A stretch of DNA of 64,000 nt from Streptomyces sp. DHE7-1. GTDB taxonomy: Bacteria; Actinomycetota; Actinomycetes; Streptomycetales; Streptomycetaceae. The translations under genes were made by a program, and so were the position numbers. Below are positions 1 to 64,000 of the stretch, in pieces. The notes beneath the pieces were generated by a model, which ran no database searches, was not told the origin of the DNA, and saw nothing but the letters and a program-made list of their open reading frames with translations. The stretch covers positions 1,860,001-1,924,000 of the forward strand of contig JACJDG010000003.1 of the NCBI GenBank assembly GCA_016432725.1. The letters are read 5' to 3'. How positions within the stretch are numbered: the stretch's first letter is position 1; every line of letters begins with the position of its first letter.

Positions 1-105
1 GACGGTACGGGCGGGCAGCAGGCCGTTGCCGGCCGTGTTGAGGTAGGTGGTCCTGGGGGCGAACTCGGCGCTGACGAGGCTCTCGAACGTCTCCGTGGTC
101 TCCAT
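1..105 (-). CDS. Class V-type PLP aminotransferase, N-terminal fragment (cut by window edge)
   Basis: Only the first 35 codons lie in the window; the gene runs off the left edge on the minus strand. It starts at ATG 105 and reads METTETFESLV, followed by TYLNTAGNGLLPART. The stretch Y-L-N-T-A-G-N-G-L-L is typical of the start of fold-type I, class V PLP enzymes of the cysteine desulfurase-like group. There the Asn/Gly-rich loop leads into the first cofactor-binding strand. The catalytic lysine is outside the window, so substrate cannot be judged. The family call rests on a short stretch. Confidence 0.55.
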   Translation of the reverse strand, partial: METTETFESLVSAEFAPRTTYLNTAGNGLLPARTV

Positions 106-202
106 GGGTCCACTCTGCGGCCCGGGGAGGTCGCAGTCCATTGCCTGTTTTTGCGTGGATCCTCTCAGCGACCCTTATACGTCCGCTCCCACCTGCGGTT
201 TC

Positions 203-919
203 TCAGTGCTGGGGCACCGCGCACCCGTCCGGGCCGCAGGCCTCGGCGCCGCTCGCGCCGACCGGCTTCAGCGGGGAGCGCCCGCCCCAGGCCTGGGTCA
301 GCGCCTGGGTGAAGACCTCGGCGGGCTGGGCGCCGGAGACGCCGTACGTGCGGTCGAGGACGAAGAAGGGCACGCCGGTGGCGCCGAGCTCGGCGGCCTC
401 CCGCTCGTCGGCGCGGACCTCGTCGGCGTGGGCCGTGGGGTCGGCGAGGACCGCCCGGGCCGCGTCGGCGTCCAGTCCGGCCTCGACGGCCAGTTCCACC
501 AGCCGCTCGTCGCCCTCGGTGTACACGGACCGCTCCTCGGCGAAGTTGGCCCGGTAGAGGATCTGCAGCAGCTCGTCCTGCCTGCCCCGTTCCTTGGCGA
601 AGTGCAGCAGGCGGTGCATGTCGAAGGTGCTGCCGTGGTCGCGGTCCCGGGTGCGGTAGTCCAGGCCCTCGGCGGCGGCCTGGGCGCCCAGGTTGTCCTC
701 ACCGGCCCGGGCCTGCGCCTCGCTCATGCCGTACTTCCGGGTCAGCATGGTGAGCACCGGCTGGACGTCGCCCTTGGCGCGGCCGGGGTCCAGTTCGAAG
801 GAGCGGTGCACCACCTCGACGTCGTCACGGTGCGGGAAGGCCGCGAGCGCCTTCTCGAAGCGGGCCTTTCCGACGTAGCACCAGGGACAGGCGATGTCGC
901 TCCAGATTTCGACGCGCAT
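203..919 (-). CDS. DsbA-family (FrnE-like) dithiol oxidoreductase
   Basis: This is a 238-residue cytoplasmic thioredoxin-fold protein of the FrnE/2-hydroxychromene-2-carboxylate isomerase-like DsbA group. The N-terminus MRVEIWSDIA runs straight into CPWC (residues 11-14), the redox-active CXXC site. A TGVPFF segment near residue 178 supplies the cis-proline loop expected opposite it, and a helical domain is inserted between the two. There is no signal peptide, so it should act inside the cell. The C-terminus carries an extra Cys pair (ACGPDGCAVPQH), seen in many actinobacterial members. The reading frame is intact, with length normal for the family. The physiological substrate is unknown. Confidence 0.88.
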   Translation of the reverse strand: MRVEIWSDIACPWCYVGKARFEKALAAFPHRDDVEVVHRSFELDPGRAKGDVQPVLTMLTRKYGMSEAQARAGEDNLGAQAAAEGLDYRTRDRDHGSTFDMHRLLHFAKERGRQDELLQILYRANFAEERSVYTEGDERLVELAVEAGLDADAARAVLADPTAHADEVRADEREAAELGATGVPFFVLDRTYGVSGAQPAEVFTQALTQAWGGRSPLKPVGASGAEACGPDGCAVPQH

Positions 920-996
920 GCTTTCGGCTCTTCTCCCACTCGTACGGCGGCGGAGGCGGTCTCCGCGCGCGTACGTGAACGTTCAAGCAGCGGGGT

Positions 997-1467
997 TCAT
1001 TCCCCGGGGACCGTGAACAACAGGTTGAGGTGGAGGTGGCCGTCGTCCGGGTGCTCCGGGTCCGGGACCCAGCCCTGACGGGCGTAGAAGGCCTGGGCGC
1101 GGAGGTTGTGGACGTGCACCTCGAGTGCGGCCGTCCGGGTGCCGTCGGCCTGCCACTGCTCCACGCAGGCGGCGTGCAGGGCGGTGCCGATGCCCCCGCG
1201 CCAGTGACCGGGGTCGACGTGGAACTGGAACAGCTTGACCGCACGGGCGGACGAGCCCTCCGGGGCGCGGAAGGAGGCCAGCCCCACCAGGCGGCCGTCG
1301 CGCACCGCGCACAGCACGTGGCCGTCGGGCCGTTCGATGGCCTGCCGCCACCGTTCGGTCCAGTCGGTCTCCGGGTCCGGGAGGCCGTCCGGGTAGTACG
1401 TGGACCGGGCCCGCACCATCACCTCGGCGGCGGCCTCGGCCTCCGCGGGCAGGGCGGTCCTGATCAT
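997..1467 (-). CDS. GNAT-family N-acetyltransferase
   Basis: A single-domain GNAT protein of 156 residues. The acetyl-CoA pyrophosphate loop is visible as RGGIGTALH (residues 90-98), preceded by the beta-4 strand KLFQFHVDP, and the C-terminal part YARQGWVPD matches the closing strand region of the fold. The substrate cannot be read from the sequence. The frame is intact and the size is normal. It sits 77 bp upstream of the DsbA-like gene on the same strand, so co-transcription is possible but not shown. Confidence 0.85.
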   Translation of the reverse strand: MIRTALPAEAEAAAEVMVRARSTYYPDGLPDPETDWTERWRQAIERPDGHVLCAVRDGRLVGLASFRAPEGSSARAVKLFQFHVDPGHWRGGIGTALHAACVEQWQADGTRTAALEVHVHNLRAQAFYARQGWVPDPEHPDDGHLHLNLLFTVPGE

Positions 1468-1557
1468 CAGGGACCGGGGGTCCGGTGCGCATCGATCATG
1501 CGGGGGAGACGTGCCGGGGCGCGGTTCCGGTTCCCGGGCGCGCCCCGGCCGCCGGGC

Positions 1558-2165
1558 TCAGCCGCCGTCGCGCAGGTCGTCGGGCCAGCCGGCCCGGAAC
1601 TCGAGGTGGTCGTAGGTCACCACGCAGCCCTCCCCAGCGGCGACTGGGTCATGAAGCCGACCAGGGCCGCGCCGGACTCCTTCTCCTCGCCCAGGGTGAA
1701 GAGCCGGACGAAGGTCCAGTGCCGGCCGTCCCGGGAGGCGTGGAAGGCGAAGGCGCGGCCGGTCCGGCTGATCCGCAGCCACACCGAGCTTCCCTCGACG
1801 GTGAAGGAGTTGGCGTCGTCGGAGTGCCCCCGGGTGACCACCGTGCAGACGGTGGGCACGTCCGGGGAGTACTCCAGGCAGAGCTTGGCCCAGGCGCGGT
1901 CGCCGACGTGGACGTACAGGACCCCGGCGTCGAAGGAGGCGCCGAACCCCACGGTGACCCTGGCTATGAGCTGGAAGTCCCCCTCGGGCGCCCCGAGCAG
2001 CCGGGGCGCGTCGGCGGCGGGATCGAGGGCCTCACCGGTGGGCGGTACGAAGCGGTCCTGCCGGGGTCCGGCCCAGCCGGTGAGCACACCGCCCTCGTAG
2101 GACCAGTTGCCGTCGGGCCCGTAGGTCCGCAGGGAGAAGGGCAGTTCGGGGAGTTCTACGTCCAT
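1558..2165 (-). CDS. DUF1349 (concanavalin-like) protein, frameshifted
   Basis: A regulation-of-enolase/DUF1349 family protein with a beta-sandwich, concanavalin-like fold. Typical motifs are DAGVLYVHVGDRAWAKLCLEY in the middle, then SVWLRISRTGRAFAFHASRDG. The frame runs from ATG 2165 through GFMTQSP and then stops prematurely at 1617. The expected C-terminus GCVVTYDHLEFRAGWPDD continues in the next frame to a stop at 1558. One extra G in the G4 run (plus-strand CCCC, 1632-1635) restores S-P-L-G-E-G-C-V-V and a protein of about 202 residues. The function of the family is poorly defined. I treat the break as a probable sequence error. Confidence 0.8.
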
Positions 2166-2210
2166 CGCGCGAGTGTCCCAGGTTCCTCGTCGGCAGTCCG
2201 GCCGATCGGA

Positions 2211-3739
2211 TCAGCGTTCCAGCAGGCCGTTGAACCGGCGGGGCAGTCCGAGCGGGTTGTCGTCGCGCAGTTCCCGGGGCAGCAGGGCCTCGGGCGCGTT
2301 CTGGTAGGCGACCGGCCGCAGCCACCGCTCGACGGCGGTGCCGCCCACCGAGGTGGAGGTGGAGGTGGTCGCGGGGTACGGGCCGCCGTGGTGCTGGGCC
2401 GGCGCCACCGCCACCCCGGTCGGCCACGCGTCGACCAGCACGCGCCCGGCCAGCGGAGTCAGCTCGGCCAGGATCTCCGTGCCCGCCCCTCGCCGGCGGC
2501 CTCGCCGGCCGACAGGTGGACCGTGGCCGTGAGGTTGCCCGGCAGCCGCGACAGCACGGCCGTGGCCTCGCCGTCGTCGGCGTAGCGGACCACCACGGTC
2601 ACCGGCCCGAAGCACTCCTCCAGCAGCAGGTCGTACGCCCCTTCGGCGGTCAGGCCGCGCGCCGGGACCGTCAGGAAGCCCGGGCTCACCGTGTGCTCGC
2701 CGCCCGCGCCCGGCGTGACCGGCGCCTCCACTCCCGGCAGCTGGGCGCGCTCGGCCACACCCGCGATGAAGTCGTCCCGCATCCGGTGGTCGAGCAGTAC
2801 CCCGGCGGCGGTGTCACCGACGGCGTCCGCCAGGGACTTCAGCAGCCGGTCGCCGGCGTCGCCGGACGGCACCAGCACCAGGCCCGGCTTGACGCAGAAC
2901 TGGCCGACGCCGAGGGTCATGGACCCGGCGAGCCCGGAACCGATCGCCTCGGCCCGCTCGGCCGCCGCCTCCTCGGTGACCAGGACCGGGTTCAGCGAGC
3001 CCAGCTCACCGTGGAAGGGGATCGGCACCGGACGCGCGGCGGCCGCGTCGAACAGGGCGCGCCCGCCGCGCACCGAACCGGTGAAGCCGGCGGCGGCGAC
3101 CAGCGGGTGCCCGATCAGCTCGACGCCCGCCTCGAAGCCGTGCACGAGGCCGACGACCCCTTCGGGGATGCCGTGTTCGGCGGCGGCCCGGCGCAGCACC
3201 CCGGCGACCAGCTCGGACAGCGCCGGGTGGTCGGGGTGGGCCTTCACGACCACCGGGCAGCCGGCGGCCAGCGCGCTCGCGGTGTCACCGCCGGCCACGG
3301 AGAAGGCGAAGGGGAAGTTGGAGGCGGAGTAGACGGCCACGACGCCCAGCGGCACCTTGTACCGGCGCAGGTCGGGGACCGGCGGGGTGGCGGTCTCGTC
3401 GGGGTGGTCGATGATCACGTCGAGGAAGGCGCCCTCGTCGACGATGCCGGCGAAGGCCCGCAACTGGTACACCGTGCGGGCGAGTTCCCCGGTGAGGCGG
3501 ACCGGCCCGAGGGCGGTCTCGGCGTCCGCGGTCCCGATCAGGCCGTCGGCGGCCGCGTCCAGGCCGGCGGCGGCCGAGCGGAGGAAGGCCGAGCGCACGG
3601 CGCGGTCGGCGAGGGCACCGCGCGCGGCGCGCGCCGCCCGGACGGCCGCGTCCACCTCCTGGGCCGTGGCCTCCGTCGCAACCTGCTCACGCTGCTTCCC
3701 GGTGCGCGGGTCGACACTCCAGACTGGTGCTGCTGCCAC
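2211..3739 (-). CDS. Alpha-ketoglutarate semialdehyde (2,5-dioxovalerate) dehydrogenase, frameshifted near C-terminus
   Basis: An NAD(P)+-dependent aldehyde dehydrogenase of the KGSADH group. It would oxidise 2,5-dioxopentanoate to 2-oxoglutarate, the last step of oxidative pentose, aldarate and hexuronate catabolism. Visible features are SNFPFAF (140-146), cofactor-binding lysine K166, base E245 in HGELGSLNP, and nucleophile C282 in GQFCVKPG. I chose GTG 3739 because a GGAGGG ribosome site lies 7 nt upstream. The frame breaks after AGEAAGEG at a G4 run (plus-strand CCCC, 2486-2489). The C-terminus, with GTEILAELTPLAGRVLVDAW and ending FNGLLER, follows in the next frame, giving about 509 residues. 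It is divergent from the IclR gene at 3870, a likely regulator. KdgD, Udh and the IlvD/DapA operon elsewhere in the window would feed it. Confidence 0.88.
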
Positions 3740-3787
3740 CGCGGGTCCCTCCAGATAAGGCCGCATTCGCTGGGTAACCATCAGCCG

Positions 3788-3805
3788 CGTTCGATATACT
3801 GAACG
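3788..3805. promoter_or_regulatory. Candidate IclR-family operator (inverted repeat)
   Basis: Perfect 5-bp arms CGTTC / GAACG flank the 8-bp spacer gatatact in the 130-bp gap between the divergent KGSA dehydrogenase and IclR genes. Its location and its dyad with AT-rich centre are what an IclR dimer site should look like, so it could control both genes. Binding by this regulator is inference. Confidence 0.5.
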
Positions 3806-3869
3806 CTGTCTCTGATGATGAATATGCTGCTCGGAGACTATTTCTCGTCGAACGAAGGGGTCAAGGGCG

Positions 3870-4640
3870 ATGTCGGCAGGCGAGACGGGCGGGGCGCAGG
3901 TCAAGTCCGCGGTGCGGACCGTTGAATTGCTCGAGTACTTCGCCGGCAGGCCCGGCATGCACTCCCTCGCGGCCGTGCAGGAGGCCGTGGGCTACCCCAA
4001 GTCCAGCCTGTACATGCTGCTGCGCACGCTCGTGGAGCTGGGCTGGGTGGAGACGGACGCCACGGGGACGCGGTACGGCATCGGCGTGCGGGCACTGCTG
4101 GTCGGCACGTCCTACATCGACGGCGACGAGGCGGTGGCGGCCGCCCGGCCGACCCTGGACCGCCTCTCCGACGACACCACGGAGACCATCCACCTGGCCC
4201 GGCTCGACGGCACGAACGTGGTGTACCTGGCCACCCGGCAGTCGCAGCACTACCTGCGCCCGTTCACCCGGGTCGGCCGGCGGCTGCCCGCCCACTCCAC
4301 CTCCCTCGGCAAGGCGCTGCTCGCCACCCACACCGACGAGCAGGTGCGCAAGCTGCTGCCGGAGACCCTGCCCGCCCTCACCGAGCACACCATCACCGAC
4401 CGCGAGAAGCTGATCGAGGAACTGCACCAGGTCCGCGAGCAGGGCTTCGCCGTCGACCGCGAGGAGAACACGCTGGGGCTGCGCTGCTTCGGCGTGGCCA
4501 TCCCGTACCGCACACCCGCCCGGGACGCCATCAGCTGCTCGGTGCCGGTGGCCCGGCTGACCCCCGCCCACGAGCAGATGATCAAGGACGCGCTGTTCGA
4601 CGCGCGGGACCGGCTGACGCTGGCGACGCGGCGGCTGTAG
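3870..4640 (+). CDS. IclR-family transcriptional regulator
   Basis: A 256-residue regulator with an N-terminal winged helix (about residues 10-70; VKSAVRTVELLEYFAGRPG then SSLYMLLRTLVELGW). The C-terminal IclR effector-binding domain is recognisable from LPAHSTSLGKALLA, the conserved DREKLIEELHQVREQGFAVDREE region, and ISCSVPVARL. IclR proteins usually bind a small carboxylate or sugar-acid catabolite. The gene is divergent from the alpha-ketoglutarate semialdehyde dehydrogenase with a dyad between them, so control of sugar-acid oxidation is the natural inference. The start ATG 3870 follows a purine-rich stretch (AAGGGCG). The frame is intact. Confidence 0.9.
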   Translation: MSAGETGGAQVKSAVRTVELLEYFAGRPGMHSLAAVQEAVGYPKSSLYMLLRTLVELGWVETDATGTRYGIGVRALLVGTSYIDGDEAVAAARPTLDRLSDDTTETIHLARLDGTNVVYLATRQSQHYLRPFTRVGRRLPAHSTSLGKALLATHTDEQVRKLLPETLPALTEHTITDREKLIEELHQVREQGFAVDREENTLGLRCFGVAIPYRTPARDAISCSVPVARLTPAHEQMIKDALFDARDRLTLATRRL

Positions 4641-4734
4641 TCCGGCGCGGGCGGCGCGGTCTCCCCCGTCCGGCGGAGCGGGATCGTCGTCACGCAGGAG
4701 GCGCGACACCGCTGCGGTACGGGAGAGTCGGGCC

Positions 4735-6010
4735 ATGCCGACCTCGCCCTCCCCCGCCGCCTCCCCGCTGGGGAGGGCGCCGGCGTTCCTGTTCGGCGGG
4801 CGGGCGCGACGGCGCCGGATCCATCTGGTGCTGGGCGGCGCGCTCGCCATGCCCTACGTCCTCGTCGGCTCGGTGATCCTCGGTCCGCTCACCGGCGCGG
4901 ACGACGTCTTCAGCTCCTTGCCCCTGCAACTCGGCTCGTTCGCCGTGGGGTTGCCCCTCGCCGCCGTCACCTCGCTGTTCCCGCCGACCCGGCCGCTGGA
5001 GACGGGCGCGGTGCGCGCGCTGTGCGGCGTGGACGCGGGCGCCCTCGCCGACGGCCCGGCCCGCACCCGGGCGGAACGGGCCCGTACGGCACTCTGGTTC
5101 ACCCTGCACCTCGGACTGGGCGGGATCGTCTCCGGGATGTCGCTGGCCGTGCCGCCGTTCGCGGCCGTCCTCGTCGTACTGCCCGTGGTGGCCCCGCTGC
5201 GGGCAGCCCACTGGAGCCGCCCGCGGCCCTGGACCACGCCTGGGCGACGGCGTTGTGCCCGGTGGCCGGTCTCGCCATGCTCGCCGCTCTCGCCGCCTGC
5301 GCCGCCGGCGCCGGCGCCCTGCTCGCCCGCTGCGCCCCGCCCTGCTCGGCCCCACCCCCGAGGACCGGCTCGCCGCGGCCGAGGCCCGCGCCGCCGACCT
5401 CGCCGTGCGCAACCGGCTCGCGCGCGAGCTGCACGACTCGGTCGGCCACGCGCTGAGCGCCGTCACCCTGCAGGCGGTCGCCGCCCGCCGGGTCCTGGAC
5501 CGCGATCCGGAGTTCGTCCGCGAGGCGCTGGCCGCCATCGAGGAGACCACCCGGCGCACGGTCGGTGAACTCGACACGGTGCTGGGCGTCCTGCGGGACG
5601 GCGACGCCCCCGGCACCGCGCCCGCGCCGACCCTGGCCGCCGACCTGGACGGGCTGCTGCGCCGGACCCGGGCGGCCGGGCAGCCGGTGACGGCCGCCGT
5701 CGCCACCGACCCCGCCGCCCTGCCCCCGCTGCTCTCCAGGGAGGCGTACCGGATCGTCCAGGAGGGACTGAGCAACGCCCTCCGGCACGCCGGCACACCG
5801 GTCGCCCTCCGCATCGCCGCCGCCGGCGGTCTGCTGGAGATCACCATGGAGAACCCGCTCGGCGCCGGCCCCGCGGCCCGCCCCGGTGGCGGCCACGGTC
5901 TGCGCGGCATCGCCGACCGGGTGCGGCTGCTGGGCGGCACGGCGCGGGCCGGGGCGGCCGGGGACACCTGGCGGCTGCACGTCCGGCTGCCCGTGCGGGA
6001 CCACGCGTGA
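4735..6010 (+). CDS. Two-component sensor histidine kinase (HisKA_3 type), two frameshifts
   Basis: A membrane sensor kinase of the NarL-partner class. The N-terminal half holds hydrophobic segments (HLVLGGALAMPYVLVGSVIL; LWFTLHLGLGGIVSGM; AAVLVVLPVVAPL; CPVAGLAMLAALAACAAGAG). The kinase core has the phospho-acceptor H-box RELHDSVGHALS, the N-box REAYRIVQEGLSNALRHA, and the G-box GGGHGLRGIADRVRLLGG. The reading frame shifts twice, at CCC 5220-5222 and CCCC 5335-5338. One added C at each site gives a continuous protein of about 425 residues. The stop at 6008-6010 lies 17 nt before the response-regulator ATG. The ligand is unknown. Confidence 0.85.
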
Positions 6011-6027
6011 CCGACGAAGGGACCCCC

Positions 6028-6687
6028 ATGACCCGGCCCGCGATCCGGGTCGTCCTCGCCGACGACGAGCGCATGGTGCGCACCGCGCTGCGCGCCATCC
6101 TCTCCGCCGAGCCCGGGATCGAGGTGGTGGGCGAGGCGGCGACCGGCGCGGAGGCCGTGTCCGTGGCCCGGGAGCTGCGTCCCGACGTGGTCCTCATGGA
6201 CGTCCGCATGCCGGGGACCGACGGGATCCGGGCCACCGAGCGGATCCTCACCGGTTCCGGCGGGGCGCCCCGGATCGTGGTCGTGACCACCTTCGAGAAC
6301 GACTCCTACGTGTACGAGGCGCTGCGGGCCGGAGCCTCCGGGTTCCTGCTGAAGCGGGCCGACGCCGAGACGCTCGTCCAGGCCGTGCGGCTGGTCGCGC
6401 GCACCGACACCCTGCTGTTCCCCGCGGCCCTGCGGGACCTCGCGGCCGTCCGGGCCCGGCGGGCACCGGCTCCCCCGGCCTGGGTGAGCAGGCTCACGGG
6501 ACGCGAGAGCGAGACGCTGCGCCTCCTGGCCGACGGGCTCACCAACGCCGAGCTGGCCCGGCGGCTCGGCGTCGGGCCGGCCACCGTGAAGTCGCACGTC
6601 GCGGCGGTGCTGGCGAAGACCGGCACCCGGGACCGGACCCAGGCGGTGATCGCCGCGTACGAGGCCGGCTTTCTGAACGGGGGATGA
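6028..6687 (+). CDS. NarL/LuxR-type response regulator
   Basis: A 219-residue response regulator. The receiver domain carries the acidic pocket LADDE (residues 10-14) and the phospho-acceptor in VVLMDVRMPGTDG, with VVTTF and LLKRA as switch and lysine motifs. The C-terminal LuxR-type helix-turn-helix includes LTGRESETLRLLADGLTN and VKSHVAAVLAKTGTRDR. I prefer ATG 6028, with GAAGGGA just upstream; GTG 6007, which overlaps the kinase stop, is an alternative. It pairs with the histidine kinase immediately upstream. The penicillin-binding protein gene 55 bp downstream is a plausible but unproven target. Confidence 0.92.
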   Translation: MTRPAIRVVLADDERMVRTALRAILSAEPGIEVVGEAATGAEAVSVARELRPDVVLMDVRMPGTDGIRATERILTGSGGAPRIVVVTTFENDSYVYEALRAGASGFLLKRADAETLVQAVRLVARTDTLLFPAALRDLAAVRARRAPAPPAWVSRLTGRESETLRLLADGLTNAELARRLGVGPATVKSHVAAVLAKTGTRDRTQAVIAAYEAGFLNGG

Positions 6688-6741
6688 GAAAAACGGGCGT
6701 ACGGGAACGATTGCCCCGCCCTGGTCGTCATCACGGGCGGG

Positions 6742-8195
6742 ATGAACAAGACGATCAGGCGGGCGTCCGTCTTCACACTGCTGCTCGTGCTCGCCCTGCT
6801 GGTCAGGGCGACCTGGGTGCAGTACTACGACGGCACGGCCCTCGCGGACGACCAGGCGAACCGGCGCAACGCCATCCAGACGTACGCGCAGCCGCTGGGC
6901 AACATCATCGTGGCGGGCAGCCCCGTCACCGGCTCGGCGCGCACGAAGGGCGGCGACCTCGCGTACAAGCGGACCTACAAGGACGGAGAGCTGTACGCGG
7001 CGGTGACCGGCTACGCGTCGCAGGCGTACGCCCCGACCCAGTTGGAGGGCATCTACCAGGACCTGCTGAACGGCACGGACAGCAGGCTGAAGACCGTGCT
7101 GGACACGGTGACCGGCAAGCGCGCCGACCCCGGCGACGTGCTGACCACGATCGACCCCGCCGTGCAGAAGGCGGCGTACCGGGCGCTCGGCCGCAACAAG
7201 GGCGCCGCGGTGGCCCTCGACCCGAAGACCGGGAAGATCCTGGCCGTGGTCTCGACGCCGTCGTACGACCCCACACGGCTCACCGACGCGAACACCGCCG
7301 GGGCGGCCTGGAAGTCGCTCACCACGGACAAGGACAAGCCGCTCACCAACCGCGCGCTGCGCCAGCCGCTGCCGCCGGGCTCGACGTTCAAACTGGTCGT
7401 GGCGGCCGCCGCGCTGGAGAACGGGCTCTACGGCAACGTGGACGAGCCGACCGACAGCCCGGATCCGTACACCCTGCAGGGCACCGACCGGGTCCTGGCC
7501 AACGAGAACAAGTCGGCCCCTGCGAGAACGCCACGATCCGGGTCGCTCTCCGCTACTCCTGCAACAACGTCTTCGGCAAGATGGCCGTCGACCTCGGCCA
7601 GGACAAGGTGCGGGCCATGGCGGAGAAGTTCGGCTTCAACGACGAGGAGCAGGACGTCCCGGTGCGGGCGTACTCCAGCGTCTACCCCTCCGGCATGGAC
7701 AAGGCGCAGACCGCCCTGTCCGGCATCGGCCAGTTCGACGTCACCGCCACCCCGCTGCAGATGGCCATGGTGTCCGCGGTGATGGCGAACGGCGGCAAGC
7801 TGGTCTCCCCGCACATGGTGTCGCGGATCACCGACGGCAACGGCGACGTGCTGCGGGACTACGACGACGAAGCGGATAGCGAGAAGATCGTCGGTTCGGA
7901 CACCGCGGCGCAGCTGCGCTCGGCGATGGAGACGGTGGTCCGGGACGGTACGGGCACGAACGCGCGGATCGACGGGGCGACGGTGGGCGGCAAGACGGGC
8001 ACCGCCCAGCACGGTGAGAACAACAGCAAGACGCCGTACGCCTGGTTCACCTCGTACGGCAAGTCCGACAGCACCGGCAAGGAGGTCGCCGTCGCGGTGA
8101 TGGTCGAGCAGTCGGACGCGGCCCGCTCGGAGGTCAGCGGCAACGGCCTCGCGGCGCCGGTGGCCAGGGCGATGATGCAGGCGGCGCTCGACTAG
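6742..8195 (+). CDS. Class B penicillin-binding protein (PbpA-like transpeptidase), frameshifted
   Basis: A membrane-anchored peptidoglycan transpeptidase. One N-terminal membrane helix (residues about 8-25) is followed by a dimerisation/pedestal region and the transpeptidase domain. Active-site motifs are STFK (S214), SCN (S273, in RYSCNNVFGK) and KTG (K418, in GGKTGTAQHG), so all catalytic residues are present. The frame breaks at CCCC 7517-7520; one added C gives SAPCENATIRVAL and a 484-residue protein, normal for PbpA-type proteins of actinomycetes. A two-component system lies directly upstream. It faces the purine permease with a shared terminator between them. Confidence 0.9.
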
Positions 8196-8202
8196 GCGGG
8201 CG

Positions 8203-8228
8203 GGGGGCGGTCCGGCGGGGCCGCCCCC
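8203..8228. terminator. Bidirectional hairpin terminator between convergent genes
   Basis: Perfect 8-bp arms GGGGGCGG / CCGCCCCC around a 10-nt loop, lying between the stop of the penicillin-binding protein (8195) and the stop of the permease (8240). There is no T tract, as is usual in Streptomyces. Confidence 0.6.
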
Positions 8229-8239
8229 TCACCGGTGCC

Positions 8240-9691
8240 TCACTTGACGCCGAGGGCCTGCTCCACCGGGTCGATGGCGAAGTACACCAGGAACAGCGCC
8301 GAGACGCCCCACAGCAGCCAGTTGACCTCGCGGGCCTTGCCCAGGACGGTCTTGATGAGCACGTAGGACAGGAAGCCCGCGCCGATGCCGTCGGTGATGG
8401 AGTAGGTGAACGGCATCGCGGCGATGGTGAGGAACGCCGGGATGGCGATCTCGTAGCGGTCCCAGTCGATGTGCTTGACGTGGGTCATCATCAGGAAGCC
8501 CACCGCGATCAGCGCGGGCGCCGCGGCCTGCAGCGGGACGATGGTCAGCAGCGGGGTGAGGAAGAGCGCCAGCCCGAACAGGCCACCGGTGACGAGGTTG
8601 GCGAAGCCGGTGCGGGCGCCCTCCCCGACGCCGGCCGCGGACTCGATGTAGGCGGTGTTGGAGGAGGCGGAGCCGACCCCGCCGGCGACGGCGGCGGCAC
8701 CGTCGATGAACAGCACCCGGCCGATGCCGGGCACCTGGCCCTCCTCGTCGAGCAGTCCGGCCTCGGCGCTGATGCCGACGATGGTGCCCATGGCGTCGAA
8801 GAAGTCGGACAGGATGAGGGTGAAGACCAGCAGCACGGCGGTCAGCACGCCCGCCTCGGCGAAGCCGCCGAACAGGCTGAAGTGACCGACGAGACCGAAG
8901 TCCGGGGCGGCGACGATCTCGTCCGGGACCTTCGGTGTGGTCAGGCCCCAGCTCTTGACGCCGGCGAGCGCGTCGATGACGATCGCGACCACCGTCATCG
9001 TGACGATGCTGATGAGGATCGCGCCCTTCACCCTCCGGGCGAGCAGCGCGATGGTCAGCAGCACGCCGAGGCAGAAGACCAGCACGGGCCAGCCGGTCAG
9101 CCGCCCGACCGCGCCGAGCTGGACCGGCACGGTGCTGTGCGCGGCGTCGGGGATGCGGCTGACGAACCCGGCGTCCACGAAGCCGATGAAGGCGATGAAC
9201 AGGCCGATGCCGACGCCGATGGCCTGCTTGAGCTGCTGCGGGATCGCGTTCATGATCGCCTCGCGCAGGCCGGTGAGCACCAGCAGGCAGATGACGGCGC
9301 CTTCGAGGACGACCAGGCCCATCGCGTCCGCCCAGCTCATCAGCGGGGCCAGCTGGAAGGCGACGACCGCGTTGAGGCCGAGGCCCGCGGCGATGGCGAG
9401 CGGGAGGTTGCCCCCGACGCCCATCACGATCGTCATCACACAGGCCACCAGCGCGGTGGCGGTGACGAGTTGGCCGGTGTCGAGGGTGTGGCCGAACTTG
9501 TCCTTGGCGCTGCCCAGGATGATGGGATTCAGGACGAGGATGTAGGCCATGGTGAAGAACGTGGCGAAGCCGCCGCGTATCTCCCGGCCGAGAGTGGAGC
9601 CCCGTTCGGAGATTCTGAAGAAGCGGTCGACGCCGTTGCCCACGGGCGGTGCGGCGCCTGCCCGCTGGTCCGCCTTCTGCGTGTCGGACAT
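8240..9691 (-). CDS. NCS2-family purine (guanine/hypoxanthine-type) permease
   Basis: A 483-residue polytopic membrane protein of the NCS2/AzgA-like branch, with about 12 hydrophobic segments. Characteristic stretches are GFATFFTMAYILVLNP near residue 40, GLGLNAVVAFQLAP, then DFFDAMGTIVGISAEAG and SSSNTAYIESAAGVGEGART, which carry conserved NCS2 residues. It imports purine bases by proton symport in characterised relatives. The exact base is not readable from sequence. The frame is intact and the length normal. It is transcribed alone, from a promoter that should lie in 9692-9833. Confidence 0.9.
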   Translation of the reverse strand: MSDTQKADQRAGAAPPVGNGVDRFFRISERGSTLGREIRGGFATFFTMAYILVLNPIILGSAKDKFGHTLDTGQLVTATALVACVMTIVMGVGGNLPLAIAAGLGLNAVVAFQLAPLMSWADAMGLVVLEGAVICLLVLTGLREAIMNAIPQQLKQAIGVGIGLFIAFIGFVDAGFVSRIPDAAHSTVPVQLGAVGRLTGWPVLVFCLGVLLTIALLARRVKGAILISIVTMTVVAIVIDALAGVKSWGLTTPKVPDEIVAAPDFGLVGHFSLFGGFAEAGVLTAVLLVFTLILSDFFDAMGTIVGISAEAGLLDEEGQVPGIGRVLFIDGAAAVAGGVGSASSNTAYIESAAGVGEGARTGFANLVTGGLFGLALFLTPLLTIVPLQAAAPALIAVGFLMMTHVKHIDWDRYEIAIPAFLTIAAMPFTYSITDGIGAGFLSYVLIKTVLGKAREVNWLLWGVSALFLVYFAIDPVEQALGVK

Positions 9692-9833
9692 GGTCGTACT
9701 CCTCGTCGGCTGATCAAGGGTGCGTGGATGCTGGCTGGATTGTTCCCCTGTCGAACCCGTTTCAGGTTTTCCTCGTGTTACGGAATCGGGGTTCGGCCCG
9801 GCACGGACACCCGGACCGTCCCCGGCACCGACG

Positions 9834-12800
9834 TCAGACCCCGCCGGGAACCTTCGGCGGGGCCTGCGCCGGGACGTGCGTTAGGGCCCGCCGGGTCTCG
9901 TCCGCGTCGAGGTCGGGACGCGCGAGCAGCGGCCCGAGGACCGCCTCGGCACCGGCGGTGACGAAGCCGTCGGCGGTGCCGTCGGTGTGCTGGTCCAGCC
10001 AGCCCAGGGTCCAGGCGACGACCCGGCGGACCTCGGCCGGGGGCAGGCCGGTCAGGGACAGCAGGGCCGCCAGGACGAACCGGGACCGCCACACGGGCAT
10101 GTACTGCTCCAGCCAGGACAGCGCCCAGGAGACCGCCGTCGCGCGCCGGGCCGCCGTCAGGTCGGACCGGCCGAGGAAGGGGCCAGCAGGAAGCTGGCGT
10201 CGTAGGCGGCGGGGTCCGGCTGGAGCCCGGAGACCACCCGGGAGACGACCTCGCGGGCCTGATCGGGCGGCAGGTCGGTGCGCTCCACGAGCAGTCCCAG
10301 TACCCGCCAGGAGTCCGGGGCCGCGTAGGCCGACAGCCTCCCGAGGGTGAAGCCGGCGAAGTGGCGGAGCTGTTCGGGGCCGAGGTCGGCGCGGGCGAAC
10401 AGCGGTGCCAGCACGGTCTGCGCGTTGGCCGGGCCGTCGTGGCGTTCCAGCCAGGTGACGGTGGCGTCGAAGGCGTGGCCGATCTCCGCCGGGCCGAGCC
10501 CGGCGTGCGCGTTCACCGCCACCAGCACGTGGCGTGCCTCGTGCAGGGAGCCGAACTCCCGCAGCCAGCGCGTCGCGTGGGTCACGGCGAGCCGGGTCTC
10601 GTCCGGGGTGAGGTCGGAGCGGGCGAGCAGCGGCTCGAGCACGAAGCGGGCCGCGCGCATGCTCACGTGGCGCTCCAGCCACACCTCGGTGAAGGCCACC
10701 GCGGCCCGGGCCCGGTCCCCCGTGATCTCCCCGCGCGCCAGCAGCTTGTCCAGCACGAAGCTCGCGCCGGGCGAGGTGACGTTCTGCTGGAGCCAGTCCG
10801 CGGCCAGCGCGATCCCCCGGTCCAGCGTCCGCGCCGTGATCCGCCTGCTGGCGATCAGCGCCCCCAGGGTGTAGCTGGCCTGGGCGCTCTCCCGGTGGTG
10901 CGCCAGCCACTCCAGGGCGTGGGTTGCCACCGGGCCGGTGGCGTCGTCGGGGAGTCCGCGCAGCTCCAGCAGCGGCTGCAGGAGGTAGGAGGCGGCCGTA
11001 CGGGTGGCGTGGTGCTCCAGCCAGGTCGTCGCGGCGGTGACGGTCCGGCGCAGTTCGTCCCCGGTCAGCTCGTGGTGGACGAAGACCGCCCGGAACACCT
11101 GCGCCGCCTCGGGGAGGTCGGGGTGCCGTTCGAGCCAGGCCAGGGCCGAGGCGAGGTCCTCGCGCCCCTGTTCGGCACCGGGTCCGGGCCGGGCGGCCAG
11201 GCGGCGCGAGAGCGTCTTCGCCTCGCGGTACGTGGTGCCGTTCTGCTGTCCGCGCTGGGTGGCGAAGGCGGCTGCCTGCTCGCGTTCGCCCGGGGACAGG
11301 TCGCCGCGGCCGAGCAGGGAGGCCAGCACGGGCTCCGCCTCGGGCACGTGGCCGTGGTGGGCGAGCCAGCTCAGCGCCGCGGTGACCGCCTCCCCGGCCT
11401 GGGCGGTGGTGAGGCCGCCGTGGCCGAGCAGCGGGCCGAGGACGTACCCGGCGTTCCGGGCGGTGCCGTAGCGCCGCGTCCAGTGGATCGCGCGGGTGAC
11501 GGCGTCGCCGGTCTGCCCGGCGGTGAGGTCGGGGCGGGCGAGCAGCGCGCGCAGGACGTACTCGGCCGCGTCGCTTTCGCCGTGCCGGCTCAGCCACCGC
11601 TCCGCCGAGCCGATGGCCTGCCGGGCCCGCTCCCCGTCGAGGTCGGAGCGGGACAGCAGCTTGCTGAGGGTGAAGTTGGCCTCCAGGGAGCCGGTGCGGG
11701 GGGCGAGCCAGGCGCAGGCCAGGGCGTGGACCCCGCCCGCCTCGTACTCCGGCAGGTCGCCGCGGCCCAGCACCCCGCTGAGGACGTACCCCGCGGCGTC
11801 GGTGCCGGCATGGCGGTCCAGCCAGGTCATCGCCGCCGTGACGGCCTGTTCGGCCTGTTCGTCGGTGAGGTCGGCGCGGGCGAGCAGCGCCCCCAGCGCG
11901 AAGCTGGCCTCGGGGGCGCCGGCGTGCAGGGCGAGCCACTGCACGGCGAAGCCGGCCGCGCGCCGGCTCTCGTCGGCGGTGAGGTCGGGGCGCGCGAGCA
12001 TCTGCCGGATGAGGAAGTCGGCCTCGGGCGTGGTGGCGTGCTGCTCCAGCCACCGCACGGCGAACCCGGCCGCCCGCCGGCTCTCCTCCTCGGTGAGGTC
12101 AGTACGTCCGAGCATCTGCCGGACGAGGAAGTCGGCCTCGGGCCGTACGGCGTGCTCCTCCAGCCACTGGGCGGCGAAGTCCACGGCCCGCCGCACCTGG
12201 CTCCGGGCCAGTTCGGTCCTGGCGAGCAGCGGTCGCAGCACGAAGGTGGCGGGCGGGGCGGCGGCGTGCTGCTTGAGCCAGCGGAAGCTGAACGAGGCGG
12301 CCTGCCGGGCCTCGTTCTCGGTGAGGTCCCTGCGGGTCAGCAGGGAGCGCAGCACATTGTGCGGCTCCCACAGGCTCCTGTGGTGCCGCAGCCATTCGAG
12401 GGCGAGCAGGACGACACGCCGCAGCTCGTCGCCGGTGAGGTCGGTGCGGGCGAGGAGCGGGGTGAGGATCTGGGCGACCTGGCGCAGCGTGGTGTCGCGT
12501 TCCGACCACCGCAGCGCCTCGGCCGTGACCTGCCGGACCTGCTGGGGCGTCAGGTCGGCGCGGCCGACCAGCGCGCGCAGCACGAAGTGCGCCTCCAGCA
12601 CCTCGCCATGGCGGCGCAGCCAGGTGATCGCGTCGCGCAGGGCGGGCTTCTGCTGTTCGGCCGGGATGTCCGTGCGGCTGAGCAGGGGGCCAAGGACGAA
12701 GCTGGCCTCGCGCCGCCGGCCGTGGGACTCCAGCCAGCGCAGCGCCGCCGGGACGAGCAGCAGGGCGCCGCCGTCGGTGGGCAGGTTCCACAGGCCCCGG

Positions 12801-15045
12801 TAGAGCACGTGCCGGGCGTTGACGCCGTCCCCGAACTCCTCCAGCCAGGGGCCCACGAGCCGCTGCCAGTTCCGGACCACGGAGTGGGCCCAGGGCTGTC
12901 CGGAGCAGAGCGCGCCGAGGGCGTAGCCGCCGATGTCGGCGTCGGCGCGCATGACCTCGCCTATGGCCGTGGCGTTGTCGGCGAACCAGGTGTCGAGGAC
13001 CGCGGACACCGCCTCCGCCCGCTGGTCGAGCGCCAGGTCGTTCATGAGCCGGGCCAGGTTGGTGGCGTAGCGGCCGATGGTGCGCGGGCTGGTGAGGCTG
13101 CCGTCGAGGAGGGTCCGGGTGCGGGCGCGGTGCGGGATGCGGCTGTGGGCGGGCAGTATCACGGACTCGACGAGCTGGTCGCAGACGATGTCGTGGGCGG
13201 TGGACAGGACGTCGCCGTCCCCGTCGCGTTCCAGCCAGCCGAGGTCGATCAGGGTCTCGACGACGACCTCGGCGTGCAGGCTGCCGCTCGGGGTGCCGGA
13301 CAGCGCGGCGGCCGCCGCCGCGATCACCTCGGCGTGCTCCTGGGGGCAGGCGGCGGCCGCCGCGGCCGCCGCCACCAGGTCGTCGGAGGCGGTGACCTGG
13401 TCGAAGGCCGTGCGCCGGCGCTCGTCGGGCAGGCGCCGGACGGCGAGGTCGTCCTCCATGAGCCGGTCGCGCAGCCAGCGCGCGAGGTCGCCGCCCGCGC
13501 GCAGCCCGGCGTTCCCGGAGTCGAGCAGGCCGGCGGCCGCCCGGCGTTCCAGCTCCCGGGCGAGCAGCAGGGCGATGATGGGGCGGTGGCCGCAGATGGC
13601 CCGCATCCGGTCCATGCCGAGGCTGTCGATGGCCGTGGGGGCCAGACTGGCGAGGGCGTGCTCGGCGACGACCCGCTGGAACTCCTCGTCCTGGCGCAGG
13701 TCGACCTTGTCGAACAGGTCGTGCAGCGGGATGTGGGCCGCCTTCTGCAGCCAGCCCGGGCGCACCGAGGCGAGGAAGGCGACCTTGATGTCCTTGCGGC
13801 GGGCCTCGGGCAGCAGCCGGTGGCGCAGGGCGGTCAGGTCGAGCTGCGCGTCGTTGTCGTCGTCCTCGAGGTGCTCGTTGAGGTAGTCGATCACCACGAG
13901 GACCGGGCTGTCCTCGGCCAGTACCAGGCTGCTGATCTGCCCGGTGATGGTCGACTCCCGGCCGGGGCGGACGTGCAGCACCCGCCAGCCCTCGTCGAGG
14001 GCGATCCGGCCCACCTCGAGTCCGGTGCGCGTCTTGCCGGTGCCGGCCGTGCCGACGAGCAGCACACCCCGCTCGTCGGTGTCGCGGAGCCGCCGGAACA
14101 GCGTCTCGGGCGCGGCCGGATGGGTGCTGCCCGGGGAGACGAACGGCAGTTGCTCGGGGGTGAGGTTGCGGCGGAAACCGCCGAGCCCGTCGACGAAGGT
14201 CCGCTGTCCGACCACGGCGGCCAGCGGATCCGGGGCGGGCTGCGGCTGCCGCCTCGGGGCGGCGCCGGACGGGCCGGCCTCCTGCTTGAAGGCCCGGTTG
14301 AGGGCGAGCGGGATGTCGTGGCCGCCGTCGAGGGTGGCCATCCGGGGCTGCGGGACGGGCCAGCCGTCCACCTTCAGGCCCTTCAGCCCCTGCCTGAGCG
14401 CGTCGAACAGGTCGGCCGCGAGGAGGTGGCGCTGCTCCTCGCCGCGCCGGCCGCCGCGCAGCGGCCCGGTGAGGCCGTCGCGCAGCAGGCGGACCAGCTC
14501 CATGGTGAACACGCTGCCGTCCGGGCGGCACAGGGAGCGTTCGGTGACCGCCGCCGAGGCCAGCACGCAGCCGCCGTCGAAGGCGAGCGCCCGCTCCGGG
14601 ATCGGCGGCGCCTCCTCCCCATGTGGAGGGCGCCGCCGGCGTAGCAGCAGTCCACGATCACGACCTTGTGCCGGGCCCGGGACCCGGCCACGAAGTCGCG
14701 CACGCGCGCGTATTCGACGAAGTGGTGGGGCCGGTCGAGGTCCGCCTTCCTGGTGGCGAGCAGCAGCCCCTCGTCGGTGTGGTGGCCGTGCCCGGCGTAG
14801 TAGACGAGCAGGAGGTCATCCGCCTCCCCGGCCGCGTCGGCCACGGCGTCGAGGACGTCGTCCGCCCGGCTGTCCGCGGGCAGGACCCGGCAGTCGTCCT
14901 CCGCCAGGCCGCCCACGTCGGGGGCGGTCAGCAGGGCGAGCAGCGCGGGGACGTTCCGCTCGACGCCGCCGAGCGCCGGGAAGCCGTCGAACGCGTGGGC
15001 CCCGAAGAGCACCGCGCGGGAGCCGCTCGGCCGCGGTGCGGTCAT
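9834..15045 (-). CDS. Caspase-like protease / P-loop NTPase / 38-residue-repeat conflict-system protein, two frameshifts
   Basis: A giant protein of about 1,737 residues. Residues 1-200 are a caspase (C14)-like domain with catalytic His in VYYAGHG (H86) and Cys in VDCCYAG (C134). A P-loop NTPase follows, with Walker A GTAGTGKT (about 332-339) and Walker B VLVVIDYLNEH (about 382-392), resembling STAND-type NTPases. From about residue 750 to the end there are about 25 tandem 38-residue helical repeats of the form FVLxxLLxRxDLTxxExRxAVxxAxxWLxxH. The gene overlaps the EACC1-like gene upstream by ATGA. Frames break at CCCC 14617-14620 and GGGG 10179-10182; one base at each restores continuity. 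By family logic the repeats sense a trigger, the NTPase oligomerises, and the protease cleaves a target. No signal peptide or membrane helix is visible. The trigger and substrate are unknown. Confidence 0.85.
9850..12830 (-). repeat. Tandem 114-bp (38-residue) coding repeats inside the caspase-NTPase gene
   Basis: About 25 diverged copies in phase with the reading frame. Each encodes two helices, with consensus (F/Y)VLxxLLARxDLT then a short helix ending AxxWLxxH. Copies around 12000-12180 are the most alike (FLVRQML / FLIRQML, both ending AAGFAV and then WL), which suggests recent duplication or gene conversion. This is a protein-level solenoid, not a CRISPR array. Confidence 0.85.
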
Positions 15046-15391
15046 GACCCGTGCGTGCCGGTGTCCGTGTTCTCCAGGCGGCGCAGCAGGTCCGCGAGTT
15101 CCTCGGGTTCAGGTGGCCGATGTCGACGGTCGTGCCGCCGTGGGTCAGGGTACGTCCGCCCGTGCCACCGGATCCCTTGGCGAGCCGCCAACTGGCGTAC
15201 GCCACGGCGAAGTTGGCGATGTCCGTCACATTGCCGAGGACGATGTCGAGGGCGTCGAGCACGGACATCGTCGGACCCGGCGTGCTGACGGGGGTGACGG
15301 AGAGCCGGCCGGCCCCGGGGTCACCGGCGAGCCACTTCCGCAGGTCCGTCAGGGCCTGTTCGTCGCCGTCCCCTTGAACGCGGATCCGCAT
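15042..15391 (-). CDS. EACC1-like small component of a conflict system, frameshifted at C-terminus
   Basis: A small protein of about 116 residues that begins MRIRVQGDGDEQALTDLRKWL. It continues through VLDALDIVLGNVTDIANFAV and ends TVDIGHLNPEELADLLRRLE once the frame is corrected. It resembles the 'effector-associated constant component 1' described beside bacterial caspase and NTPase effectors, where it is thought to hold or couple the effector. ATG 15391 has GGAGG 7 nt upstream. The frame shift is at GGG 15105-15107; one extra base gives a stop that overlaps the caspase start as ATGA, exactly the tight coupling expected. The family call is from memory of its sequence pattern. Confidence 0.75.
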
Positions 15392-15497
15392 ACGTCGCCT
15401 CCCCCGGTGCATGTGCCGCAAGCAAAGCCGATGGTAACGGAATTCAACGCCCCGGGAAGCGGCGGTCGCAGGTGGCCGGAAACCGCCCGTCGACCGG

Positions 15498-15539
15498 CCG
15501 GCCCCGGTCCCGGCAGGGTGCTGCCGGGACCGGGGCCGG
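15498..15539 (-). terminator. Strong hairpin terminator downstream of the acid phosphatase
   Basis: A perfect 19-bp stem (15498-15516 with 15521-15539) and the tetraloop ggtg. It begins 41 nt past the phosphatase stop on the minus strand and separates this gene from the EACC1/caspase module. Confidence 0.75.
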
Positions 15540-15579
15540 AGGGGGAACTACCGCTGGACGTACGGCGGTCCGGAACGGA

Positions 15580-16376
15580 TCAGGACACGAAGTACGTCGG
15601 GTTGGGCAGCTTGTAGGTGCGGTCGGCGTGGCCGCCGTCCAGGTCCGAGTACTGGTCGCCGAAGTTGGCGATGATGTCGTACCCGAGGTCGTCCTCGATG
15701 TGCTCGCGGGTACCGGACTTGTACTGCACGGTCGTGCAGTTCCAGGTGCCCGGCGTGGCGCAGCCGCTCAGGTAGGCCGGGGGTTGGCCTTGTCCTTGAG
15801 GAACATGTGGCCGGCGTCGAGGTTGACGTCGGCGCCGATCTTCTTCAGGTTCTCCACGGCGCCCGCGCGCTGCGCCTCGCTGAGACCGGAGTTGTAGAAG
15901 ACCTCCACGCCCTTGGACTCGGCGTAGCGCACCAGCTCCGGGCTGCCGAAGACGGCCGGGCGGTCGGCGCGGTTCACGTAGTCGTTCCACGTGGTGGGGT
16001 TGTACGTGTAGTTGTAGCGCTTCTCGTAGTCGAGGCTGAGCAGCAGGGTGTCGTCGATGTCGAAGACGACGGCCGGCTTCTCGCCGTGGTGGTGGGCCTT
16101 GCGGGCCGCCTTGTCGATGTAGCTCCGGGCGCCGGCGTCGATGCGCGCCAGGTCCTTGGCGTACGGGCTGGCCGGGGACGCCTGGTAGACGCCGTTGCTG
16201 TCGGCGGTGGTGCCGTAGTAGGTGTCGATGTCCTTCACCAGGAGCCCGATGTTGTAGGGCTCGTGGGTGGAGTTCGCCGTCGACTGACCGGCGGTGGCCG
16301 CACCGGCGCCGTACAGGGCGCCGCCGGCGAGGGCACAGGCGGCGGTGGCCGCCGCGATCCGCAGTGATTTACGCAT
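15580..16376 (-). CDS. Secreted HAD-superfamily (subfamily IIIB) acid phosphatase, frameshifted
   Basis: An exported phosphatase with an N-terminal signal peptide (MRKSLRIAAATAACALAGG through about residue 30). The HAD motif I nucleophile region is VVFDIDDTLLLS. Motif II lies in VEVFYNSGLSEAQR, where such enzymes usually show a Thr/Ser after the strand. Motif IV-like acidic residues occur in NFGDQYSDLDGGHADR. This is the plant VSP/acid phosphatase-B-like group. The frame breaks at the run GGGGG 15779-15783 (minus-strand C5). Adding one C gives ANPPAYLSGC and a 265-residue protein. It likely hydrolyses phosphomonoesters outside the cell. No PHO box is visible upstream. Confidence 0.85.
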
Positions 16377-16491
16377 GACAGGTTTTCTACGCGCGTCACC
16401 AGGGGTAGCGCGAGGACCTTTGCCCGATCGATATCAAGCCACCGGACGAAAGGGCCCTCGCCTGCCCCGGCCGGACCGGCCGGACGTGCCG

Positions 16492-16755
16492 TCAGTACTC
16501 CTTCCAGGGTTCCCAGTCCCCGAGATGGGCCTCCCGGGTCGCCGACGCCGCCTGCCCGGCGGTCGGTTGCGGCCGGTCTCCGGGACGGTGACGACGGCGC
16601 CGGGACCGGTGTTCCGGTGCTCGGCGAACCGCTGGGCCAGCCAGGGGTGGGAGGCCGACATGTTCGCGCAGGGGGCGACCGCGTCGATGCCGGGGCCGAG
16701 CCAGGTGTCGCGGACGGTCACGGCGCCGCCGGGGTGGCGCGGGCGGTTCCGCCAC
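16492..16755 (-). pseudogene. C-terminal remnant of a pectinesterase
   Basis: A decayed fragment. One frame reads HPGGAVTVRDTWLGPGID and then FAEHRNTGPGAVVTVPE. The adjacent frame continues DRPQPTAGQAASATREAHL and ends GDWEPWKEY with a stop at 16492. The TVRDTWLGPG and RNTGPGA motifs are those of the C-terminal third of pectinesterases (CE8). The catalytic Asp pair and the whole N-terminal part are missing, and no start codon or signal peptide precedes it, so it is a pseudogene even if the internal one-base shift is an error. It sits just downstream of the sugar-acid operon at 16866-20160. The 16377-16865 interval holds nothing else that I recognise. Confidence 0.6.
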
Positions 16756-16865
16756 GGCTGCGGCTTGGGCCATGACTGTTATCCGTTCGCAGTGGGGCGG
16801 TTCAGGGGGCGTAGGAAGCGCTTGCTCTCCACGCATGGGGGAAGCACTTCCGCGGTCGGGCGGGG

Positions 16866-18599
16866 TCAGCCGGCGTAGGGGTCCGGCACGGTGCCCCGGC
16901 GGGCCAGGAACTCGAAGTCGCAGCCGGTGTCGGCCTGGGTGATCTGCTCGTCGTAGAGGGCGCCGTAGCCGCGCTCGTACCGTGCGGGCGGCGGTGTCCA
17001 GCCGGCCCGCCGGCGCTCCAGTTCCGCGTCGTCGACGTGGAGTCGCAGGGTGCGCGCCTCGACGTCCAGGGTGATGAGGTCACCGGTGCGCACCAGCGCG
17101 AGCGGTCCGCCGATGTACGACTCCGGTGCCACGTGCAGCACGCAGGCGCCGTAACTCGTGCCGCTCATCCGGGCGTCGGAGATCCGCACCATGTCCCGCA
17201 CGCCCTGCTTGAGCAGGCGGTCCGGGATGGGGAGCATGCCGTACTCGGGCATGCCCGGGCCGCCCTTGGGACCGGCGTTGCGCAGCACCAGCACGCTGTC
17301 CGGGGTGATCTCCAGAGCGGGGTCGTCGATGGTGCGCTGCATCGTCCTGTAGTCGTCGAAGACGACCGCGGGGCCGGTGTGCCGGAGCAGGTGGGGCTCG
17401 GCGGCGATGTGCTTGATGACGGCGCCGTCCGGGCAGAGGTTGCCGCGCAGCACCGCGACCCCGCCCTCGTGCGCGACCGGGTTGTCCCGGGGCCGGATCA
17501 CGTCGTCGTCGTGCACCCGGGCGCCGGAGATCTGCTCGCGCAGGGTGTCGTGCGACACCGTCGGCCGGTCCAGGTGGAGCAGGTCGGGGATCCGGGAGAG
17601 GAAGCCGGGCAGGCCGCCCGCGAAGTGGAAGTCCTCCATCAGGTACCGCTGTCCGCCGGGGCGGACGTTCGCCAGGACGGGGATGGTGCGGGCGATGCGG
17701 TCGAAGTCGTCCAGGGTGAGCCGCACCCCGGCCCGGCCGGCCATGGCGATCAGGTGGATCACGGCGTTGGTGGAGCCGCCGAGGCCGAGGACGGTCGTCA
17801 CGGCGTCCTCGAAGGCCTCGCGGGTCAGGATTTGGCTCGGCCTGCGGTCCCGGTGGACCAGTTCGACGGCGGTCATGCCCGCCCTGGCCGCCATCCTGTC
17901 GTGCCCGGAGTCCACCGCCGGGATGCTCGACGCGCCCGGTACGGTCACCCCCAGCGCCTCGGCGGCGGCGGTCAGCGTGGAGGCCGTGCCCATCGTCATG
18001 CAGTGGCCGGGCGAGCGGGCCAGGCCGCTCTCCAGCTCGGTCATCTCGCAGTCGCCGATCAGTCCGGCCCGCTTGTCGTCCCAGTACTTCCACATGTCGG
18101 TGCCGGAGCCGAGGACCTCGCCCCGCCAGTGGCCGGGGAGCATCGGCCCGGCCGGGACGAACACGGCCGGCAGGTCCACCGAGGCCGCGCCCATCAGCAG
18201 GGCGGGCGTGGACTTGTCGCAGCCGCCCATCAGCACCGCGCCGTCGACGGGGTAGGACCGCAGCAGCTCCTCCGTCTCCATCGCGAGCATGTTGCGGTAG
18301 AGCATCGGGGTGGGCTTCTGGAAGGTCTCGCTGAGGGTGGAGACCGGGAACTCCAGCGGGAAGCCGCCCGCCTGCCACACCCCGCGCTTGACTGCCTGGG
18401 CGCGGTCACGCAGGTGGACGTGGCAGGGGTTGATGTCGGACCAGGTGTTGAGGATCGCGACGACCGGTCTGCCGAGGTGTTCCTCGGGGAGGTAGCCGAG
18501 CTGGCGGGTGCGGGCGCGGTGGCTGAACGAGCGCAGGCCGTCGGTGCCGTACCACTGGTGGCTCCGGAGCTCCTCGGGGTTCCTGCGGGGCGCGCTCAT
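16866..18599 (-). CDS. IlvD/Edd-family sugar-acid (L-arabonate-type) dehydratase
   Basis: A 577-residue Fe-S dehydratase related to L-arabonate, D-xylonate and D-galactonate dehydratases, not to the amino-acid enzyme IlvD itself. The N-terminus RSHQWYGTDGLRSFSHRAR and the phrase GRPVVAILNTWSDINPCH are hallmarks of the sugar-acid branch. Cluster cysteines lie in NPCHVHL, MGGCDKSTP and SPGHCMTMGTAST. It would dehydrate an aldonate to the 2-keto-3-deoxy acid. I chose ATG 18599 because it overlaps the stop of the DapA-fold gene as ATGA; ATG 18608 is possible. It is last in a GntR - DapA-fold - dehydratase operon. The exact sugar acid is inference. Confidence 0.87.
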   Translation of the reverse strand: MSAPRRNPEELRSHQWYGTDGLRSFSHRARTRQLGYLPEEHLGRPVVAILNTWSDINPCHVHLRDRAQAVKRGVWQAGGFPLEFPVSTLSETFQKPTPMLYRNMLAMETEELLRSYPVDGAVLMGGCDKSTPALLMGAASVDLPAVFVPAGPMLPGHWRGEVLGSGTDMWKYWDDKRAGLIGDCEMTELESGLARSPGHCMTMGTASTLTAAAEALGVTVPGASSIPAVDSGHDRMAARAGMTAVELVHRDRRPSQILTREAFEDAVTTVLGLGGSTNAVIHLIAMAGRAGVRLTLDDFDRIARTIPVLANVRPGGQRYLMEDFHFAGGLPGFLSRIPDLLHLDRPTVSHDTLREQISGARVHDDDVIRPRDNPVAHEGGVAVLRGNLCPDGAVIKHIAAEPHLLRHTGPAVVFDDYRTMQRTIDDPALEITPDSVLVLRNAGPKGGPGMPEYGMLPIPDRLLKQGVRDMVRISDARMSGTSYGACVLHVAPESYIGGPLALVRTGDLITLDVEARTLRLHVDDAELERRRAGWTPPPARYERGYGALYDEQITQADTGCDFEFLARRGTVPDPYAG

Positions 18600-19507
18600 G
18601 TCGACCATCCGCCGGCGATGGCGGCGACCTCGGCGCGCTCGTCCGCGGGCAGCGGCTTGCTCGGCGGGCGGACGTCACGGCGGCACAGGCCGAGCGCGGC
18701 GAGCGCCTCCTTGACGACGGTGACGTTGTTGGCGTTGCCGTGGGCGGCGCGCAGCTCCTCGAAGCGGCGGATCTGCTCCCAGACCTTCATGGCGCCCGGG
18801 AAGTCGCCGGCCCGGAGCGCCTCGATCATGTCGCGGGAGACGGCCGGGGCGACGTTCACCAGTCCGGAGGTGAAGCCGGCGGCGCCGGCCGAGAAGTAGG
18901 AGGGGGCGTAGGGCTCGGCGAGGCCGGCGACCCACACGAAGCGGTCGAGCCCCGCGTCCCGGGCGAAGCCGGCGAAGCGCGCGGCGTCCGGGACGGCGTA
19001 CTTGACGCCCATGACGTTCGGGCACTGGTCGGCGAGTTCGGCGAGGCGGGCGCCGGACAGCCGCTCGTTGCGGATGTAGGGCACCACGCCCAGTTCGGGC
19101 ACGGACTCGGCGATCGCGCGGTGGTAGTCGACCCAGCCGGCGGACGAGACGTAGGGGTGCACGGGCTGGTGGACCATCACCATCGCGGCGCCCAGGTCGC
19201 GGGCGTGGCGGGCGGAGCCGATGGCGGTGGGCAGGTCGTGGCCGACGCCGACCAGGACCACCGCGCGGCCGCCGACCTCGTCCATGGTCAGCTCGGTGAC
19301 GAGGCGGCGCTCCTCGGGCGTGAGGGCGTAGAACTCGCCGGTGTTCCCGTTGGAGGTGATGGTGGTGATCCCGCCGTCGAGCAGCCGGCGCAGCAGGGCC
19401 CGGTGGGTGTCCCGCGCGACGGAGCCGTCCTCGGCGAACGGGGTCACCGGGATGGCCACCACGTCGGCCAGGGCCGCCCGCTGGGTCTCGAACGTCACGC
19501 TGCTCAT
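18596..19507 (-). CDS. DapA-superfamily lyase, probable 2-keto-3-deoxy-sugar-acid dehydratase/aldolase
   Basis: A 303-residue (beta/alpha)8-barrel protein of the dihydrodipicolinate synthase/N-acetylneuraminate lyase superfamily. Visible features are VAIPVTPFAEDGSV at the start, the substrate loop SNGNTGEFYALT, VVPYIRNERL with the conserved Tyr, and the Schiff-base Lys in NVMGVKYAVPD. It lacks the lysine-pathway pattern seen in the dapA at 42940. Being coupled to a sugar-acid dehydratase, it probably acts on a 2-keto-3-deoxy acid, either dehydrating it to alpha-ketoglutarate semialdehyde or cleaving it. ATG 19507 overlaps the GntR stop (ATGA). The substrate assignment is inferred from context. 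Confidence 0.85.
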   Translation of the reverse strand: MSSVTFETQRAALADVVAIPVTPFAEDGSVARDTHRALLRRLLDGGITTITSNGNTGEFYALTPEERRLVTELTMDEVGGRAVVLVGVGHDLPTAIGSARHARDLGAAMVMVHQPVHPYVSSAGWVDYHRAIAESVPELGVVPYIRNERLSGARLAELADQCPNVMGVKYAVPDAARFAGFARDAGLDRFVWVAGLAEPYAPSYFSAGAAGFTSGLVNVAPAVSRDMIEALRAGDFPGAMKVWEQIRRFEELRAAHGNANNVTVVKEALAALGLCRRDVRPPSKPLPADERAEVAAIAGGWST

Positions 19508-20160
19508 TCCTGGCCTTCCTCGGGGTGGGGCTCGGAGATCGCCCGCCGCACGAACGACGCGATGTGGGCGTGCAGGGCGCTCGCCGCGCCGTCCGCGTCG
19601 CCTCCGAGCGCGAGCCGGAGGATGTCCCGGTGCTCGGCCGCCTCCCGCTCCCAGGAGGGGTCGGCCGCCCAGGCCGCGGCCGCGACGAGGGCGGCCTGGT
19701 CGCGGACCTCGTCGAGCATCCGGCCGAGCAGCGGGTTGCCGCAGGGCAGGTACAGGGCGCGGTGGAACAGGCGGTTGGCCAGGGAGCGTTCGGCGGTGTC
19801 GCCGGCGGAGTCGGCGCGGGCCAGCGCGTCGCGGGCGGCGTCCAGGGACGCCCCGCGGCGCACGGTCCGGCGCAGGGCCTCGGGTTCCAGCAGCAGCCGG
19901 ACGTCGTAGACCTCGCGCGCCATGTCCGCGTCCACCATGCGCACCGTGACGCCCTTGTACTGGCTCATCACGACGAGCCCGGTCCCGGCGAGGGTCTTCA
20001 GAGCCTCCCGCACCGGGGTCTTGGACACCCCGAACTGCGCGGCCAGTTCCGTCTCGACCAGGGCCTGGCCGGGCGCCAACTGCCCGGTGAGGATGCGGTG
20101 TTTGATCGCGTCGAGCACGTACTGCGTGCGGGACGGGATCGGCGTGGGCACAGAGGTCAT
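19504..20160 (-). CDS. GntR-family (FadR/FCD) regulator of the sugar-acid operon
   Basis: A 218-residue GntR protein. The winged helix (about residues 8-75) contains LDAIKHRILTGQLAPGQALV, ELAAQFGVSKTPVREALKTL and GLVVMSQYKGVTVR, the classical GntR recognition segment. The C-terminal FCD-type helical effector domain includes RLLLEPEALRR and HRALYLPCGNPLLGRMLDEV. It is the first gene of a three-gene operon with the DapA-fold protein and the IlvD-type dehydratase. Two small palindromes lie just upstream, so autoregulation with release by a sugar-acid intermediate is likely. Confidence 0.92.
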   Translation of the reverse strand: MTSVPTPIPSRTQYVLDAIKHRILTGQLAPGQALVETELAAQFGVSKTPVREALKTLAGTGLVVMSQYKGVTVRMVDADMAREVYDVRLLLEPEALRRTVRRGASLDAARDALARADSAGDTAERSLANRLFHRALYLPCGNPLLGRMLDEVRDQAALVAAAAWAADPSWEREAAEHRDILRLALGGDADGAASALHAHIASFVRRAISEPHPEEGQE

Positions 20161-20190
20161 ACGGCCCTCTCGGATCTCGCGTATCGCGTC

Positions 20191-20213
20191 TCATATATGA
20201 CGTACGAAGTACG
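20191..20213. promoter_or_regulatory. Two adjacent palindromes, candidate GntR operator
   Basis: TCATATATGA (20191-20200) is a perfect 10-bp palindrome, immediately followed by CGTAC-gaa-GTACG (20201-20213). Both lie 31-53 bp upstream of the GntR start in an AT-richer pocket of otherwise very GC-rich DNA. Use by the adjacent GntR protein is inference. Confidence 0.45.
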
Positions 20214-20289
20214 ACGCGTTGAAGGTAGGAGGGGGCCCGTGTTCCGTCAATGCTTCCGACAAAGGAAGTCCGGGTCGCCGGCGGGTGCC

Positions 20290-21051
20290 TCAGACGGCGT
20301 GGGTGTCGCCCTCCACGGCGGCGCGGGTGGGCCGGCCGGAGACCTCGGCGGCGCGGGCGGTGGCCGCGTCCCGGGTGAGGGTGGGTCCGACGTGGGTGAC
20401 GAGCAGCTCGCGCACCCGTGCCTCCCGGGCGACGCGGCCGGCGTCCTCGGGGGTGAGGTGGACCTGCGGGAAGTGTTCGCCTCCGCGATGCGCGTCGATG
20501 TCCGCCTCGCACAGGAAGAGGTCGGCCCGGGCGGCGAGTTCACCGAGCGCGGCGCAGGGGCCGCTGTCCCCCGAGTACGCGAGCACACTCCCCTGGCACT
20601 CGGCGCGCAGGCCGTACGTCTCGGTGTCGTGGGCGACGGCGCGGGCGGTGAGCCGGAGGTTCCAGTGCCGGACGTCATGGCCGTCGTACAGGGCCCGGAA
20701 GTCGAAGACGCCCTTCAGGAAGCCGGTGTCGGGGCGCCCGAAGAAGCCCGCCAGGCGGCGCGCGCAGTCCTGTGGCGCGTACACCGGCACGGGCACTGCG
20801 GGGGCCATTCGGCCGAAGGAGAAGGCGTAGGCGGCGGCGAGCAGATCGGCGCTGTGGTCGGCGTGCAGATGGGAGATCCAGATCGCGGTGAGCCGGGCGG
20901 GATCCGTGTGCCGCTGCAACGCCGCGAAGGTTCCGGGCCCCGCGTCCACCCACACCTCGGCGCCCCCGCCGGCCAGCAGATAGCCGGAGCACGGCCGGTC
21001 GGGACCGGGGTGCGGGGAGGCGGTGCCGAGAACGGTGAGGGTGAGCGGCAT
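20290..21051 (-). CDS. Metallo-beta-lactamase-fold hydrolase (RNase Z-like group)
   Basis: A 253-residue metal-dependent hydrolase. The metal motif is HLHADHSADL (H61, H63, D65, H66). LTVLGTASPHPGPDRPCSGYL at the start and AYSGDSGPCAAL and LLVTHVGPT further on supply the remaining conserved Asp and His. The start resembles the tRNase Z/arylsulfatase branch, but the exosite arm of tRNase Z is not seen. It probably cleaves a phosphodiester, sulfate or cyclic-nucleotide ester. The frame is intact. Confidence 0.85.
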   Translation of the reverse strand: MPLTLTVLGTASPHPGPDRPCSGYLLAGGGAEVWVDAGPGTFAALQRHTDPARLTAIWISHLHADHSADLLAAAYAFSFGRMAPAVPVPVYAPQDCARRLAGFFGRPDTGFLKGVFDFRALYDGHDVRHWNLRLTARAVAHDTETYGLRAECQGSVLAYSGDSGPCAALGELAARADLFLCEADIDAHRGGEHFPQVHLTPEDAGRVAREARVRELLVTHVGPTLTRDAATARAAEVSGRPTRAAVEGDTHAV

Positions 21052-21115
21052 GGCACGGAGAGTACGGGGTGCGAGGCCGGGTTCCGGCCGCTTCGGGCCA
21101 GGACGCGGCCGCGCC

Positions 21116-21158
21116 GCCGTGCCGCTCGCGGCGCGGGGCGCACCGCGAGCGGCACGGC
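21116..21158 (-). terminator. Hairpin terminator after the TIGR03086 gene
   Basis: A perfect 16-bp stem (21116-21131 with 21143-21158) and an 11-nt loop, starting 72 nt beyond the minus-strand stop at 21231 and before the metallo-hydrolase gene. Confidence 0.65.
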
Positions 21159-21230
21159 CGGCGGCGACGCCGTCGGATGCCGCGCGGCACGCCGCCGGTC
21201 AGGACCGTATCCGCCGAGGGCGGCCGGGCG

Positions 21231-21812
21231 TCACGGGCGCCACTGCGGATCCCGGCCGCTCAGTCCCACCGCCCGGTCCAGCAGGGACGCGCCCTCCGGT
21301 ACCGGGACGACCGGGCCGAAGATGCCGCCGCCGCGGCCGGCGTCCTCGGCGGCGGCGAGGAGGAAGCCGTGTGCCGTGTCGAGGGCGTCGGGGTCGGGCG
21401 CGTAGAGCTGCCCCGTCGCGCGGGCCAGGTCCCAGCCGTGGATCACCAGTTCGTCGACGGCGACGGCGCCCGCGACCTCGCCGGGCAGGTCGATGCCGCC
21501 GGCCCTGGTGAGGCCGGTCCAGGCCGCCGGGTCGCGCCAGGCGTCGGCGAGGTCGTCCAGCACCTTGGGCAGTTCCTCGCGCCAGCCGGGGCCGATGTCC
21601 GGGACGGCGGCGTCCGGGCTGGTGTCCGTCGTCGCGCCGAGGTCCTTGCGGGCGGCGTCACGGAAGGCCACCGACAGGTGCAGGATGTGGCCGAGCAGGT
21701 TGCGCACCGCCAGGTCCGGGCACGGCGTGAGCGCCGTGAGCCGCTCGTCGGTCACCGCCGCGGCGAGCTGTGCCACGATCCGGGTCTGCGCGCCGAGATC
21801 CACCATGGTCAT
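21231..21812 (-). CDS. TIGR03086/mycothiol-maleylpyruvate isomerase-like metal-binding protein
   Basis: A 193-residue DinB/MDMPI-fold protein. The first helix of the four-helix bundle is present in MTMVDLGAQTRIVAQLAAAV. The metal ligands should come from the H in NLLGHILHLSVAF and the HGWDLARATGQ motif, which is diagnostic of TIGR03086. ATG 21812 is chosen because AAGGAGT lies 8-10 nt upstream. The biochemical role of this actinobacterial family is unknown; relatives are mycothiol-dependent. The MFS gene at 21945 is divergent. Confidence 0.85.
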   Translation of the reverse strand: MTMVDLGAQTRIVAQLAAAVTDERLTALTPCPDLAVRNLLGHILHLSVAFRDAARKDLGATTDTSPDAAVPDIGPGWREELPKVLDDLADAWRDPAAWTGLTRAGGIDLPGEVAGAVAVDELVIHGWDLARATGQLYAPDPDALDTAHGFLLAAAEDAGRGGGIFGPVVPVPEGASLLDRAVGLSGRDPQWRP

Positions 21813-21944
21813 GGCCCACTCCTTCAGAGTCGCTATGTGCGTACGAAGGACTGACCGTCCTGGTCCCCGGAACTCATCGCTCCCGCGGAAATAGGGCACC
21901 TTGCCGATCCCGGGGCCCCCGCCTCAGGCCCACGATGGGCCGGT

Positions 21945-23177
21945 ATGACGACTTCCTGGTCCGTGGTCCGCGTCCTGCGGGACCGCGACGCGGCGCTGTA
22001 CCTCGGTGGCGTGGTGGTGTCCGCCTTCGGCACCTCCTCGCTGTGGCTCGCGGCGGGCGTGTGGGTGAAGGACCTCACCGGGTCCGACGGCCTGGCCGCC
22101 CTGTGTGCGCTCGCCATGTGGGCTCCCACGCCGGCCGGGCCGCTGCTCGGCGCGCTCGCCGACCGGGTCCGGCGCAGGCCCCTGCTCGTCGCGTCGAACC
22201 TGGGCCTGGCGGCGCTGCTCCTCACCCTGTTCACCGTCGACTCCGCCGGCCGGCTGTGGCTGCTGTTCGCCGTGCTGTTCCTCTACGGCGCCATCGGGGT
22301 CGTGCACGACGCCGCCGAGTCGGCCCTGGTCGCCGCCGCCGTCGCCCCGGACCTCCTCGGCGACTTCAACGGGCTGCGGACGACCCTCACGGAGGGCATG
22401 AAGCTCGTCGCCCCGTTGACAGGGGCGGGTCTCTACGCGGTCTACGGCGGTCCGGCCGTGGCCTGTCTGGACGCCGTCACCTTCGTCCTCGCCGCCGGGC
22501 TGTGCGCCCTGCTTCGGGTGCGCGAGGAGCGGCCCGTCCGCTCCGGTGGCGGATGGCGGCGACAGACCGCGCGGGGCGTCCGGCACCTGTGGGGGCACCC
22601 CGTGCTGCGCCCTCTGGTCGTGGCGGGCGGTACGACCATGCTGCTGGCCGGGCTGGCCGGCTCCACGGTGTACGCCGTCGTCGACCGCCTCGGCCACTCC
22701 CCCGCGTACGCGGGCGTGCTGTACGCCTTCCAGGGCGCCGGTTCGGTGGCGGCCGGGCTGGTCTCGGGGTCCGCCCTGCGCCGGCTGGGCGCGCGCCGGT
22801 TCGCGGCGGCCGGGATCGCGCTGACCGGGATCGCGGTGGCCTCGCGGGCCGTGCCGTCGGACCCGGTGGCCCTGGCGGCCGGCGTGGTGAGTGGACTGGG
22901 CCTGCCCTGCGTGCTGGTGGCCGCGTTCACGGCCGTCCAGCGGGAGACGCCCGGCCCGCTGCTCGGCCGCGTGACGGCCACCGCCGGCACGCTGGTCTTC
23001 ACCCCGAACGTGCTGGGACTCGCCCTGGGGGCCGGCCTGGTCGAACTGGCCGGTGTGGGACTGCTGCTGCCGCTCTACGGGGCCGCGTCGCTCGCGGCGG
23101 CGGCCGCGCTGGCTCACGGCGCCGGGAGCGCCTCCCGCACCGCGGCCAGGTCGCCGTCCGACGCCAGTCCGGCGTGA
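21945..23177 (+). CDS. MFS transporter (drug-efflux-like)
   Basis: A 410-residue protein with about 12 hydrophobic segments. It starts RDRDAALYLGGVVVSAFGTSSLWLA and carries the MFS cytoplasmic loop ADRVRRRPLLVASN between helices 2 and 3. No substrate-specific signature is visible. The last 64 bp overlap the convergent gene ending at 23114, which is real overlap and not a frameshift artefact, because both frames look like coding sequence to the end. It is transcribed away from the TIGR03086 gene. Confidence 0.87.
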   Translation: MTTSWSVVRVLRDRDAALYLGGVVVSAFGTSSLWLAAGVWVKDLTGSDGLAALCALAMWAPTPAGPLLGALADRVRRRPLLVASNLGLAALLLTLFTVDSAGRLWLLFAVLFLYGAIGVVHDAAESALVAAAVAPDLLGDFNGLRTTLTEGMKLVAPLTGAGLYAVYGGPAVACLDAVTFVLAAGLCALLRVREERPVRSGGGWRRQTARGVRHLWGHPVLRPLVVAGGTTMLLAGLAGSTVYAVVDRLGHSPAYAGVLYAFQGAGSVAAGLVSGSALRRLGARRFAAAGIALTGIAVASRAVPSDPVALAAGVVSGLGLPCVLVAAFTAVQRETPGPLLGRVTATAGTLVFTPNVLGLALGAGLVELAGVGLLLPLYGAASLAAAAALAHGAGSASRTAARSPSDASPA

Positions 23178-24277
23178 TACAGGCGCAGTTCCGTGGCGCC
23201 CTCGTCCCGCGCGCGTGCCGCGTCCTCGGCGAGGGTGCCCGGGCTGCCGCCCATCCCGGTGACCACCGTGAAGTTGGCCGCCAGGACCTTGCGGCCCTCC
23301 ACCAGCCCGGCGAAGGGCGCCAGCAGTCCCGTGCCGCCCGTGCACGGCACCACCACCCCGTCCGCGACACCGAGGACGTGGCCGGGGTCGACGCCGGCGT
23401 TGGCACCGCAGTGGTACGGCACCGGGTCCGCGTGCAGCAGCACCTGGAAGCCCTCGGGCGCAGCGGCGCGTACGGCGGCGACGGCCTCCTCCTGGAGGGT
23501 GCGGGCGACGGTGTCGCGCCACGCGCGCGTGGCGGCCGCCGTGTCCTCCCCGAGGAGTCTCCCGACCGACGGCCAGCCGCCGTCGTCCGCCGCGCCCCGC
23601 CACAGGGGCTCCAGGGCGGCGCGCACGCCTGCCGCGAGCCGGCCGGGGTCCAGCCCCTGCTCGCCGTAACCGGCGGCGCAGGACGGGCAGAAGCACAGGG
23701 ACATCAGGTACTGCCCGGCGTCCCCGAGACCGACACCGGAGGTCTTGTCGTGCGCGTGCAGGTGCTGCAGGCCGTACCAGCCGAGGGACTCCAGCTCGGT
23801 GCCGTGCGCGCCGGGGCGGACGGCGGCCTCGGCGGCGAGGTCGACCAGGTACGCGCGCGTGGCGGGCTGTGCGACGCACGGCGCCCACGGGTAGCGGTCG
23901 CCGTAGGCGTTGACCACCGAGGTGTCCGGATGTTCGGCGCCCATGCGGGAGTTGTGGGCGAGGACGACCCAGGTGTGCACCTCCAGCCCGGCCGCCGCGA
24001 GCGCCCCGGCGGCCTCGCCGTAGGCGTCGCCGGGGGCCCAGCGTCCGGCGGGGTGGGGGCGCAGCGTTCGGCCCGCCCAGCGGTCGCCGGGCGGGTAGAG
24101 GACGGCCGCGTGCTCCGCCGTCACGATGCGGTGGCGGGGGTGGCGGGGGGTCAGGGCGCGGGTGGAGTGGTAGGCGGAGGCGAGGGTGACCTGCCCGGCG
24201 CCGAGCGAGGCGATCCGCCCGGGGGCCCGCGGGTCCCCGGCCACGTCCCACGGATAGAGGAACGCCGACGCCTTCAC
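23114..24277 (-). CDS. Uncharacterised 387-residue protein coupled to kdgD
   Basis: I do not recognise a named family. The protein begins MKASAFLYPWDVAGDPRAPG and has the strand/helix rhythm of a TIM barrel. Conserved-looking motifs are ASAYHSTRAL, VVLAHNSRMGAEHPD, NAYGDRYPWAPC, HAHDKTSG and LMSLCFCPSCAAGYG, the last a Cys-x-Cys-x2-Cys cluster. It looks like a glycosidase-like barrel, but no catalytic acid pair can be assigned. Its start overlaps the stop of the dehydratase KdgD by ATGA, so it is co-expressed with uronate/aldarate catabolism and may handle a lactone or oligosaccharide. No signal peptide is seen. Confidence 0.75.
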   Translation of the reverse strand: MKASAFLYPWDVAGDPRAPGRIASLGAGQVTLASAYHSTRALTPRHPRHRIVTAEHAAVLYPPGDRWAGRTLRPHPAGRWAPGDAYGEAAGALAAAGLEVHTWVVLAHNSRMGAEHPDTSVVNAYGDRYPWAPCVAQPATRAYLVDLAAEAAVRPGAHGTELESLGWYGLQHLHAHDKTSGVGLGDAGQYLMSLCFCPSCAAGYGEQGLDPGRLAAGVRAALEPLWRGAADDGGWPSVGRLLGEDTAAATRAWRDTVARTLQEEAVAAVRAAAPEGFQVLLHADPVPYHCGANAGVDPGHVLGVADGVVVPCTGGTGLLAPFAGLVEGRKVLAANFTVVTGMGGSPGTLAEDAARARDEGATELRLYHAGLASDGDLAAVREALPAP

Positions 24278-25215
24278 TCCTCGCCCTCCAGCAGCGCGTG
24301 TCCGCGCTCGATGAGCCGGGCGAGGCGCTTGACGTGGTCCTCGGCCGGTTCCTGCAGCGGCGGGCGGACCTCGCCCACGTCCAGGCCGCGCAGCCGCACG
24401 CCCGCCTTGACGAGCGAGACGGCGTAGCCGCGGCCCTGGTCGCGCAGTTCCACGAACGGGCGGTAGAAGCCGTCCAGCAGGCGCCGCACGGTGGCGTCGT
24501 CGTCCGAGCGCAGTGCCCGGTGGAAGGCGAGGGCGATCTCCGGGGCGAAGCAGAAGACGGCCGAGGAGTACAGGGTGACGCCGAGCGCGCGGTAGGCGAG
24601 CTGGGTCAGCTCCGCGGTCGGCAGGCCGTTGAAGTACAGGAAGTCACCGGGGGCCTCGGTGCGCACGGCGCTGACGATGCGCTGCATCAGGTCCAGGTCG
24701 CCGAGCCCGTCCTTGAGGCCGATCACGCCCTCGGTGCGGGCGAGTCCGACGACGGCCGGCGGGGTGAGGACGACGTTGTCGCGCTGGTAGACGATGACCG
24801 GCAGGGCGGTGGCGGCGGCGATCTCCCGGTAGTGCCGCAGCAGGCCCTCCTGGCCGGCGTGGACGAGGTACGGCGGCATCGCGAGCAGACCGTCGGCGCC
24901 CGCGGCCTCGGCGGTGCGCGCGTAACGGACGGCGAGCGCGGTGCCGTAGCCGGCGCCGGCCACGACGGGCACCCGGCCGCCGGCCGCCTCGACGGCCGCC
25001 CGGACGCAGGCCTCGAACTCCTCCGGCAGCAGCGCGTGGAACTCCCCGGTGCCACAGCAGGCGAAGACGGCCGCGGCACCGGCGGCGACACCCTCGCGCA
25101 CATGGGTCCGGTAGACGTCGAGGTCGACGGAGCCGTCGGGGCCGTAGGCCGTGACGGGGAAGAACAGCGGCCCGCTGGGATCGCGGAGCCGGGCGGCGAG
25201 AGGGGCTGGCGTCAC
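24274..25215 (-). CDS. kdgD: 5-dehydro-4-deoxyglucarate dehydratase (KdgD)
   Basis: A DapA-superfamily enzyme that would decarboxylate and dehydrate 5-keto-4-deoxyglucarate to alpha-ketoglutarate semialdehyde. Diagnostic stretches are GPLFFPVTAYGPDGSVDLD, FACCGTGEFHALLPEE, VIVYQRDNVVLTP and the Schiff-base region GVIGLKDGLGDLDLMQRI; the Tyr and Lys are both present. FLYFNGLPTAELTQLAYR and SLVKAGVRLRGLDVG are typical of KdgD and absent from lysine-type DapA. I prefer GTG 25215, with AGGGAGC just upstream, over GTG/ATG starts near 25236. It is the first gene of a pair with the unknown protein at 23114 and divergent from uronate dehydrogenase. Confidence 0.9.
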   Translation of the reverse strand: MTPAPLAARLRDPSGPLFFPVTAYGPDGSVDLDVYRTHVREGVAAGAAAVFACCGTGEFHALLPEEFEACVRAAVEAAGGRVPVVAGAGYGTALAVRYARTAEAAGADGLLAMPPYLVHAGQEGLLRHYREIAAATALPVIVYQRDNVVLTPPAVVGLARTEGVIGLKDGLGDLDLMQRIVSAVRTEAPGDFLYFNGLPTAELTQLAYRALGVTLYSSAVFCFAPEIALAFHRALRSDDDATVRRLLDGFYRPFVELRDQGRGYAVSLVKAGVRLRGLDVGEVRPPLQEPAEDHVKRLARLIERGHALLEGEE

Positions 25216-25387
25216 GGGCGCTCCCTGTCGGTGCATGCTTCTGATCAGCGTCTACATTTCTGAACACCTGCACGCTACGGGCCCCTTTCGGCCCGGGTCA
25301 AGCGCCCGAACCCGCGACACCGGACCGAATTTCCCCACTCCACGGCACACTTGACGGGACACGGCAGCGCTTTCTAGCGTGTCCACG

Positions 25388-25413
25388 CATGTGAATGACG
25401 TCCATGTGAATGA
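25388..25413. promoter_or_regulatory. Direct repeat upstream of uronate dehydrogenase
   Basis: CATGTGAATGA occurs twice (25388-25398 and 25403-25413), spaced 15 bp start to start, with a related CACATGAAC at 25422 in opposite sense. It lies between the divergent kdgD and uronate dehydrogenase genes, so it could be a shared regulator site. Which protein binds is unknown. Confidence 0.4.
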
Positions 25414-25467
25414 TGCCGCCGCACATGAACCCGCATCGTTCGTCCGAGGCGACCAAGGAGACCGAGG

Positions 25468-26277
25468 ATGCCCGCTCCCCGCACCGTTCTGCTCACCGGC
25501 GCCGCCGGCGGGCTCGGCACCCTGATGCGGTCCGTGCTGCCGGAGTACGGCTACACCCTGCGCCTGTTCGACGTGCGGCCCGTCGAGGGCGAGCCGGACG
25601 CCGTCACCGCGGACCTCGCCGACACGGACGCGCTGCGCGAGGCCGTGCGGGGCGTCGACGCGGTCATCCACCTCGCGGGCATCTCCCTGGAGGCGCCGTT
25701 CGAGAAGATCCTCAGGTCGAACATCGAGGGCACCTACAACCTGTACGAGGCCGCCCGCCTCGAAGGCGTGCCCCGGATCGTCTTCGCCTCCTCCAACCAC
25801 GCCGTCGGCTTCACCCCGGCCCCCCGCCCGGGCGGCCCGCTGATCCCCGTCGACACCCCGCGCCGCCCGGACACCTTCTACGGCCTGTCCAAGTCCTTCG
25901 GCGAGGACCTCGCCCAGCTCTACTGGGACAAGCACGGCCTGGAGACCGTCTCCGTGCGCATCGGCTCCTGCTTCCCGGAGCCGACCAGCGTGCGCATGCT
26001 CTCGGTGTGGATGAGCCCGCGGGACGGCGCCCGCCTCTTCCACGCGGCCCTGACCGCCGAGGGCGTCGGCCACACCGTGGTCCACGGCTCCTCGGCCAAC
26101 ACCCGCCTGTGGTGGGACCTCACGAGCGCGCGGGCGCTCGGCTACGACCCCGAGGACGACTCCGAGCCGTACGCCGAGAAGCTCGTCGCCGAGCAGGGGG
26201 AACTCGACCCGGCCGACCCCGCGCACAGCCACCTCGGCGGCCACTTCGTGAACGACCCGCCGATCTGGCCGTACTGA
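25468..26277 (+). CDS. udh: Uronate dehydrogenase (NAD-dependent, SDR-type)
   Basis: A 269-residue extended short-chain dehydrogenase. The nucleotide loop is TGAAGGLGT (residues 10-18). The catalytic triad is S108/S109 in FASSNHAVGF with Y138 and K142 in FYGLSKSFGE. The sequence SSNHAVGF, RPDTFYGLSK and IGSCFPEP are the distinguishing marks of uronate dehydrogenases, which oxidise galacturonate or glucuronate to the aldarolactone. The RBS GGAGACCGAGG precedes ATG 25468. It is divergent from kdgD, two steps further along the same pathway. The aldarate dehydratase that should link them is not in the window. Confidence 0.88.
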   Translation: MPAPRTVLLTGAAGGLGTLMRSVLPEYGYTLRLFDVRPVEGEPDAVTADLADTDALREAVRGVDAVIHLAGISLEAPFEKILRSNIEGTYNLYEAARLEGVPRIVFASSNHAVGFTPAPRPGGPLIPVDTPRRPDTFYGLSKSFGEDLAQLYWDKHGLETVSVRIGSCFPEPTSVRMLSVWMSPRDGARLFHAALTAEGVGHTVVHGSSANTRLWWDLTSARALGYDPEDDSEPYAEKLVAEQGELDPADPAHSHLGGHFVNDPPIWPY

Positions 26278-26310
26278 CGCGGCCGGCCCCCGGGGCCGGA
26301 AACGGTCGCC

Positions 26311-26353
26311 CACGGCGGCGGGCGGGCACCGAACGGGCCCGCCCGCCGCCGTG
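26311..26353 (+). terminator. Strong hairpin terminator after uronate dehydrogenase
   Basis: A perfect 17-bp stem (26311-26327 with 26337-26353) around a 9-nt loop, about 35 nt past the stop. It isolates the gene from the DeoR/ABC operon that follows. The remaining 26278-26546 interval shows no other gene. Confidence 0.75.
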
Positions 26354-26546
26354 TTCGGGCATCCGGGCCGCCCGATCCCACCCCGCCCCGGACGGTCCCG
26401 CAGGTCCGCGACGGGCACCGCACACCGCGAACGGGCACACCCGGGCAGGATCGGGCCCGTAACAGACCTGGTCGGCGCCGCACACCCGCTGTAGAACTTC
26501 CCCCATGGGCCCGAACGGGCAACTCGGCGGGGAAGCGGGTGACGAC

Positions 26547-27317
26547 ATGGGCACCAGGACGGCGGAGGAACGCCGGCGCGAGATCGTGCGGGCCGCGCGC
26601 ACCACCGGCTCGGTCGACGTCACCGCGCTCGCCGCCGAACTGGGCGTCGCCAAGGAGACCGTCCGGCGCGATCTGCGCGCCCTGGAGGACCACGGCCTGG
26701 TCCGCAGGACGCACGGCGGCGCCTATCCGGTCGAGAGCGCCGGTTTCGAGACGACGCTCGCCGTCCGCGCCACCAGCCACGTCCCCGAGAAGCGCCGGAT
26801 CGCGGCCGCCGCGGCCGAACTGCTCGGCGACGCGGAGACGGTCTTCGTCGACGAGGGCTTCACCCCGCAGCTCATCGCCGAGTCCCTGCCGGCCGGCCGG
26901 CCGCTCACCGTGGTCACCGCATCCCTGCCGGTCGCGGGCGCCCTGGCCGGGGCCGAGGACGTGTCGGTCCTGCTCCTCGGCGGCCGGGTCCGGGCCGGCA
27001 CGCTGGCGACCGTCGACCACTGGGCCACCCGGATGCTGGCCGGCTTCGTGATCGACCTCGCCTACATCGGGGCCAACGGCATCTCCCGCGACCACGGGCT
27101 CACCACCCCCGACCCCGCGGTCGGCGAGGTGAAGACGCAGGCCGTCCGGGCCGCGCGGCGCACCGTCTTCGCGGGCGTGCACACCAAGTTCGGAGCGGTC
27201 AGCTTCTGCCGGTTCGCCGAGATCGGCGCGCTGGAGGCGATCGTGACGAGCACGCTGCTGCCGGCCACCGAGGCCCACCGCTACTCCCTGCTGGGCCCGC
27301 AGGTCATCAGGGTCTGA
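26547..27317 (+). CDS. DeoR-family transcriptional regulator of the sugar/polyol operon
   Basis: A DeoR/GlpR-type regulator of 256 residues from ATG 26547. The N-terminal helix-turn-helix is EERRREIVRAARTTGSVDVT then ELGVAKETVRRDLRALED, with HGLVRRTHGGAY as the family signature. The C-terminal DeoRC sensor domain follows, with FVDEGFTPQLIAESLP, LLLGGRVRAGTLATVD and IGANGISRDHGLTT; relatives bind phosphorylated sugars. An in-frame ATG at 26505 lacks a ribosome site, so I prefer 26547. The ABC importer and dehydrogenase genes follow on the same strand. It probably represses them until a phosphosugar or polyol product accumulates. Confidence 0.9.
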   Translation: MGTRTAEERRREIVRAARTTGSVDVTALAAELGVAKETVRRDLRALEDHGLVRRTHGGAYPVESAGFETTLAVRATSHVPEKRRIAAAAAELLGDAETVFVDEGFTPQLIAESLPAGRPLTVVTASLPVAGALAGAEDVSVLLLGGRVRAGTLATVDHWATRMLAGFVIDLAYIGANGISRDHGLTTPDPAVGEVKTQAVRAARRTVFAGVHTKFGAVSFCRFAEIGALEAIVTSTLLPATEAHRYSLLGPQVIRV

Positions 27318-27424
27318 AACGGCCGGGCCCGGAGCACCGGACCCGCACCCCGGCATCACCTCCCCCACGGGCACCCCCATACCCCCGAACGCCCCCTATC
27401 TCCCCATACATCCAGGAGCGATCC

Positions 27425-28795
27425 ATGCGCATCCCGAGCCGACGGAGGTCGCGGGCCACGCTCGCCGCGGCCGCCGCGGGGACGCTGCTGGCCCCGCTGC
27501 TCTCCGGCTGCTGGGCCGGTGCGGGCGGGACCGGTTCCGGCGGCGACTCCATCAACGTGCTGATGGTCAACAACCCCCAGATGACCGAATTGCAGAAGCT
27601 GACCGCCGCCCACTTCACGAAGGAGACCGGCATCAGGGTCAACTTCACGGTCCTGCCCGAGAACGACGTCCGCGACAAGATCAGCCAGGACTTCGCCAAC
27701 CAGGCCGGCCAGTACGACGTGGCCACCCTGTCCAACTACGAGATACCGATCTACGCCCGCAACGGCTGGCTGCACGACATGGACGGCTACGTCGCCGAGG
27801 ACCCCTCCTACGACGAGCAGGACGTGCTGGAGCCGATGCGCCAGTCCCTGACGGCGGACGACGGCAAGCTCTACGGGCAGCCCTTCTACGGCGAGTCGTC
27901 CTTCCTGATGTACCGCAAGGACGTGTTCGCGGCGAAGGGCCTGAAGATGCCCGCGCACCCCACCTGGACGCAGGTGGCCGCCCTCGCCGCCGAGGCGGAC
28001 GGCGCCCGGCCCGGCATGAAGGGCATCTGCCTGCGCGGACTGCCCGGCTGGGGCGAGCTGACGGCACCGCTCACCACCGTGGTGAACACCTTCGGCGGCA
28101 CCTGGTTCGACAAGGGCTGGAAGGCACGGCTGGACTCCCCGGAGTTCGAGAAGGCGACAAAGTTCTACGTCGGACTGGTGCGTGAGCACGGCGAGTCCGG
28201 CGCCGCCCAGTCCGGCTTCGCCGAGTGCCTGAACGGCATGACCCAGAGCAAGGTCGCCATGTGGTACGACGCCACGAGCGCCGCCGGCCTGCTGGAGGCG
28301 GCCAAGTCCCCGGTCAGGGGAAAGCTGGGCTACGCCCCCGCCCCCGTCGAGCGGACCGGCTCCTCCGGCTGGCTCTACACCTGGGCCTGGGGCATCCAGA
28401 ACGCCTCCCGCAACCCCGACAAGGCCTGGAAGTTCGTCTCCTGGGCGTCCGGCAAGGGCTACGAGCGGCTGGTCGGCGAGACCAGCGGCTGGTCCGACGT
28501 GCCGGCGGGCAAGCGGGCGTCGACCTACGAGGACCCCGACTACCGCGAGTCGGCCGCCGCCTTCCAGGAGATGACCCGGAAGGCCATCGAGGGCGCCCGC
28601 CCGAACGACCCCGGCGTACAGCCGCGGCCCGCGCCCGGCATCCAGTTCGTCGGCATCCCCGAGTTCACCGACCTCGGCACCAAGGTCTCCCAGGAGATCA
28701 GCGCGGCCATCGCCGGACGCCAGTCCGTCGACGCGGCCCTGAGGAAGTCACAGGCGCTCGCCGAGAAGATCTCCGAGGAGTACGAGGGACGATGA
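27425..28795 (+). CDS. ABC sugar/polyol importer, lipoprotein solute-binding subunit
   Basis: A 456-residue extracellular solute-binding protein. The N-terminal signal ends in the lipobox LSGC (C29), so the mature protein is lipid-anchored outside the membrane. The fold is family 1 (maltose-type), with PENDVRDKISQDFANQAGQYD, YGQPFYGESSFLMYRKDVFA, WYDATSAAGL and WAWGIQNASRNPDKAWKFV. The last is common in mannitol/sorbitol (SmoE/MtlE-like) binding proteins. It heads an operon with two permeases and a polyol-type dehydrogenase, and overlaps the first permease by ATGA. No ATPase subunit is in the cluster; a shared MsiK-type ATPase elsewhere is expected. The 107-bp leader is unusually C-rich. Confidence 0.9.
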   Translation: MRIPSRRRSRATLAAAAAGTLLAPLLSGCWAGAGGTGSGGDSINVLMVNNPQMTELQKLTAAHFTKETGIRVNFTVLPENDVRDKISQDFANQAGQYDVATLSNYEIPIYARNGWLHDMDGYVAEDPSYDEQDVLEPMRQSLTADDGKLYGQPFYGESSFLMYRKDVFAAKGLKMPAHPTWTQVAALAAEADGARPGMKGICLRGLPGWGELTAPLTTVVNTFGGTWFDKGWKARLDSPEFEKATKFYVGLVREHGESGAAQSGFAECLNGMTQSKVAMWYDATSAAGLLEAAKSPVRGKLGYAPAPVERTGSSGWLYTWAWGIQNASRNPDKAWKFVSWASGKGYERLVGETSGWSDVPAGKRASTYEDPDYRESAAAFQEMTRKAIEGARPNDPGVQPRPAPGIQFVGIPEFTDLGTKVSQEISAAIAGRQSVDAALRKSQALAEKISEEYEGR

Positions 28796-29729
28796 CAGCG
28801 ACGACCACGGCACCGATCGCGACCACACCCGCACGGGCGGCGCGCCGCCCCCGGCCCGGCTGCGCGCCTGGGCCACCCGGGCCCCGCTGCTGCCGGCCCT
28901 CGTCTTCATGATCGTCGTGACCCAGCTGCCGTTCGTGGCCACGCTGGTGATCTCCTTCTTCGACTGGAACGCCCTCTACCCCGGGGCCCGTCGCTTCACC
29001 GGCCTCGACAACTACCGCCAGGTGCTCACCGACGCGGATCTGCGCCACTCGGTGTGGACGACACTGCTGCTCACGGTGGCGGTGGTACTGGCCAGCCTGG
29101 TCCTCGGCCTGGCCCTGGCCCTGCTGCTGGACCGCAGGTTCCGCGGCCGGGGCGTCGTGCGCACCCTGCTCATCGCCCCGTTCCTGGTGGTGCCCGTGGC
29201 GGCGGCCCTCCTCTGGAAGCATGTGCTCTACAACCCTGAATACGGTCTGCTCAACGGGCTGTTGCACTATGTGGGCGGCCCACAGCCGGACTGGATCTCG
29301 AACACCCCGCTGCTCGCGGTCGAGGCCTCCCTGGTGTGGCAGTGGACACCGTTCATGATGCTGATCCTGCTGGCCGGGCTGCAGAGCCGGGACCAGCAGC
29401 AGATCGAGGCCGCGCGGGTCGACGGCGCGAGCGACTGGCAGGTCTTCCGCCATCTGACCCTGCCCCACCTGCGTCGCTACCTGGAACTCGGCGCCCTGCT
29501 CGGGTCGATCTACATCGTCCAGAACTTCGACGCGGTGTTCACCATCACCTCCGGCGGTCTCGGCACCGCCAACCTGCCCTACACCGTCTACCAGAGCTTC
29601 TACCAGGCCCACGAGAACGGCCTCGCCTCGGCCGCCGGCGTCCTGGTGGTCATCGGCTCCATCGTCATCGCGACCCTCGCCCTGCGCGTGGTGTCGTCCC
29701 TGTTCCGCGAGGAGGTGTCCCGCGCATGA
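28792..29729 (+). CDS. ABC sugar/polyol importer, permease subunit 1, frameshifted at N-terminus
   Basis: A MalF-like inner-membrane permease of about 312 residues, with six predicted membrane helices. The EAA loop, which contacts the ATPase, reads QIEAARVDGASDWQVFRHLT. ATG 28792 overlaps the binding-protein stop (ATGA). After MTATTTAPIATTPARAARRP the frame is lost at CCCCC 28848-28852. One added C gives PARLRAWATRAPLLPAL and joins the long downstream frame beginning FMIVVTQLPFVATLVISFF. This is the first helix, which would otherwise be absent. Confidence 0.88.
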
Positions 29730-30571
29730 GCGCCACCGCCGTCAAGCGCAGGGTGCGCACGGGAACCGGCCTGGGTCTGGTGGCCTGGCTGGCCGGCGTC
29801 GTGTTCTTCCTGCCCATCGCCTGGATGGCCCTGACGTCCTTCCACTCCGAGCCGGACGCGGCGACCAACCCGCCCTCCTTCGCCGCCTCCCTCACCCTGG
29901 ACGGCTACCGCGAGTTCTTCGGCACCGGCGGCGGGGCGAGTCCCTGGCCCGCCCTGATCAACTCCACGGTGGCGTCGGTGGTCTCGACCGTCTGCGTGCT
30001 GCTGCTCGCCCTGCCGGCGGCGTACGCGCTGTCGATCCGGCCGGTGCGCAAGTGGACGGACGTCCTGTTCTTCTTCCTGTCCACGAAGATGCTGCCGGCC
30101 GTGGCGGGCCTGCTCCCGGTCTACCTGTTCGCGAAGAACGCCGGGCTGCTCGACGACATCTGGCTGCTGGTCGTCCTCTACACCTCCATGAACCTGCCGA
30201 TCGCGGTGTGGATGATGCAGTCCTTCCTCGCCGAGGTGCCGGTGGCGGTGATCGAGGCGGCACGCGTGGACGGAGCCCGGCTGCCGACCGTCCTCGCGCG
30301 CGTGGTGGCCCCGATCGCGCTGCCCGGCATCGCGGCGACCGCCCTGATCTGCTTCATCTTCAGCTGGAACGAACTGCTCTTCGCCCGGGTGCTGACGGGC
30401 GTGGTCGCCGAGACCGCCCCCGTCTTCCTGACCGGCTTCATCACCAGCCAGGGCCTGTTCCTGGCCAAGGTGTGCGCCGCGTCGCTCGTCGTCTCCCTGC
30501 CGGTGCTCGCCGCGGGGTTCGCCGCCCAGGACAAGCTGGTCCAGGGCCTGTCGCTGGGAGCCGTGAAATGA
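29726..30571 (+). CDS. ABC sugar/polyol importer, permease subunit 2
   Basis: A MalG-like permease of 281 residues with six hydrophobic helices. ALPAAYALSIRPVRKW is the expected family pattern, and VIEAARVDGARLPTVLARVV is the EAA loop. MSATAVKRRVRTGTGLGLVAW forms the cytoplasmic start and first helix. ATG 29726 overlaps the previous stop as ATGA, and the downstream dehydrogenase also overlaps by 4 nt, so the subunits are translationally coupled. The frame is intact. Confidence 0.92.
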   Translation: MSATAVKRRVRTGTGLGLVAWLAGVVFFLPIAWMALTSFHSEPDAATNPPSFAASLTLDGYREFFGTGGGASPWPALINSTVASVVSTVCVLLLALPAAYALSIRPVRKWTDVLFFFLSTKMLPAVAGLLPVYLFAKNAGLLDDIWLLVVLYTSMNLPIAVWMMQSFLAEVPVAVIEAARVDGARLPTVLARVVAPIALPGIAATALICFIFSWNELLFARVLTGVVAETAPVFLTGFITSQGLFLAKVCAASLVVSLPVLAAGFAAQDKLVQGLSLGAVK

Positions 30572-31557
30572 AGGCCGCCGTCATCGAGTCCGTGGGCCGC
30601 GCCGTCGTCACCGACGTGCCCGACCCCACGCCGGGGCCCCGCGAGGTCGTCGTGGAGGTGGCCGCGTGCGGCCTGTGCGGCACTGACCTGCACATCCTCC
30701 AGGGCGAGTTCGCGCCCAGGCTGCCCGTCGTCCCCGGGCACGAGTTCGCCGGCGAGGTGGTCGGCGTCGGCACCGAGGTCACGGAGGTCGCGGTCGGCGA
30801 CCGGGTGGCCGTGGACCCGTCCCTGTACTGCTACGAGTGCCGCTACTGCCGCACCGGCCACAACAACCTGTGCGAGCGGTGGGCCGCGATCGGCGTGACC
30901 ACGGCCGGCGGCGCGGCGCAGTACGCGGTGGCCCCGGTGGCGAACTGCGTCCGGCTGCCCGAGCACGTGCGCACCGAGGACGCGGCCCTGGTGGAGCCGC
31001 TGTCCTGCGCGGTGCGCGGCTACGACGTGCTCAACGCGCGTCTCGGCGCCCATGTGCTGGTCTACGGCTCCGGGACGATGGGCCTGATGATGCTGGAGCT
31101 GGCCAAGCGCACCGGCGCGGCGAGCGTCGACGTCGTCGACGTGAACCCGGCCCGGCTGGAGACGGCGCGGCGCCTCGGTGTCTCGGCGTCGGCCGCGAGC
31201 GCGGACGAGCTGGACCGGCCGCGGGGCTGGGACGTGGTGGTCGACGCGACCGGCAACGCGGCGGCCATCCAGGACGGCCTGGACCGGGTGGCGAAGGCCG
31301 GCACGTTCCTGCAGTTCGGGGTCGCCGACTACGCGACCCGGGTGACCGTGGACCCGTACCGGATCTACAACCAGGAGATCACCATCACCGGCTCCATGGC
31401 GGTGCTGCACAGCTTCGAGCGGGCGGCGGAGCTGTTCGCGAACGGCGTGCTGGACCCGGAGGTGTTCATCAGCGACCGCATCCCGCTGAAGCGCTACCCC
31501 GAGGCGCTGGAGCGGTTCGCGGCGGGCGTCGGCCGGAAGATCGTCGTGGTGCCCTGA
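30568..31557 (+). CDS. Zinc-dependent medium-chain dehydrogenase (polyol/sorbitol-dehydrogenase-like)
   Basis: A 329-residue MDR protein. Catalytic zinc ligands are C37 (CGLCGTD), H58 and E59 (PGHEF). The structural zinc loop is CYECRYCRTGHNNLC (C88, C91, C94, C102). The Rossmann motif VYGSGTMGLMM (about 166-176) precedes an acidic residue in VVDVNPARLE, which suggests NAD+ preference. Close relatives oxidise sorbitol, xylitol or threonine. As last gene of the ABC operon, it probably oxidises the imported polyol to its keto sugar. ATG 30568 overlaps the permease stop. The particular polyol is inference. Confidence 0.9.
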   Translation: MKAAVIESVGRAVVTDVPDPTPGPREVVVEVAACGLCGTDLHILQGEFAPRLPVVPGHEFAGEVVGVGTEVTEVAVGDRVAVDPSLYCYECRYCRTGHNNLCERWAAIGVTTAGGAAQYAVAPVANCVRLPEHVRTEDAALVEPLSCAVRGYDVLNARLGAHVLVYGSGTMGLMMLELAKRTGAASVDVVDVNPARLETARRLGVSASAASADELDRPRGWDVVVDATGNAAAIQDGLDRVAKAGTFLQFGVADYATRVTVDPYRIYNQEITITGSMAVLHSFERAAELFANGVLDPEVFISDRIPLKRYPEALERFAAGVGRKIVVVP

Positions 31558-31619
31558 GCCGAACGGGGGTCGCGCCGTCGGTAAGGGAACGGTAAAGCGG
31601 TGCCGTTCGTTCACCCGGC

Positions 31620-32846
31620 ATGACAGCTATGACCCCCGGCTCGAACATCCCTCTCTCCGCCGCCCGCGTGACGGTGGACGTCGCCGCCCCGGTGCGGCTC
31701 GACGTATCGGGCCTGCTGCTCACCGCCGACGGCAAGGTGCGCTCCGACGACGACTTCATCTTCTACAACCAGCCCGGCGGCCCCGGTGTGACGTACCGGT
31801 CCGGTGGCGGTGCCGCGCCCGACGCGATCGAGGTCGACACCGCCGCCGTGCCGCCGGAGATCGAGAAGATCGTGGTCACCGCCAGCCCGGACGCGGCGGG
31901 CCAGACCTTCCAGGGCATCGAGCCGACGGCCACCGTCCGGGACGCGGCCGGCGGCTCGGTCCTGGCGACCTTCACGCCGCCGCGGCTCGGCTCCGAGACG
32001 GCGCTGGTGGTCATGGAGATCTACCGCCGCAACGGCCAGTGGAAGGCCCGCGCCGTCGGCCAGGGGTACGCCGACGGGCTGGCCGGCATCGCCACGGACT
32101 TCGGCGTGACGGTGGAGGAGCCCGCCGCCGCGCCCGCCGCGCCGCCGGCCGCGGCACCCGTGGCCCCGCCCCAGCCGCCCGCCGCCCCGCCCGCGCCGGC
32201 CGCGCCGGCCGCACAAGCCCCCTCCACCCCGCCGCCGGCGCCCGCCGCCGCTCCGGCGCCCGGCAGCGGGAAGATCAACCTGGACAAGGGCCGGGTCAGC
32301 CTCCAGAAGAACCAGACGGTGTCCCTGGTCAAGGGCGGCCGCCCGCTGCTCTCGCTGGTGCAGATGGGCCTGGGCTGGGAGCCCGCGTACCGCGGCAAGG
32401 ACATCGACCTGGACGCCTCGGTCATCGCCTACGGCCCGCAGCGCAACCCCGTCGACAGCTGCTACTTCGGCAAGCTGTCGATCCTGAACGGCGCGGTCAA
32501 GCACTCCGGTGACAACCTCACCGGCGAGGGCGGCGGTGACGACGAGGTGATCGTCGTCGACCTCGGCCGCATCCCCCAGGAGGTCACCGGCCTGGTCTTC
32601 ACGGTCAACTCCTTCTCCGGCCAGAAGTTCACCGAGGTCGCCAAGGCCTACTGCCGCCTGGTCGACGCGGCCTCGGGCGAGGAACTGGTCCGCTTCGACC
32701 TGACCAGTGCCGAGCCGCAGACCGGCGTGATGATGGCCAAGCTCATCCGGCAGTACTCCGGCGAGTGGGAGATGACGGCGATGGGCGACTTCGTGAAGGC
32801 GCGCACGGTGCGCAACATGGTCGACCCGGGAGCCCGGGCGCTGTAG
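31620..32846 (+). CDS. Two-domain TerD-family protein
   Basis: A 408-residue protein with two TerD-like domains. The first spans about residues 1-165 (TPGSNIPLS, DDDFIFYNQP, VVPPEIEKIVVTA-like segments). An Ala/Pro-rich linker (about 170-220) follows, then the second, canonical domain with INLDKGRVSLQKNQTVSLVK, LDASVIAYG, HSGDNLTGEGGGDDEVI and FTVNSFSGQKFTEV. The acidic DDE and GEG segments are the usual Ca2+-binding loops. TerD proteins are tied to tellurite, phage and membrane-stress phenotypes, with no known enzyme activity. It is a single gene here, without the usual ter cluster. The frame is intact. Confidence 0.9.
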   Translation: MTAMTPGSNIPLSAARVTVDVAAPVRLDVSGLLLTADGKVRSDDDFIFYNQPGGPGVTYRSGGGAAPDAIEVDTAAVPPEIEKIVVTASPDAAGQTFQGIEPTATVRDAAGGSVLATFTPPRLGSETALVVMEIYRRNGQWKARAVGQGYADGLAGIATDFGVTVEEPAAAPAAPPAAAPVAPPQPPAAPPAPAAPAAQAPSTPPPAPAAAPAPGSGKINLDKGRVSLQKNQTVSLVKGGRPLLSLVQMGLGWEPAYRGKDIDLDASVIAYGPQRNPVDSCYFGKLSILNGAVKHSGDNLTGEGGGDDEVIVVDLGRIPQEVTGLVFTVNSFSGQKFTEVAKAYCRLVDAASGEELVRFDLTSAEPQTGVMMAKLIRQYSGEWEMTAMGDFVKARTVRNMVDPGARAL

Positions 32847-32865
32847 GCGCCGCTCGGCACGGCGG

Positions 32866-33476
32866 TCAGGGGCGCCCCCGCGTGGGGCGCCCACCGGCCG
32901 ACCGGTCGCGCCGGCCGTGCAGCCCTTCCATCAGCAGGGACAGATAGCGGCGGATCTGCCCGCCCTGCCCGTCCGCGAACTCCGAGGCCGTCGCCACGCC
33001 GTGCGCCAGCCGGAGCAGTTCGACCGGTTCGACGTCGGACCGCAGGGTGCCCTCCGCCCGGGCCGCCGCCACCAGCCCGGCCGCCGCGTCCCGTACCGGT
33101 GCGCAGCAGACCGGGACCGGCGCCGCCCCTTCGTCCGTGACGGCCGAGCCCAGCAGCGCCTTCAGCCCGCGCACCCGGATCGTCCCCGCGCACACTTCGT
33201 TCAGCCACTCGACCAGCGCCTCCCCGGCGGCAGATCCTCGGCCAGCTCGCCGGCCCGTGCGGCGAGCGCCGCCATCCGGTCGGTGTAGGCGGCCTCCAGC
33301 AGCGCCCGGCGGTTGGGGAAGTGCCGGTACAGCGTGCCGGAACCGACTCCGGCGCGTCTGGCGATGTCGTCGAGCGAGGCGTTCTCCCCGTGCTCGGCGA
33401 AGACCTCCGCCGCGACCCGCAGCAGCCGCTCGTAGTTGCGCCGGGCGTCCGCGCGCATGGGTCTGGCCTGCGTCAT
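32866..33476 (-). CDS. TetR-family regulator, frameshifted
   Basis: A TetR protein of about 203 residues. The N-terminal helix-turn-helix reads RLLRVAAEVFAEHGENASLD then IARRAGVGSGTLYRHFPNRR, a clear TetR signature. After AGELAEDLPPG the frame is lost at CCCC 33222-33225. One extra G (minus strand) leads into EALVEWLNEVCAGTIRVRG and a C-terminal ligand domain, with LRSDVEPVELLRLAHGVATA, that ends at 32866. It ends convergently with TerD 20 bp away. The target is unknown, as no divergent partner gene exists. Confidence 0.85.
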
Positions 33477-33542
33477 CCAGGAACTCCTCGCACACCGTGG
33501 GCCGTTCCCGAACAGTACCGGGAGCGCTTTGCGGCCGGGCGG

Positions 33543-34199
33543 TCAGCGCTGGCCCGGCGGCTCGTACCCGGCGCCGGCCGGGTCCGGTCCGGGCCGGCGC
33601 CGGACCGCTCCGGTGCCCAGGGCGATCGTGGCGCGGATGCGCATCGGGCCGTCGTCGCGGCGGGACAGCACGCAGATCCCGGCCACGCTCGCGTGCAGCG
33701 CACCGAGCCGGGCGGCGCACTCCACCGCCAGCTCGCGCGGGGCCCGGGTGCGGCCCAGCGAGAGGTGCGGGGTGTAGCGCGGGAAGCGGTCCACGCATGC
33801 CGGGAAGGGCTCCGCCAGCGCGTCCCGCAGCCGTGTCCAGGGGGCGAGGCCGGCCGCCGCGGGGTCGAGCCACACGGTGGCGCCGGCGCGATGGCGGAAG
33901 AAGCGGACCCCGTCGAGCCGGATGCCGAAGGGCTCGCGGTCCGCTGCCGCGGCGGCCAGCAGCGGAAGCGCCGCCAGGAAGTCCTCCTCCGGCACGAACC
34001 CGAAGAGCAGGTTCACATGGGGCGGCCACCGGTGGATCTGCGGGTCGTGCTCGGCCCGGATCCGCTGGACGGCGGGCCACAGCGAGCCCGGGGGCAGCCA
34101 GGCGACGGCGGTCCGGGGCGTGGGCGCCGACACCAGACGCCCGGGGACGGCGGCCGGACGGGGCCGTCCGGCCGGACCGGGCGTCTCGGGGCGGGGCAC
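33543..34199 (-). CDS. 2'-5' RNA ligase / 2H phosphoesterase-family protein
   Basis: A 218-residue 2H-superfamily protein. The two family motifs are [10 protein letters not shown] (HxN in place of the usual HxT/S) and TPHLSLG (HxS). The Asn variant in the first motif is common in one actinobacterial/fungal subgroup and need not mean loss of activity. Members act on 2',3'-cyclic phosphates or 2'-5' RNA linkages. The start at 34199 gives an extended Pro-rich head; a later start is possible. No partner genes are recognised. Confidence 0.8.
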
Positions 34200-34271
34200 G
34201 TCTCCATCATGGCCCCGCCCGCCGCCGGCCGCCGCCCCGGGACACCGCTCGGCCGGAGCGGGGCGGCCGGT

Positions 34272-35722
34272 TCAGCGCCGCTGCCGCTTCCACGGGCCCG
34301 TGATGGCCAGCATGATGCCGGGCGTCTGGATGTTGGCGTACAGGGTGCTGCCGTCGGGCGAGAAGGTGACCCCGGTGAACTCGCTGTACTCGGGCTCCTC
34401 GGCGGTGCCCAGGTTCAGCTCGTTGCGGGCGATGGGGTAGGTGCGGCCGCTCTCCGTCGCGCCGAACAGGTGCTGCACGCCCTCGCCGTCCTCGGCGATG
34501 ACCAGGCCGCCGTACGGGGAGACGGTGATGTTGTCCGGGCCGTCGAAGTTCCCGTCGGCGGACGGATCCGGGTTGACGCCGATGAGGACCTTCAGCGTCA
34601 GGGTGCGGCGCTTGGGGTCGTAGAACCAGACCTGGCCGTCGTGCTGGACGGGGCTCTCCGCCCGGGCGTAGGAGGAGACGACGTAGGCGCCGCCGTCGCC
34701 CCACCACATGCCCTCGAGCTTGCGGGCGCGGGTGATCTGGCCCTCGCCGAACTGCTTGCGGGTGGAGACCTGCCGGGCGTCGCGGTCCGGGACGGTGACC
34801 CAGTCGACGCCGTAGACCGTGCCGGTCCTCGTGGCGCGGGAGAGGTCGTCGACGAACTGACCGCCGGAGTCGAAGCACTTGAAGGCCTGCAGGACGCCGG
34901 CGTCGTCGGCGAGGGTGCGCAGCTTGCCGCGGCCGTGGCGGAAGCCCTCCGGCGGGGTCCAGCGGTAGAGCAGGCCGTTGGGGCCGGAGGCGTCCTCGGT
35001 GAGGTAGAGGTGGCCGCGCCTGGGATCGACGACGACGGCCTCGTGGGCGTACCGGCCGAGGGCCTTGACCGGCTTGGGGTCGCGGTTGGCCCGGCGGTCC
35101 TCGGGGTCGACCTCGAAGACGTAGCCGTGGTCCTTGGTGAAGCCGTTCTTGCCGGCCTTGTCCTCGGTCTCCTCGCAGGTGAGCCAGGTGCCCCACGGGG
35201 TGCTGCCGCCGGCGCAGTTGGTGGCGGTGCCGGCGATGCCCACCCATTCGGCGACCTCGCCGCCGCGCCGGACCTCGACGACGGTGCAGCCGCCGGCCGC
35301 GGCCGGGTCGTAGACGAGGCCCTCGGCGAGCGGCACCGGGTGCGGCCACTGGGCGCGGGCCCCGGCGAGTTCGTGGTTGTTGACGAGGAGCGTGGTGCCG
35401 CGCGGGCCGTCGAAGGCGGCGGTGCCGTCGTGGTTGGACGGGGTGAACTCGCCCGACTCCAGCCTGGTCTTCCCGCTGTGGGTGATGACCCGGTACTCGA
35501 ATCCGGCGGGCAGCGCGAGGATGCCGTCGGGGTCGGGGAGCAGGGGGCCGTAACCGGCGCCGTGGTGCCCGTGCCCGTGCGCCGGCTCGCCGTCCGCGGT
35601 GCCGGTGTCCGTGGCGGCGAGGGCGCCCGGGCGGTGGCGAGGGCGCCGACGCTGCCCGCGAGGGCGACTCCGGCACCGGTGATCGCGGATTTTCTGGCGA
35701 AGTCCCTGCGGCTGAGCGACAT
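34272..35722 (-). CDS. phoX: Tat-exported PhoX-family phosphatase (DUF839), frameshifted
   Basis: A PhoX-type Ca/Fe-dependent alkaline phosphatase-like protein. The twin-arginine signal is SLSRRDFARKSAI followed by a hydrophobic stretch. Typical PhoX/DUF839 sequences follow: FEYRVITHSGKTRLESGEFT, LLVNNHE, STPWGTWLTCEETE, HEAVVVDPRRGHLYLTEDAS and GPDNITVSPYGGLVIAEDGE. ATG 35722 has an AGGAG site. The frame shifts early, near GGG 35629-35631. One base restores the join from the signal peptide to AATDTGTADGE, giving about 483 residues. A PHO-box-like direct repeat lies 70 bp upstream, so PhoP-dependent induction under phosphate limitation is likely. Confidence 0.87.
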
Positions 35723-35791
35723 GGATGTCTCCTGTGACAGTGGGCGTGCCGTGGAGGGTGGCGTCCTGCGGTCGGCGCTCACGCTCCCGTC

Positions 35792-35813
35792 CGGTGCTGA
35801 ACGGGAGTTGAAC
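35792..35813 (-). promoter_or_regulatory. PHO box (two 11-bp direct repeats) upstream of phoX
   Basis: On the minus strand, GTTCAACTCCC is followed directly by GTTCAGCACCG. Streptomyces PhoP binds 11-nt direct repeats beginning GTTCA, so two contiguous units 70 bp from the phoX start match both motif and spacing. Identification is by eye against the known consensus. Confidence 0.7.
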
Positions 35814-35896
35814 GCCGGGCCGCCAACGGGGTGCCTGTTCCGTGAATCCGCACGCACTGCCCGACCGCCGGTGAGGGAACCGGCGGCGCGCCGCTC

Positions 35897-37324
35897 TCAG
35901 CCGCCGTGCTGCGAGCGGGCCTTGAAGGCGGCCTTGCGCGCCTCCTTGGCCACCTTCTTGTCCGGGTGCAGCCGCCCCATCGCCTCCAGCACATCGGCGG
36001 TCGCGGGGTGGTCCACCCGCCACGCCGCCGCGAAGAACCCGCTGTGCTGCTCGGCCAGTCCCTCCACCAGGGCCTGCAGTTCCTCGGAGTTCCCCTCGGC
36101 CTGGAGCTGCGCGGCCAGGGTGTCGACGGTCAGCCAGAACACCAGGTCCTGGGAGGGCGCGGGTACGTCCGAGGCGCCGTGCTCGCTGAGCCAGACCCGG
36201 GCGAGCCCGCCCAGCTCGGGGTCGTCGAGGACGTCCCGCAGCGCCGGCTCGGCCTCCGCGCCGACCAGGGACAGCGCCTGCTGGCAGCGCAGCCGGCGCA
36301 ACGGCGCCCCGGTGTCGGCGCCGCGCGCCGCCGCCAGCAACTCGCGGGCCGAGGCGAGCGGTTCGCGCCGGGTCAGCCACTGCTCGGTCTCTGCGCGGGC
36401 GGCGGACTGGCCGAAGCGGGAGGTGCCGTCGAGCAGCGCGTCCGCGCCCTTGTCGGCGAGTTCACCGACCGCGGGGGCCTCGAAGCCGGCCTCCAGCAGC
36501 CGTGCCCGCAGCCCGTACGCGCCGAGCGCGGTCAGCCGGACCATGCCGTAGCGGGAGACGTCGGTGTCGTCCACGGGCGCGGCGGGTTCCTCGTCGGCGT
36601 CGGCCATCAGCGCCTCGTCCACCGGCTGGTACTCGACGAGCCCGACCGGCTCGAGCATCCGGAACTGGTCGTCGAGGCGCATCATCGCGTCGGAGACCTG
36701 CTCCAGGACGTCGTTGGTGGGCTCGCCCATGTCGCCGGGGACGATCACCGAGGCGGCGAGGGCGGGCAGCGGTACCGGGGCGTCGCCCGCGCCGCCCTCA
36801 CTGACCGTCAGCGCGTAGAGGGTGCCGAGGACGCCGTCGAGGAACTCCGCCTCGGCCTCGGGGTCCCAGTCGAGTGACGCGAAATCGATCTCGCCGCCCT
36901 CGTCCATGGCGTCGAGCAGGCCGTCCAGGTCGGGCACGCTCGCGTCCGCGACGACCGTCTCCAGGGCGCTGAGCCACACGGTGAGCACGTCGTGCGGGGA
37001 ACCGGCGGTGAGCAGCGCCAGTTCCTCACCGGCCGCCACGGTCCCGGCCTCCTCGTCGGTGACCGCGACCAGACCCGCGTCCACGGCCACCCGCCAGGCC
37101 TCGCTCGCGTGGGCGGCGGCGTCGTCCCCGCTCAGCCCGAGCAGTTCGGCGGCGGCCGGAAGCTGCTCCTCGACCAGTCCGCCGCCGGCGTCGACCCGGG
37201 TGGCGGGCCCGGCCCAGCGGGCGAGCCGGGCGGCGCGGGAGAGCAACGGTGTGGACAGTGCGGCACGCGCCAGCTCCGCTTCGGGACGCAGCCGCACCGG
37301 CGGCAGGGGGGAGCTGTCTGACAT
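35897..37324 (-). CDS. Conserved hypothetical, acidic all-helical 475-residue protein
   Basis: I do not recognise a domain family. The protein is strongly acidic, alanine- and leucine-rich, and reads as helices throughout, with no signal peptide or membrane helix. It starts MSDSSPLPPVRLRPEAELAR and ends HPDKKVAKEARKAAFKARS, so a basic tail follows an acidic body. The middle has CQQALSLVGAEAEPALRDVL, which resembles a HEAT-like repeat. Its even composition and full frame indicate a real gene. Nothing in the neighbourhood suggests a function. Confidence 0.8.
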   Translation of the reverse strand: MSDSSPLPPVRLRPEAELARAALSTPLLSRAARLARWAGPATRVDAGGGLVEEQLPAAAELLGLSGDDAAAHASEAWRVAVDAGLVAVTDEEAGTVAAGEELALLTAGSPHDVLTVWLSALETVVADASVPDLDGLLDAMDEGGEIDFASLDWDPEAEAEFLDGVLGTLYALTVSEGGAGDAPVPLPALAASVIVPGDMGEPTNDVLEQVSDAMMRLDDQFRMLEPVGLVEYQPVDEALMADADEEPAAPVDDTDVSRYGMVRLTALGAYGLRARLLEAGFEAPAVGELADKGADALLDGTSRFGQSAARAETEQWLTRREPLASARELLAAARGADTGAPLRRLRCQQALSLVGAEAEPALRDVLDDPELGGLARVWLSEHGASDVPAPSQDLVFWLTVDTLAAQLQAEGNSEELQALVEGLAEQHSGFFAAAWRVDHPATADVLEAMGRLHPDKKVAKEARKAAFKARSQHGG

Positions 37325-37590
37325 CGGCTGACTCTCCTAGGACCGTGAAAGGGCTCAGCCGCTCAGCCTAGACGGATTTCCACCCATGCCGCCCGGTTCA
37401 TCTCCCCGCCGGGCACCGTACATGGCCGAAACCTTGACAACTCACCGTCGCAGGCAGGAGATTGACGCGCGTAGAAGTTCGGGGGACAACTGTTCACTCG
37501 GCTCTACGCGTGTCACAGAGGGCCACGAGTCCCACACGCTGCCGTTCCACCCTCGTCCCGGCGCCCAGTCACGTCCCCGGAGGGATCCCC

Positions 37591-39416
37591 TTGCCGAGCA
37601 GGTCTTCAGCGCGCCTCGCCGCGCTCACCGTCGCCGCCGTCTGCGGCGCGGCGTCCGCCGTCGTCCTCACCTCGCCCGCGCACGCCGACTCGGTGCGCGT
37701 CCACGACATCCAGGGCACCACCCGGATATCCCGTTCGCGGGGCAGAAGGTCACGGACGTTCCCGGCATCGTCACGGCCACCCGCACCTACGGCTCCTCCA
37801 AGGGCTTCTGGCTGCAGGACGCCACGCCGGACGACAACCCGGCCACCAGCGAAGGCGTCTTCGTCTTCACCAGCTCCACGCCGAAGGTCGCGGCCGGCGA
37901 CTCGGTCACGGTGACCGGCACGGTCTCCGAGTACATCCCGGGCGGCGCGTCCTCCGGCAACCAGTCGCTGACGGAGATCACCAAGCCCACGGTCACCGCG
38001 GTCTCCACCGGCAACGCCGTGCCGGCCCCGGTCGTCGTCGACGAGGACTCGGTGCCGGACGCCTACGCCCCGGCCGGCGACACCGCCGCGGCCGGCTCCG
38101 TCAACGGCCTCACCCTGGACCCGGCGAAGTACGCCCTGGACTACTACGAGTCCCTGGAGGGCATGAACGTCCAGGTCGCCGACGCCCGGGTGGTCACCGC
38201 GACCGACCCGTACAGCGAGCTGTGGGTCACGGCCAAGCCGCACGAGCACCCCAGCCGGCGCGGCGGCACGGTCTACGGCTCCTACGACTCCCAGAACACC
38301 GGCCGGCTGCAGATCCAGTCGCTGGGCTCCACCGCCGACTTCCCGAAGGCGAACGTCGGCGACACCCTGGAGGGCACCACCACCGGCCCGCTGGACTTCA
38401 ACCAGTACGGCGGCTACACCCTCGTCGCGAGCGAGCTGGGCACGCTGAGGAGCGGCGGCCTGGAGCGCGAGACCACGCAGAAGCAGTCGGGCCGCGAGCT
38501 CGCGGTGGCGACCTACAACGTCGAGAACCTCGACCCGTCGGACGCCACCTTCGACCAGCACGCCGCCGCGATCGTGCACAACCTGCAGTCGCCGGACATC
38601 GTGTCCCTGGAGGAGATCCAGGACAACAACGGCGCCAAGGACGACGGCACGGTCGACGCGAGCCAGACCGTGAACAAGCTGATCGACGCGATCGTCGCGG
38701 CCGGCGGCCCGAAGTACGACTGGCGTTCCATCGACCCGGTCAACGACCAGGACGGCGGCGAGCCCGGCGGCAACATCCGCCAGGCCTTCCTGTTCAACCC
38801 GGAGCGGGTGTCCTTCGTGGACCGCGCCGGCGGCGACTCCACCACCGCGGTCGGCGTCACCAAGGCGCAGGGCAAGGCGCGGCTGACGGTCTCCCCGGGC
38901 CGGATCGCCCCGGCCGACGCGGCCTGGGCCAACAGCCGCAAGCCGCTGGCCGGCGAGTTCGTCTTCCACGGCAAGACGGTGTTCGTGATCGCCAACCACC
39001 TGAACTCCAAGGGCGGCGACCAGGGACTGACGTCCCAGTACCAGCCGCCGGTGCGCAGCTCGGAGATCCAGCGTCACGCGCAGGCGACCGTGGTGAACGG
39101 CTTCGTCAAGGACATCCTGGCCGTGCAGAAGAACGCGGACGTCATCGCGCTCGGCGACATGAACGACTTCGAGTTCTCCGGCACCACCCGGATCCTCGAG
39201 GGCGACGGCGAGCTGTGGTCGGCGATCAAGTCGCTGCCGAGGAGCGAGCGTTACACCTACGACTACCAGGGCAACCAGCAGGTCCTGGACCAGATCCTGG
39301 TGAGCCCGGCGATCCGGCGCGACTGCGGCCTCGAGTACGACAGCGTGCACGTCAACTCGGAGTTCAACGACCAGATCAGCGACCACGACCCGCAGGTGCT
39401 GCGGTTCCGTCCGTAA
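37591..39416 (+). CDS. Secreted endonuclease/exonuclease/phosphatase-family protein, frameshifted after signal peptide
   Basis: A secreted nuclease/phosphatase of about 608 residues. TTG 37591 with GGAGGG 6 nt upstream starts a signal peptide (PSRSSARLAALTVAAVCG, cleaved near SPAHA-DS). An OB-fold-like domain follows (about residues 40-260; GQKVTDVPGIVTATRTYG, GFWLQDATPDD). The catalytic EEP domain has VATYNVENLDPSD, DIVSLEEIQD, FVIANHLNSKGGD, VIALGDMNDFE and a final ISDHDPQVLRF, so the His-Asp-Asn set is present. The frame breaks at CCC 37730-37732. One added C gives TRISPFAGQKV. Likely an extracellular DNase or phosphodiesterase used for nutrient scavenging. Confidence 0.87.
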
Positions 39417-39428
39417 CCCCTGTCCCTG

Positions 39429-40166
39429 TCAGGACTGGCCGAACACGCCGTTCAGCCAGTCCTGCCAGGCGGCTTCGGCCGCCCGGCCGTCGGCGTCCGG
39501 CGCGAAGTCGTGGACGCTGACGCCGAGCGGGGCGCCCCAGTGGCCGCGTCCGAAGAACCGGATGAGGGCGCTGTCGGTACGCAGCCCGATGAAGTACGGG
39601 TTCCGGTAGTCGAGTACGGCGTCCAGGGTCCGCCCGCCGGGCCCTCGGGCGCCGACCTTCGTGCCCGCGGCCGTGTCGTCCGCGAGTCCGAGGGCGCGGC
39701 CGACGGCGGCGATCGCCCTCGGCGTCGCCGAGGCCGCGGGTCCGTTCACCTGGGTGAAGGTGACCGGGCGGGGCGCGAAGTGCGTGAGGTACTCGCGCAG
39801 GGTGTGCAGGTAGAAGTTGGTGTGCTTGCTCGCGCCGTCGTACTGGTTGTTCCAGTCGTCGGTGAAGATGCCGCTGTGGACGTAGCGCACCCAGGCGCGG
39901 CGGCCCTCGTCGCGCGGCTCGATGGTGTGGTCGAGCTGGTTCAGCGACTGGACGGGCATGCCCACGTCCTCGCTGCGGTTGGTGTAGCGGTGGGGCGGGT
40001 CCCAGACGGTGACGGTGGATCCGAAGGGACCCCGGCCGCCTTCCCGGGGCTCGGGCGGGTCCATCGGCCACAGATAGCCGCCGGTACCGGTGGTGATCGC
40101 CTCCCAGACCTTCTCCGGCGGGGCGTCGACCTCGAACTCCCGGACGATCTCGAATTCCTCGGGCAT
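39429..40166 (-). CDS. SRPBCC (AHSA1-like) domain protein
   Basis: A 245-residue START/Bet v 1-fold protein of the AHSA1/SRPBCC superfamily. It begins PEEFEIVREFEVDAPPEKVW, the usual first strand and helix. The later part (RPVTFTQVNGPAASATPRAI onward) is a second, less obvious repeat. The family binds hydrophobic ligands, and no substrate can be read. It is downstream of an ArsR-like gene on the same strand, 14 bp away, a pairing frequently seen for this family, so co-regulation is expected. Confidence 0.85.
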   Translation of the reverse strand: MPEEFEIVREFEVDAPPEKVWEAITTGTGGYLWPMDPPEPREGGRGPFGSTVTVWDPPHRYTNRSEDVGMPVQSLNQLDHTIEPRDEGRRAWVRYVHSGIFTDDWNNQYDGASKHTNFYLHTLREYLTHFAPRPVTFTQVNGPAASATPRAIAAVGRALGLADDTAAGTKVGARGPGGRTLDAVLDYRNPYFIGLRTDSALIRFFGRGHWGAPLGVSVHDFAPDADGRAAEAAWQDWLNGVFGQS

Positions 40167-40180
40167 GGCGGGGCTCCTGC

Positions 40181-40783
40181 TCAGCTCTCTGGGGTGGTCC
40201 GGTCCCGGACCGTGGGGTGGAGGGCGACGACGATCCGGTGGTCACGGCCGTCCTCGGCGCCGGGAGCGTCGTACTTGCGGATCAGCGCGCTCACGCCGGC
40301 CGTCAGCTCCTGCGCGAAGGCGGCCCGGTCGGCCGCCGAGGCGAAGCGGACCTCGCCGTCCAGGGCGTAGGTCGCCAGCCGCTTGCGCGCCTTCGCCGCG
40401 CCGGTGATCAGCTCGCCGACGTCCCGGACGAGGCGGGCGCCGAGCGCGAGCAGCCAGCGGGCGGAGAACTGGTCGCGGAAGCGGTCCGGGTCGGGCTGCA
40501 CCGCGGCGAGGGCGGCCGGCGAGATGACGTACGACGCGGCGGTCGCCCGCATCAGCCGCTCGGTGACGTTGCCCTTGCGGCGCTCCCCCGCCAGTTCGAC
40601 CAGGCCGTGCCGCTCCAGCGCCTTGAGGTGGTAGTTCACCTTCTGCCGGGGCAGTCCGACCCGGCCGGCCAGCATGGCGGCCGACGCGGGTCCGGCCGCC
40701 AGCTCGGCGAGCAGCCGGGCCCGCACCGGGTCCAGCGACACGGCCGCCGCCTCGGGATCCTCGATCACGGTCACGTCCAGCAT
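40181..40783 (-). CDS. ArsR-like winged-helix regulator paired with the SRPBCC gene
   Basis: A 200-residue regulator. The N-terminal ArsR-type winged helix spans about residues 15-75 (LDPVRARLLAELAAGPASAA, VGLPRQKVNYHLKALERHGL, VELAGERRKGNVTERL). The C-terminal extension (about residues 90-200) is helical and probably the sensing or dimer domain. No metal-binding CxC is present, so it is not a metal sensor of the SmtB type. It is the first gene of an operon with the SRPBCC gene. A TGTCC-GGACA dyad lies 30-43 bp upstream of its start. Confidence 0.85.
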   Translation of the reverse strand: MLDVTVIEDPEAAAVSLDPVRARLLAELAAGPASAAMLAGRVGLPRQKVNYHLKALERHGLVELAGERRKGNVTERLMRATAASYVISPAALAAVQPDPDRFRDQFSARWLLALGARLVRDVGELITGAAKARKRLATYALDGEVRFASAADRAAFAQELTAGVSALIRKYDAPGAEDGRDHRIVVALHPTVRDRTTPES

Positions 40784-40785
40784 GC

Positions 40786-40849
40786 GACCACCCTCGCACC
40801 GAAAACTTTTTTTGTCCAGGAGGACAGAGTGTTCGGTGGGAGGGTGGTC
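40786..40849. promoter_or_regulatory. Long imperfect inverted repeat plus TGTCC/GGACA dyad at the ArsR promoter
   Basis: Two 21-nt arms (40786-40806 and 40829-40849) match with two mismatches. In the spacer lies TGTCC-agga-GGACA (40813-40826) beside a T7 run. The site ends 3 nt from the ArsR start codon, so it could be an autoregulatory operator, the terminator of the upstream operon (ending at 40892), or both. Confidence 0.55.
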
Positions 40850-40891
40850 AGCGGTGCCTGTCCGCCGGCGTGACGGGCGGGCCGGAGCGGT

Positions 40892-41479
40892 TCAGCAGCG
40901 GCGGCCGTGCTGCCGGCGCCAGGCGATGACCCCGGCGACGGCGGCGGTGGCGAGGGCGCCGGCGGCGAGGACGGGCCCCGGGTGCCTCCGGCCCGCGTCC
41001 AGTGCGCGCCGCACGGACTCCGGAAGGGGGCGGCCGGTGTGCCGTGCGCGCCGTTCCTGCAGGGCGTGACCGGCACTGGTGGCCTGCTCCTGCAGGACAT
41101 GACCGGCGCTCGTGGCGCGCTCCTGGAGGGCGTGCCGGGCGTGGCCCGACCGGTCCTGCACGGCGTGCCGGGCATGACCGGACCGGTCCTGCATCGCGTG
41201 CCGGGCGTGGCTCGACCGCTCCTGCATCGCGTGCCCGGTCCTGACCGCCCGCTCCTGCACGGTGTGCCCGGCCTGGGCGGCGCTGGAGCGGAGCTGCACG
41301 GTCATGGCGCCGGCCTTGTCCTTCAGGTCGGCGGCGCGGGCCTTGGCGCGGCCCTTCATATCGGCCTTGCCGACGAGCTGTTCGACGGTGTCGCCGAGCT
41401 GGCTGCGGGTCTGCTCTATCTGGTGCCGCAGTTCGTCGGGGCCCTTGGCGCCCGAGCCGTGCGGGTTCTTGTGGCTCAT
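40892..41479 (-). CDS. DUF3618-family membrane protein with 11-residue repeats
   Basis: A 195-residue protein. The N-terminal DUF3618 segment is PDELRHQIEQTRSQLGDTVEQL followed by GKADMKGRAKARAADLKDKA. The middle (about residues 70-150) consists of seven 11-residue repeats of the type HAxQERxxxAG/R, an amphipathic-helix pattern. One membrane helix near the C-terminus (AAGALATAAVAGVIAW) anchors it. ATG 41479 overlaps the stop of the DUF1469-like holin-family gene by ATGA. Such pairs recur in actinobacteria and are linked to envelope stress, without a proven mechanism. Confidence 0.85.
   Translation of the reverse strand: MSHKNPHGSGAKGPDELRHQIEQTRSQLGDTVEQLVGKADMKGRAKARAADLKDKAGAMTVQLRSSAAQAGHTVQERAVRTGHAMQERSSHARHAMQDRSGHARHAVQDRSGHARHALQERATSAGHVLQEQATSAGHALQERRARHTGRPLPESVRRALDAGRRHPGPVLAAGALATAAVAGVIAWRRQHGRRC
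41040..41274 (-). repeat. About seven 33-bp tandem repeats within the DUF3618 gene
   Basis: Each unit encodes an 11-residue module (HAMQERSSHAR, HAMQDRSGHAR, HAVQDRSGHAR, HALQERATSAG, HVLQEQATSAG and relatives). Copy number could vary between strains. It is in frame and coding, so it is not CRISPR. Confidence 0.8.
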
Positions 41480-41895
41480 CGGTGTGCCCTTTCCCTGATC
41501 ACGTCGACGTCCGCCTTGACGCTGCCGAGCGTCACCTCGGGTTTGGGCGGGGTCGCGCGGCGCAACTGGGCCCGGCCGGCCATGCCCAGCAGACCGGCCA
41601 CGACGAAGAACACCGCGGCGACGATCAGCGCCGACGCCCACACGGGCAGGGCGAGGGCGATCGCGGCGGTGGCGGCGCCGGCCAGGGTGATCAGGCCGAC
41701 GTAACCGACGGCGCCCGCGGCACCGAGCAGTCCGCCGCCCCGTCCGGCGTGGCGCCCCTTCTCGGTCAGCTCCTCCTTGGCGAGGGCGACCTCCTGCCGC
41801 AGGAGCCGGGAAAGCTGTTCGGTGGCCCGGCTGACGAGTTCACCCGTGGAAGGGTGCCCGTCGAGCGGGGGCCGTGTCTGCGAGGTCACGGTCAC
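41476..41895 (-). CDS. Phage-holin superfamily III (DUF1469)-like membrane protein
   Basis: A 139-residue protein. The N-terminal soluble helix is STGELVSRATEQLSRLLRQE followed by VALAKEELTEKGRHAG, the classical DUF1469 pattern. Two membrane helices follow (GAVGYVGLITLAGAATAAI and LIVAAVFFVVAGLLGMAG), with a basic tail after them. GTG 41895 has a strong GGAGGAGG site 8 nt upstream. It overlaps the DUF3618 gene by 4 nt. These proteins are annotated as holin-like by fold, but in Streptomyces they are chromosomal and not lytic genes. Confidence 0.85.
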   Translation of the reverse strand: MTVTSQTRPPLDGHPSTGELVSRATEQLSRLLRQEVALAKEELTEKGRHAGRGGGLLGAAGAVGYVGLITLAGAATAAIALALPVWASALIVAAVFFVVAGLLGMAGRAQLRRATPPKPEVTLGSVKADVDVIRERAHR

Positions 41896-42634
41896 GTGTT
41901 CCGCCTCCTCCTCCGTACGGAACCCCCGAGTACCCAGGCCCGGGTCCGTCACCCTCTCCCCTCTCCCCCGCGCCGGGTGAGCCGAGCCGGGCGAGTTGCG
42001 TCTGGAACCAGTCCAGCCGGGCCTGCAACAGGGCCGCCTCGGCCACGAGTTCGGGTACGCCCAAGTCGCCGTCGGCCGGCAACCCGGCGGACGGGACGGC
42101 GGCGGCCGCCACCACCCGCAGGCCCTCCCCGGCCAGCCGGGCGAAACCGGCGAGCGGGACCGACGTACGCGCTCCCGCGCAGCCCGCGCACGCGGGCGCC
42201 AGGGCCTGCCAGCCGGGTCTGCCCCAGCCGGCGTCGGCGAGCGCGACCGGGCCGGCCCCGCAGGCGCACGGACCCACGGTCGCCGTGCGCACCCGCTGCC
42301 GGGCGTACCGGAAGCCGCGCTCGAAACGGATGTAGGCGCCGAGCACGGAGACTTCGAGCAGGACCGCGGCCCGGTGCTCGGCCGTGCAGAGCATGGCCTC
42401 GGCGGCCGTACGGTCGTGCACGCAGTGGAAGCCGCAGTCGCACAGGCGCGCGGGCGCGCGGTGCCGGCGCCCGTAGACGCAGGAGGCGTCGGCGAGCACT
42501 CCGTACGGCAGCGCGCCGCCCAGGGACACACCGGTGAACCCGGCCCGGGTGCCGTCCTGCGACAGCACCGGGTGGGCGATCTTGTATCCGGTCGGCGGCT
42601 CCGTCGGGCGTTCCACCGGGAGCCGCAGCCTCAT
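41840..42634 (-). CDS. Uncharacterised Cys-rich protein upstream of the DUF1469/DUF3618 pair
   Basis: A protein of about 230-264 residues that I do not recognise. The N-terminal half has several Cys motifs: CVYGRRHRAPARLCDCGFHC, CTAEHR and CACGAG, then CAGCAG. These suggest one or two zinc sites. A possible helical C-terminal part follows (LLQARLDWFQTQLARLGS). The frame as given overlaps the next gene by 56 nt. If one C is missing from CCCCC 41965-41969, the protein would instead stop at 41949, leaving a normal gap. ATG 42634 overlaps the preceding 46-residue gene by ATGA, so all four genes form one operon. Confidence 0.65.
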   Translation of the reverse strand: MRLRLPVERPTEPPTGYKIAHPVLSQDGTRAGFTGVSLGGALPYGVLADASCVYGRRHRAPARLCDCGFHCVHDRTAAEAMLCTAEHRAAVLLEVSVLGAYIRFERGFRYARQRVRTATVGPCACGAGPVALADAGWGRPGWQALAPACAGCAGARTSVPLAGFARLAGEGLRVVAAAAVPSAGLPADGDLGVPELVAEAALLQARLDWFQTQLARLGSPGAGERGEGDGPGPGYSGVPYGGGGGTRDRDLADTAPARRAPFHG

Positions 42635-42771
42635 CGGGCCGCCGGTACCTCTTCGCGGGCCGGCTCGGCCGGTGCGGTGCGGGTGATCTCCTCGGGGAGC
42701 TCCGGCTCCTCCTGGTGGACGCGAGGCCGCTCCTCGGCGACTCCGGTGGCCAGTGCCTTGCCGAGCTTCAT
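42631..42771 (-). CDS. Small 46-residue protein, first gene of a four-gene operon
   Basis: A short acidic/proline-rich peptide, MKLGKALATGVAEERPRVHQ then an EPELPEE segment and a tail ending EEVPAAR. GGGAGG lies 5 nt before ATG 42771, and the stop overlaps the next start as ATGA, which argues for real translation. No known family. It may be a small partner of the Cys-rich protein. Confidence 0.6.
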   Translation of the reverse strand: MKLGKALATGVAEERPRVHQEEPELPEEITRTAPAEPAREEVPAAR

Positions 42772-42939
42772 GGTGCCTCCCATGACCGACGTCAATGACC
42801 GTCCCGACTCATAGTGACCCATGTCGGCCGACTTGGACACAGGACCTTCGGCCACCGCCCGTACATGTCAGCGATGCTTATCAATACCTCGTAGGAGAAT
42901 TAAGTAGAGCTTCACCTTCGAGTTGCCGAGACTACCCGT

Positions 42940-43832
42940 ATGACGATCCGACGCAAGCCCTTCGGCCGCACACTCTGCGCGATGATCACCCCGTTCACCG
43001 AGGCGGGCTCGCTCGACCTGGAGGGGCCGCGCTGCTGGCGGACCGGCTGGTGGCCGGGGGCTGCGACGGGCTGGTGCTGAACGGCACCACGGGCGAGTCG
43101 CCGACCACCACGGACGCGGAGAAGGCGGAACTGATCGCGGCCGTCCGGGACGCCGTCGGCAACCGGGCCGCGCTGGTGGCGGGCGTCGGCACGGCGGACA
43201 CCCGGCACACGGCCGAGGGGGCCCGCGCGGCGGAGAAGGCGGGCGCCGACGGCGTGCTGGTGGTGACGCCGTACTACAGCAGGCCGCCGCAGGAGGCGGT
43301 GGAGGCGCACTTCCGGCAGGTCGCCGACGCGAGCGGCCTGCCGGTGATGCTCTACGACATCCCGGGCCGCACCGGCACCCGGATCGAGCCGGAGACGATG
43401 ATCCGGCTCGCCGGACACCCCCGGATCGTGGCCGTCAAGGACTGCTCGTACGACCTCCTCGGCACCCAGAAGGTGCTGGCGCGTACGGAACTGGCGTACT
43501 ACGCGGGGTGCGACGAGCACGTGCTCGCGCTGTACGCGGTGGGCGCGGCGGGCTGCGTGAGCACGGTCGCGAACGCGGTGCCGGGGCCAATCGCCGCCGT
43601 CCTGGACGCGTTCGACGCGGGTGACACCGCCCACGCGGCCGAACTCCAACTGGAGGCGATGCCGTTGATCGAGGCGATGACGGCCGCGGGCCTGCCCGGC
43701 ACGGTCACCGCCAAGGCCCTGCTCACCCGGCTCGGCCTGCCCGCCGGCCCGGTACGCGCACCCCTGCTCCCCGCCGGCCCGGAGACGGCCGATGCCCTGC
43801 GGGCACTGTACGACCGGCTCGTCGCCCCCTGA
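42940..43832 (+). CDS. dapA: 4-hydroxy-tetrahydrodipicolinate synthase (DapA), frameshifted
   Basis: A lysine/diaminopimelate-pathway enzyme that condenses pyruvate with aspartate semialdehyde. Motifs are GTTGESPT, VTPYYSRPP, MLYDIPGRTG (the conserved Tyr and Arg) and the Schiff-base Lys in IVAVKDCSYDL. The gene starts ATG 42940, MTIRRKPFGRTLCAMITPFT. The frame breaks at GGGG 43023-43026; one added G gives LDLEGAALLADRLVAGG and a protein of about 297 residues. The enzyme is expected to be essential or one of a small set of paralogues, which supports a sequence error. dapD lies 2 kb downstream on the other strand. Confidence 0.9.
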
Positions 43833-43976
43833 CCACCCCCGAAAACCACCTGCCCCACCCGGGTCCCGGCCGTACGGTGACCGCGTGACCCGCCCGCTTC
43901 CGACGCGCTCGGCGGGCTCGCGGCGGGGCCGTGAGGACCGGGGAGTGCCACGCGCGTGCCCGCTCACCCCCGGACG

Positions 43977-44210
43977 TCACCCGCCCGCCGCGCCCTCGTC
44001 CTCGCCGTCGCCCTCCCAGCGGAGCAGGTCGCCCGGCTGGCAGGCGAGTACCTCGCAGAGCGCGGCGAGGGTCGCGAAGCGCACCGCCTTGGCGCGGCCG
44101 TTCTTGAGTACCGCGAGGTTGGCCGGCGTGATCCCCACCCGGTCCGCCAGCTCACCCACGGACATCTTCCGCCGGGCCAGCATCACGTCGATGTCGACGA
44201 CGATCGGCAT
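43977..44210 (-). CDS. Small XRE-type helix-turn-helix regulator (YozG-like)
   Basis: A 77-residue Cro/CI-type protein: IDVMLARRKMSVGELADRVG then ITPANLAVLKNGRAKAVRF, and LCEVLACQPGDLL. The single HTH domain covers nearly the whole protein. It starts within the stop of the DUF2975 gene (TGATG, 1-nt overlap). This Cro/YozG-DUF2975 couple is common in actinobacteria and firmicutes. It presumably binds the twin palindromes at 44713-44750 and controls both genes. Confidence 0.88.
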   Translation of the reverse strand: MPIVVDIDVMLARRKMSVGELADRVGITPANLAVLKNGRAKAVRFATLAALCEVLACQPGDLLRWEGDGEDEGAAGG

Positions 44211-44701
44211 CAGATCACCTCGTCCAGCTCGGCCCGCATCCGCGACGCCTCGACGTCGCGCGCGACGGCCTGGACGAGCAGCATCCGCAGCACGAGCACG
44301 ATGAGCGCGACCCCGAGGACGGCCAGGCCGATCCCGGCCATGATGACGGTGACACCGGGGTCGGCCCGCTGACCCGGCGCGTTGATCGCCGTGACGGTGA
44401 ACCACAGCAGGGCGACCGCCACGATGGCGCCGATCACGCCGTCCACGTACCGGAAGGCCGCGTGGGAGAACACGGTTCCGCGCCGCACCATCGCCACCAA
44501 CCGCCACACGCAGAACAGCGCGACCTGGGCCGTCGCCATGCCCAGGATCGTGATCACGCGGAACGCGGTCAGCGGGAGCGACCCGTCCTCGGGATCACCG
44601 CCGCCGGCCAGCACCCACACCATCCCCGCCTGCACGAACACGGTGCCGGCGAGCACCACCACGAGCACGGCGCGCAACGCACGCACGGTCAGCTTTCCCA
44701 C
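44210..44701 (-). CDS. DUF2975 membrane protein
   Basis: A protein of 163 residues with four membrane helices (AVLVVVLAGTVFVQAGMVWV, FRVITILGMATAQVALFCVW, GVIGAIVAVALLWFTVTAI, VIMAGIGLAVLGVALIVLVL) and the RMLLVQAVARD segment. GTG 44701 with AAGGAC a few nt upstream is my choice; ATG 44716 is possible, but it would put the first residues inside the operator. It is coupled to the small XRE gene. The function is unknown, and in relatives the pair responds to envelope or development signals. Confidence 0.83.
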   Translation of the reverse strand: MGKLTVRALRAVLVVVLAGTVFVQAGMVWVLAGGGDPEDGSLPLTAFRVITILGMATAQVALFCVWRLVAMVRRGTVFSHAAFRYVDGVIGAIVAVALLWFTVTAINAPGQRADPGVTVIMAGIGLAVLGVALIVLVLRMLLVQAVARDVEASRMRAELDEVI

Positions 44702-44712
44702 AGGCCGTCCTT

Positions 44713-44750
44713 CCATCGAGATGCGATGGAAATCTATCGAGATTCGATAG
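44713..44750. promoter_or_regulatory. Twin 17-bp operators upstream of the DUF2975/XRE operon
   Basis: CCATCG-agatg-CGATGG (44713-44729) and CTATCGA-gat-TCGATAG (44734-44750) are perfect dyads. They share the pattern C(C/T)ATCGAGAT(G/T)CGAT, and their centres are 21 bp apart, two helical turns. This fits cooperative binding of two dimers on one DNA face just upstream of, or around, the start. Confidence 0.8.
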
Positions 44751-44842
44751 GCACGGCAAGTGCTCACGCACGAGGTCGGCACCGATCGCCGGCGACCCGG
44801 CGGGCACCCTTCCCGCGCCTGACGGCGTGGAGCGGGAACGGC

Positions 44843-45556
44843 TCATCGATCACCCAGGTGCACGGCGGACACCGCGTCCGCGCGAGTCCGCAGCGGCCGC
44901 AGCACCGCCATCCCGTCCTCGAGCCCGACCTTCATGGCGAAGTCGAACCGGTCGGCCTCCAGACACAACTCCACGTCGGCGAGGTGAGCCCCGCGGCGCC
45001 GCCCGTCGCGCAGGTCGTCCGCGGCCGGGGATGTGCGGGCACGGTGCAGATAGGGGCCGGGGTCGGGGCGATCCCCGGCGAGGAGCCGATCCAGGTACTC
45101 GGCGCAGGCCAGATCCTCCGCGGCGCGGCCGTCCTCGCCGGTGGCCACGAACGTCACCGGGCCGGCGCCGGCCTCCGCCAGGGCCCGGGCCGTCGCGCCG
45201 GCCACGACGAAACTGGCGCACAGCGCCCATTCCGCCTCGACCACCGCCAGCGCGCCGACCGTTCCGGCGGTGGTCTTCTGGATGACGGTGCGGCCGGCCA
45301 GGTCGGCCTCCCGGATCAGGCCAGGGGAGTTGACCAGGTCGAACCCGCTGACCGGTGCCCCGTCCTTGAGCGCGAGCCAGGCCGGGTGGCGGGCTTTGAT
45401 CTCCATTGCCTCGCCCTCGTCGGAAGCGAGAACGATCTTGTCCGCACCGCGATGGAAAGCCCATGCGGCGGTGGTGAACGCCCGCATCACATCGATCACG
45501 ACGGCCACCTGTTCGGTGCCGTCCAGGTCGGGGATTCCGACTACTCGCGAGTCCAT
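44843..45556 (-). CDS. 2-phosphosulfolactate phosphatase-family (ComB-like) protein
   Basis: A 237-residue ComB-family protein. The family start is [20 protein letters not shown], with [10 protein letters not shown] following, and [15 protein letters not shown] is the active-site loop. [19 protein letters not shown] matches the conserved acidic segment. In archaea ComB makes coenzyme M precursors. Actinobacterial homologues lack that pathway, so the substrate here is unknown. ATG 45556 gives the expected length. The gene is monocistronic. Confidence 0.83.
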
Positions 45557-45936
45557 GCCGGGATGGTCGCAGCCCGCCGAAGCGGTCGACAAGACAGGGT
45601 GGCGCCGGGCCGCGGGCGGCAGCGACGCCGACGGCGGTGACGGCCGACCGACGGCGACGGCCCGGGTGTTCGGCGGGCCGGCACGGTGCCGGCGCCCGTG
45701 CCGGACGGGTGCCGGGCCGGTCCGTGCCCCCGCCCGAGGAAGCGCGTGTCGGAGTGATCGCCGTACGGCCCTCCAGGGGCCCGCTCTCAGACGCGACGGA
45801 CGCACGAGCGCCCTCCCGGGCCGTCCTCGGGCCGTGGAAGGGCGCTCAGCGATGACCGGCGCCGACACCGCCACCGGATCGGCAGCGGTTCGGAGCGATG
45901 ACCGGGCGGGCGGCCGCGGGTCACGGCCGCCGGTGC
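45557..45936. other. 380-bp intergenic stretch
   Basis: No convincing gene. It holds a 15-bp palindrome CCGGCAC-g-GTGCCGG (45678-45692), another GC-rich hairpin at 45909-45931 and otherwise non-coding GC-rich sequence. The ComB-family promoter should lie near 45557-45620. Confidence 0.55.
45909..45931 (-). terminator. Hairpin terminator after dapD
   Basis: Arms GGCGGCCG / CGGCCGCC with a 7-nt loop, 6 nt beyond the dapD stop on the minus strand. Confidence 0.6.
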
Positions 45937-46926
45937 TCAGTTGTGGCTGTGCAGGATGTCGTTCAGGCCGCCCCAGACCGCGTTGTTCGGGCGGGCCTCG
46001 ACCGCGCCGGTGACCGAGTTGCGGCGGAAGAGGATGTTGGAGGCGCCGTTGAGTTCGCGGGCCTTGACGATCTGGCCGTCGGGCATGGTGACGCGGGTGC
46101 CCGCGGTGACGTACAGGCCGGCCTCCACCACGCACTCGTCGCCGAGCGCGATGCCGACGCCCGCCTCGGCGCCGATCAGGCAGCGCTCGCCGATGGCGAT
46201 GATCACGTTGCCGCCGCCGGACAGCGTACCCATGGTGGACGCGCCGCCGCCGATGTCCGAGCCGTCGCCGACCACGACGCCCGCGGAGATGCGGCCCTCG
46301 ACCATGGAGGTGCCGAGCGTGCCGGCGTTGAAGTTGACGAAGCCCTCGTGCATCACCGTGGTGCCCTCGGAGAGGTGGGCGCCCAGGCGGACCCGGTCGG
46401 CGTCGGCGATGCGCACGCCCTTCGGGGCGACGTAGTCCGTCATGCGCGGGAACTTGTCGATCGAGGTGACCTGGAGGTGCAGGCCCTCGGCGCGGGCGTT
46501 CAGCCGCACCTTCTCGATGTCGTCCACGGCGACCGGGCCGAGCGAGGTCCAGGCGACGTTGGCGAGGTGCCCGAAGATGCCGTCCAGGCTCTGGCCGTGC
46601 GGCTTGACCAGGCGGTGCGAGAGCAGGTGCAGGCGCAGGTAGACGTCGTGGGCGTCGATCGGCTTCTCGTCCAGCGAGGCGATGACCGTACGGACCGCGA
46701 CCACCTCGACGCCCCGGCGGGCGTCCCGGCCGGTCGCCGCGGTCGCACCGGCGCCGAGCAGCTCCGCGGCCCGCTCGGCGGACAGCCGCTCGGTACCGGC
46801 CGGGCCGGGGTCCGCGACCAGCTCGGGGGCCGGGAACCAGGTGTCGAGAACGGTGCCGTCGGAGGCGATGGTGGCGAGGCCGGCGGCCACGGCACCGGTG
46901 GTGCGGGAAGCAGTCGTGTCGGTCAT
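45937..46926 (-). CDS. dapD: 2,3,4,5-tetrahydropyridine-2,6-dicarboxylate N-succinyltransferase (DapD)
   Basis: An actinobacterial-type DapD of 329 residues. It succinylates tetrahydrodipicolinate in diaminopimelate/lysine synthesis and forms a trimer by left-handed beta-helix. The helix is visible as hexapeptide-rich sequence ([60 protein letters not shown]). The N-terminal globular part begins [20 protein letters not shown]. The frame is intact and the length normal. It complements the dapA at 42940; the intervening ComB and DUF2975 genes are unrelated. Confidence 0.93.
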
Positions 46927-46990
46927 GTGGGAAAACCTAACGTGGGCGGGGGTGCCGGAGCGAACCGTGTCTCACGTGCCGGGCGCCGCC

Positions 46991-47526
46991 TCAGCGGATC
47001 AGCCGGGCCAGCGCGCCGCGCGCGTACTCCTCGTCGTAGGAACCGCCGGTGAGCAGGACCTGGAGGCAGATGCCGTCCATCAGCGCGAGCAGCGCCCGGG
47101 CCGTCTCCGGATCGGTGCGCCCGGCCAGCCGCGCGGCCGTCCGGCGCGTCCAGCGTGCGGCGACGGGACGCAGGGCGGGGCGTCTGAGCGCGGCGAGGTA
47201 CAGCTCGTACTCCAGCTCCGCCCCGGCCGGTCGCCGCCCAGCCAGTCGCCGAGGACGCGGGCCAGGCCCGCCGCGAGGTCGGCGTCCGGGTCCGCGAGGA
47301 TCCCGTCGGCTTCGAGCACGCCGCCGAACCCCTCGCTTGCCTGCTCCAGAGCGGCCACCAGCAGGTCGTCCAGGGTGGCGAAGTGGTACGTCGTGGAGCC
47401 GAGCGGGACGTCCGCGGCGGCGGCCACCGAGCGGTGGCTGAGCCCGTCGATGCCCTTCTCGCCCACGACGTGGAGCGCCGCGTCGATGATCCGCTGCCGC
47501 CGGCCGGGGTCGTGACGGCGGGGCAT
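46991..47526 (-). CDS. TetR-family repressor of the SMR efflux gene, frameshifted
   Basis: A TetR protein of about 178 residues. The N-terminus RQRIIDAALHVVGEKGIDGL then SVAAAADVPLGSTTYHFATL is the HTH. The C-terminus with ELEYELYLAALRRPALRPV and LLALMDGICLQVLLTGGS is the ligand domain of the multidrug type. The frame breaks at CCCC 47221-47224; one added G (minus strand) gives RPGAELEYEL. ATG 47526 overlaps the SMR stop by 1 nt (TGATG). The 20-bp palindrome at 47845 is its likely operator. Confidence 0.87.
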
Positions 47527-47846
47527 CAGTGCGCTCCACCCAGGTTCAGGACCACCACTCCCCCGATGATCAGGAGTATCCCGGCCACCTTGGCGGTGCT
47601 CAGCCCCTCCCCGAACAGCGTCAGGCCGATGACGGCGATCGTCGCCGTCCCGGCGCCCGACCAGATCGCGTACGCCGTGCCGATGGACACGGTCCGCAGG
47701 GTGTGGGCGAGCAGCGTGAAGGCCACGACGTAGCCCAGGGCCGTCACGAGGGAGGGCACGAGCCTGCTGAAGCCCTCGCTGTACTTCATCGCCGTCGTCG
47801 CGACGACCTCGGCGGCGATGGCGCCGGCGAGCCACAGGTATCCCAT
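47526..47846 (-). CDS. Small multidrug resistance (SMR) efflux protein
   Basis: A 106-residue EmrE/QacE-type proton-coupled exporter with four membrane helices. It starts MGYLWLAGAIAAEVVATTAM, in which the conserved Glu of helix 1 (E14) binds substrate and proton. Family residues GTAYAIWSGAGT and GIILLIIGG-like endings are present. It is co-transcribed with its TetR regulator. The palindrome overlapping the start at 47845-47864 suggests the classical TetR-SMR circuit. Substrate cations are not predictable. Confidence 0.9.
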   Translation of the reverse strand: MGYLWLAGAIAAEVVATTAMKYSEGFSRLVPSLVTALGYVVAFTLLAHTLRTVSIGTAYAIWSGAGTATIAVIGLTLFGEGLSTAKVAGILLIIGGVVVLNLGGAH

Positions 47847-47864
47847 GTGTACGAGCGTACACAT
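47845..47864. promoter_or_regulatory. 20-bp palindrome, candidate TetR operator at SMR start
   Basis: Perfect 9-bp arms ATGTGTACG / CGTACACAT with a 2-bp centre cover the start codon of the SMR gene and the DNA just upstream. An alternative ATG at 47864 lies at its edge. Its position and length suit a TetR dimer pair. Confidence 0.7.
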
Positions 47865-47895
47865 CGGTGCGCCGGCGGATCGTGCGCATACGGAA

Positions 47896-47922
47896 GGGGC
47901 CGCGGCACACGGCCGCGGCCCC
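47896..47922 (-). terminator. Hairpin terminator of the suf operon
   Basis: An 11-bp stem GGGGCCGCGGC / GCCGCGGCCCC with a 5-nt loop, 18 nt past the last suf gene stop. It also separates this operon from the SMR gene start on the same strand. Confidence 0.7.
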
Positions 47923-47939
47923 CTTCGCGAGGCGCTGTG

Positions 47940-48272
47940 TCAGACGTTGAACCCGAGCGCCCGAAGCTGCTCGCGGCCATCGTCCGTGATCTTGTCGGGG
48001 CCCCACGGCGGCATCCAGACCCAGTTGATGCGCAACTCGTTGACCAGGCCGTCCGTGGCGGACTTGGCCTGGTCCTCGATGACGTCCGTCAGCGGGCAGG
48101 CCGCGGACGTCAGGGTCATGTCGACGGTCGCGATGTTCGCGTCGTCGACGTGGATGCCGTAGATCAGGCCGAGGTTGACGACGTCGATGCCCAGCTCGGG
48201 GTCGACGACGTCCATCAGGGCCTCGCGAAGCTCCTCCTCAGAGGCGGGCTTCATCTCCACGGTGTCGCTCAT
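47940..48272 (-). CDS. SufT/DUF59 Fe-S cluster assembly factor
   Basis: A 110-residue MIP18/PaaD-like DUF59 protein: LREALMDVVDPELGIDVVNL then GLIYGIHVDDANI, with TSAACPLTDVIEDQAK containing the conserved reactive Cys. In actinobacteria this gene ends the suf operon and matures Fe-S proteins. ATG 48272 overlaps sufU by ATGA. The frame is intact. Confidence 0.9.
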   Translation of the reverse strand: MSDTVEMKPASEEELREALMDVVDPELGIDVVNLGLIYGIHVDDANIATVDMTLTSAACPLTDVIEDQAKSATDGLVNELRINWVWMPPWGPDKITDDGREQLRALGFNV

Positions 48273-48736
48273 GCGGTCTTCCTTTCGGCGTCGGCGCCGT
48301 CCAGCGCCTGGGCCGTCGCGTCCTTCCACGCCATCCAGCTCAGGAGGGCGCACTTGACCCGGGCGGGGTACTTGGAGACGCCGGCGAACGCGACCGCGTC
48401 CTCCAGCACCTCCTCCATGGCGTCGTCCGGCTCGATCCTGCCCTTGGACTGCATCAGCTCCAGGAAGGTCTCCTGGATCTTCTGCGCGTCGGCCAGGTCC
48501 TTGCCGACCAGCAGCTCGTTCAGCACGGAGGCGGAGGCCTGGCTGATGGAACAGCCCTGGCCCTCGTAACTGACGTCCTCGATCGTCGTGCCGTCGTACT
48601 TCACTCGGAGGGTGATCTCGTCGCCGCACGTCGGGTTCACGTGGTGCACCTCGGCGTCGCCATCCCGCAAGCCCCGCCCGTGCGGGTTCTTGTAGTGGTC
48701 CAGGATGACTTCCTGGTACATCGAGTCCAGCTTCAT
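48269..48736 (-). CDS. sufU: SufU zinc-dependent sulfurtransferase
   Basis: A 155-residue SufU. The three Zn/sulfur Cys sit in HHVNPTCGDEI, YEGQGCSISQASASV and ARVKCALLSWMAWK, with the nearby Asp. It accepts persulfide sulfur from SufS and passes it to the SufBCD scaffold. The SufU-specific insertion (about 18 residues before the third Cys) is present, so it is not an IscU. It starts at ATG 48736, 17 nt after sufS ends. Confidence 0.92.
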   Translation of the reverse strand: MKLDSMYQEVILDHYKNPHGRGLRDGDAEVHHVNPTCGDEITLRVKYDGTTIEDVSYEGQGCSISQASASVLNELLVGKDLADAQKIQETFLELMQSKGRIEPDDAMEEVLEDAVAFAGVSKYPARVKCALLSWMAWKDATAQALDGADAERKTA

Positions 48737-48753
48737 GCGATCGCTCGTCCCTG

Positions 48754-50006
48754 TCAGCCGAAGAAGTTCCGTACGTGCTCCAGGCCGTCGACCAGAGCGT
48801 CGATCTCCGCCGGCGTGGAGTACAGATAGAACGACGCGCGCGTGGTCGCGGGAATTCCGTAGCGCAGGCAGACGGGTCGCGCGCAGTGGTGACCCACGCG
48901 GACCGCGATGCCCTGCTCGTCGAGGACCTGGCCCACGTCGTGCGGGTGGATGTCGCCCAGCGTGAACGAGATCGCGGCCCCTCGGTCCTCGGCCGTGGTC
49001 GGGCCGATGATCCGCAGGTCCGGCACCTCGGCGAGCCGCTTCACCGCGTACTCGGTGAGCGCGTGCTCGTGCGCGAGGATCTTGTCCATGCCGATGGAGT
49101 TCAGGTAGTCGATCGCCGCGCCGAGACCGACCGCCTGGGCGATCGGCGGCGTGCCCGCCTCGAACTTGTGCGGAGCCGGGGCGTAGGTCGAGGAGTGCAT
49201 CGACACCGTCTCGATCATCTCGCCGCCGCCGAGGAACGGGGGGAGGTCCTCCAGCAGCTCCTGGCGGCCCCACAGCACGCCGATGCCGGTCGGGGCGCAC
49301 ATCTTGTGGCCGGTGAAGGCCACGAAGTCGGCCTGGAGGGCCTGGACGTCCAGCGGCATGTGCGGCGCCGCCTGCGAGGCGTCGACGCACACCAGCGCGC
49401 CGACCTCCTGCGCGCGGCGGACTATCGCCTCGACCGGGTTGACCGTGCCCAGGATGTTGGACACCAGCACGAAGGAGACGATCTTCGTCTTCTCGGTGAT
49501 GACCTCGTTGATGTTGGACAGGTCGAGCCGGCCGTCGTCGGTGAGGCCGAACCACTTCAGCTTCGCGCCCGTGCGCTGCGCCAGCAGCTGCCACGGCACG
49601 ATGTTGGAGTGGTGCTCCATCTCCGTGATGACGATCTCGGTCTCGTGGTCCACGCGGTAGGGCTCGTCGGCCCAGCCCAGCATGTTGGCCACGAGGTTCA
49701 GCGACTCGGAGGCGTTCTTGGTGAAGATCACCTCGTCGCGGCTGGGCGCGTTGATGAACTCGGCGACCTTGTCGCGCGCGCCCTCGTACAGCGCCGTGGC
49801 CTCCTCGGCGAGCACATGCACACCGCGGTGGACGTTGGCGTTGTAGCGCTCGTAGTACTCACTGAGGGCGTCCAGCACCTGGCGCGGCTTCTGCGAGGTC
49901 GCCGCGTTGTCCAGGTACACGAGCTTCCGGCCGTCGTGGACCTGACGGTCCAGGATCGGGAAGTCCTTGCGGATCGCCTCGGTGTCGAGGAGGCCCGGCA
50001 GCTGCG

Positions 50007-50010
<4 letters not shown>
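48754..50010 (-). CDS. sufS: SufS cysteine desulfurase
   Basis: A 418-residue group II cysteine desulfurase. YLDNAATSQKPRQVLDALSE and NVHRGVHVLAEEATALYEGA are typical. The PLP-binding Lys is in FTGHKMCAPTGIGVLWG, and the catalytic Cys is in VGHHCARPVC with the short group II loop. It releases sulfur from cysteine as persulfide for SufU. ATG 50010 overlaps the sufC stop by ATGA. The frame is intact. Confidence 0.95.
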
Positions 50011-50771
<761 letters not shown>

Positions 50772-50778
50772 GGGTGCC

Positions 50779-51099
50779 TCAGGACTCCTGGGTGAGGGAG
50801 ACGAGAACGTCGTCCCCTTCGATCTTTACGGGGTATACGGGGACGGGGCGCGTCGCGGGGAGGCCGGACGGCTTGCCGGTGCGCAGGTCGAAGGCGGAGC
50901 CGTGCAGCCAGCACTCGATCTGGCAGTCCTCCACCTCGCCCTCGGAGAGGGAGACGTTCGCGTGCGAGCAGATGTCGTGGATGGCGAACACCTCGCCCTC
51001 GGTCTTCACGACCGAGACCGGCGTGCCGTCGAGTTCCACCCGCTTCGGGGTGTCCTCCTCCAGCTCGCTCAGCCCACAGGCGCGTACGAAGGACGTCAT
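50779..51099 (-). CDS. Rieske-type [2Fe-2S] ferredoxin of the suf operon
   Basis: A 106-residue Rieske protein. The cluster motif is split: CSHANVSL (Cys-x-His) and CWLHGSAFD (Cys-x2-His), spaced 17 residues apart. It resembles the NirD/dioxygenase-type ferredoxins. Within suf operons of actinobacteria it is a constant passenger and may supply electrons for assembly; its role is not proven. ATG 51099 overlaps the sufD stop. Confidence 0.92.
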   Translation of the reverse strand: MTSFVRACGLSELEEDTPKRVELDGTPVSVVKTEGEVFAIHDICSHANVSLSEGEVEDCQIECWLHGSAFDLRTGKPSGLPATRPVPVYPVKIEGDDVLVSLTQES

Positions 51100-52278
51100 G
51101 CGACCGAGGCCTCCAGCTCCTCCTCGATCTTGGCGAGCAGGCGCTCCTCGATGTCGGCGACACCGATCTGCTGGACCAGCTCGGCGAAGAAGCCGCGCAC
51201 CACCAGGCGGCGGGCGTCCTGCTCGGGGATGCCGCGGGCCATCAGGTAGAAGAGCTGCTCGTCGTCGAAGCGGCCGGTGGCCGAGGCGTGGCCGGCGCCG
51301 ACGATCTCGCCGGTCTCGATCTCCAGGTTCGGCACCGAGTCGACGCGCGCGCCGTCCGTGAGGACGAGGTTGCGGTTCATCTCGTAGGTGTCCGTGCCCT
51401 CGGCGGCGGCCTCGATGAGCACGTCGCCGATCCAGACCGCGTGCGCGTCGTCGCCCTGGAGCGCGCCCTTGTAGACGACGTTGGACTTGCAGTGCGGGGT
51501 GTTGTGGGTGACCAGCAGGCGGTGCTCCTGGTGCTGCCCGGCGTCGGTGAAGTACAGGCCGAACAGCTCGGCCTCGCCGCCGGGACCGGCGTACTCCACG
51601 CGGGGGTGCAGCCGGACCACGTCGCCGCCGAAGGTGACGACCACGGACTTGAAGGAGGCGTCCCGGCCGATCAGCGCGTTGTGCTGGGCGACGTGCACGG
51701 CCTTCTCGTCCCAGTCCTGGACGGAGACGACGGTCAGCTTGGCGCCGTCGCCCAGGACGTAGTCGACGTTCGCGGCGAGCACCGCGTCACCGGTGTGGTC
51801 GATGACCACGACGGCCTCGGCGAAGGCGCCCAGCTCGATGACCTGGTGGCCGAAGGCGACCCCGCCCTCGCCGTGCACGGCGATGCGGATCGGCTCGCTG
51901 AGCACCGTCTCCTTGGGAACGGTGACCACGCCGGCCTGCTCGAACGCCGAGTACGCCTGGGCGGCGACGCGGTCCACCGGGGTACCGGCGCGGCCGATCC
52001 GCGCGTCGTCGCGGCCGACGGTCTCGACGGTCACGCCCTCGGGGCCTCGACGGCGACCTTCACGCCCGCGCCGGTCGCGACGGCGGTGCCGTCGTGCAGG
52101 CCGCGCAGGCGCTCCAGCGGCGTGAACCGCCATTCCTCCTCGCGGCCGTGCGGGACCGGGAAGTCCGCCACGTCGAAGGACGGGGCACGCTCATGCGCGT
52201 GGCGACGGTCGACTCGGCGGCCACCGCGATCTGGCCCGCGGTGGTCGAGCCCACGGGGATGTTCTGAGCCTCAGCCAT
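51096..52278 (-). CDS. sufD: SufD scaffold subunit, two frameshifts
   Basis: The SufD partner of SufB/SufC, about 394 residues once repaired. The N-terminus is MAEAQNIPVGSTTAGQIAVA. After TRMSVP the frame shifts at GGGG 52182-52185; restored, it continues PSFDVADFPVPHGREEEWRF. A second shift at GGGG 52041-52044 leads into EAPEGVTVETVGRDDARIG. The C-terminal beta-helix part and closing residues LLAKIEEELEASVA are normal. Both breaks are a missing G/C in a G4 run, and the gene is expected to be essential, so a sequence error is by far the simplest reading. There is a 56-nt gap to sufB. Confidence 0.9.
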
Positions 52279-52334
52279 GGCTGTCGGTCTGCTCGCTTTC
52301 TTACGTGAGTGGCTTGACGGGAGCGGCGGTGGCG

Positions 52335-53756
52335 TCAGCCGACCGCGCCCTCCATCTGGAGCTCGATCAGCCGGTTGAGCTCGAGGGCGTACTCCATGGG
52401 GAGTTCCTTGGCGATCGGCTCGACGAAGCCGCGCACGATCATCGCCATCGCCTCGAACTCGGACAGACCGCGGCTCATCAGGTAGAAGAGCTGGTCCTCG
52501 GAGACCTTGGAGACGGTCGCCTCGTGGCCCATGGAGACGTCGTCCTCGCGGACGTCCACGTAGGGGTACGTGTCGGAGCGGGAGATGGTGTCGACCAGCA
52601 GCGCGTCGCAGAGCACGTTGGACTTGGAGCCCGCGGCGCCCTCGCCGATCTCGACCAGGCCGCGGTACGAGGTGCGGCCGCCGCCGCGCGCCACCGACTT
52701 GGAGACGATGTTGGACGAGGTGTTCGGCGCCATGTGGACCATCTTGGAACCGGCGTCCTGGTGCTGGCCCTCGCCCGCGAAGGCGATGGACAGGGTCTCG
52801 CCCTTGGCGTGCTCGCCCATCAGGTAGACGGCCGGGTACTTCATCGTCACCTTGGAGCCGATGTTGCCGTCGATCCACTCCATGGTCGCGCCCTCGTAGG
52901 CGACGGCGCGCTTGGTGACCAGGTTGTAGACGTTGTTCGACCAGTTCTGGATGGTCGTGTAGCGGCAGCGGGCGTTCTTCTTGACGATGATCTCGACGAC
53001 CGCGCTGTGCAGCGAGTCCGACTTGTAGATCGGGGCGGTGCAGCCCTCGACGTAGTGCACGTAGGCACCCTCGTCGACGATGATCAGGGTCCGCTCGAAC
53101 TGGCCCATGTTCTCCGTGTTGATACGGAAGTAGGCCTGGAGCGGGATCTCGACGTGCACGCCCTTCGGCACGTAGATGAAGGAGCCGCCGGACCACACCG
53201 CGGAGTTCAGCGACGCGAACTTGTTGTCGCCGACCGGGATGACCGTGCCGAAGTACTCCTTGAAGAGCTCCGGGTGCTCCTTCAGCGCGGTGTCGGTGTC
53301 GAGGAAGATGACGCCCTGCTCCTCCAGGTCCTCACGGATCTGGTGGTAGACGACCTCGGACTCGTACTGGGCCGCGACACCGGCCACGAGGCGCTGCTTC
53401 TCCGCCTCGGGGATGCCGAGCTTGTCGTACGTGTTCTTGATGTCCTCGGGCAGGTCCTCCCAGGACTCCGCCTGCTTCTCGGTGGAGCGCACGAAGTACT
53501 TGATGTTGTCGAAGTCGATCCCCGACAGGTCCGAGCCCCAGTTCGGCATGGGCTTCTTCTCGAAGAGCCTGAGGCCCTTGAGACGGAGCTTCGTCATCCA
53601 CTCCGGCTCGGACTTCTTCGCGGAGATGTCCCGGACGACGTCCTCGTTGATGCCGCGCTTCGCGGAGGCGCCGGCAGTGTCGGAGTCGGCCCAGCCGTAT
53701 TCGTACTTACCCAGACCCTCGAGTTCGGGGTGGGCAGTCTCCGTGGGGAGAGTCAT
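52335..53756 (-). CDS. sufB: SufB scaffold subunit
   Basis: A 473-residue SufB. Typical sequences are [58 protein letters not shown] and [15 protein letters not shown]; the conserved Cys-Thr-Ala (C254-like) and Glu/His of the SufB cluster site are visible. It forms the SufBC2D scaffold on which [4Fe-4S] clusters are built. It is the first structural gene after sufR, with a 4-nt ATGA overlap. The frame is intact. Confidence 0.95.
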
Positions 53757-54514
53757 GCGGGGTTCCTCCCGGCCGTGCTAGCAGATGCTTGGTGGCTCTG
53801 GTGATCGGACTTCGAAATCTTGGGGATGAACGTCGTGCAGACGCCGTCGCCGTGCGCGATCGTCGCCAGCCGCTGCACATGGGTACCCAGGAGCTCGGCG
53901 AAGATCTCCGTCTCCGCCTCGCACAGCTGCGGGTACTGCTCCGCCACGTGGGCGACCGGGCAGTGGTGCTGGCAGAGCTGCTCACCCTGCTGCGGGAGGG
54001 GCGCGCTGCGCGCCGCAGCAGCGTACCCGTCCGCGCTGAGGGCCTTGGCCAGTGCCTCGGCGCGCAGCTCGGGGCCGACGCTCTCGATCGCCTCGCGGTA
54101 GGCCCTCGCCTGCGCGGCGAACCGGGCCCGGGCGAAGGCGGCGACCGCCTCGGGGCCGCCCTCCCGGTCGGCGATCCAGCGGAGCGCGTCCACGGCCAGC
54201 TTGTCGTACGACTGGTCGAAGGCGTCGCGGCCGCAGTCGGTGAGCGCGAACACCTTGGCGGGACGGCCGCGCGTCCGCGCGCCGTACACCCGCTGCTCAC
54301 GGGCCTCGACCACGTCGTCGGCGACGAGCGCGTCCAGGTGGCGCCGCACCGCGGCCTGGGTCAGGCCCAGCCGCCCGGCCAGCTCGGCGACGGTCGACGG
54401 GCCGTGGTCCAGGATGGACCGCGCGACCCGGTTGCGCGTCGAGCGCTCCCCGGTCGCGAGCTCCTCCTGGGGGGTCCCCACCGGGGTCTCCCGAGCCTCG
54501 CCGACGTTTTTCAC
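53753..54514 (-). CDS. sufR: SufR Fe-S-sensing repressor of the suf operon
   Basis: A 253-residue regulator (GTG 54514; an upstream TTG at 54550 would add 12 residues). The N-terminal winged helix is [20 protein letters not shown] then [19 protein letters not shown], ending [17 protein letters not shown]. The C-terminus has the cluster-binding Cys set [20 protein letters not shown] bound [4Fe-4S] cluster should let SufR repress sufBDCSU when clusters are plentiful. It heads the operon and overlaps sufB by ATGA. An iron-box-like site lies 73-86 bp upstream. Confidence 0.93.
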
Positions 54515-54586
54515 AACGCCATTGTTGCGTAATTCCTCGGAGACTGACAAGCGCCGTCCGGATCACCCGGCGGTGCCCTGCGTCAC

Positions 54587-54600
54587 TTAGGCATACCTAA
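54587..54600. promoter_or_regulatory. Iron-box-like palindrome (IdeR/DmdR) upstream of sufR
   Basis: TTAGG-cata-CCTAA is a perfect dyad. It equals the inner 14 bp of the DtxR/IdeR consensus (TTAGGYTNACCTAA core); the outer 5 bp match poorly. It lies 73 bp upstream of the sufR start, so iron-dependent control of suf in addition to SufR is a reasonable inference. Confidence 0.5.
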
Positions 54601-54794
54601 TCCGACCTGCGGAAACGATCTTCTGATCGATCATCGCGACCGCCCCGGCCAGGCGATTCACCGGCGCCGCACACCCTGGCCGGGGAGGCTCCGGGGCCCT
54701 GTCCGCACCCTGCGACCGGCCCTCCTCCCACCCGGAAGACACGGCCGGGGAGCTGCGCCGACCGGGTGCCGGGCGCGGCGGGACCCTCCTGGCG

Positions 54795-54822
54795 CACCCG
54801 GCCGAGTTCCCTCGGCCGGGTG
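54795..54822. terminator. Hairpin (terminator or attenuator) upstream of the ABC exporter
   Basis: Perfect 12-bp arms (CACCCGGCCGAG / CTCGGCCGGGTG) with a 4-nt loop, about 108 bp before the ATPase start. It could be a leader hairpin. No gene ends into it from the left. Confidence 0.5.
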
Positions 54823-54929
54823 AACGGGGGCGCCGTCGCCACCCGGCGCGTTCGCCGCACCGCCCCGTGCGGAGGACTTGCGGCACCCCCACGCCGGAAC
54901 GCCCGGCGGCGTCCCTAGACTCTGGGTTC

Positions 54930-55852
54930 ATGCGAAGTGAGCCCGTGGTCCAGGTCGAAGCCTTGGTGAAGCGGTACGGCACGAAGACCGCGGTGGACGG
55001 GCTCGACCTGGTGGCCCGGGCGGGCGTGACCGCCGTGCTCGGCCCCAACGGGGCCGGCAAGACGACCACGGTCGAGACCTGCGAGGGGTACCGAAGGCCG
55101 GATTCGGGCACGGTGCGCGTCCTGGGCCTCGACCCGGTACGGCAGTCCGCCGAGCTGCGTCCGCGGATCGGCGTGATGCTCCAGTCCGGCGGCGTGTACT
55201 CCGGCGCCCGGGCCGACGAGATGCTGCGGCACGTCGCGAAGCTGCACGCGCACCCGCTGGACGTGGACGCGCTGACGGAACGCCTCGGGCTCGGCTCCTG
55301 CGGCCGGACCTCCTACCGGCGGCTGTCCGGCGGCCAGCAGCAGCGGCTCGCGCTCGCCATGGCCGTGGTCGGGCGCCCGGAGCTGGTGTTCCTGGACGAG
55401 CCGACCGCCGGCCTCGATCCGCAGGCCCGCCGGGCCACCTGGGACCTGGTGCGGGACCTGAGCGCCGACGGCGTCTCGGTGATCCTCACCACCCACTACA
55501 TGGAAGAGGCCGAGCAGCTCGCCGACGACGTGGCGATCATCGACGGCGGCCGGGTCATCGCCCAGGGCTCCCGGAGGAGCTGTGCCGGGGCGGCGCCGAG
55601 AACACCCTGCGCTTCACCGGCCGCCCCGGTCTCGACGTGGCCTCGCTGCTGAAGGCGCTGCCCGCCGACAGCACGGCCGCCGAGCTGACCCCGGGCGCCT
55701 ACCGGGTCGCCGGCAAGGTGAACCCGCAACTGCTGGCCACGGTCACCTCGTGGTGCGCCCAGCACGGGGTGATGCCGGACCGGATCTCGGTGGAGCGGCA
55801 CACTCTCGAGGACGTCTTTCTGGAGATCACGGGCAAGGAGCTGCGTTCATGA
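54930..55852 (+). CDS. ABC-2 exporter ATPase subunit, frameshifted
   Basis: About 307 residues. Walker A GPNGAGKTTT, signature LSGGQQQRLALA, Walker B LVFLDEPTAGLDPQ and the H-loop TTHYMEEAE are all present. It starts ATG 54930, MRSEPVVQVEALVKRYG. After VIAQG the frame is lost at CCC 55570-55572; one added C gives SPEELCRGGAENTLRF and the C-terminal exporter domain ending LEDVFLEITGKELRS. The stop is overlapped by an ATG that opens only a wrong frame, because of the duplication described at 55820. It is paired with the permease at 55940. The substrate is unknown. Confidence 0.88.
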
Positions 55853-55945
55853 CCGCGTCCCACACGGAGGCCGGCCGGGGGCCCGGGGGTTGCCCCCGGA
55901 AGGACACAGCCTGGAGATCACGGGCAAGGAGCTGCGTTCATGACC
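55820..55945 (+). repeat. 35-bp direct repeat at the ABC ATPase/permease junction
   Basis: A 35-bp sequence at 55820-55854, encoding the end of the ATPase (LEITGKELRS) and an ATGACC, recurs exactly at 55911-55945 just before the permease start. The copies flank a 56-bp insert that includes a C/G-rich hairpin (CCGGGGG and CCCCCGG arms). The second copy supplies the RBS and ATG used by the permease. Confidence 0.9.
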
Positions 55946-56713
55946 ACCGCGTCGGGTACCTACACCCCCAGGCCGGGTGCGGCGCCCCTGCCCCGCATGA
56001 TCGCGGCGCAGGCGGCGCTGGAGACGCGGATGCTGCTGCGCAACGGCGAGCAGCTGCTGCTGACGGTCGTGATCCCGGCCCTGCTGCTGGTGCTCTTCAG
56101 CTCCGTGGACATCGTGGACACCGGCAAGGGCGAGGCCGTGGACTTCCTCGCGCCCGGCGTCCTCGCCCTGGCCGTGATGTCCACGGCGTTCACCGGGCAG
56201 GCCATCGCGACCGGCTTCGAGCGCCGTTACGGCGTGCTCAAGCGGCTGGCCTCCTCCCCGCTGCCCCGCTGGGGCCTGATGGCCGCGAAGACGGCGTCGG
56301 TGCTGGTCACGGAGATCCTCCAGGTGATCCTGCTCACCGCGATCGCGTTCGCCCTCGGCTGGTCCCCGCACGGCAACCCCCTCGCCGTGCTGCTCCTGCT
56401 GGTCCTCGGCACGGCCGCCTTCTCCGGGCTCGGGCTGCTGATGGCGGGCACGCTGAAGGCCGAGGCCACGCTGGCCGCCGCCAACCTGGTCTTCCTGCTG
56501 CTCCTCGTCGGCGGCGGAGTCGTCGTCCCACTGGAGAAGTTCGGCTCGGCCGGTCAGCACGTGCTCGGTCTGCTGCCGATCTCGGCGCTCTCCGACGGCC
56601 TGCGGGACGTCCTCCAGCACGGGGCCGGGGTGCCCTGGGGCGACCTCGGGATCCTCGCGGTCTGGGCGGTCCTCGCACTGGCCGCGGCGGGGAAGTTCTT
56701 CCGCTGGGAGTGA
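55940..56713 (+). CDS. ABC-2 type exporter permease
   Basis: A 257-residue membrane protein with six hydrophobic segments. Typical ABC-2 features are FLAPGVLALAVMSTAFTGQA and FERRYGVLKRLASSPLPRW, the latter the conserved cytoplasmic loop. ATG 55940 has AAGGAG upstream, both within the second copy of the 35-bp repeat. It pairs with the ATPase upstream and is followed at 46 bp by ctaA; co-transcription is possible. The substrate is unknown; drug or lipid export would be typical. Confidence 0.88.
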   Translation: MTTASGTYTPRPGAAPLPRMIAAQAALETRMLLRNGEQLLLTVVIPALLLVLFSSVDIVDTGKGEAVDFLAPGVLALAVMSTAFTGQAIATGFERRYGVLKRLASSPLPRWGLMAAKTASVLVTEILQVILLTAIAFALGWSPHGNPLAVLLLLVLGTAAFSGLGLLMAGTLKAEATLAAANLVFLLLLVGGGVVVPLEKFGSAGQHVLGLLPISALSDGLRDVLQHGAGVPWGDLGILAVWAVLALAAAGKFFRWE

Positions 56714-56759
56714 GGCCGCGGTGGACCCTCGTGAAAGCATGCACAAGCGGCGGCCTACC

Positions 56760-57770
56760 ATGGTGCACGTGCCAAAGCTGACCCCCGCCGACGCCACCGC
56801 GGCGCTGCGCAACCCCCTCGCCTTCATCGCCGGCCGCTGGACCCCGGATCCCCGGACCGTCCGGCGGGCGGCGCTCGCCGCGCTCGTCATGTCGGTGATC
56901 ATCGTCGTCACCGGCGGCGCGGTCCGCCTCACCGGTTCGGGCCTCGGCTGCCCGACCTGGCCGACCTGCACCGAGGACTCGCTGACCACCACCCGGGCGA
57001 TGGGCTTCCACGGGGTCGTCGAGTTCGGCAACCGCATGCTGACGTACGTGCTGTGCGCCGCCGTCGGCTGGGCGATCGTCGCCGCTCGTGCCGAGAAGCC
57101 GCGGCGGCGGAGCCTGACCCGGCTGGGCTGGGCGCAGTTCTGGGTGGTCATGGGCAACGCGGTGCTCGGCGGCATCGTGGTCCTGGTCGGCCTGAACCCC
57201 TACACGGTCGCCGCGCACTTCCTGCTCTCGTCGGCGCTGATCGCCATCGCCACGGTGATGTGGCAGCGCAGCCGCGAGGGCGACGGGGAGCCGCGCCCGC
57301 TGGTCGGCCCGGCGGTGCGGCAGCTCGTGTGGTTCCTGGTGGCCGCCTCCCTGCTGCTCATCGCGGTCGGCACGGTGGTGACCGGGGCCGGTCCGCACGC
57401 GGGCGACTCCTCGGAGGTCGAGCGGATCCCGATCGACTGGGAGACGGTCTCCAAGCTGCACGCGGTGCTCGCGTGGATCGTGGTGACGCTGTCGTTCGCG
57501 CTGTGGTTCGTACTCAAGGCGGTGGACGCGCCCGGCGGTCCCCTGGGCCGCACCCGGGAGCTGTTCCTGATCCTGCTCGGGCAGGGTGTCATCGGCTACG
57601 TGCAGTACTTCACGCACCTGCCCGAGGTCCTTGTCGGCCTGCACATGCTCGGCTCGTGCCTGGTGTGGATCGGGGTGCTGCGGGTGCTGCTGTCGCTCCG
57701 GGAGCGCCCCGGGGCCGCTCCCGGACTGCCCGGCCCCTCGGCCGAGGTGACGGTGGGCACGCGCGCCTGA
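56760..57770 (+). CDS. ctaA: Haem A synthase (CtaA/Cox15)
   Basis: A 336-residue polytopic haem O monooxygenase that makes haem A for cytochrome oxidase. Eight membrane helices are expected. Visible are VIIVVTGGAVRLTGSGLGCP with the conserved Cys pair (GCPTWPTC), EFGNRMLTY and NPYTVAAHFLLSSALIAIA (His ligands), KLHAVLAWIV and VGLHMLGSC. The start is uncertain: ATG 56760 fits the family length, and ATG 56739 is in frame. It works with CtaB at 60157. The frame is intact and it ends convergently with the next gene. Confidence 0.92.
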   Translation: MVHVPKLTPADATAALRNPLAFIAGRWTPDPRTVRRAALAALVMSVIIVVTGGAVRLTGSGLGCPTWPTCTEDSLTTTRAMGFHGVVEFGNRMLTYVLCAAVGWAIVAARAEKPRRRSLTRLGWAQFWVVMGNAVLGGIVVLVGLNPYTVAAHFLLSSALIAIATVMWQRSREGDGEPRPLVGPAVRQLVWFLVAASLLLIAVGTVVTGAGPHAGDSSEVERIPIDWETVSKLHAVLAWIVVTLSFALWFVLKAVDAPGGPLGRTRELFLILLGQGVIGYVQYFTHLPEVLVGLHMLGSCLVWIGVLRVLLSLRERPGAAPGLPGPSAEVTVGTRA

Positions 57771-57771
57771 G

Positions 57772-58509
57772 TCACCCGTACGCGGTGACCAGCGCGTCGA
57801 TCGCGGGGCCCAGGTAGGCCCTGGTCAGTGCGGCACGGTGGGCGAGCCAGGCCTCGTCCCGCGGGGCGGGAGCGCCGTAGCGCCGGCGGGTGATGTCCTC
57901 GACGACCTCGGCGGGCGCGCCCAGCGCGGTCAGTTCGGTCAGTGCCTCCCGTTTGGGGACCAGCCGTCCGTCGCGCAGGGTGACGGTCGCGCGGGCGAAG
58001 GTGAGCAGGCCGAGGTCCACCCAGACGTCCTGCCGCCACAGCCGGGCGCGGTCCACGTGCGGCCGCCAGTAGTCCCGCTGGTCCCGTACGACGAACTCCT
58101 CCAGCAGGCCGTCCGGCACCGGCGGCAGCAGTCCGGCCGGCGATCCGCCGTGCAGCACGCGGCCGAAGTCGTGCAGTTCGCGCCGGGTCACGGGGGTGAC
58201 CGGCCGGCGCATCACATGGCCGTGCGCCCAGGTCAGGTGGGGCCGGCCGGGGTCCGCCGCGCCGGCCGGGGTGAGGTAGGCGCAGTGCAGCCCGGCAGCC
58301 AGCGGCTCGGCGCGCAGCCGGCGATGGGTGCGGATCACCCGGCGTACGGTGCCGAGGGTGAGCGGGCCCGGGAGCACCGCCACCAGGTCGAGGTCGCTGC
58401 GGCCCTCCTGGTAGTCGCCGCCGGCCAGGGAGCCGTGCGCCCAGAGGGCCAGCGGCCGCAGCGGTGCGAGTTCGTGCAGGAAACGGGCGAGGAGCGCTTC
58501 GGTCGGCAT
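57772..58509 (-). CDS. Nucleotidyltransferase-domain protein
   Basis: A 245-residue protein with an N-terminal polymerase beta-type nucleotidyltransferase domain. The motif GSLAGGDYQEGRSDLDLVAVL gives the metal-binding Asp pair (SDLD). A helical C-terminal part follows (DYWRPHVDRARLWRQDVWVD). It resembles aminoglycoside/streptomycin adenylyltransferase-like proteins, but this fold is widespread, so the substrate is unknown. ATG 58509 gives a clean start. The frame is intact. Confidence 0.8.
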   Translation of the reverse strand: MPTEALLARFLHELAPLRPLALWAHGSLAGGDYQEGRSDLDLVAVLPGPLTLGTVRRVIRTHRRLRAEPLAAGLHCAYLTPAGAADPGRPHLTWAHGHVMRRPVTPVTRRELHDFGRVLHGGSPAGLLPPVPDGLLEEFVVRDQRDYWRPHVDRARLWRQDVWVDLGLLTFARATVTLRDGRLVPKREALTELTALGAPAEVVEDITRRRYGAPAPRDEAWLAHRAALTRAYLGPAIDALVTAYG

Positions 58510-58548
58510 GGCGGCAGTCTGTACGGGGCCTTGGCCGCCGCACACCCC

Positions 58549-59655
58549 TCAGTCCAGCGCGTAGACCCGCCGGGCGTTGTCCGCCGCGACCATCCGGGCC
58601 ACCCGCTGGGCGTCGTCCGGGGACCACGCGTCCTCGGCGACCCAGGCGCCCAGCACCCGGCCCAGGGCCTCACGGAACAGCAGGGCACCGACCACGTGCA
58701 GCTCGGGCAGGGCGTGGGCGCCGCTGGAGAAGAGGATCTTCCCGAAGGGTGCCAGTTCGAGGATCTCGGCGAGGACCGTGACCGCGCGGGCGCCGGTGCG
58801 CACGAGCGCCGCGCCGGAGTCGGCGTACACGTGCGGGAAGACCCCGGCGAGGTGGGCGGCATGGCGGTGGTAGGGGTAGCCGTGCAGCAGGATCAGGTCG
58901 GTGCCGAGCCCGGCCGTGGCGCGCACGAAGTCGGTGAGCAGCATCGGGTCGGTGCGGTCGATGCGGGAGCCGGGTTCGCCGAGCCCGGCGTGGAGCTGGA
59001 GGGGCCGGCCCGAGGCGACCGCGATCCACAGCAGGTGCCGCAGCAGCACCGGGTCAGTCAGCGCCCCGCCCACCCGCCGGCCGGCCAGCCAGCGGCCGGC
59101 CGCGCCCCGTACCTCGCCCGGGCCCGGCGGCTCGGGGGCGAGGGCCAGTCCGTGCCGGAGCCCGGCGACGGAGGTGAAGGCGACCGCCTCGGCGGCGGCC
59201 CCGTGCACCGACTCGGCGAGGTTGGCGAGGAAGCACTCGACGGTGCCGGAGGTGTCCGCGACCTGTTCGGCGAGAAGTTCCAGGCGGACGATCTCGTGGG
59301 CCTCGGCGTCGCCCGCGGAGGCCAGCTCCGCCGGGCCGGTGAGGTCGCCGGGCAGGCCCGTGTCGACCAGGTAGGTGGTGATCCCGCTGCCCCGCAGCAG
59401 CCGGCGGCCCGCCTCCAGCACGCCCAGTTCGCGGCGCCGGGCCAGATACCGGGCGGGCGGGCAGTGCGGTTCCAGGCCGAGCAGGGGCGGGCACCAGCGG
59501 CGTACGGCGAAGCCGGTCTGGGTGTCGAAGAGGGTGGTGCCCGGCGCGGGCGGTCCCTCGGTGCGCGCGAGCTGGGTCTCGAAGGTGCCGAGGCCCAGCT
59601 CGGTGCGCAGCACGCCGTGGCAGTACTGGTCCACGAGGGACGGCGTTTCGATCAT
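58549..59655 (-). CDS. Amidohydrolase-family protein (FluG N-terminal-like)
   Basis: A 368-residue TIM-barrel hydrolase. Metal-site signatures are SLVDQYCHGVL (residues 6-16, HxH variant), the His in LQLHAGLGEPGSRIDRTDP and LHGYPYHRHAAHLAG. KILFSSGAHALPELHVV supplies the closing Asp/Ser region. This is the amidohydrolase type found alone or fused to glutamine synthetase-like domains (FluG). Actinobacterial homologues are uncharacterised. It is separated from the nucleotidyltransferase by 39 bp on the same strand. The frame is intact. Confidence 0.82.
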   Translation of the reverse strand: MIETPSLVDQYCHGVLRTELGLGTFETQLARTEGPPAPGTTLFDTQTGFAVRRWCPPLLGLEPHCPPARYLARRRELGVLEAGRRLLRGSGITTYLVDTGLPGDLTGPAELASAGDAEAHEIVRLELLAEQVADTSGTVECFLANLAESVHGAAAEAVAFTSVAGLRHGLALAPEPPGPGEVRGAAGRWLAGRRVGGALTDPVLLRHLLWIAVASGRPLQLHAGLGEPGSRIDRTDPMLLTDFVRATAGLGTDLILLHGYPYHRHAAHLAGVFPHVYADSGAALVRTGARAVTVLAEILELAPFGKILFSSGAHALPELHVVGALLFREALGRVLGAWVAEDAWSPDDAQRVARMVAADNARRVYALD

Positions 59656-59754
59656 GCGGGCTCCCCCGGGCGGCGCTGCGCTTCTTGCAGGGCCTAACGG
59701 GTGAACCCGGATCCGGTGTTGCCCCGGGGTCCTTCGAACTGGAGGCCCCAGGCG

Positions 59755-60087
59755 TCAGCCGTTGGCCGGGCCGCCGACCTGGATGCCCGCCATCCGGCTC
59801 CACTCGTAGCGGCCGGTGGTCACCTTGGCCGCGAAGTCGCCGTCGAAGGACTCGTGGACGGTGATGCCCGCCTTCTCGACGGCCTGCTCGGCGACGGTGG
59901 TGCTGGGCGCCACCAGGTCGCCCCAGCCGCCGTCCGCGCCGACGAGCACGATGCGGGCGCCGCGCTCGCCGATGTGGGCCACCTGGCCCTCGGCGCCGCC
60001 GTGGGCCTTGGAGAAGGCGCCGATCTGCCGGGCCAGCTTCGCCGCCCTGCGCTCGTCCTTGGGGTCAACCTGCTGCGTGTCTGCCAT
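59755..60087 (-). CDS. Conserved hypothetical 110-residue protein
   Basis: A small soluble protein: ADTQQVDPKDERRAAKLARQ then GAFSKAHGGAEGQVAHIGER, and VLVGADGGWGDLVAPSTTVA. No known domain name that I can assign. The pattern is well-behaved coding sequence. It stands alone between the amidohydrolase and ctaB, on the same strand as both. Confidence 0.78.
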   Translation of the reverse strand: MADTQQVDPKDERRAAKLARQIGAFSKAHGGAEGQVAHIGERGARIVLVGADGGWGDLVAPSTTVAEQAVEKAGITVHESFDGDFAAKVTTGRYEWSRMAGIQVGGPANG

Positions 60088-60156
60088 GGACAGGATGCTA
60101 CTCACGGGTAGATCGACTGGCGAGAGCAGGGCCCTGTGACGTACGCCCGGCGCGGG

Positions 60157-61139
60157 TCAGCGCAGGAACGGGTCGACGGCGACCGCGACGAAGAGGATGG
60201 AGACATAGGTGATGGACCAGTGGAACAGTCGCATCTCCTTGAGCTTCACGCCCGTGACCTCGGCCTTCGCCCGGTTCTGCAGCCCGTGCGCCTCCCACAG
60301 CCAGAAGCCGCCGGCCGCGAGGGCGACCACCGTGTAGAACCAGCCGGTGTAGCCGAGGGGGTGAGCAGCAGGGAGACGGCGACCATCACCCAGCTGTAGA
60401 TGACGATCTGCCGGGCGACCACCTTGTTGGAGGCGATGACCGGGAGCATCGGCACGCCCACGCGCGCGTAGTCGTCCTTGACCTTCATGGACAGCGGCCA
60501 GTAGTGCGGCGGCGTCCAGAAGAACATGACGAGGAAGAGGACGACCGGCGCCCAGGACATCGAGTTCGTCACTGAGGACCAGCCGATCAGCACCGGCAGG
60601 CAGCCGGCGATGCCGCCCCAGACGATGTTCTGCGAGGTGCGCCGCTTGAGGATCATCGTGTAGACGACGACGTAGAAAAGGAGCGCTCCGAGTGACAGCC
60701 AGGCGGACAGCCAGTTGACGGTGAGCCCGAACAGCAGCGTCGAGACGACGGCCAGGGTGATGCCGAAGACCAGGCACTCGAGCGGGCTGACCATGCCGGT
60801 CACCAGCGGCCGCTGCGAGGTGCGGTCCATCAGGGCGTCGATGTCCCGGTCGATGTACATGTTCAGCGCGTTGGCGCCGCCCGCCGAGAGGTAGCCGCCG
60901 ACGCAGGTGAGCAGCACCAGCTTCAGGTCGGGCACGCCCTGCTGGGCGAGGAACATCACCGGAACGGTGGTGATGAGCAGCAGCTCGATGATCCGCGGCT
61001 TGGTCAGCGCCACGAACGCCTTGACACGGGCCCCGAACGGCCGGTCAACCGGGCTCCGGCCCGCATCGCGGACCACACCCTCCCCCAGCGCCTGAAGGGC
61101 CTGGGAGGTGCCCCCAGGACGGGATTCGACGGCCGTCAC
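60157..61139 (-). CDS. ctaB: Protohaem IX farnesyltransferase (CtaB/Cox10), frameshifted
   Basis: A UbiA-superfamily prenyltransferase that converts haem B to haem O. The first Asp motif is [18 protein letters not shown] and the second [17 protein letters not shown] is also typical. About nine membrane helices are present. The start GTG 61139 has AGGGG 5 nt upstream. Near the C-terminus the frame is lost at GGGGG 60357-60361; one added C (minus) gives [20 protein letters not shown] and a protein of about 327 residues. It partners CtaA. Haem A synthesis would fail if the break were real, so sequence error is likely. Confidence 0.9.
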
Positions 61140-61523
61140 GCACACCCCTGACAGAGACTCCCAGCGAGCCTCCCCTCTTGTTGGACCGGGTCAGGGCTCG
61201 CGCGTACCACGCCACTTTAGACGTTGCCCAGACCCCGGCCTTCGCGGGGGTGGGGTCGTGTTGGCCGACCGCCCGTCCGAGGTGCTGTGGAGCTCGATTG
61301 AGCAGTCGGATGAGCGGCTCCGTATTCATCTGCCAAATGCGCTGTCGGCCAGTCGGGAGGCGGATGTCCAAGAGTCCCGGCAGTCTGTAATGACTCGAAA
61401 AAACGCACGTCCTCACGGGGGTAGGCTCGTGGCGGCCGGTGGGCAGGCAGTGCACACCGGCCGCCGGGAGGGGGCACGCCCCAGGGCCGGCGACCGACAT
61501 GTGGAGAGGAGCCCTGACCCAGG
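61140..61523. other. 384-bp divergent promoter region between ctaB and tkt
   Basis: No gene. It contains the promoters for ctaB (left) and tkt (right), a hairpin at 61431-61465 in the tkt leader, and no convincing small RNA. Confidence 0.55.
61431..61465 (+). promoter_or_regulatory. Leader hairpin upstream of transketolase
   Basis: 11-bp arms GGCGGCCGGTG / CACCGGCCGCC with a 13-nt loop, 58 nt upstream of the tkt start. It could shape the 5' UTR or reflect only high GC. Confidence 0.4.
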
Positions 61524-63611
61524 GTGAGCACCAAGCCGACCACCACAGACCTTGAGTGGACCGAGCTGGACCAGCGGGCCGTGGACACCGCCCGGGTCCT
61601 GGCCGCCGACGCCGTACAGAAGGTCGGCAACGGCCATCCCGGTACGGCGATGAGCCTGGCCCCGGCCGCGTACACCCTCTTCCAGAAGGTGATGCGGCAC
61701 GACCCGGCCGACCCGGAGTGGGTCGGCCGCGACCGCTTCGTGCTGTCCGCCGGCCACTCGTCCCTGACCCTCTACACCCAGCTCTACCTGGCCGGCTTCG
61801 GCCTGGAGCTGGACGACCTGGAGTCCTTCCGCACCTGGGGTTCGAAGACCCCGGGCCACCCGGAGTACGGGCACACCAAGGGCGTGGAGACCACGACCGG
61901 TCCGCTGGGCCAGGGTGTGGCCAACGCGGTGGGCATGGCGATGGCCTCCCGCTACGAGCGCGGGCTCTTCGACCCGGAGGCCGCGCAGGGCGAGTCGCCC
62001 TTCGATCACTTCATCTACTGCATCGCCGGTGACGGCTGCCTCCAGGAGGGCATCTCCGCCGAGGCGTCCTCGCTGGCCGGTCACCAGAAGCTCGGCAACC
62101 TGATCCTGCTGTGGGACGACAACCACATCTCGATCGAGGGCGACACCGAGACCGCCGTCTCCGAGGACACCGCCAAGCGGTACGAGGCCTACGGCTGGCA
62201 CGTGCAGCGGGTCGCCCCGAAGCCGGACGGCGACCTCGACCCGCACGCGATCTACGACGCCATCGAGGCCGCGAAGCAGGTCACGGACCGGCCGTCGTTC
62301 ATCGCGATGCGCTCGATCATCGCCTGGCCGGCCCCGAACGCGCAGAACACCGAGGCCGCCCACGGCTCGGCGCTCGGCGACGACGAGGTGGCGGCCACCA
62401 AGCGCGTCCTCGGCTTCGACCCGGAGCGCAGCTTCGAGGTCGCGGACGAGGTCCTCGCGCACACCCGCAAGGCGCTGGAGCGCGGCGCGCAGGCGAAGGC
62501 CGAGTGGGAGAAGTCGCTGCAGCTCTGGCGGGACGGCAACACCGAGCGCGCCGCCGACTTCGACCGCATCGAGGCGGGCGAGCTGCCGGCGGGCTGGGAG
62601 GAGAAGCTCCCCGTCTTCGAGCCGGGCAAGGGCATCGCGACGCGTGCCGCGTCCGGCAAGGTGCTGCAGGCCCTCGGCGCGGTGATCCCGGAACTGTGGG
62701 GCGGTTCCGCCGACCTCGCGGGGTCGAACAACACCACCATCGACAAGGACAGCTCCTTCCTGCCGGCGGGCAACCCGCTGCCGGAGGCGAACCCGTACGG
62801 CCGCACGATCCACTTCGGCATCCGCGAGCACTCCATGGCCGCGGAGATGAACGGCATCACGCTGCACGGCAACACCCGCGTCTACGGCGGCACCTTCCTG
62901 GTGTTCTCCGACTACATGCGCAACGCCGTGCGTCTGTCGGCCCTGATGCACCTGCCGGTGACGTACGTGTGGACGCACGACTCCATCGGCCTCGGCGAGG
63001 ACGGCCCGACCCACCAGCCGGTCGAGCACCTGGCCTCGCTGCGCGCGATCCCCGGCCTGAACGTCGTCCGCCCGGCGGACGCCAACGAGACCGCCATCGC
63101 CTGGCGCGAGATCCTCAAGCGCTACACCAAGGAGTTCGGCAAGGGCCAGCCGCACGGTCTGGTGCTGACCCGCCAGGGCGTGCCGATCTACGAGCCCAAC
63201 GACGAGGCCGCGCGTGGCGGTTACGTCCTGATGGAGGCCGACGGCGGCGAGCCGCAGGTCGTCCTGATCGCCACCGGTTCCGAGGTGCACGTGGCCGTCG
63301 AGGCCCGCGAGCAGCTGCAGGCCGAGGGCGTGCCCACGCGGGTCGTGTCCATGCCGTCCGTGGAGTGGTTCGAGGAGCAGGACCAGGGGTACCGGGACTC
63401 CGTGCTGCCGCCGTCCGTCAAGGCCCGTGTCGCCGTGGAGGCGGGCATCGGGCTGACCTGGCACAAGTACGTCGGGGACGCCGGCCGCATCGTTTCGCTG
63501 GAGCACTTCGGTGCTTCCGCCGACGGCAAGGTGCTCTTCCGCGAGTTCGGCTTCACCGCCGAGAACGTGGCCGCCAAGGCCCGGGAATCCCTGGCCGCCG
63601 CCCAGCGCTGA
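61524..63611 (+). CDS. tkt: Transketolase
   Basis: A 695-residue thiamine diphosphate enzyme that exchanges two-carbon units in the non-oxidative pentose phosphate pathway. GTG 61524 is the start. The ThDP/Mg motif is GDGCLQEGISAEA followed by NLILLWDDN. FGIREHSMAAEMNGI and THDSIGLGEDGPTHQPVEHL are the conserved pyrimidine-domain features, with the catalytic Glu and His. The frame is intact. Transaldolase follows 33 bp downstream, so the two are an operon. Confidence 0.95.
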   Translation: MSTKPTTTDLEWTELDQRAVDTARVLAADAVQKVGNGHPGTAMSLAPAAYTLFQKVMRHDPADPEWVGRDRFVLSAGHSSLTLYTQLYLAGFGLELDDLESFRTWGSKTPGHPEYGHTKGVETTTGPLGQGVANAVGMAMASRYERGLFDPEAAQGESPFDHFIYCIAGDGCLQEGISAEASSLAGHQKLGNLILLWDDNHISIEGDTETAVSEDTAKRYEAYGWHVQRVAPKPDGDLDPHAIYDAIEAAKQVTDRPSFIAMRSIIAWPAPNAQNTEAAHGSALGDDEVAATKRVLGFDPERSFEVADEVLAHTRKALERGAQAKAEWEKSLQLWRDGNTERAADFDRIEAGELPAGWEEKLPVFEPGKGIATRAASGKVLQALGAVIPELWGGSADLAGSNNTTIDKDSSFLPAGNPLPEANPYGRTIHFGIREHSMAAEMNGITLHGNTRVYGGTFLVFSDYMRNAVRLSALMHLPVTYVWTHDSIGLGEDGPTHQPVEHLASLRAIPGLNVVRPADANETAIAWREILKRYTKEFGKGQPHGLVLTRQGVPIYEPNDEAARGGYVLMEADGGEPQVVLIATGSEVHVAVEAREQLQAEGVPTRVVSMPSVEWFEEQDQGYRDSVLPPSVKARVAVEAGIGLTWHKYVGDAGRIVSLEHFGASADGKVLFREFGFTAENVAAKARESLAAAQR

Positions 63612-63644
63612 CGCTCATATACGACACGTAGGAGATGTAATTCC

Positions 63645-64000
63645 ATGACAGACGCACTGAAGCGCCTCTCCGAGGAGGGCGTGGCGATCTGGCTGGACGA
63701 CCTGTCGCGCAAGCGGATCACGTCCGGCAACCTCGCCGAGCTGATCGACCAGCAGCACGTCGTGGGCGTCACCACCAACCCGACGATCTTCCAGAAGGCG
63801 ATCTCGCAGGGTGACGGCTACGACCAGCAGCTGTCGGACCTCGCCGCCCGCAAGGTCACCGTCGAAGAGGCCATCCGCATGATCACCACGGCGGACGTCC
63901 GCGACGCCGCCGACATCCTGCACCCGGTCTTCGAGGCCACGAACGGCCAGGACGGCCGGGTCTCCATCGAGGTCGACCCGCGCCTGGCGCACAACACCAA
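63645..64000 (+). CDS. tal: Transaldolase, N-terminal part (cut by window edge)
   Basis: The first 118 residues or so. ATG 63645, [20 protein letters not shown], then [13 protein letters not shown], the conserved phosphate/substrate segment of class I transaldolase. AGGAGATG lies just upstream. The Schiff-base lysine lies beyond the window. It is co-transcribed with tkt and completes the pentose phosphate pair. Confidence 0.93.

Follow-up and report, generated by a model that had tools for sequence, protein, structure and literature searches.

A conserved twin operator over the promoter of a DUF2975-XRE gene pair suggests an autorepressor-plus-membrane-protein switch in Streptomyces and its relatives

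The CI and Cro proteins of phages lambda and 434 are helix-turn-helix dimers that bind 14-17-bp dyads about two turns apart, overlapping -35 and -10 elements, and thereby exert cooperative autoregulation. A different kind of partnership is found in Bacillus subtilis, where YoaS, which we take to be a DUF2975 protein, is paired with YozG. Pairs of an Xre regulator with a YoaS-like membrane protein were counted in 2009 (count 32) and marked as disregarded, since Makarova and colleagues considered membrane-protein/Xre pairs not to be toxin-antitoxin modules, as membrane components were not known from any type II system (PMC2701414, accessible text); neither an operator nor a promoter layout or a target for the pair is given in that accessible text. 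The SdpR-SdpI system of B. subtilis joins an autorepressor to a polytopic membrane protein that sequesters the repressor on a signal (PMC1626106, accessible part). In Streptomyces cacaoi, adjacent cppC (DUF2975) and cppD (HTH) genes appear as gene-table annotations in the BE-18257/pentaminomycin cluster (PMC7827011, accessible part). DUF2975 is otherwise scarcely named in the accessible text of the literature searched, and there as an annotation, and no description of an operator for a DUF2975-XRE pair was found in that literature, which consisted mostly of journals open without subscription.

The locus considered here lies in a 64-kb stretch of DNA, called the window below, and comprises two overlapping genes on the minus strand. 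The first (44210-44701; 163 aa, GTG start, stop codon TGA at 44212-44210) encodes a putative membrane protein of the DUF2975 family (PF11188, E 3.8e-26; 92 bits against a gathering cut-off of 27, with positions 22-130 of the 130-position profile covered) and is the single DUF2975 copy of its genome. The second (43977-44210; 77 aa, ATG at 44210) encodes a Cro/C1-type XRE regulator of the HTH_26 family (PF13443, E 1.8e-20; 73.4 bits against a gathering cut-off of 22), and its start shares one base with the DUF2975 stop (TGATG). This XRE protein does not reach the equivalog cut-off for VanU (NF000090; 28.4 bits against 150), and its comparison with solved structures gave one weak match (3tyr/3tys, E 2e-4). 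The first-pass annotation had placed the whole unit at 44210-44750, an interval that does hold the operators and the DUF2975 gene, whereas the XRE gene lies just outside it. Among the neighbors are a 2-phosphosulpholactate phosphatase-like gene (44850-45555, minus strand, PF04029), a dapD-like gene (45937-46926, minus strand, PF14789) and a DapA-like ORF (42795-43832, plus strand, PF00701), in which the first 80 residues are unmatched and the profile is entered at position 27, possibly because of a frame slip or a wrong start.

Directly upstream of the pair, two 17-bp dyads with a shared consensus can be read from the sequence as originally described. O1 (44734-44750, CTATCGAGATTCGATAG; minus-strand reading CTATCGAATCTCGATAG, that is CTATCGA-GAT-TCGATAG) is a perfect 7+3+7 dyad with no broken pair. 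O2 (44713-44729, CCATCGAGATGCGATGG; minus-strand reading CCATCGCATCTCGATGG, that is CCATCGA-GAT-GCGATGG) has the same 7+3+7 build and is imperfect, with six of seven pairs intact and one broken, so that the clean symmetry initially ascribed to both sites describes O1 better than O2. The dyad centers, at 44742 and 44721, are 21 bp or two helix turns apart. When the 17-mer consensus was searched through the window with up to three mismatches, O1 and O2 were the sole places found (three rows, one place being matched on both strands), against 0.22 expected by chance, and three rows were reached in none of 100 shuffles. The exact O1 core, TATCGANNNTCGATA, occurs once in the 8.14-Mb genome to which the window belongs, at this very locus. 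One further place matches it with one mismatch and 19 with two, and as the resulting total of 21 places stands against 14 for the reversed control, these weaker genomic sites are mostly background; the whole-genome search, at up to two mismatches, gave no evidence of a further regulon in this genome.

The expectation that the motif should recur in orthologous promoters was borne out. A protein scan with XRE, one genome being taken per species, brought up at least 544 relatives; the best 80 (84-98% identity) come from Streptomyces, Kitasatospora, Kutzneria, Nonomuraea, Cellulomonas, Parafrankia and others. An exact TATCGN5CGATA is present no more than 700 bp upstream of the XRE start in 77 of the 80 loci, which, as close relatives picked by XRE similarity, are not independent trials; two more carry it with one mismatch, and one locus (L047) has none. 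By comparison, 16000 Markov-shuffled upstream regions of 300 bp included a single one with an exact O1. The O2 core ATCGN5CGAT at +21 is exact in 69 of the 80 loci and departs by one mismatch in seven and by two in two (11 loci in all being without the exact core), and at offsets of 15-44 other than +21 no exact O2 core was found in any of the 80.

The same sites follow the regulator from genome to genome, and the motif proved as searchable as the first-pass annotation had foreseen. A search of 101 same-genus genomes found 47 copies of TATCGANNNTCGATA, spread over 44 of the genomes, against a single copy of the reversed control, and 46 of these 47 exact sites have an XRE homolog downstream. 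Where XRE is at least 85% identical, an exact site accompanies 42 of 49 genes; at 68-84% it accompanies none of eight, and below 68% four of 18. Six of the seven close XRE genes lacking an exact site have a variant one and the seventh (L169) has none. A 35-mer pattern describing the twin operator is found in 139 of 315 genomes and its reversed form in none, which makes the twin operator specific enough to find targets by search alone. Sixty further twin sites were fetched from the places listed, some 40 of them chosen for odd sequence or because their genomes had two sites. Fifty-three are accompanied by XRE, two (L223 and L238) by DUF2975 with no XRE detected, the L238 copy looking broken at its end, and five lack XRE and stand before a gene for a FAD enzyme, a number that, with about 40 of the 60 hand-picked, is not a rate.

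This FAD enzyme emerges as a candidate second target. The 47th exact site (genome G321), the one lacking XRE, lies 5' of a gene for a FAD-dependent oxidoreductase, together with a full copy of the promoter. The protein scores 129.7 bits against TIGR02032 (geranylgeranyl reductase family), below the NCBIfam cut-off of 158.8, and 59.7 bits against FAD_binding_3 (cut-off 22), and is by these scores a relative of the geranylgeranyl reductase family, not a filed member of it. The gene is rare, with 14 carriers, all of the same genus, at E <=1e-50 in 315 genomes, and was not found in the genome of the window. All 14 carriers show the linkage: in eight a stand-alone twin operator lies directly upstream of the FAD gene, and in six DUF2975, XRE and FAD genes follow one another in a row. 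O1 is exact in all eight stand-alone operators and the O2 core in seven; the operators of the six rows are exact in five and degenerate, with three mismatches, in G406. Each of the eight genomes with a stand-alone operator has a close XRE (86-91% identical) elsewhere, under a twin operator of its own with 0-2 mismatches; as close XREs occur in 47-48 of 101 genomes, eight of eight would be expected by chance at about 0.002-0.0026 if kinship is ignored.

Plasmids extend this picture. Four plasmid records with the FAD gene were compared, and two of them, which come from one S. angustmyceticus strain and are thus not independent, carry an operator with one mismatch before DUF2975, with the FAD gene further on. 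The Streptomyces sp. SGAir0924 plasmid (L293) bears at 2990-3420 an in-frame deletion fusing the N-terminus of DUF2975 to the C-terminus of XRE. Its order of exact operator, DUF2975/XRE fusion relic and FAD gene looks like an intermediate between the operon and the stand-alone FAD promoter. The FAD homolog of a Nonomuraea plasmid (L295, 65% identical) has no such operator upstream. It could be argued that the stand-alone operators are dead relics, left when DUF2975 and XRE were deleted from an ancestral DUF2975-XRE-FAD operon and devoid of any present regulatory role. L293 exhibits precisely such a deletion, with the fusion still lying behind the operator and before the FAD gene, but O1 and the O2 core have been retained almost throughout even though the FAD proteins are 13-26% different from the G321 one, and a close XRE in trans has been kept in every one of the eight genomes, albeit in lineages that are not independent; we consider this reading unlikely, and prefer that of a FAD gene still answering to the repressor.

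The distribution of the two proteins is uneven. An XRE match is present in 67 of the 101 same-genus genomes and in 180 plasmid records, part of which were checked for DUF2975; in a phylum-wide set of 296 genomes, DUF2975 itself was detected at E <=0.001 in 28, of which 19 lie above the family cut-off, and it is present in five of 14 control genomes, B. subtilis among them. Around the 80 close loci, no family of neighboring ORFs recurs in more than five (with a filter of GC3 >=0.82 and 90 aa, which could miss genes), so the DUF2975-XRE pair seems to move without fixed partners. Such patchiness, the plasmid matches and the lack of conserved neighbors, combined with a two-gene operon under autorepressor-like operators, would also be in keeping with a toxin-antitoxin-like addiction module in which DUF2975 is a membrane toxin and XRE its antitoxin and autorepressor. 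We hold this to be distinctly improbable: Xre/membrane-protein pairs, including YoaS-like ones, have been discounted as toxin-antitoxin systems (PMC2701414, accessible text), DUF2975 appears to be tolerated alone in L223 and L238, where XRE was not detected (with the reservation that the L238 end looks broken), linkage to a reductase fits regulation better, and PADLOC has no DUF2975 model.

Both dyads overlie a predicted promoter on the minus strand. Its elements are a -35 TTGCCG (44754-44759), a -10 TAGATT (44731-44736) placed 17 bp from it, a transcription start predicted from the -10 near 44724, within O2, and a Shine-Dalgarno sequence AAGGA for DUF2975 (44708-44712), which O2 abuts. O1 accordingly occupies the stretch between -35 and -10 and takes in the opening bases of the -10, with O2 lying over the predicted start. 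A strict consensus promoter scan of the locus found none, TTGCCG failing the scan rules, and the promoter call therefore rests on conservation in an alignment of the window with 77 loci (78 rows, selected for exact O1). TTG is found in 74 of the 78 rows, at -10 (69) or -11 (5) relative to O1, the usual promoter form being TTGC-N-N, 17 bp and TAGATT. TANNNT at +13 is present in all 78 rows and is TAGATT in 66, where the first TA belongs to O1 and is conserved by the choice of rows; the closing T of this predicted -10 is independent evidence. The GG of the Shine-Dalgarno sequence is kept in about 90% of the rows, and the flank lying some 15-70 bp ahead of O1 displays no conservation among them.

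A second version of this overlay is met in the more distant class B (XRE about 69-78% identical), for which 13 loci were examined. In twelve of them (L096-L099, L101, L170, L171 and L173-L177), about 450-540 bp upstream of XRE, O1 contains a -35 TTGA(C/T), and a GANNNT -10, which falls inside O2 wherever O2 is present, follows at a distance of exactly 17 bp; the layout is absent from L200. O2 at +21 shows two mismatches or fewer in nine of the 12, three in L097 and four in L098, and is missing in L101. An ATG follows the -10 by 6 nt in 10 of the 12, with an earlier ATG coming first in two, and the messages consequently look leaderless. The 21-bp spacing may not be dictated purely by the protein: in class B a 17-bp spacer with the embedded elements would give 21 bp by itself.

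These layouts bear on the direction of control. XRE might instead activate, bound at O1 in the spacer to remodel the promoter in the manner of MerR, with the membrane protein feeding back, and the position of O1 within a 17-bp spacer flanked by a -35 that is weak (TTGCNN) and a -10 that is good would agree with that; a dimer on O2, however, over the predicted start and part of the leader, would block RNA polymerase, the class B geometry with the -35 inside O1 and the -10 inside O2 is suited to occlusion, and the spacer has the optimal 17 bp, unlike the lengthened -35/-10 spacer of MerR-type promoters, all of which leaves activation highly improbable. Scarcely credible is the proposal that O1 alone is a protein site and that O2 acts in the mRNA as a hairpin masking the Shine-Dalgarno sequence for translational control, since, although O2 folds as an 8-bp hairpin touching that sequence (-14.4 kcal/mol, z -1.28), this z is a weak one, matched by 21 of 200 shuffles, an RNA begun at the start predicted inside O2 would lack the 5' arm, the half-site is the same as that of O1, and departures from O2 are mostly one-sided, as befits a protein site (pair 21/35 is C/C in 20 of 78 rows as opposed to T/A, possibly compensatory, in three). 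Repression by XRE bound at both sites remains the preferred interpretation.

Sites resembling TATYGN5CRATA also precede the DUF2975-XRE pairs of divergent subfamilies, whose XRE proteins are 51-79% identical to that of the window. The 21-bp spacing is retained in class B and in the near-identical L108/L109. Class C offers a spacing of 16 bp, with at most one mismatch, in ten places (L110, L111/L183, L124/L197, L180, L184, L185, L189, L192, L194 and L208) and of 15 bp in L182, while L114 and L117 have 18 bp. Five other class C loci (L181, L186, L188, L190 and L191) show TGTCGN5CGATA followed by TATCGN5CGATA at 34-35 bp and are candidates for a different, flanking arrangement. A TAGTCT-like -10 is seen between the two sites in L190 and L191. 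As spacings of 15-16, 18 and 34-35 bp do occur, the family as a whole does not need a fixed two-turn geometry. Many distant members, such as L113, L115, L116, L122, L125, L187, L193, L195, L200, L202 and L205, gave no convincing pair of sites. Outside the phylum, a single exact TATYGN5CRATA stands before the DUF2975-XRE pair on Priestia and Niallia plasmids and before XRE on an Enterococcus raffinosus replicon, where the ORF rule found no DUF2975 beside it, and a Providencia plasmid has a pair of sites 31 bp apart; the loci of Paraclostridium, Novosphingobium, Acuticoccus, Vibrio, Metabacillus and the NEB 577 plasmid have weak sites or none. The Paraclostridium bifermentans plasmid (L201, 266-1722) carries two tandem DUF2975 genes and a DUF3955 gene before one XRE. 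Judged from these comparisons, the operator code has good support within Actinomycetota, and outside them there is no more than a suggestion of it.

The membrane protein is less constrained, except at its very end. An AlphaFold2 model based on 47 aligned sequences (mean pLDDT 87.2, pTM 0.75) predicts four long helices at residues 3-33, 44-74, 80-107 and 115-162, the last running to the C-terminus. Foldseek with this model found nothing in the PDB at E <=0.001 (best 0.37), and the best VIA-align result (Z 8.5 over 77 residues) is in the range of common helical arrangements, so that neither permits a functional inference for DUF2975. The protein of the window terminates in a conserved ...AELDEVI, and distant DUF2975 proteins are only 10-20% identical to it, yet their C-terminus is constant. 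With a profile blind to the final 25 residues, built from members earlier picked by their last residue, an ORF was obtained for 149 of 156 loci, and its last residue is I, V or L in 148 of them. Among 63 non-redundant members, position -6 is E or D in 57, -9 is L, M, I or V in all 63 and -12 is A or G in 61. Where the gap to XRE is 6 nt or more, the last residue is still I, V or L in 34 of 35 cases; as the C-terminus is kept in pairs whose genes are separate, the overlapping XRE start does not account for it. So well kept a tail (ending E/D-x-D/E-x-V/T-I/V) in an otherwise free protein makes a contact likely, the partner kept beside it being XRE, and the tail could also have a role in folding or with another partner.

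Taken together, the pair appears to be an autorepressor-plus-membrane-protein switch, with a layout that recurs across dozens of relatives. The sequence itself shows the two dyads and how well they are conserved, the 21-bp spacing that close relatives keep exactly and the overlay on the predicted promoter; beyond this, we infer that XRE is the binder, with one dimer on each 17-bp dyad, and that it represses. The two adjacent dimers on O1 and O2 would face the same side of the DNA, two turns apart, and probably cooperate. Bound XRE would lie over the -35/-10 spacer, the -10 and the start site of the single sigma-70-type promoter and in this way shut it. Transcription from this promoter would yield the four-helix DUF2975 protein first and then XRE; being part of its own operon, the repressor would limit the amounts of both proteins. 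We are fairly confident of operator-based autorepression by XRE. The membrane step taken by itself is more tentative, and we rate it a little short of even: DUF2975 would most likely be a sensor or anti-repressor, whose cytoplasmic C-terminal tail may hold or release XRE at the membrane on an envelope signal and so relieve repression. Relief of XRE repression by sequestration, modeled on SdpR-SdpI, is the best reading by analogy, with which the conserved tail is only compatible. The association of the sites with both XRE genes and the FAD gene is, like the conserved tail, evident in the genomes compared, and in some relatives the same repressor would also control the geranylgeranyl-reductase-like FAD enzyme, in cis or in trans.

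It is tempting to generalize further, to a picture that we regard as speculative and rather doubtful. DUF2975 proteins may be widespread membrane receptors with a tail that docks a tiny XRE, and TATYG-N5-CRATA may serve as operator code throughout the class, in Actinomycetota, Bacillota and some Gammaproteobacteria alike, with spacing (15-16, 18, 21 or 34-35 bp) and the overlap with -35 and -10 re-set in each subfamily. Isoprenoid or quinone reductases would be among the outputs, for which reason the module may sense the lipid or quinone state of the membrane.

DUF2975-XRE pairs are common yet hardly studied, and the operator, the promoter, the second target and the candidate tail make the family testable. 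In comparison with the CI and Cro repressors of lambda and 434, the pair has in common a Cro/C1-type HTH and neighboring dyads about two turns apart over -35 and -10 elements, but it has two sites at one promoter, whereas the phages have three between divergent promoters. The XRE protein is moreover a 77-aa single domain and lacks a C-terminal domain for cooperativity, so that cooperative binding, if it occurs, must have another source. The likeness to SdpR-SdpI is that of a two-gene operon with an autorepressor and a membrane protein and serves as a functional model, no homology being claimed; the repressor comes first in sdpRI and the signal there is the SdpC toxin, whereas here the membrane protein is encoded first. 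SdpI is not known to be a DUF2975 protein, nor SdpR to be of the present XRE class. The cppC and cppD genes are the same kind of adjacent pair, annotated without any regulation being described in the accessible part of the source (PMC7827011). The closest parallel in protein content is provided by pairs of the B. subtilis yoaS-yozG type, a conserved gene pair of the same two families, from which the pair examined here differs in that its genes overlap, a twin operator is embedded in its promoter and a FAD enzyme is added in some genomes. The gene pair was thus already known in 2009, and the defined operator and the second target are, as far as found, new.
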